Source of the DNA: a virus | DNA: 21,452 nucleotides | Virus record (IMG/VR): IMGVR_UViG_3300037504_001091 | Location: 1 to 21,452 of that record | Strand: one strand, 5' to 3' | Shown here: positions 1-21,452 of the stretch, one piece after another | Layout: every line of letters begins with the position of its first letter | Numbering within the stretch: position 1 is the first letter of the stretch | Program-made: the position numbers and the translations under genes | Notes under the pieces: generated by a model | Seen by the model: only the letters and a program-made list of their open reading frames with translations | Databases searched by the model: none | Told to the model about the DNA's origin: nothing

Positions 1-1
1 G

Positions 2-1711
2 CGCATCTATCTACTGGGGAAGTGGAAGATTGACAATACTGTGTTCGTCAACGCGGTGTGGTTCGAAGATCCTTCCGATCCCCCGGCCCCACCCCCTCCT
101 TCAGGTTCGCTGACGGTGGAGCTGGGCCCGCTCACGCGGCAGACGATTGCCGACGGGCTCAACGCGATCGCGGAGGCCCTGGGGCTATCTTTTAGCCCTG
201 GGGTGCCGACTCCCCCAGAAGAGCCGGCGATCGTCGACCTACGTGGCCAGTTGGCCACCAATCCTAACTCGCCCTGGTATCCCTGGCGAACGCGCACGCT
301 CGAGGAGATCACCCACGTCTTCGTGCACCACAGCGCCGGCGTGCAGACCTCCGACGTGGGGTACGTGCACAACATCGCGCTCTATCACACGGGAGCGACC
401 GGCAAAAACAGACCGGGTATCTGCTACGCGTTCGTCATCGGTGCGGACGGCACGATCTGGCAGACCTCCGATCTCGAGGACGTCGTCTTTGGACAGGGCA
501 GCGTCGACCATCCCGGCGACGAGAATCGCTGGGGCGTTGCGGTCTGCCTGCTGGGGAGTTTCATCGACGGCCGCGAGCCGTCGGCGGCTCAGATCGCGGC
601 CCTCGAGCATCTCATCGGCTACCTGGAGGACGTCGTCCAACGTCCGTTACAAGTCTGGGGACACAAGGACGTCATCGGCACGCAGTGCCCCGGAGACTCG
701 TGGCCTTTCAAACCGGAGTGGGGCAAAGAGCCCGTTGTGCCCCCTCCCCCACCGGCCGGGCCGACGCGCAATGTGCGCGGCGCCCACGGGGCGCCTATCC
801 TCACGCCACCTGAAGACATCGAGGGCCTGGTGGCGCGGCTACAGGCGTTGGGGATCGGCTGGTACAAGTTGCTGGACAATGGTAATCCGCGCAACCTGGA
901 TCTGATACGAGCGCTGCGTGTGGCGGGAATCGAGCCGGTGGTGCGCTTGTACCAGGACCGGCAGTTCCCAGAGTGTTTGTCCTCGCGGTTGCGGGACCGG
1001 ATGCCGGCGCTGGCGGCCGCGGGCGCAACGTACGTCGAGATCGGCAACGAGCCCAATCTCCGGAATGAGTGGGATGGCGTAGATCCCACCTGGCAATCTA
1101 CAGACCTCGTCGACCTGCTGGCCGACGTCTGGTGGGCCGACGCCCAGGTCGCCCTGGCTGCCGGGCTCAAGCCGGCCATCTATGCCATGGCGCCCACGGA
1201 GCGGGACCGGGGGACGCACCCCCGCTACTCCTCCGTGAAATGGTTGTCGGGGATGTTGGAGCGGCTCAAGGCCAAGCACGGACAGGCATTGCGAGGACTG
1301 CTGAATGCCGGCGACGTCTGGTTGGCGGTGCACACCGCCGACTTCGGCCGGGATTTCGACTACGATCCCTGGGCCGGGGGAATTGACGATATGTGCCTCC
1401 GGGGCTACGAGGTGGCGCGCAAGATGGTGCGTGATCTCTTCCATGTGGAGCCCCTGGTGATCTCGACGGAGGGCGGGGTCTACGCGCCCGGACATCTGCA
1501 GGATTTGAGCTGGCCGACCACCTACTCTGAAGGGGAATGGGGGGCGCGGGTGGCGGCGATGTACGACTACGTGCGCCGGCAGACCTCGCTCACGGCGATC
1601 TGCTCCTGGACCTTCTCCGACGAGGGCGTTCAGGACGAACGTTGGCTGGGGTGCGGGTGGTACGACCGCCACGGGCAGCCCAGATCACCGGTGGCGGCGT
1701 TGCGCCAATAA
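2..1711 (+). CDS. Bifunctional cell-wall hydrolase: Amidase_2 domain plus TIM-barrel glycoside hydrolase (5' partial)
   Basis: Probable phage lysin or virion wall hydrolase. The frame is open to the left edge and reads plausible protein before the GTG at 41, which lacks a ribosome site, so the gene most likely starts outside the window. Numbering from that GTG, a proline-rich linker (about 11-20) precedes an N-acetylmuramoyl-L-alanine amidase domain (about 85-225). Zinc ligands are expected at His96 or His97 (VHHSAG), His208 and Cys216 (GHKDVIGTQCPG), with Tyr129; the His-Cys spacing matches T7 lysozyme. After a second proline linker, residues 245-556 resemble a (beta/alpha)8 glycosidase: Glu337 in EIGNEPN fits the acid/base and Glu477 in VISTEGG the nucleophile. 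Substrates are inferred: the peptide-MurNAc bond for the first domain, an unknown glycan for the second. It sits upstream of the terminase genes, separated by a control region. Confidence 0.85.
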   Translation, partial: RIYLLGKWKIDNTVFVNAVWFEDPSDPPAPPPPSGSLTVELGPLTRQTIADGLNAIAEALGLSFSPGVPTPPEEPAIVDLRGQLATNPNSPWYPWRTRTLEEITHVFVHHSAGVQTSDVGYVHNIALYHTGATGKNRPGICYAFVIGADGTIWQTSDLEDVVFGQGSVDHPGDENRWGVAVCLLGSFIDGREPSAAQIAALEHLIGYLEDVVQRPLQVWGHKDVIGTQCPGDSWPFKPEWGKEPVVPPPPPAGPTRNVRGAHGAPILTPPEDIEGLVARLQALGIGWYKLLDNGNPRNLDLIRALRVAGIEPVVRLYQDRQFPECLSSRLRDRMPALAAAGATYVEIGNEPNLRNEWDGVDPTWQSTDLVDLLADVWWADAQVALAAGLKPAIYAMAPTERDRGTHPRYSSVKWLSGMLERLKAKHGQALRGLLNAGDVWLAVHTADFGRDFDYDPWAGGIDDMCLRGYEVARKMVRDLFHVEPLVISTEGGVYAPGHLQDLSWPTTYSEGEWGARVAAMYDYVRRQTSLTAICSWTFSDEGVQDERWLGCGWYDRHGQPRSPVAALRQ

Positions 1712-1716
1712 CATCT

Positions 1717-1731
1717 CTTGTTGGACGTTTT
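1717..1731 (+). repeat. 15-bp direct repeat, copy 1
   Basis: CTTGTTGGACGTTTT begins 6 bases after the stop codon of the hydrolase gene. An exact copy lies at 21149-21163, again just after the last gene of a run. The copy here overlaps the first part of the control element in this gap. Confidence 0.75.
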
Positions 1732-1797
1732 GGGACTCGATAGAGTTTGAATACGCGCGTATTCAAGGGCATAGGGCGAGTGAATAACGGCGGTTAA
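1718..1797 (+). promoter_or_regulatory. Three-part intergenic control element, copy 1
   Basis: The gap before the terminase genes holds TTGTTGG at 1718-1724, then a perfect 20-bp palindrome TTGAATACGCGCGTATTCAA at 1747-1766, then AACGGCGGTTAA at 1786-1797, one base before the GTG start at 1799. The same three parts, in the same order and within one base of the same spacing, precede the prohead protease gene. The palindrome suggests a dimeric DNA-binding protein. The last part sits where a ribosome-binding site would be, so it may act on mRNA. No convincing sigma-70 -35/-10 pair is seen. The function is inferred; the repetition is directly visible. Confidence 0.7.
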
Positions 1798-1798
1798 T

Positions 1799-2368
1799 GT
1801 GACGAGACGTATCAGCGTGGCGGATGAGGGGCTGGTCTGGATGACGGCGGAGTGCCGGGAGGCGCTGGCCGGCATCGAGGGCTACGCCTGCCGCAAGAAG
1901 CGGGACACGGTCGTCCTGCTGGCCTGCCAGGCCGCCGGCATTCTCAAGGGCCCCAAGGCCGACGTCTTCAAGGACGAGCGGGTCTGCTCTGAATCCGTCT
2001 GGTATATGAAGTGGCAGTATTTGGAGGACGTGGCGCACGCGCTCGAGGTCTGCACGGCGGCGGCCCAGACGTGGATGGATGAGGAGACGGCGCTGGCGGA
2101 GGCGTTTGCGACGCGCCAGATCCAGCGGGCGATCGCCGAGAGCGCCGACGTGCCCGTCGAGAGCCTGCAGCGCATCGAACGCGACAAATCGGCACGGCCG
2201 GGAGACCGGCTGGAGGCGATCCGGATGCACATCGCGCTACTGAATCCCGAACTGGCCGCGCGCCTGAACGCGATCGAGGGCAAGGCCGCGCTGCCCGTGG
2301 ACGTGCAGGGCATGCCGGCGATCATCATGGATGCGCCGCCGGCGAAGGATGACAAGGATGCGGAGTGA
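1799..2368 (+). CDS. Putative terminase small subunit
   Basis: 189 residues from a GTG start, the first coding frame after the control element. The ribosome site is weak: GGCGG about 6 bases upstream, within the repeated AACGGCGGTTAA motif. The protein is largely helical. The segment around residues 30-75, including KKRDTVVLLACQAAG and SVWYMKWQYLED, could form the helix-turn-helix and oligomerisation core expected of small terminases, which recognise packaging sites on phage DNA. The C-terminal tail is rich in Ala, Asp and Lys. I assign the role mainly from position: its stop overlaps the start of the large terminase by 4 bases (GTGA). Sequence-level recognition is weak, so another small DNA-binding protein is possible. 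Confidence 0.6.
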   Translation: MTRRISVADEGLVWMTAECREALAGIEGYACRKKRDTVVLLACQAAGILKGPKADVFKDERVCSESVWYMKWQYLEDVAHALEVCTAAAQTWMDEETALAEAFATRQIQRAIAESADVPVESLQRIERDKSARPGDRLEAIRMHIALLNPELAARLNAIEGKAALPVDVQGMPAIIMDAPPAKDDKDAE

Positions 2369-3756
2369 ATGCCATACGCTTCACCGATCTCTGCAATTTC
2401 CTGGAGCCGCAGTGGGACGCGACCCACACGGCGGATCGTCACAAATACACGCTCTACGGAGGCTCGCGCGGCCCAGGTAAGAGCTACTGGCTGCGCTGGT
2501 TCGCGATCTACCGGCTGCTGCGCTGGGCCGGGCAGGGTCTGAGGAATGTTCGCGTAGGTCTCTTCTGCGAGGATTACCCCTCGTTGAAGGACCGGCAGAT
2601 CAGCAAGATTGCACAGTTCCCGGAGTGGTTGGGCACCTTAAAAACGACAAAAGCGGATGGGCTGGGATTTTATCTCCATCCTCGCTACGGCGGCGGAGGG
2701 ATTCTCCTCCGCAACCTCGACGATGCGACGAAGTACCAGTCGGTCGAGTTCGCCGGTGTGGGAATCGACGAGCTGACGAAGAATCCGTTTGCGATCCTGG
2801 ACAGCCTGCGCGGTTCGATGCGCTGGCCGGGGATCAGCGATACGTATTTCGTCGCGGCGACCAATCCCAACGGCAGATATTTCAAATGGGTGCGGACGCT
2901 CTTCGTTGAGCGCGATTTCAGCGACAAGCGCTACCAGCACCTGGGACCGATCGCGGACCAGTTCGCCTACGTGCGGGCGCTGCCGGCGCAGAATCCATAC
3001 CTCGGCCAGGACTACTGGCAGATGCTGGACACGCTGCCCGACGCGCTCCGCCAGGCCTGGCGGGATGGGGACTGGTACGTGAGCGTGGAGGGCCTCGTCT
3101 ACGCCAAGTTCTCAGAGGAGAACATCACCGACGACGAGCCCGATCCCACCCTCCCCATCGAGATCGCGATCGACGACGGCTACATCGACCCGCGGGCGAC
3201 GCTCTTCATTCAGCGGCAGCCGACGAGGGTCCTCGTCATCGACGAGCTCTACCACACCAAGCACCTGGAGGAGGAGACCATCCGCAAGATCTTGCGCACG
3301 TCGTTCAACCTGGCCAAGCGCCAGGGCGACGAGGACGACGACCGGGAGTGGCCTGATCCCGAGAACAAGATGAGCAACCGGGACCTGGCCAGGGCCCTGC
3401 AGGAGATGGGCGTGCGCTTGCCGGAGCTGGCGGCGGTGAGTCACGAGGCAACGGCGCTCCGGAGGCGGCTACGAGAGGCCGACATCCCGGCCCGGAACTG
3501 GATGGCACGGAAGGCGGGCGGGAAGACGACCTCGACGCGACTGGAGGCGGTGAAGGCGACACGGGCGCTGATCTGCGACGGGAAGGGCCGGCGACCGATC
3601 CAGGTCCACCGGCGCTGCAAAAACCTGCTCGACGAGATCATGAGCGGGTACAGGAACAAGGAAGGTCCGGATGGGTTCGAGGACGAACCGGCCGATGGGA
3701 ACGATCACGCGGTCCAGGCTCTCGAGGCGTGGATCTGGCTACGAAACGTACGGTAG
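2365..3756 (+). CDS. terL: Terminase large subunit (packaging ATPase and nuclease)
   Basis: 463 residues, a usual length for the family. It drives DNA into the prohead through the portal and cuts it. Walker A is GGSRGPGKS at residues 32-40. Walker B with its catalytic acid is GVGIDE, ending Asp135-Glu136. The C-terminal RNase H-like nuclease starts near residue 262: Asp270 in IAIDDGY, Asp293 in LVIDE and Asp447 in GNDHAVQALEAW are the likely metal-binding acids, and the D-H-A-x-x-A-L ending is typical of large terminases. The GTG start overlaps the preceding stop by 4 bases, implying translational coupling. The gene is intact. Confidence 0.95.
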   Translation: MNAIRFTDLCNFLEPQWDATHTADRHKYTLYGGSRGPGKSYWLRWFAIYRLLRWAGQGLRNVRVGLFCEDYPSLKDRQISKIAQFPEWLGTLKTTKADGLGFYLHPRYGGGGILLRNLDDATKYQSVEFAGVGIDELTKNPFAILDSLRGSMRWPGISDTYFVAATNPNGRYFKWVRTLFVERDFSDKRYQHLGPIADQFAYVRALPAQNPYLGQDYWQMLDTLPDALRQAWRDGDWYVSVEGLVYAKFSEENITDDEPDPTLPIEIAIDDGYIDPRATLFIQRQPTRVLVIDELYHTKHLEEETIRKILRTSFNLAKRQGDEDDDREWPDPENKMSNRDLARALQEMGVRLPELAAVSHEATALRRRLREADIPARNWMARKAGGKTTSTRLEAVKATRALICDGKGRRPIQVHRRCKNLLDEIMSGYRNKEGPDGFEDEPADGNDHAVQALEAWIWLRNVR

Positions 3757-3764
3757 GAGGTTTC

Positions 3765-4160
3765 ATGGGTAGAGCGACGATCGACGACATACTGAATCAA
3801 ATGAACGACGGGTGCTCGATCTTCAGGAGCATCGATCTCGACGAGAGCGAGGAGGAGGTCAAGGCGTCCTCTGGTCGGATCTTCGGCATCGTGGTGGCCA
3901 ATATGGCGGCCTCGCCGCGCTATCTGAAGATCTACGACGCCAAGGCGGCGGACGTGACGGTGGGAACGACGACGCCGGTCGCCACTATCCCGGTGCCGAC
4001 GCCGGCGACGGCGGATGGAGAGGAGGTGATCATCCCTCTGCCCCTGCAAGGGCTGGCGTTCACCACGGGCATCACTGTCGCGGCGACGACCGGGCTCGCG
4101 GACGACGACACCGGCGCGCCCGGTGCCAACGAGGTCATCCTGCACGTCTGGTACAAGTGA
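3765..4160 (+). CDS. Small beta-rich phage protein, possibly virion-associated
   Basis: 131 residues. I chose the ATG at 3765 because GGAGG lies 7 bases upstream; a longer frame from 3729 would overlap the terminase end and has no ribosome site. After a helical N-terminus (about 1-35) the protein turns into alternating hydrophobic strands and turns: RIFGIVVANM, RYLKIYDAK, then TTPVATIPVPTP, and it ends EVILHVWYK. Proteins of this pattern, roughly a jelly-roll or Ig-like sandwich ending in an aromatic-Tyr-Lys strand, are frequent among phage structural genes, but I know no fixed function. A capsid decoration or neck role is inference from position between terminase and portal. Confidence 0.7.
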   Translation: MGRATIDDILNQMNDGCSIFRSIDLDESEEEVKASSGRIFGIVVANMAASPRYLKIYDAKAADVTVGTTTPVATIPVPTPATADGEEVIIPLPLQGLAFTTGITVAATTGLADDDTGAPGANEVILHVWYK

Positions 4161-4164
4161 TCTA

Positions 4165-4308
4165 ATGCAACTCGGACGGGCAGCACTGAAGACGATCCTG
4201 GCCCCCTTCCTGGCGGCGGGGTGGCTGGCCGGCGCTGTGGTGCGTCTGGCAGCGCTCTCGAGGGAGGCGCTCGTCGAGGGGTATCGCATGGGGGTGGAAC
4301 GTGAGTGA
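4165..4308 (+). CDS. 47-residue single-span membrane protein
   Basis: A short frame whose stop overlaps the portal GTG start by 8 bases. Residues 10-31 (TILAPFLAAGWLAGAVVRLA) form one hydrophobic helix, flanked by Arg and Lys before it and by a charged C-terminal helix after it. I chose the ATG at 4165, four bases after the previous stop, since upstream extension overlaps the preceding gene in another frame. No clear Shine-Dalgarno is present, so re-initiation from the gene before is likely. Small membrane proteins occur at this place, just before portal, in many phages. A holin-like or membrane-tethering role is possible but unproven. Confidence 0.6.
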   Translation: MQLGRAALKTILAPFLAAGWLAGAVVRLAALSREALVEGYRMGVERE

Positions 4309-6430
4309 TTGGCTGGAGCGGATCGAGCGGCGCGCCCGGGCGCGGGCTATCGCACGCGCCGAGCGGAAGGCGCTCTACGATCTGCATCCCGAGCTGCTGG
4401 ATCGCGAGCCCATCTTGCGCGTGCGCTCTGACGACGTCAACGCGTTCGCGCTCGAGGGCTACCAGCGGGCAGGGAGCGACTACAAGGCCAATGTCTGGTG
4501 GCACCGGGCCGTGGAGGTGTTGAGCGACAACTTCTGTGCGGTGCCGGTGCGTGTCATCGACAACGACGATCAGCCGGTCGAGGCGCACCCGATCACGCAG
4601 TTGTTGGAGTACGTGAACGACCAGGACTCCCAGGCGGATCTCTGGGCCCGGTGGATGATCGACATGATGCTGGGCGGTGAGGTGGGTCTGGAGTTCGTCC
4701 GTCTGGACGACGCGCGCTTCCCGTACGGCGAGATCTGGCCCCGGCAGCCGGACGAGTTCCACGTCCGCGTGGAGCGCAACGGGCGCCGCTACCGACGCAT
4801 TCGCGGCTACGTGATCGACGACAACAACGGCGAGCCCTTCGAGGTGCCGGCGGACGAGTTCCTGCACTTCAAATTCTACAATCCGCTGGAGCCGTTCCGC
4901 GGCCTGGCGCCGCACCAGGCCATCCAGATGGGGATCTCGGCCGACGAGTACGCCAAAGCGTGGGCTCACCAGTTCTTCGCCAGTTCCGCAGCGCTGGACA
5001 TCGTGATCATGGCGCCGCAGGGGATGACGCCGACGGAGCGCGAGGAGTACGAGGAGAAGTTTAGGGCCCGCTACATGGGCATCCAGAACGCGAAAAACCG
5101 GGTAATCGCACTCGAGGACGGCGTCGTCGACATCAAACCGTTTTCCGTGGTCCCCAAGGAGGCTCAGGGGATCGAGGTACGGGAGATGAGCCGGCAGGAG
5201 ATCTCCGTCGTGTCCGGCGTGCCGGACGAGGTCATGGGGTACGGGAGAGATACGTACGAGAATTTCAGTACGGCGATCAGGGCGCTCTGGACGCTGCGCC
5301 TGATCCCGCTGGTGCGGTTCAGAGACTCCGCGATGACGGAGTTTTTCCACCGGACGGGCGCGCTCGAGCCCCGGCAGAAGATCGCGACGGACCTGAGCGG
5401 CGTCGAGGTTCTGCGCGACGACGTGGGGCAGAAGATCGACCAGTCCATCAAGCTGATCGAGCACGGGGTGCCGGCAAACCAGGCCTTCGAGGAAGTCGGC
5501 CTGGATCTGCGGATCCCCGGCGGCGACGTGGGCTATCTGCCGATCTCCTACGTCCCGGTAGGCTCCTCGCCCTACACGTCCGTCGACGAGGAGCGGCTGG
5601 CCGCAGGATCGGCCCGACGCGACAAGACGGTGCCGTTCGGGAGCGTGGAGCACAAGGCCATCTGGACGCGGAAGGCTAGCCGGGTGCAGACCTTCGAGTC
5701 GCGCATGAAGCGGCTGCTCAAAAAGGAGTTCCAGCGCCAGCAGGTCGAGGTCAACCGGCGGCTGCGGGACCAGCAGATCCTCGGCCGCGGGAAGCTGCGC
5801 GGCGACGTGGACCTCGAGGTGCTGAAATACAGTGCGCAGCAGCTCTTCAGGCCGCAGGAGGAGAAGGAGCGTTTCCGGGTGGAGTTCCTGTCCCTGCTGA
5901 GGGAGGCGCTCATCGCCGTGGGTCAGGATGAGATCGAGTCTCTGGGTATCTCGATCGTCTTCGACATCGACCGCCCGGAGGTGCAGGCGGAGGTCGCGGG
6001 GATCCTGCGGCAGTTCGCGGAGAAGACGAACGACACGACGTACAACGACCTGGTCGATCTCTTCCAGGAGGCGGAGCGCGAGGGGCTGAGTATTCCCGAC
6101 ATCATGGAGCGCCTATCCGGTTACTGGGAGGGGCGGAAGAGCGAGGCCTCGACGGAGCGGATCGCCCGCACGACGATGACGGCGGTCAACTCCGCCGGCG
6201 ATGAGGCAGCGTGGGAGCAGAGCAACGTGGTCGAGGGCTCCTACTGGCTGACGAGCCTGGACGGGCGGCAGCGACCGGCGCACGAGGCGGCCCACAACCA
6301 GTTCCGGCGCAAGGGCGAGATGTTCCTGGTCGATGGCGAGTACCTGCAGCATCCAGGGGACCCGCAGGGGTCGCCGGGAAACATCATCAACTGCCGGTGC
6401 ACGCGGAAGCCGAAGGTGCGAGGTGCGTAG
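4301..6430 (+). CDS. Portal protein fused to a MuF-like head morphogenesis domain
   Basis: 709 residues, well above the 400-550 usual for HK97-type portals. Residues about 1-410 match the portal pattern: an early NVWWHRAVEVLSDNF helix, the clip and stem region, then the EVREMSRQEISVVSGVPDEV stretch typical of phage portals. This ring forms the DNA channel and docks terminase. Residues about 440-610 are charged and helical. Residues about 615-707 look like the MuF/SPP1 gp7 minor head domain: ARTTMTAVNSAGDEAAW, then YWLTSLDGRQRPAHEA, and the ending DPQGSPGNIINCRCTRKPK, whose N-C-R-C motif is characteristic. The fusion would put the minor head protein on every portal subunit. GTG start, overlapping the small membrane protein. 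Confidence 0.9.
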   Translation: MSDWLERIERRARARAIARAERKALYDLHPELLDREPILRVRSDDVNAFALEGYQRAGSDYKANVWWHRAVEVLSDNFCAVPVRVIDNDDQPVEAHPITQLLEYVNDQDSQADLWARWMIDMMLGGEVGLEFVRLDDARFPYGEIWPRQPDEFHVRVERNGRRYRRIRGYVIDDNNGEPFEVPADEFLHFKFYNPLEPFRGLAPHQAIQMGISADEYAKAWAHQFFASSAALDIVIMAPQGMTPTEREEYEEKFRARYMGIQNAKNRVIALEDGVVDIKPFSVVPKEAQGIEVREMSRQEISVVSGVPDEVMGYGRDTYENFSTAIRALWTLRLIPLVRFRDSAMTEFFHRTGALEPRQKIATDLSGVEVLRDDVGQKIDQSIKLIEHGVPANQAFEEVGLDLRIPGGDVGYLPISYVPVGSSPYTSVDEERLAAGSARRDKTVPFGSVEHKAIWTRKASRVQTFESRMKRLLKKEFQRQQVEVNRRLRDQQILGRGKLRGDVDLEVLKYSAQQLFRPQEEKERFRVEFLSLLREALIAVGQDEIESLGISIVFDIDRPEVQAEVAGILRQFAEKTNDTTYNDLVDLFQEAEREGLSIPDIMERLSGYWEGRKSEASTERIARTTMTAVNSAGDEAAWEQSNVVEGSYWLTSLDGRQRPAHEAAHNQFRRKGEMFLVDGEYLQHPGDPQGSPGNIINCRCTRKPKVRGA

Positions 6431-6445
6431 TGCCGTTAAGTGAGG

Positions 6446-6525
6446 TTGTTGGCAATTATCGAGGCGCCGGGGCGTTTGAATACGCGCGTATTCACCGCCT
6501 AACGGGTAGGAAAAACGGCGGTTAA
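6446..6525 (+). promoter_or_regulatory. Three-part intergenic control element, copy 2
   Basis: TTGTTGG at 6446-6452, then the palindrome TGAATACGCGCGTATTCA at 6477-6494 (18 bp perfect, one flank base changed from copy 1), then AACGGCGGTTAA at 6514-6525, two bases before the ATG at 6528. Start-to-start distances are 30 and 38 bases, against 29 and 39 in copy 1. The sequence between the parts is not conserved, so the parts themselves appear to be under selection. The two copies precede the packaging genes and the capsid genes, so they could co-regulate the two units. Confidence 0.7.
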
Positions 6526-6527
6526 GG

Positions 6528-7994
6528 ATGCCGCTACCGGTGCCGTTCACGGGAGAGTCACATGACGACTTCCTGGAGCGCTGTGTCGAGTTCGTACTCG
6601 AGCATGGCGAGGCCGAGGATCAAGAGCAGGCGGTGGCCATCTGCGCCACCCAGTGGTCAGTGGGAGGAGAACGTATGGGCAAGCAGGTAAAAGTCATCAA
6701 ATTCGAGGTGGTGGAGCAGCGGGAGGACGGTGGGCGCATCCGCATCTCCACCGCGGCGTTCGACCGGGATAACGATCGCGTCCTATCGCGCGGCGCCCGG
6801 GTCGACAACTACATGAAGAATCCCGTCGTTCAGTGGGGCCACAACTACTTCGAGCCGTGGGCCACCACGGGGCGCACGAACGCGCTGGAGATCGGCGACG
6901 GCTACATCGACGCGGATTTCACGCTGCGACCGGCAGCCAACGACAGCGACCCGCAGAACATCATCCGCCTGCTCTGGGCCGGTGGGTGGATCAACGCGGC
7001 CTCGATCGGGTTCCAGCCGGACCCCGAGAAGATGGTGGCCAACGACGCGGGCGGGTGGGACTTCGAGGAGTGGGAGCTGCTCGAGTGGAGCCTCGTCCCG
7101 GTCCCGGCCAACCAGGAGGCCCTCCGGCTCGCCGTGAAGGGCATGGTGAGCGCGGTTCCCGAGGCGCGGCAGCCCATGCGAGAGGCGACCTACCAGGCGT
7201 GCGGCCAGCAGTACCAAGCTAGCGAGACCCTGGCCGCCTACTACCTCGCAGGTCTGGCCCCGGCGCTCTGCGAGTCGTGTAGCGCTGCGCAAGAGGCCAA
7301 GCGTGTGGATGTGGAGCAGAAGAACACGTTGACGCGCTCGGGCCGGGCCTGGGTGCGCCGCATGAAGGCCCTGAGCAACGACGGCCGCCGGCAGGATCTT
7401 TTCGCGGTCTTCTGCGAGTACCAGGTGGAGGTCGACGAGGACGCCACGACGCTGGAGGTCGTGGGCGGCAACCTGCTCCAGGTGCCCCACCCCAACGCCG
7501 GGGAGACGGTCCACGGCAAGGAGGTGCACTTCGTGCCCCCGTTGGCCTACTACAGCGACAAGTGGGGCGACGACGCGCTCTACAGCGCCGGTGGTCCGGC
7601 GCTCCCGGATGAGGAGCTCGTCGCTCCCTGGGACGACGAGTACGAGGTGCTGGAGATTTCGGAGGTCCTGCTGGAGATCGAGGTGGAGAACGGCAAGAGC
7701 GCGCGGCCGGCGGCCAGGGTGACCAAAAGCTTGCTGGCGCTGCTCGAGAAGAAGGACGACGCTGGCGAGGAGGCCGACGTCGAGGCAGAGGTTGAGGAGG
7801 ATTCGACCGGCGACCCGCCCGACGTGGCGGCGCCGGATGATCACGAGGAGACCGAAGGCGATCCGGACCCGGGCCCCGGCGACGCGGCAGACACAGGTGA
7901 CGACGAGGAACTACCGCCGGAGTTGGAGGAGGCGCTGGCCGAGACGCTCGGCTCTGTACTGGAAATCGTAAGCGAAATCACGGAGGAGGAATAG
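6528..7994 (+). CDS. Prohead maturation protease (HK97/S78-like) with N-terminal mini-domain and acidic C-terminal extension
   Basis: 488 residues, about twice the usual length. Residues 1-45 (from MPLPVPFTGESHDDFLERC, with a Cys and a final QW) are a small phage domain often found before the protease. Residues about 50-205 are the serine protease: His105 in VQWGHNY and Ser159 in AASIGF are the expected catalytic pair, and LLEWSLVPVPANQEAL is the family hallmark. It would cleave the capsid delta-domain and scaffold. Residues about 265-410 are unassigned. The tail (about 410-488) is very acidic and may act as a built-in scaffold. An in-frame ATG at 6675 (codon 50) follows a strong GGAGGAG, so a second, shorter product lacking the mini-domain is plausible. 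Confidence 0.88.
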   Translation: MPLPVPFTGESHDDFLERCVEFVLEHGEAEDQEQAVAICATQWSVGGERMGKQVKVIKFEVVEQREDGGRIRISTAAFDRDNDRVLSRGARVDNYMKNPVVQWGHNYFEPWATTGRTNALEIGDGYIDADFTLRPAANDSDPQNIIRLLWAGGWINAASIGFQPDPEKMVANDAGGWDFEEWELLEWSLVPVPANQEALRLAVKGMVSAVPEARQPMREATYQACGQQYQASETLAAYYLAGLAPALCESCSAAQEAKRVDVEQKNTLTRSGRAWVRRMKALSNDGRRQDLFAVFCEYQVEVDEDATTLEVVGGNLLQVPHPNAGETVHGKEVHFVPPLAYYSDKWGDDALYSAGGPALPDEELVAPWDDEYEVLEISEVLLEIEVENGKSARPAARVTKSLLALLEKKDDAGEEADVEAEVEEDSTGDPPDVAAPDDHEETEGDPDPGPGDAADTGDDEELPPELEEALAETLGSVLEIVSEITEEE

Positions 7995-7998
7995 AGAG

Positions 7999-9330
7999 AT
8001 GTCTACTGGATTGGAGTTACTGTCTCAGCAGCTCGGTGAGCTGAATGAGACCATCAAAAACTATCACGCGGGCCGCGGCTCGCTGAATGAGGAGGAGGCC
8101 GCCCAGGGGTTGCGGGGGATCCTGGAGGGCGCGCAGTTGCTGCGCCACGGAGAGGCGCAGGCCGAACGGGAGAAGGATATCCTGGTCGGGCCTCCGGGCT
8201 TCCGCGTTCCCAAGAGTCCCATGATCCTGGAGGGGAAGTTCGCCGGGATGAAGCAGGCCGACCTGCAGTTCGTGAACAACCTGCTGATTGCGGCAGGGCA
8301 GTTCACCCAGAAGGTGCGGCCGCCCAGCGAGGCGTTGCAGAAGGCCCTCACGGCCGACGGCGACGGCACCGGCGACCAGCTGGTCCCCACGGCGATGGCG
8401 GCCGAGCTCTGGCAGGACTTCTTCCTGGCCTCACGTATCGTCTCCAACCTGCCACGCATCAACATGCCCACCGACCCCTTCGACTACCCCCTTGGCCTGG
8501 GTGACGTAACCTGGCGAAAGGGCACTCAGAACACGGTGACGACCGCGTCTGATCCTGCGACCGCCAAGAGCACATTGACCAGCACCGAGCTGGTGGCGGA
8601 GATCAACTGGAGCTACAACCTCGACGAGGACGCCATTGTGGCCGTGCTGCCGGCCCTGCGCCAGCGGCTGGCCATCAGCGGTCCCGAGGCCATGGACGCT
8701 TTCGTGCTCAACGCCGACGCGACCAACGCCGGCACCGGCAACATCAACCTGGACGACGCAGATCCGGCGGATGACAAATACTACCTGAGCAACGGGCAGG
8801 ACGGTATCCGCCACCAGTGGCTGGTGGACAACAGCGACATGGGCATCGATGCCGGCGGGGACGCTCTGACGGACTCCGACATCCTCGGCGCCCTGGCCCT
8901 GATGGGCAAATACGCCGTGGTTCCCGAACGGCTGGCGATGATCACCGACATCTACACCTACATCAAGGGGCTCATGGGCCTCGACGGGGTCCAGACGCTG
9001 GACAAGTACGGTCCGATGGCCGTCCTGCTGACCGGCGAGCTGGCCCGCTACCGCGGTATCCCCATCGTCCCCTCCGCCTCCGCTCCCAAGACCGAGGCCG
9101 ACGGTAAGGTCAGCACAACTTCGGGAAACAACACCCTGGGGCAGCTGTCCATCGCCCATCGAGACATGTGGGGCGTGGGCTTCCGCCGCGAGATGCTGAT
9201 CGAGGTCGACCGCGATATTCAGAAGCGGTCCCTGATCATGGTCGTCTCCTTCCGGATCGCGACCGCGTCACACGGCACCCGCGCCAGCAACGAGCACACC
9301 AGCGGAGTGTACAACATCTCCCTGAGCTGA
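7999..9330 (+). CDS. Major capsid protein, HK97 fold
   Basis: 443 residues with a strong GGAGGAGG ribosome site reaching back into the end of the protease gene, as expected for the most abundant virion protein. Residues 1-65 are helical and charged, fitting a delta-domain that is removed in maturation. The core starts around residue 110 with ALQKALTADGDGTGDQLVPT, the usual junction before the E-loop and P-domain. ELVAEINWSYNLDEDAI matches the spine-helix entry, and WGVGFRREMLIEVDRDIQKR with the following strands is the C-terminal A-domain pattern. It assembles into the icosahedral shell next to the portal. The assignment rests on this pattern and on its place right after the protease. Confidence 0.93.
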   Translation: MSTGLELLSQQLGELNETIKNYHAGRGSLNEEEAAQGLRGILEGAQLLRHGEAQAEREKDILVGPPGFRVPKSPMILEGKFAGMKQADLQFVNNLLIAAGQFTQKVRPPSEALQKALTADGDGTGDQLVPTAMAAELWQDFFLASRIVSNLPRINMPTDPFDYPLGLGDVTWRKGTQNTVTTASDPATAKSTLTSTELVAEINWSYNLDEDAIVAVLPALRQRLAISGPEAMDAFVLNADATNAGTGNINLDDADPADDKYYLSNGQDGIRHQWLVDNSDMGIDAGGDALTDSDILGALALMGKYAVVPERLAMITDIYTYIKGLMGLDGVQTLDKYGPMAVLLTGELARYRGIPIVPSASAPKTEADGKVSTTSGNNTLGQLSIAHRDMWGVGFRREMLIEVDRDIQKRSLIMVVSFRIATASHGTRASNEHTSGVYNISLS

Positions 9331-9348
9331 GCGGTTTTTGGTTCGCGT

Positions 9349-9396
9349 TAACGGGGGCGGGCAGAGTTTCCCTCCTTTGCTCACCCGCTCCCGTTA
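9349..9396 (+). other. Long hairpin after the major capsid gene
   Basis: TAACGGGGGCGGG (9349-9361) pairs with CCCGCTCCCGTTA (9384-9396): 13 pairs with one G-U, enclosing a 22-base loop that can add a further GAG/CTC stem. There is no T-run after it, so it is not a standard intrinsic terminator. It may stop or slow polymerase, or protect the 3' end of abundant capsid mRNA. Both arms carry the TAACGG motif common to the other gaps. Confidence 0.6.
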
Positions 9397-9425
9397 GCAT
9401 CAAAACGAGGGGATAGGAGCATACG

Positions 9426-10151
9426 ATGAAGGGCAACTATACGAGACTGGCCTGGGTGGCGCTGGTTCTGGCGCTGGCCCTGGGATTGGCAGCCTGTCAG
9501 GGTGAGGAGCGCGCAGTGCGGGAGCGCATCGCGATCGACGCCCGCTCGGACAGCTATTTCTACAACGGCGCCGACCTGATATTCTACTCGGACGATCACT
9601 CCACGGACACTATCACACTGGACGGCGGCGAGGGTAGCATCGAACTATCCACCCTAACGCTCTCCGGTGATCTCACCGCAGCGACGGCGGCAATCGGCGG
9701 CGGCTACGGTGACACGGGAGCGTCTATCAGCGCCGCGGGCGTGGGGCAGTTCAATGGCGCGCTGACGGTCGATGGTGCCAGCACGCTGACCGGTGCAGTC
9801 TCCGCGCCCGGTGGTATGACCGGTGATGTGACCGGCGCGCTGACTCTCGCCACTGATGATTTTGTGACCCTGACGCCTGGGACATCGATTACCGTGACCA
9901 ATGGCGCGGCGTTCACGCCGACGGCAACGTATCAGCCCGTCGTGGCGGCGGGCGAGGTGACGCCGACGATCACGGCAGGGGCCACGGCTGGACGGCTGGT
10001 AGTGCTCACGAATACCGGGACAAACGTCATTAACCTGGCAGACTCGGGCACTCTTATGCTGAGCGCGGCCGCGGCACTCGGCCAATACGACTCGCTGACA
10101 ATCGTCAGCGATGGCACGAACTGGATCGAGATCTCGCGGAGTGACAATTAG
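9426..10151 (+). CDS. Predicted lipoprotein with repetitive beta-structure domain
   Basis: 241 residues. The ATG at 9426 follows ATAGGAG by 6 bases, so the N-terminus is well set. Residues 1-23 are a lipoprotein signal: Lys2 and Arg7, a hydrophobic run, then the lipobox L-A-A-C with Cys24 as the predicted lipidated residue. Residues about 55-160 are rich in Gly, Thr, Ser and Ala with repeated short strands (LTLSGDLTAATAAIGGG, GALTVDGASTLTGAV), like beta-solenoid or tail-spike stalks. The C-terminus, YDSLTIVSDGTNWIEISRSDN, resembles ends of phage fibre and decoration proteins. The combination is odd. Known phage lipoproteins block superinfection, but the rest of this protein looks like a virion part. 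It abuts the caspase-like gene with no gap. Confidence 0.8.
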   Translation: MKGNYTRLAWVALVLALALGLAACQGEERAVRERIAIDARSDSYFYNGADLIFYSDDHSTDTITLDGGEGSIELSTLTLSGDLTAATAAIGGGYGDTGASISAAGVGQFNGALTVDGASTLTGAVSAPGGMTGDVTGALTLATDDFVTLTPGTSITVTNGAAFTPTATYQPVVAAGEVTPTITAGATAGRLVVLTNTGTNVINLADSGTLMLSAAAALGQYDSLTIVSDGTNWIEISRSDN

Positions 10152-10724
10152 GTGCGCATTCTGGCGTTGACGGCGACCCGCTATCTGCGGGCTACGTTGG
10201 AGGTGGTCGGCGACGAGGCGGAGTTCCTCGTCGCCCCGCCTCTCGGCGCGGCCGAGATCAAGGCGCCACTCCTGGAAGGCTACGACGTCCTCTACATCGA
10301 CCTCCACGGCATCCCCAGCAACCGCTATCTCTGGGCCGATCCGGAGCAGATCTGGCCGGCGCTGGGCCTGGACGCAGTCCGGGAGGCGGACCTGCAGGGG
10401 GTGACGGTCGTCGCCACGACGTGCTGGCTGGATGAGACGCCCTTCCCGGAGGCCTTCGGGCAGTCCGGGGCCCAGGTGGTTGGGGGCGGCGGGCCGAACG
10501 TGGGCAGCCAGGGCGGCCGCGGGATGCTGATCGGAGCGCAGCTGCTGGCCAGGGAGTTGCTGGTCGGGCTACGTGCCGGCGAGGACGTCGCCGCGGCACT
10601 GGATGGAGCGCGCCGGGTCCTAGCCCGGAGCGTGTGGCGTTTGATCAACCGCCGGGCCGTCGATGACGCCCTGGCGTTCAGGGTTCTAACAGGAGGATCA
10701 GGTGAAACTCAAAGTCACGGCTGA
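10152..10724 (+). CDS. Caspase/CHAT-like cysteine protease candidate
   Basis: 190 residues, GTG start directly after the lipoprotein stop. The pattern is that of a small caspase-fold (clan CD, CHAT-like) domain. A first strand, RILALTAT, and a helix lead to YDVLYIDLHG with His52-Gly53 after a hydrophobic strand. TVVATTCW follows with Cys91 after the next strand, and then AFGQSGAQVVGGGGPN, resembling the helix-turn after the catalytic Cys. The segment ARELLVGLRAGEDVAAALDG and the end ALAFRVLTGG echo the last helix and strand of CHAT domains. His52 and Cys91 are the predicted dyad. The substrate is unknown: a virion protein, the adjacent lipoprotein or a host target. No other protease motif fits. 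The fold call is by pattern only. Confidence 0.65.
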   Translation: MRILALTATRYLRATLEVVGDEAEFLVAPPLGAAEIKAPLLEGYDVLYIDLHGIPSNRYLWADPEQIWPALGLDAVREADLQGVTVVATTCWLDETPFPEAFGQSGAQVVGGGGPNVGSQGGRGMLIGAQLLARELLVGLRAGEDVAAALDGARRVLARSVWRLINRRAVDDALAFRVLTGGSGETQSHG

Positions 10725-10929
10725 TTACGTCAACGGTGCCCGCGGGATCGGTTTCCGCGCGGGGCAGGAGATTGAGGTACCCGAGGTCTTCGGGCGATGG
10801 TTGCAGTCTGACGCCCCGGAGGTCTTCGAGGTGGTCGGGGAGGACGAGGGGTTGCCCGACAAGCCGCCCGCGGACAAAGCGGTGAAGCGCTCGAGCACGC
10901 GGCGCAAGAGCAAGGGCAAGAGCCAGTAG
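10702..10929 (+). CDS. Small phage protein of the head-tail region
   Basis: 75 residues, GTG start, AGGAGG 6 bases upstream; it overlaps the caspase-like gene by 23 bases. Residues 1-45 read as a compact beta fold: MKLKVTADYVNG, then FRAGQEIEVPEVFGRWLQSDAPEVFEV split by a short helix. Residues 46-75 are a charged tail ending in Lys/Arg/Ser repeats, which could touch DNA or acidic protein surfaces. Short proteins with this pattern (a strand pair, then GxxIEV and a helix with W or A-x-L) are common between capsid and connector genes; their role is not established. Confidence 0.75.
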   Translation: MKLKVTADYVNGARGIGFRAGQEIEVPEVFGRWLQSDAPEVFEVVGEDEGLPDKPPADKAVKRSSTRRKSKGKSQ

Positions 10930-10932
10930 GCG

Positions 10933-11757
10933 ATGCCGAACCTCTACGCGACCGTCGCCGAGTTGAAGCAGCAGCTCCACGATCAGTGGACCTACACGGC
11001 CGCCACATTGTCCTTCGACGCGGGGACGAAGAAGATCACGGACACGGCCTACGGTCTGAGGCGCTTCGAGGACTCGGATCTGATCCAGATCTCGGGCAGC
11101 GCCAACAACGACGGCTACTACACCGTCGCCACGGGCAGCACGGCTGGCGAGATCGTGGTCAGCGAGGCGCTGGTCGACGAGAGCGCGGGGGCGAGCGTGA
11201 CGCTCGCGCGCCGCAACATCCAACTCCACGACGACACCCTCGAGGACGTGCTCAACGACGTCTCCCGCTGGATCGACGACTACTGTCGCCGGCGGTTCTA
11301 CATGGCCGAGGAGACGCGCTACTTCACGGCGTTCAAGGACGACGTGGTCTACATCGACGACCTGGTCTCCATCACGTCCCTGGCGACGGATCCCAGCGGC
11401 GACGGGAGTTTCTCCCGCATCTGGGCGGCGACGGACTACGATCTGGAGCCCTACAACGCGGCCGCGGACGAGCAGCCCTACACGGCGATCCGGCGCGCTT
11501 ACAACGGGAACTACCGGTTCACGGTGTACCCGGGCGTCAAGAGGAACGTGAAGGTGACGGGGAGTTTCGGCTACTGGTCGAGCGTGCCGGGGCGGGTGCG
11601 GCGCGCCACCCTGCTCCAGGCGGCGCGGATCTACAAGCGGGGCGATGCCCCGTTCGGGATCGTGGGCAGCCAGGGGATGGGGCAGCTGCGCACGATCGAC
11701 GAGCTGGACCCCGACGTCATGGCGCTGTTGAAGCGCTACCGGAGGATACGGCTATGA
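10933..11757 (+). CDS. Head-tail connector, gp6-like, with an inserted beta domain
   Basis: 274 residues. Residues 1-18 (MPNLYATVAELKQQLHDQW) and about 96-274 form the usual adaptor pattern: DDTLEDVLNDVSRWIDDYCRRRFY is the helical core, followed by the strands DDVVYIDDLVSITSLATD, and by ATLLQAARIYKRGDAPFG near the end. This ring binds below the portal. Residues about 19-94 are an extra beta segment (TLSFDAGTKKITDTAYG, LIQISGSANNDGYYTVATGS) resembling small virion surface domains, placed between the first helix and the core. The gene begins 3 bases after the preceding stop and overlaps the next gene by 4 bases (ATGA). Confidence 0.82.
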   Translation: MPNLYATVAELKQQLHDQWTYTAATLSFDAGTKKITDTAYGLRRFEDSDLIQISGSANNDGYYTVATGSTAGEIVVSEALVDESAGASVTLARRNIQLHDDTLEDVLNDVSRWIDDYCRRRFYMAEETRYFTAFKDDVVYIDDLVSITSLATDPSGDGSFSRIWAATDYDLEPYNAAADEQPYTAIRRAYNGNYRFTVYPGVKRNVKVTGSFGYWSSVPGRVRRATLLQAARIYKRGDAPFGIVGSQGMGQLRTIDELDPDVMALLKRYRRIRL

Positions 11758-12305
11758 GTATGGATCTCGAGGGCGGCGACGATCTGCGCCGCAAACTGGA
11801 GCCGGTGACCCTGCTGGGCGGGCCGCTGTACGACTTCCACGACCGCAGCACACGGTTCCTGCAGGGGGAAATCCGGGTGAGGATGATGACCTCGTGGCAC
11901 GACCGGGGCCAGGCGGCTCAGGACGTGACCACGCGCATCGAATCTGCCTCCCTGCCGCTGTGGTCGATGGTCGGTGGGAACGATCCCAAGCTGCGCTGGG
12001 GGGAGTACGGGACCGGGTTGCTCTCTGAGGACCCGAAGAGCAACAAGAAGCGCCACTTCCCGCCGCCGGGGGCTTTGCAGATGTGGGCACGCCGCCACGG
12101 CTTCAAGGACGATCCGCCACCCAAGTCGGGCCGGCCCCTGAACATCTGGCGGACGGCCGGCGGGAAGGTGGCCAAGGCCATCGGCAAGCGAGGCGGGATC
12201 GAGCCCCGCCGCTTCATGCGCGAGACCTTCGCCGAGGCCCCCACTCACGTCCGCAAGTTCCTGCAGATCCTGGCTCAGGACATCGAGGCGCTATGGGCAC
12301 GATAG
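11754..12305 (+). CDS. Neck / head-tail joining protein (HK97 gp10-like position)
   Basis: 183 residues, ATG in a 4-base ATGA overlap with the connector. A frame open further upstream is out-of-frame reading of the connector gene. Visible features: an N-terminal LRRKLEPVTLLGGPLYDF, a basic middle with WGEYGTGLLSEDP and FPPPGALQMWARRHGF, and the C-terminal helix THVRKFLQILAQDIEALW. The Y-G-T motif, a proline-rich loop and a final amphipathic helix resemble minor head-tail joining proteins of the HK97 gp10 type. The role is inferred mostly from order: connector, this gene, then tail terminator. It overlaps the next gene by 13 bases. Confidence 0.7.
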   Translation: MSMDLEGGDDLRRKLEPVTLLGGPLYDFHDRSTRFLQGEIRVRMMTSWHDRGQAAQDVTTRIESASLPLWSMVGGNDPKLRWGEYGTGLLSEDPKSNKKRHFPPPGALQMWARRHGFKDDPPPKSGRPLNIWRTAGGKVAKAIGKRGGIEPRRFMRETFAEAPTHVRKFLQILAQDIEALWAR

Positions 12306-12697
12306 GCGATGCGATCAACACGCTACAGTCTAACATGCGCGGCGTGGAGGGGATGCGGGCCGCGCCCGCGGATCCCCCGGAGAATTTCGCGGCCTTCCCC
12401 ATCTCCGTAGCCTACCCGGGGACGGGGACGCTGACGATCGGCGACCCGGCGGGCATGTACAAGGGCGTGCTGAACCTCATGCTCGAGGTCCACGTGACGC
12501 GCAAGGATCTGCCGTTCGACTACCGCAAGATCGTGGTGCTCTTCGAGCGGATCGCCCAGAAGCTGGCCGACGACCCCACCCTGGGGAGCAACGGCACGCT
12601 GGCGGGGCCGATCACGGTCACATTCCAACGTCTGGGCTGGGGCGAGATGGACACGATCGGCTGGCTGTTCGCGGTCCCGTTCAAAGTGCAGAATTAG
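12293..12697 (+). CDS. Tail terminator / tail completion protein
   Basis: 134 residues, starting ATG inside the end of the previous gene. After an N-terminal helix (TIGDAINTLQSNMRG), strands FAAFPISVAYPG and VLNLMLEVHVTRKDLPFDY are followed by the helix IVVLFERIAQKLADDP and the final strands GPITVTFQRLGWG and TIGWLFAVPFKVQN. This alpha/beta pattern of about 130 residues is usual for tail terminators (lambda gpU type), which cap the tube and join it to the head. It is the last gene before a 112-base gap, so it probably ends the head-completion unit. Confidence 0.72.
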   Translation: MGTIGDAINTLQSNMRGVEGMRAAPADPPENFAAFPISVAYPGTGTLTIGDPAGMYKGVLNLMLEVHVTRKDLPFDYRKIVVLFERIAQKLADDPTLGSNGTLAGPITVTFQRLGWGEMDTIGWLFAVPFKVQN

Positions 12698-12809
12698 CGG
12701 CGAAATCATAACGGACATTTTTTAGAGCCTTAACAGGGCCGCCGGCGGCCTCTACAGGGGCTGCCGATGGCGATAAATGACCAACAAGGACCATTAACGG
12801 AGGTGGGAT
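12698..12809 (+). promoter_or_regulatory. 112-base intergenic region with motifs and a GC palindrome
   Basis: Ten bases after the stop lies CATAACGGACATTTTTT (12707-12723), nearly the same as the reverse-strand sequence at 21214-21230. A perfect 14-bp palindrome GGCCGCCGGCGGCC is at 12737-12750. TAACGG recurs at 12795-12800, running into GGAGG, the ribosome site of the next gene. The T-run at 12718-12723 has no strong stem before it, so I do not call a terminator. The region probably separates the head and tail transcription units and may hold a promoter, but no clear -35/-10 pair stands out. Confidence 0.45.
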
Positions 12810-12986
12810 ATGTGGAGATACGTGGGCGACGGAGCGTTCGTGCCGGGGATCCCGGCGCGTGACCTGAGCGACGAAGAGGCCCAGGGCCTGGGCCGGCGGA
12901 CGATCCGGGCCTGCGGTCTCTACAAGTTCGAGGCGGGCGACGTCGAGGAGACGCCGGCCGAGGAGGAGGTGACGGATGGGCAGTAA
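12810..12986 (+). CDS. 58-residue small phage protein
   Basis: ATG at 12810 after GGAGG with 6-base spacing. The protein starts MWRYVGDGAFVPGIPARDLS, continues with a short helix (DEEAQGLGRRTIRACG), a strand (LYKFE) and an acidic tail (GDVEETPAEEEVTDGQ). It overlaps the tail tube start by 11 bases. Similar tiny proteins with a W-x-Y-x-G-x-G-x-x-x-P-G-x-P-A-R-D-L start occur beside tail genes of other phages, without a known role. It resembles the 75-residue protein at 10702 in size and layout (beta N-terminus, charged tail), though they do not align clearly. Confidence 0.72.
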   Translation: MWRYVGDGAFVPGIPARDLSDEEAQGLGRRTIRACGLYKFEAGDVEETPAEEEVTDGQ

Positions 12987-13968
12987 GGCGCTACGCAAAC
13001 TACAGTTCGGACGGGAGAGCACCGCCGGGACGGCGGTCGCCGCGACCGATATCTGGCGCGGGGAGGGCGAACTCGAGGATCCCCGTGAGGTGCAGTTCGT
13101 CCAGGAGGACGTGGGGCTCCTGGTGCCGACGGACCGCTCCTACATCCCCCGTTTCGGGGCGCGGATCGGGCTGGTGGAGGTGGAGGCGACTTTCGAGCAG
13201 ATCTGCCACATCCTGGAGATGGCCATCAAGACGGCGACGGCCTCGCAGGACGGGGCCGGCAGTCTCTACATCTACGACTACGCGCTGCCCACGACGGCCA
13301 AGCCGACGATCAAAACCTACACGTTCGAGTTCGGCGACGACGACGATGTGGAGGAGGCCGAGTACGTCTTCTGTGAGAGTTTCTCCCTGACCGGGCGCGC
13401 CGGCGAGGCGGTCCGGATGAGCGCCTCGCTCATGGGACGCCAGGTGGTGCAGTCGGCGTTCACGGCCGCACTCACGCTGGATGCGGTCGACGAGATGCTT
13501 TTCGGCAACTCCAAGCTCTACATCGACGCCGTGGGCGACGGTTTTGGGTCGACGCTGGTGAGCGACACGCTCCTGGCATTCACGCTCAACTGGAACACCG
13601 GCATCCGCGCCCGGTACGGCGACGGCGGCCAGCTCTACTTCGACCGGCTGATCTACGACCGGCCGGAGGTGACGCTCGACCTGACGTTCGAGCACAATGC
13701 GAGCGCGGTGAGCGAGAAGTCGGCCTGGCGCAACGAGACAGCCCGCGCCGTCCGGTGGCTGGTCGAGGGACCGGACGCCGCGAGCGCCGGCACGACGTAC
13801 TCGAAGAAGACGATGTTCCTGGACCTGGCGGGCAAGTGGACGCGGTTCTCCACGTTGGGCGAGGACGACGGCAACAACACCGTCGACGCCACGCTGGCGG
13901 GCAGGTACAACGGCACGCTGGGCGAGATGGGCGGGATTACGGTCGTCAACGAGTTGAGTTCTTTGTAG
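12976..13968 (+). CDS. Major tail (tube) protein
   Basis: 330 residues, ATG after GGAGGAGG. The N-terminal KLQFGRESTAGTAVAATDIWRG split around residues 8-28 is the usual opening of phage tail tube proteins. The remainder is almost all strands, as expected for the tube fold: ARIGLVEVEATFEQICHIL, then KTYTFEFGDDD, AVRMSASLMGRQV, LAFTLNWNTG and PEVTLDLTFEHNAS. It ends TLGEMGGITVVNEL. Hexameric rings of it would stack around the tape measure. About 330 residues is in the normal range for siphoviruses, and its place before the chaperone pair agrees. Confidence 0.85.
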   Translation: MGSKALRKLQFGRESTAGTAVAATDIWRGEGELEDPREVQFVQEDVGLLVPTDRSYIPRFGARIGLVEVEATFEQICHILEMAIKTATASQDGAGSLYIYDYALPTTAKPTIKTYTFEFGDDDDVEEAEYVFCESFSLTGRAGEAVRMSASLMGRQVVQSAFTAALTLDAVDEMLFGNSKLYIDAVGDGFGSTLVSDTLLAFTLNWNTGIRARYGDGGQLYFDRLIYDRPEVTLDLTFEHNASAVSEKSAWRNETARAVRWLVEGPDAASAGTTYSKKTMFLDLAGKWTRFSTLGEDDGNNTVDATLAGRYNGTLGEMGGITVVNELSSL

Positions 13969-14009
13969 GTAGCGGTCAGCAGGCTGGCCCCTCCTACGGA
14001 GGTCCGGCT

Positions 14010-14075
14010 ATGCCGGACTACGGGCCAGCACCTACGGACTACGGGCGGACACCTACGGATACCTACGGCCACTAA
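14010..14075 (+). CDS. 21-residue micro-ORF with heptapeptide repeats
   Basis: ATG at 14010 with GGAGG 8 bases upstream (13999-14003), ending TAA at 14073-14075; the AAGGAGG of the next gene follows at once. The peptide reads as MP, then DYGPAPT, DYGRTPT and DTYGH: two and a half units of a seven-residue repeat rich in Tyr, Pro and Thr. It lies in the 117-base space between tail tube and chaperone genes. No known product fits. It may be a translated leader, a real small peptide, or a remnant of a longer repeat protein. The ribosome site and intact frame favour translation; function is unknown. Confidence 0.45.
   Translation: MPDYGPAPTDYGRTPTDTYGH
14015..14056 (+). repeat. 21-bp tandem repeat, two copies
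   Basis: GGACTACGGGC-CAG-CACCTAC (14015-14035) is followed directly by GGACTACGGGC-GGA-CACCTAC (14036-14056), 18 of 21 bases identical, then a shortened third unit starting GGATACCTACGG. The period is a multiple of three, so the repeat keeps the reading frame of the micro-ORF. Confidence 0.8.
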
Positions 14076-14085
14076 GGAGGCTACG

Positions 14086-14511
14086 ATGTCGAATCTGCAG
14101 TCTGTGATTACGAGCAACGCACACCGCACGCGGCGTCTGGAGTTGAGCGAGTTCCACGAGGACCTGGACGGCTCCTACATCGACGTGTGGTTGAATCTCA
14201 GCGACGACTTCCTGGAGCGTTGGAACGCCTACCAGGAGGAGATCGCGGCGCAGCGCGAGTGGTTCACGACGCTGGCGGTCGAGGAGCGCACGCCCGAGGA
14301 GGAGCAGGCACTCCTCGAGGAGATCGAGCGCCGGCGTGACGCGATCACCCGGCAGGGGTTCCCGCTCTGGGCGGGGCTCTGGCGCTGCGAGCCGGAGGTG
14401 GTCGAGGGGCTGTGGAAGGCCGACAAAGCGGTCTTTACCTGGGCCACGAAGCGGACGTGGGAGATCATCGGCGACTACCGCGCGGGGCGGGCAAAAAAAG
14501 GAAGTTGCTGA
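14086..14511 (+). CDS. Tail assembly chaperone, zero-frame product (gpG-like)
   Basis: 141 residues, AAGGAGG ribosome site 5 bases before ATG. Mostly helical and charged: LELSEFHEDLDGSYIDVWLN, then FLERWNAYQEEIAAQREWF and an acidic helix (EERTPEEEQALLEEIERRR). This protein coats the tape measure before the tube polymerises around it. It ends only four codons after a slippery run of seven adenines, the usual arrangement for the lambda G/GT pair. The short zero-frame product should be the majority form. Confidence 0.8.
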   Translation: MSNLQSVITSNAHRTRRLELSEFHEDLDGSYIDVWLNLSDDFLERWNAYQEEIAAQREWFTTLAVEERTPEEEQALLEEIERRRDAITRQGFPLWAGLWRCEPEVVEGLWKADKAVFTWATKRTWEIIGDYRAGRAKKGSC

Positions 14512-14729
14512 CCGCTGCCGTCAGCGAGTGGGTGCGCAAGAGGCAGTGGTCGTTCCCGCGTGATTCGATCCGGGCGCGCGCATCCACGGCCCGCTACCTC
14601 AACAATTTGAATGGGTGCACGGTGTTCCACGCCTGGAACATCGGGCAGATCCCGGCCGACGATCTGGAGGATATAGATCTGATGATCCGCTGGGAGAAGA
14701 CGATCCGCGAGGACATGGAGGACAAGTGA
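14086..14729 (+). CDS. Tail assembly chaperone, -1 frameshift product (gpGT-like)
   Basis: Join of 14086-14499 with 14499-14729, giving 214 residues. After the slip the protein continues RKLLTAAVSEWVRKRQWSF, then ARASTARYLNNLNGCTVFHA and a final acidic helix ending EKTIREDMEDK. In lambda the T part binds tail tube protein and is needed in a fixed low ratio to the G part. The second frame has no good start of its own: its only upstream ATG (14412) lies within the first gene with no ribosome site. The tape measure GTG overlaps its stop by 4 bases, which supports real translation of this frame. Confidence 0.8.
14493..14527 (+). promoter_or_regulatory. Programmed -1 ribosomal frameshift site
   Basis: The zero frame reads GCA AAA AAA GGA, so A-AAA-AAA (14493-14499) is an in-phase X-XXY-YYZ heptamer. 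Five bases downstream an 8-pair hairpin can form: TTGCTGAC (14505-14512) with GTCAGCGA (14520-14527), one pair G-U, loop of 7. The zero-frame stop TGA is at 14509-14511, inside the stem. Slipping back one base opens a 76-codon frame to 14729. Heptamer, spacing and hairpin all match known stimulators. Confidence 0.85.
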
Positions 14730-16681
14730 CCGAACTGGATCTCCGCATCCGGCTGCAGTTCAAGGACGACGCGAGCCGCGGCATGGAGGCCGTGGTCGAC
14801 GACGTCGACGACCTGCAGAAGGCGGTCCGCCAGGCCGACGGGACCATGAATGCGTTCGGCGGCCAGACGGATTACGTCTACAAGACGGTCCGGCAGGCCG
14901 ACGGCGCCATCTCACAGGTGCGGACGGGCTTCACGCAGCTGACGCCGGCGATGATGGACGCCGACAAGATCGGCCGGGATCTGGGCTTTACGTTGCAGAC
15001 GGACCGCGACGCGCTCAACGAGATGGGCGACGCCGCGGAGGATGCCGGCGACAGTACCGGCCTGCTGGAGAATGCGATCGAGATGGCCAAGACGGCCCTG
15101 ATCGCGTTTGCGGGCCGGGAGTTGGTGCGGACGGTAGCGGAGTTGGGACGCCTGGGCGCGGAGGCGCAGCGCTCGGAGACGGCCTTCCAGAACATCAGCG
15201 GCGGGGCGCTGGCCGCGAGCGACAACCTCGAGGCGATGCGGACCGCCACGCGCGGCGCGCTCTCGGACATCGACGCGATGTCGGCGGCCAACCAGCTGAT
15301 GCAGATGGGGCTGGTGAGCAACGCCGACGAGCTGGAGGAGGTCACCACGGCGGCCGTGAGGCTGGGCACGGCCATGGGCCGGACGGCCAACGAGTCGATA
15401 TCCGAGTTCGCAGCCCTCCTGGCGAACCAATCCCTACCCCGTTTGGACACGTTTGGCATCTCCTCGGGCAAAGTACGGTCGCGCATCCTGGAGTTGCAGG
15501 CGGCGACGGAGGGGCTGAGCCGCGAGCAGGCATTCAACATCGCCGTGATGGAGGAGGCGGAGCGGGCGATGGGGCGCCTGGGCGACGCCCAGGAGGACCA
15601 ACTGCTGGTCATCGAGCGCAATCAGGCGGCTTGGAAGAACCTCAAGGTGGAGGTGGGGCAGGTCTACAGCGAGTTCATCGCGCTGGGCGGCTTCATGCCC
15701 ACGTTCCTGCAGGATCTGGCCGACAACGTGCGCCTGGCGCGCGAGGCCGGCGCGAACTTCAGCGACCTGGGCACGAATCTGGTCATCTTCGCCGATGCTC
15801 TGGGCATCACCATTCCGACGATGGATCGTCTGCGACAGCAGCAGGAGCAGCTACGGCAGGAGCAGGAGCGCATCAACGCGGCGACCGCCCTGGGCGAAGG
15901 CCAGATGCGCGACTACGCCGAGATGGCGGGCGAGGTTGGCCCGCGGCTGGCAAGTTCCATGGCGGCCTCGGACCAGGCGGTCAACGACCTCAACGCGAGC
16001 ATGACGGAGTTGCAGGGGAAGTCCGAGGAGGCCCAGAAGCAGATCATTTTCGGCTTCGTGCAGATGGCGGCCGCGGCGGACGGGGTGATCACCGAGGACG
16101 AGCTCGACGTGATGCAGGGGCTGGCTCACGAGTGGGGTCTGATCGACGATGCGGCGGTGGAGGCGCTGAACTCGGCGCGCGGGGCCATCGACAATGTCAA
16201 CAGCGGGCTGTATGGCACAGAGGAGGCCATCCGGGCCGTCGATGGCGCCTTCCGCGGCCTCCCCACCGAGCACTCCATGCGCATCCACGTGGACGTGGAC
16301 GACATCAATCTGCCCGGCTGGTCGGTTCCCGGCTCCGTCGATATCGGGGACCGGGCGCCGCTGCCCGGCGCCGGCACGCCGTTCAGCCTGGGCGACGAGC
16401 GCGAGCGGGGACGCGCGCCGACACCCAATGCCGGCGGCGCGATCCCCCAGGCCGAGGGCGGGGACTGGATCGTCCGCCGGCCGACGCTGTTCCTCGCCGG
16501 TGAGGGCGCGATGCCGGAGCGGGCGACGTTCACCCCGTTGCACAATGGCAGCGGGATGGAGGCCGCCGGCAGCGGCGGGGACGTGTACCAGCTCAATATG
16601 ACGACGATGGCGCCCCTGGACGCGAGTAGTGTCCTGGAGGGCTTCGAGATGCTGCAGACGTTGCGAGGAGGACTACGATAA
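14726..16681 (+). CDS. Tape measure protein
   Basis: 651 residues from the GTG at 14726 (GTGA overlap with the frameshifted chaperone); a longer frame from 14615 would overlap that gene. It is mainly helical, with QADG repeats near residues 37 and 58 and long Ala-rich stretches. Residues about 150-300 resemble TP901-type tape measure sequence (AQRSETAFQNISGGALAAS, then LPRLDTFGISSGKVR). Hydrophobic residues near 125-135 could cross a membrane during injection. Residues about 441-475 (FVQMAAAADGVITEDELD, then a helix) look like a small helical bundle as in TerB-like proteins. At roughly 1.5 angstroms per residue the tail would be near 100 nm, a family rule rather than a measurement. Confidence 0.87.
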   Translation: MTELDLRIRLQFKDDASRGMEAVVDDVDDLQKAVRQADGTMNAFGGQTDYVYKTVRQADGAISQVRTGFTQLTPAMMDADKIGRDLGFTLQTDRDALNEMGDAAEDAGDSTGLLENAIEMAKTALIAFAGRELVRTVAELGRLGAEAQRSETAFQNISGGALAASDNLEAMRTATRGALSDIDAMSAANQLMQMGLVSNADELEEVTTAAVRLGTAMGRTANESISEFAALLANQSLPRLDTFGISSGKVRSRILELQAATEGLSREQAFNIAVMEEAERAMGRLGDAQEDQLLVIERNQAAWKNLKVEVGQVYSEFIALGGFMPTFLQDLADNVRLAREAGANFSDLGTNLVIFADALGITIPTMDRLRQQQEQLRQEQERINAATALGEGQMRDYAEMAGEVGPRLASSMAASDQAVNDLNASMTELQGKSEEAQKQIIFGFVQMAAAADGVITEDELDVMQGLAHEWGLIDDAAVEALNSARGAIDNVNSGLYGTEEAIRAVDGAFRGLPTEHSMRIHVDVDDINLPGWSVPGSVDIGDRAPLPGAGTPFSLGDERERGRAPTPNAGGAIPQAEGGDWIVRRPTLFLAGEGAMPERATFTPLHNGSGMEAAGSGGDVYQLNMTTMAPLDASSVLEGFEMLQTLRGGLR

Positions 16682-19600
16682 TGGCGATCACGCGCACTCT
16701 CTACGGTCCGGACGGCCGCTCTCTCTCCCTGGATGCGGCGAAGTACAACGTGACCCGCTCGGCGCTCGAGGGGCACCCGCCCGTACGCCACATTGAACGC
16801 GCGATCCCGCTGGGGGACGGCGCCGTGATGGAGGATCTCTTCGCCGATCCGGTGACAATCACGATCACCGCGAAACTCCTGGCCTCTACCCGGGACGGGC
16901 TGACGGCGCGCCACGCGGCGATCAACTCGCTGCTGCGGCTCAATCGCCGCCGGGCGCGGGCCGAGTACTGGCGGTACGTGGAGACCTCCTACTCGGGCAA
17001 TGCCGCGGAGTTGCGCTGCTACCCCGCGGGCAAACTCTCGCAGCCGCGGGAGGGCTTCAACCAGGAGATCGGGCTGCAGCTGCGGGCGACGGACCCGTTC
17101 TGGTACGCACAGAGCGAGGAGGAGATCGACATCGCGTTCACGCAGACGCTGACCACGCGCCACATCGTCGGGAAGGTGGACGGCGAGTGGACGGAGCTGG
17201 GGCCGCCGGCGGCGGGGGTGACGGCGAGCGGCGGTGGCAGCGTCGTGGAGGATCTATTTTACGACGCTGCCACGAACCGGCTCTACGTGGTAGGCGACTT
17301 CACGAACTGGGACGGCACGGCGGCCAACGATTATTTCGTCTACTACGACTTTGACACCGAGGCGTGGGCGACATTGGGAACGCCGAGCGTCGGCTCGATC
17401 TATCCGGTCACGGTATACGTCAGCCCCGACGGCGAGATCCACGTGGGCGGCTCCTTCACCAATTTCGCAGGGGTCGCCGCGGCGGATAACTACGCCTATT
17501 GGGACGGCTCGGCGTGGGCGGCGCGCGGCACGGGTCCCGGCGGTACGGTGCAGGCGATCGCTATGGAGCCTGACTCCGGTACGATCTACGTGGGTGGATC
17601 GTTTTCAGGAACGGGCTGCAAATACTGGTCTGGTTCGGCATGGACGAATGCCGGATCGTCGGGGATGACTATCAGGGCGATGGCCTTCGCGCCGGACGGC
17701 ACGCTCTACGCCGTGGGGACGTCATCGAGTTATGCGGTCCTCAAGTCGTATGACGGCTCCACGTGGACGACGCTGGCGACGGCCGACACCCTCTCGAGTT
17801 TCGCGTTCGATATGGTCCTGTTGGACGACGGGCGGATTATCGTCGTCGGCTCAAATCTGGATCCTGTGGACGGCGAGAATCTCTATCCGACGGGGGACGG
17901 CGTCTTCCTATGGAATGGGTACGCGGCCTACGGACTCGACACCGGATTGATCTATGGGCCAGGCAACGGGCAGGCGGAACAGGTTGCGCGGGACGATGAT
18001 GGTACGGTATACGTGGTCGGCTATTTCGACGAGGCGGGGGGGCTGGATACGATCGGCGGCTACGCGCGATGGAACGGCTTCACCTGGGCCCACGTCCCCA
18101 TCGGGCTGCCGGCGGCGCTCGCCAGCGGTCTGGTCTCGGCCGTCGAGGCGAACAACGGCAACGTTTACTTCGGTCTGAATACGGCCGGCGACTTGACCGC
18201 CGCGGCGGCGACGACGGTCTCTAACCGCGGCAGCGCGGACGTCAGCCCGGTGTTCGTGATCGAGGGGCCCGCCACCTTACAGAGTATCGCCAACGCGACC
18301 TCGGGACAGGAGATGCTTTTCAACCTTTACGTCAACGAGGGCGAGACGGTGACCATCGACACGCGCCCGGGCCGGCGCTCGGTGGTGAGCGACTGGCGCG
18401 GGCGTCTCGAGGCGCTGCCCGGCGGGGACGACGACGGCTTTGTCCTCCGCCCGGGCGACAACCTCATCACCGCCTATGCCGAGGATACGACCAGCGATAC
18501 GGCGATCACGTGCAAGTTCACGCCGCGTTGGTACTCGTGGACGGAGGCGGTGCGCAACCTGGTGCACGAGGTCGCCGACGACGACCTGGCCGCCGTCTTC
18601 GGGCCGGTGTGGGACATCTTCTCGCGCGGCGGGACCTACTACGCGCGGAGCCGGATCTCACCGAACGACCGCGAGGCCACGGTCGCCGGTGGGTGGCGGG
18701 AGGAGGACGATGCCGCGGGTCTGACGCTGATCCGCGCGGCGACGAACCTGGTCACCAATCCGAATTTCGAGACGGACACGACGGGGTGGGGCACGGCGGG
18801 GTCAAATACGATCGAGCGGACTGCGGCTCGATCGTTGTATGGCTCGTATGCTCTGAAGTGCACCTACGCCGACGTCAACACGCTCGTATTTTACACGGCA
18901 ACGTTGACGGTGGCGGATTACGTGTTTTCTGCCTGGGTATGGGTGCCCAACACTTGGGACGGCGGCAACATTTATATTTCGGCGGGTGGGCTATCGGGTA
19001 GCACGGACGTCGTATTGGCTCAGTGGAGCACTGGAGACCCGACTGGGGCCTGGACGTACGTAGCTACTCGCATCACGCCAGATGCGGGCGACCTCACGGG
19101 TGGTATTTGGATACGCTTTTCCTCAGCGCCCACGGCGGGGCGGCATATTTATGTTGATGGCGCACTCCTGATAAATGCCGCCTATCCCATCCCGTCATTC
19201 GACGGCGATACGCCCGGCGCGACGTGGAGCGGGACGGCCCATAACTCCACCTCGTCCATCGCAACCGGGGGATCGTGCAGCCTGACGAATCCACTGAGTG
19301 TGAGCGCCGGCGCGGTCGGTATCTGGTACACGCCGGCGGCGGACCAGGACGGGCCGACGCGGTATTTATTCAGCGAGGGCTCCATAGAGGCCTATTTCAA
19401 CGCCGCCGACAACAAATTCTATCTGACGGACGGCACGAACACGATCAGCACCGCGGCGCAGACGTTCAGTGCGGACGAGGAGATTTTCCTGGCGTTTGTG
19501 TGGGCTTCCTCGCGGCTGGAGATCTACGTCGATGGCGCGAGCGCGGCCTCGGGGACGAGTTTCACGGCGCCGACGATTGGGGCGACGCTCTACATCGGCA

Positions 19601-19716
19601 CGGATTCCTTGAGCGCGAATCAGTGCGACGGAGCGCTGCGGCAGTGGTTCGCGACGACCCGCGCGCTCTCCGACGACGAGGTGGCGGCGATCTACGCGGA
19701 GGACGTGGTGCCATGA
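16681..19716 (+). CDS. Distal tail protein (Dit-like) with inserted beta-propeller and C-terminal carbohydrate-binding and LamG-like domains
   Basis: 1011 residues; plain Dit proteins have 200-300. Residues 1-150 are a Dit N-terminal ring domain ending LQLRATDPFWYAQ. Residues about 165-510 are an inserted repeat region with at least five blades of the type LYVVGDFTNWDG, IHVGGSFTNFAG, IYVGGSFSGTG, LYAVGTSSS and VYVVGYFDEAGG, each followed by a W-containing strand: a kelch-like or delta-60-like propeller. Residues about 512-615 resume the Dit C-terminal galectin-like part (VFVIEGPATLQSIANATSG, GETVTIDTRPGRRSV, RPGDNLI). Residues about 689-840 resemble a CBM-type jelly roll (NLVTNPNFETDTTGW). 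Residues about 863-1005 resemble a LamG fold (LEIYVDGA, then LYIGTD and ending LSDDEVAAIYAE). It sits at the tail tip and likely binds host surface glycans. ATG overlaps the tape measure stop by one base. Confidence 0.85.
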   Translation: MAITRTLYGPDGRSLSLDAAKYNVTRSALEGHPPVRHIERAIPLGDGAVMEDLFADPVTITITAKLLASTRDGLTARHAAINSLLRLNRRRARAEYWRYVETSYSGNAAELRCYPAGKLSQPREGFNQEIGLQLRATDPFWYAQSEEEIDIAFTQTLTTRHIVGKVDGEWTELGPPAAGVTASGGGSVVEDLFYDAATNRLYVVGDFTNWDGTAANDYFVYYDFDTEAWATLGTPSVGSIYPVTVYVSPDGEIHVGGSFTNFAGVAAADNYAYWDGSAWAARGTGPGGTVQAIAMEPDSGTIYVGGSFSGTGCKYWSGSAWTNAGSSGMTIRAMAFAPDGTLYAVGTSSSYAVLKSYDGSTWTTLATADTLSSFAFDMVLLDDGRIIVVGSNLDPVDGENLYPTGDGVFLWNGYAAYGLDTGLIYGPGNGQAEQVARDDDGTVYVVGYFDEAGGLDTIGGYARWNGFTWAHVPIGLPAALASGLVSAVEANNGNVYFGLNTAGDLTAAAATTVSNRGSADVSPVFVIEGPATLQSIANATSGQEMLFNLYVNEGETVTIDTRPGRRSVVSDWRGRLEALPGGDDDGFVLRPGDNLITAYAEDTTSDTAITCKFTPRWYSWTEAVRNLVHEVADDDLAAVFGPVWDIFSRGGTYYARSRISPNDREATVAGGWREEDDAAGLTLIRAATNLVTNPNFETDTTGWGTAGSNTIERTAARSLYGSYALKCTYADVNTLVFYTATLTVADYVFSAWVWVPNTWDGGNIYISAGGLSGSTDVVLAQWSTGDPTGAWTYVATRITPDAGDLTGGIWIRFSSAPTAGRHIYVDGALLINAAYPIPSFDGDTPGATWSGTAHNSTSSIATGGSCSLTNPLSVSAGAVGIWYTPAADQDGPTRYLFSEGSIEAYFNAADNKFYLTDGTNTISTAAQTFSADEEIFLAFVWASSRLEIYVDGASAASGTSFTAPTIGATLYIGTDSLSANQCDGALRQWFATTRALSDDEVAAIYAEDVVP

Positions 19717-20870
19717 CGACGGGCACGCGCTACAGCATCGACCTGCTGCATCCCGCGCGCGACGAGACGCTCCTGACGCTGGACGATTTCGAGGTGCTCG
19801 ACGTGGCCCAACGGGAGAACGAGGTGGGCGCCTGGCGGCTCGATCTGCCGTGGGAGGTGGCGGTCGGGACGGCGGGCGAGCGACAGCGGTTGACCTTCTC
19901 GTTTCTCGACGCGCTCCTGGATGCGCGTGTCGTGGTGTGGCGCCGGCCCGTCGGCGGTCACAAGGCGATCCAGTGCGCGGGCTTCGTGCGCTACTGGAAG
20001 CCGTACGTGAGTGGCCCACAGCGCTTCATCACGCTGCAGGGCCCGGACTACAACGATATCCTGGCGCGCCGGCTGATCGCGGCCGCGGCGGGGGCCGCGG
20101 GCTCCGACAAGAGCGGCGCGACCGATACGGTGATGAGGGCCTACGTCGACGAGAACCTGGGTTCCTCGGCGGCCGCGGCGCGGGATATGACGGACTACGG
20201 TTTCAGTGTGGCGGCCGCGGCGGGTACGGGCACGACGATCTCAAAGTCGGCCTCCTACCGCGGGCTGCTCCCCACCCTGCAGGAGCTGCACGAGCAGAGC
20301 CGCAACACGATGTCGACGGCGGTCTGGTTCGGCGTCGTGCCGACCGGAACAGGCTGGGAGATGGAGTTCCGCATGAAGGCCGCCAGGTGGGGACAGGATC
20401 ACCGCAGCCAGGTGGGGACCGCCCCGCCCGTCGTGTTTTCCCTACAGAACAAGAACATGGTCAATCCCAGCCTGAGCAACGACTACCGCGACGAGATCAC
20501 CCTGGCGTACGGCCGCGGCCGCGGCGAGGGCGAGGAGCGCGATCCGGCGACGACGGCCACGGACAGCACGCGGCGCAACCGCAGCGCGCTGAATCGTCGC
20601 GAGGCATATTTCGACGGGCGAAGCTACGAGAAGGGCAGCACGGCGCTCGAGCGCGCGACCCGCGAGGTCCTCGAGGGCGGACGCCCTCTGCGCCAGCTCC
20701 TCTTCGACGTGCAGGACACGGATGCCTGCATTTTCGGGCGCCACTGGGGCTTCGGCGATCAGGTGACCGCCCAGTTCATGGAGTACCGCGCCGACATGCG
20801 GGTCACCGCGTACCGGATCAGGGTGCAGGGCAACGAGGAGCGGATACAGGCGTCGCTCGAGGAGGATTGA
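19713..20870 (+). CDS. Tail protein, ReqiPepy6 Gp37-like (tail-tip hub)
   Basis: 385 residues, ATG in an ATGA overlap with the distal tail gene; the frame is open further upstream only as out-of-frame reading of that gene. The start RYSIDLLHPARDETLLTLDD and the following EVLDVAQRENEVGAWRLDLP, then RFITLQGPDYNDILARRLI, are typical of Gp37-like siphovirus tail proteins, which take the hub position next to Dit. Further features are HEQSRNTMSTAVWFGVVP, a disordered charged loop around residues 270-300 (GRGRGEGEERDPATTATDS), and the closing strands DMRVTAYRIRVQGNEER. It probably forms the tip ring. No peptidase or glycosidase motif is seen. Confidence 0.82.
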   Translation: MTTGTRYSIDLLHPARDETLLTLDDFEVLDVAQRENEVGAWRLDLPWEVAVGTAGERQRLTFSFLDALLDARVVVWRRPVGGHKAIQCAGFVRYWKPYVSGPQRFITLQGPDYNDILARRLIAAAAGAAGSDKSGATDTVMRAYVDENLGSSAAAARDMTDYGFSVAAAAGTGTTISKSASYRGLLPTLQELHEQSRNTMSTAVWFGVVPTGTGWEMEFRMKAARWGQDHRSQVGTAPPVVFSLQNKNMVNPSLSNDYRDEITLAYGRGRGEGEERDPATTATDSTRRNRSALNRREAYFDGRSYEKGSTALERATREVLEGGRPLRQLLFDVQDTDACIFGRHWGFGDQVTAQFMEYRADMRVTAYRIRVQGNEERIQASLEED

Positions 20871-21133
20871 TGGAGGATCTACTGCGGATCGGCAAAGTAG
20901 CCCGGAGCGCCTCACGGGCAGCGGAGAAGGTGCAGAGCCACGACGGCGGGGTGGCCATCTCCACGGCGAACGTGAGCAATCCACCGACGGATGCCCAGCT
21001 GACGGCGGAGTTCGGGACGGTGCCGGCGGGCTTCGTGCGCCTCCTGGACGACGCGGGCGCCGGCTCCAACGTCTACCTGGTGGGCTACGACGGGACAAAC
21101 TGGTGGTACGTGGCGCTGACGCAAGCGCCGTGA
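20870..21133 (+). CDS. Small beta-rich tail-associated protein
   Basis: 87 residues, ATG overlapping the previous stop by one base, with GGAGG close upstream. A helix (residues 1-22) leads into THE-free small-residue sequence and the strands GFVRLLDDAGAGSNVYLVGY and DGTNWWYVALTQAP. The pattern of an early PTDAQLTAEFG, a V-R-L-L-D-D-x-G strand and a final D-G-T-N-W-W hairpin recurs in small phage proteins near tail genes; no fixed role is known. Its C-terminal DGTNW motif is shared with the lipoprotein at 9426. It is the last gene of the tail run. Confidence 0.75.
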   Translation: MEDLLRIGKVARSASRAAEKVQSHDGGVAISTANVSNPPTDAQLTAEFGTVPAGFVRLLDDAGAGSNVYLVGYDGTNWWYVALTQAP

Positions 21134-21378
21134 GGGCCGCTAAGCCTCCTTGTTGGACGTTTTCACCCCTCCCGACACGCCTTACGACCGGTTTCCAGGC
21201 CTCCAAGGAGACTGAAAAACGTCCGTTATGGTAGGGGGTGCTACCCCCCTCCCCTGCCTGACCGACGATCTCCGCAGACCGACGCGCTATGGCTGCCCCT
21301 GTGAGCCGTGGCGCGTTTTTGCGTCTCTATAGAACAGATATGCTATTGCGGCAGGAAGGCGCCTTGTAGGCCCGTAGA
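21134..21378 (+). other. Non-coding region after the tail genes
   Basis: No supportable gene. It holds the second copy of the 15-bp direct repeat; a 9-bp inverted repeat GGACGTTTT (21155-21163) / AAAACGTCC (21216-21224); a 7-bp inverted repeat CTCCTTG (21146-21152) / CAAGGAG (21204-21210) that crosses the first; and a G/C run, GGTAGGGGGTGCTACCCCCC (21230-21249), able to form small alternative hairpins. An AT-richer patch (21315-21347) might be a promoter for a following gene, and TAGAACA (21330-21336) with TGTTCTA (21384-21390) brackets it. No intrinsic terminator with a T-tract was found. Confidence 0.5.
21149..21163 (+). repeat. 15-bp direct repeat, copy 2
   Basis: CTTGTTGGACGTTTT, identical to 1717-1731. 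It starts 16 bases past the stop of the last tail gene. Nine of its bases also form one arm of the local inverted repeat. Confidence 0.75.
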
Positions 21379-21452
21379 ATGGATGTTCTAAGGGCTCGCT
21401 ATCGTCAGTGGCGGCCGAGTTTCCAGTTGGCCACGGGAGAGGCGCCCTGGTG
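21379..21452 (+). CDS. Possible start of a further gene (3' partial)
   Basis: From the ATG at 21379 the frame stays open for 24 codons to the window edge, reading MDVLRARYRQWRPSFQLATG and then EAPW. The sequence looks protein-like, with an amphipathic Arg-rich start, but it is too short to identify, and the ribosome site is poor. It would be the first gene after the non-coding gap. Chance openness in GC-rich DNA is a real alternative. Confidence 0.3.
   Translation, partial: MDVLRARYRQWRPSFQLATGEAPW

Follow-up and report, generated by a model that had tools for sequence, protein, structure and literature searches.

A divergent CHAT-like cysteine protease candidate encoded next to an anchored fibre-like protein in the head gene cluster of uncultured phages

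An unannotated gene in the head gene cluster of an uncultured phage appears to encode a small cysteine protease related to the CHAT proteases, and it is consistently accompanied by a gene for an N-terminally anchored, fibre-like protein. We consider the chances roughly even that the two gene products constitute a two-gene module, in which the protease site-specifically processes its partner near the N-terminal, membrane-proximal region. The DNA analysed, referred to as the window, is a virus record of 21.5 kb (21,452 nucleotides; IMG/VR record IMGVR_UViG_3300037504_001091), which is probably a fragment.

Gene and genomic context

The window contains tail genes as well as genes for a portal protein (PF04860), a prohead protease of the S78 type, a probable capsid protein and a head-tail adaptor. 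The first-pass annotation had placed the protease candidate inside a head cluster with a separate serine protease for capsid maturation, and this setting is confirmed, the separate enzyme being of the S78 type (6528..7994). The relevant features are as follows.

6528..7994, plus strand: S78-type prohead protease, separate from the CHAT-like protein (PF04586, E 2.4e-4, above the cut-off; phrog_80, E 1e-13)
7999..9330, plus strand: probable major capsid protein, marking the head cluster (phrog_1623, E 9.9e-7; phrog_10, major head, weak)
9426..10151, plus strand: partner, an N-terminally anchored fibre-like protein of 241 aa with the lipobox LAAC at residues 21-24 (hydrophobic N-terminus and Cys24)
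9504..9605, plus strand: conserved membrane-proximal motif of the partner, EERAVRERIAIDARSDSYFYNGADLIFYSDDHST, a candidate recognition or cleavage region (from the alignment; its identity tracks that of the protease)
10152..10724, plus strand: candidate CHAT-fold cysteine protease of 190 aa, representing a new phage family (ORF, 28 homologues, AlphaFold2, Foldseek and hhalign)
10305..10307, plus strand: codon of His52, the predicted catalytic base at the end of strand beta-3 (kept in 27/28; aligned to the CHAT His)
10422..10424, plus strand: codon of Cys91, the predicted nucleophile at the end of strand beta-4 (kept in 28/28; aligned to the CHAT Cys)
10702..10929, plus strand: small protein of 75 aa after the module (similar small proteins in L002, L008, L010-L015 and L017)

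The ORF at 10152-10724 is a genuine gene, whose GTG start codon lies right against the stop codon of the preceding ORF and is preceded by a GGAG sequence, while its 3' end overlaps the start of the next gene; a scan of the region for promoters and terminators returned nothing. The encoded protein consists of a single domain of 190 aa without a signal peptide or other export signal in its sequence and without a fused TPR or SAVED domain, and its neighbours are head genes rather than CRISPR or signalling partner genes.

Homologues of the capsid protein are present in the viral sequences L002 and L008-L015. Relatives with a similar capsid that lack the module carry either a glycosyltransferase-like gene or nothing in the corresponding slot, and the 75-aa protein is conserved in relatives with or without the protease-fibre module. 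The module itself follows the major capsid gene in differing head cassettes, consisting of an S78 protease and a capsid protein, of Mu-like gpT and Mu I protease, or of a fused protease/major-head protein. Because each head cassette scanned has its own prohead or fused protease, the CHAT-like protein is unlikely to serve as head maturation protease. The permanent location of its gene near the major capsid gene would also fit an enzyme that processes the capsid or another structural protein, or is itself packaged into the virion, but such a role appears very unlikely, given the dedicated or fused proteases encoded in the window and in every scanned cassette, and given that no CHAT gene was found in the available sequence of L002 and L009-L015, which represent phages with closely related capsids.

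The slot between capsid and connector genes can be described as an exchangeable cargo site. In L002, L009 and L011-L015, a glycosyltransferase-like gene past the capsid/decoration genes takes the place of the CHAT gene, and its product is about 470 aa long in L009 and L013-L015, apparently with an added methyltransferase-like part. Several further genes of these phages were recorded: a product resembling proteasome-type Ntn hydrolases (MSCIIGLVEGETVYIGADSAS...) encoded two genes downstream of the CHAT gene (L039:3633-4175), P-loop sulfotransferase-like genes (VLGTGRSGTSATAGMLH) in the structural gene cluster (L026:10338-10991 and L018:6328-6918), a DNA methyltransferase-like gene with a DLPYGTT motif between connector genes (L017:9386-10156), and, at 41-1711 of the window, a gene whose 556-aa product combines an amidase domain at the N-terminus (PF01510, E 6.5e-12) with a glycoside hydrolase-like C-terminal part.

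Homologues and conservation

Single-query scans of viral and genome collections yielded no relatives of the 190-aa protein. The first homologue was reached via the portal and capsid neighbours, with a portal-based scan leading to L004, which codes for a protein of 46% identity in the corresponding position, again following the gene of a similar anchored protein. Scans with a two-sequence alignment, then with an eleven-sequence alignment, and finally via the partner gene recovered 28 homologues, all of them on uncultured viral (phage) contigs. No relatives were obtained from a GTDB scan with the two-sequence alignment or, at the thresholds used, from deposited phages and plasmids (one chance match at E 7), and among PDB sequences both phmmer and profiles retrieved chance matches only. 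Pfam, PHROGs, NCBIfam and PADLOC gave no useful match either for the window protein alone or for the whole family.

Conservation was assessed in 29 distinct sequences, one of which stops before Cys91 while another starts after His52. Of the 28 sequences covering His52, 27 retain it, and Cys91, Asn116 and Asp172 are each kept in 28/28. The motif His52-Gly53 and Cys91 had already been singled out in the first-pass annotation as ends of hydrophobic strands, and they are indeed found at these positions, each after a strand of the structural model (residues 46-50 and 85-88, respectively); as judged from the alignment, the family-wide conservation that was proposed there as a check confirms that this placement is not due to chance. 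The homologous genes of L004 and L017 differ with a dN of 0.044 and a dS of 0.43, indicating purifying selection on the protease gene.

The exception at His52 is an Asn in L058 (L058:5714-6274), which retains the other key residues and may represent either a natural dyad variant or a sequencing error. A non-catalytic CHAT-fold protein acting as scaffold or chaperone for the fibre would account for such a replacement in an otherwise preserved fold, but is regarded as highly improbable, as the His and the Cys are kept almost throughout (27/28) and throughout (28/28), respectively, in a divergent family.

Predicted fold and relation to CHAT proteases

AlphaFold2 produced a model with a pLDDT of 91.7 and a pTM of 0.89 from an alignment of 23 sequences, whereas the single sequence led to a pLDDT of 55 and a model with which Foldseek gave nothing useful. 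The relevant part of the model consists of strand 46-50, His52, a short hairpin (59-61/69-72), helix 73-78, strand 85-88 and Cys91. In the caspase/haemoglobinase topology of clan CD, the catalytic dyad follows strands beta-3 and beta-4 (PMC4357240). Placement of the predicted dyad just past these strands makes clan CD topology well supported for the modelled protein, and His52 and Cys91 would be close in space, judging from the topology together with the alignment to CHAT proteins.

Structure prediction and comparison with CHAT and caspase folds had been suggested as a further check, and the best matches of the model in the PDB are indeed CHAT proteases. Csx29/TPR-CHAT ranks first (8eey_B, E 2.7e-5, prob 1.00, TMq 0.59), followed at ranks 2-6 by five SAVED-CHAT chains (8tl0, E about 1e-4, prob 1.00), so that the six best matches all belong to this group; further TPR-CHAT entries among the matches are 8d9f, 7y85 and 7zoq. 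Flavodoxins, caspases and C11 peptidases rank below the CHAT proteases, with E values of about 2e-3 for caspases and C11. A flavodoxin fold was rejected, as the query TM values reach only about 0.3-0.42, compared with 0.56-0.60 for the top CHAT proteases, and as the CHAT profile match described below has both dyad residues in register.

For a profile-profile comparison, nine bacterial CHAT proteins encoded on plasmids were fetched with a hand-written CHAT consensus probe. The family aligned with these proteins in hhalign with P 8.8e-5 over 152 columns (9.1e-4 in the reverse direction), with a score of 36.5 versus a maximum of 18.9 among 200 column shuffles, and with both dyad residues, His52 and Cys91, matched to the His and Cys of the CHAT proteins; the hhalign probabilities of this match are only 60% and 23%. 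By contrast, the proposed search with the PF12770 and PF00656 models did not bear out membership in these families, as neither of them scores by HMMER. For PF12770, the window protein gave no match at E<=1, the family members gave none either, and the model finds nothing in the window. The silence of both models indicates a divergent family rather than a member of the Pfam CHAT family. Based on the Foldseek ranking and the independent hhalign match, we conclude that the 190-aa protein is related to the CHAT proteases by fold and most likely also by descent, although it lies outside the Pfam CHAT model. The proposal of a caspase/CHAT-like clan CD protease is thus supported by the predicted fold, the conservation of the dyad and the hhalign register, from which proteolytic activity may be inferred.

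CHAT proteases have mostly been described as effectors of immunity and cell death in bacteria, and they are common in bacterial immune systems. In the best structural match, Csx29 of the type III-E CRISPR complex Craspase, the catalytic pair is H615/C658 (PMC10028731), which corresponds to the same His-Cys order with a spacing of 43 residues rather than the 39 observed here. The phage protein differs from Csx29 in being a stand-alone protein of 190 aa encoded by a late gene, without TPR or CRISPR partner and with another partner protein. It shares the CHAT fold with the SAVED-CHAT protease filament, but has no SAVED sensor domain and is encoded outside a defence locus. Compared to the bacterial CHAT proteins of PF12770, with which profile-profile homology and an aligned dyad are observed, the phage family has a shorter N-terminal part and no HMMER match, and an invariant GxGxN after beta-5 and the late Asp172 are particular to it. 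Caspases (C14) and clostripain (C11) share the topology with the dyad after beta-3 and beta-4, but they are weaker structural matches than CHAT, and the C11-type C-terminal extension is absent from the phage protein. Phage prohead proteases (S78, Mu gpI) occur in the same gene neighbourhood, but are serine peptidases of other folds encoded by separate genes. As a side observation, a 7.5-kb record labelled Bacteriophage sp. (L053, MT838002.1:3730-5253) contains a stretch 39.5% identical to the canonical CHAT consensus; this record may not be derived from a phage.

The anchored fibre-like partner

The partner proteins start with an N-terminal membrane segment, which includes a lipobox in several cases (LAAC in the window; similar in L008, L036, L058, L065 and L072), and most of them continue with fibre-like repeats. 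Some weakly match tail-fibre PHROGs or Phage_depo_C, the latter also being detected in the partner from the window (E 0.021). An anchored fibre-like or lipoprotein gene adjoins the protease gene in all of the 21 homologues with enough flanking sequence, including L034, where it lies within about 140 bases rather than directly next door, and L042, where the adjacent anchored gene is short (153 aa) and a fibre-type gene is found one position further upstream. Such an N-terminus is encoded by 4.7% of the other genes on these contigs, which corresponds to a chance of 9.2% of finding at least one such gene in two neighbours, a rough value because it assumes independence and some contigs are related (e.g., L028/L031). 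The partner is encoded upstream in 9 and downstream in 12 cases, so the arrangement does not represent one frozen operon. In a reverse scan with the membrane-proximal motif of the partner, nearly all contigs covering the relevant side carry the protease next to the fibre; the contigs L057 and L059 break off within the fibre gene, and L008, a contig of 4.9 kb, has a fibre without protease. The constant adjacency suggests that protease and fibre work as a pair.

Protease identity correlates with the identity of the first 50 residues of the partner past the membrane segment (rho 0.58) and not with that of its last 90 residues, the tip (rho -0.09), although the pairs are not independent, so that the respective P values should not be accepted as they stand. 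In L004 and L017, the proteases are 92% and the motifs 94% identical, while the tips are unrelated (25%). That the tips are exchanged while the protease stays the same suggests that the region that matters is the N-terminal part of the partner.

These data also bear on whether the protease attacks a host protein in the cell, either a defence factor or an essential one, with the fibre gene serving separately in surface display or superinfection exclusion and sharing the cargo slot. A protein of 190 aa without export signal, the frequency of CHAT proteases in bacterial immunity and the presence of other cargo in the same slot of relatives, such as glycosyltransferase-like genes, would agree with this option. 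However, a slot shared by chance predicts neither a pairing in 21/21 cases regardless of gene order nor an identity of the protease that tracks one part of the fibre, an early anti-defence gene would be unusual among the late genes of the head cluster, and PADLOC gave no match; we therefore consider a host target unlikely. Among the candidate substrates initially proposed for the enzyme, the comparative sequence data favour the adjacent lipoprotein.

Discussion

The gene, the conservation of the dyad, the pairing and the co-variation with the N-terminal part of the partner are observed directly, and the fold is supported by the model. In the reading we prefer, the 190-aa protein would be a minimal, stand-alone CHAT-type endopeptidase of clan CD with a His52/Cys91 dyad, which would be produced late, together with the head genes. 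In its partner, a lipobox or an uncleaved signal anchor would be combined with a conserved segment close to the membrane, a shaft of repeats and a tip that can be exchanged. A suitably timed cut in this protein may release the fibre, mature it or keep it away from the membrane. The proteolytic activity, the partner as substrate, the cleavage site, the timing and the purpose of the protease are what we infer from the comparative evidence.

The main difficulty for processing of the partner is a mismatch of compartments. The conserved segment and most of the partner are predicted to be outside the membrane and the protease has no signal peptide, so contact between the two proteins would have to occur before export or after lysis, or else involve the short tail in the cytoplasm. 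In addition, shared descent can produce both adjacency and co-variation, and the fibre-only locus of L008 and the Asn at His52 in L058 also speak against such processing.

Alternatively, a fibre with an exchangeable tip may sense a cue outside the cell, such as a competing phage, and activate a cytoplasmic CHAT protease that acts within the cell. Membrane anchoring with variable tips, the consistent pairing and the allosteric switching known from the CHAT protease Csx29 (PMC10028731) would be compatible with such a sensor-effector pair. It seems decidedly unlikely, however, because the cytoplasmic tails of the fibres comprise only a few residues, which makes signal transfer across the membrane hard to picture, the protease contains neither a linker nor a regulatory domain, and the L008 locus encodes the fibre only. 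A broader formulation, which we consider doubtful, is that of a virus-borne two-component surface system consisting of a modular tethered fibre and a dedicated CHAT protease which it activates or which frees it, i.e., a phage-encoded sensor and caspase-like effector (e.g., against competing phages) instead of a device for structural maturation.

The libraries and the literature searched (open-licence full texts only) contained no two-gene phage module that combines a CHAT protease with an anchored fibre. Fold and chemistry are already known, but the family appears to be new, as do its carrier and its partner. The proteins described here represent a divergent CHAT family that is carried by viruses themselves, encoded amid head genes across different head cassettes, and paired with an anchored fibre. 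For a recurrent, previously unannotated phage gene pair, this provides a small, concrete and testable hypothesis of enzyme and substrate, and it raises the question why a tailed phage would display a tethered fibre on the membrane of its host.
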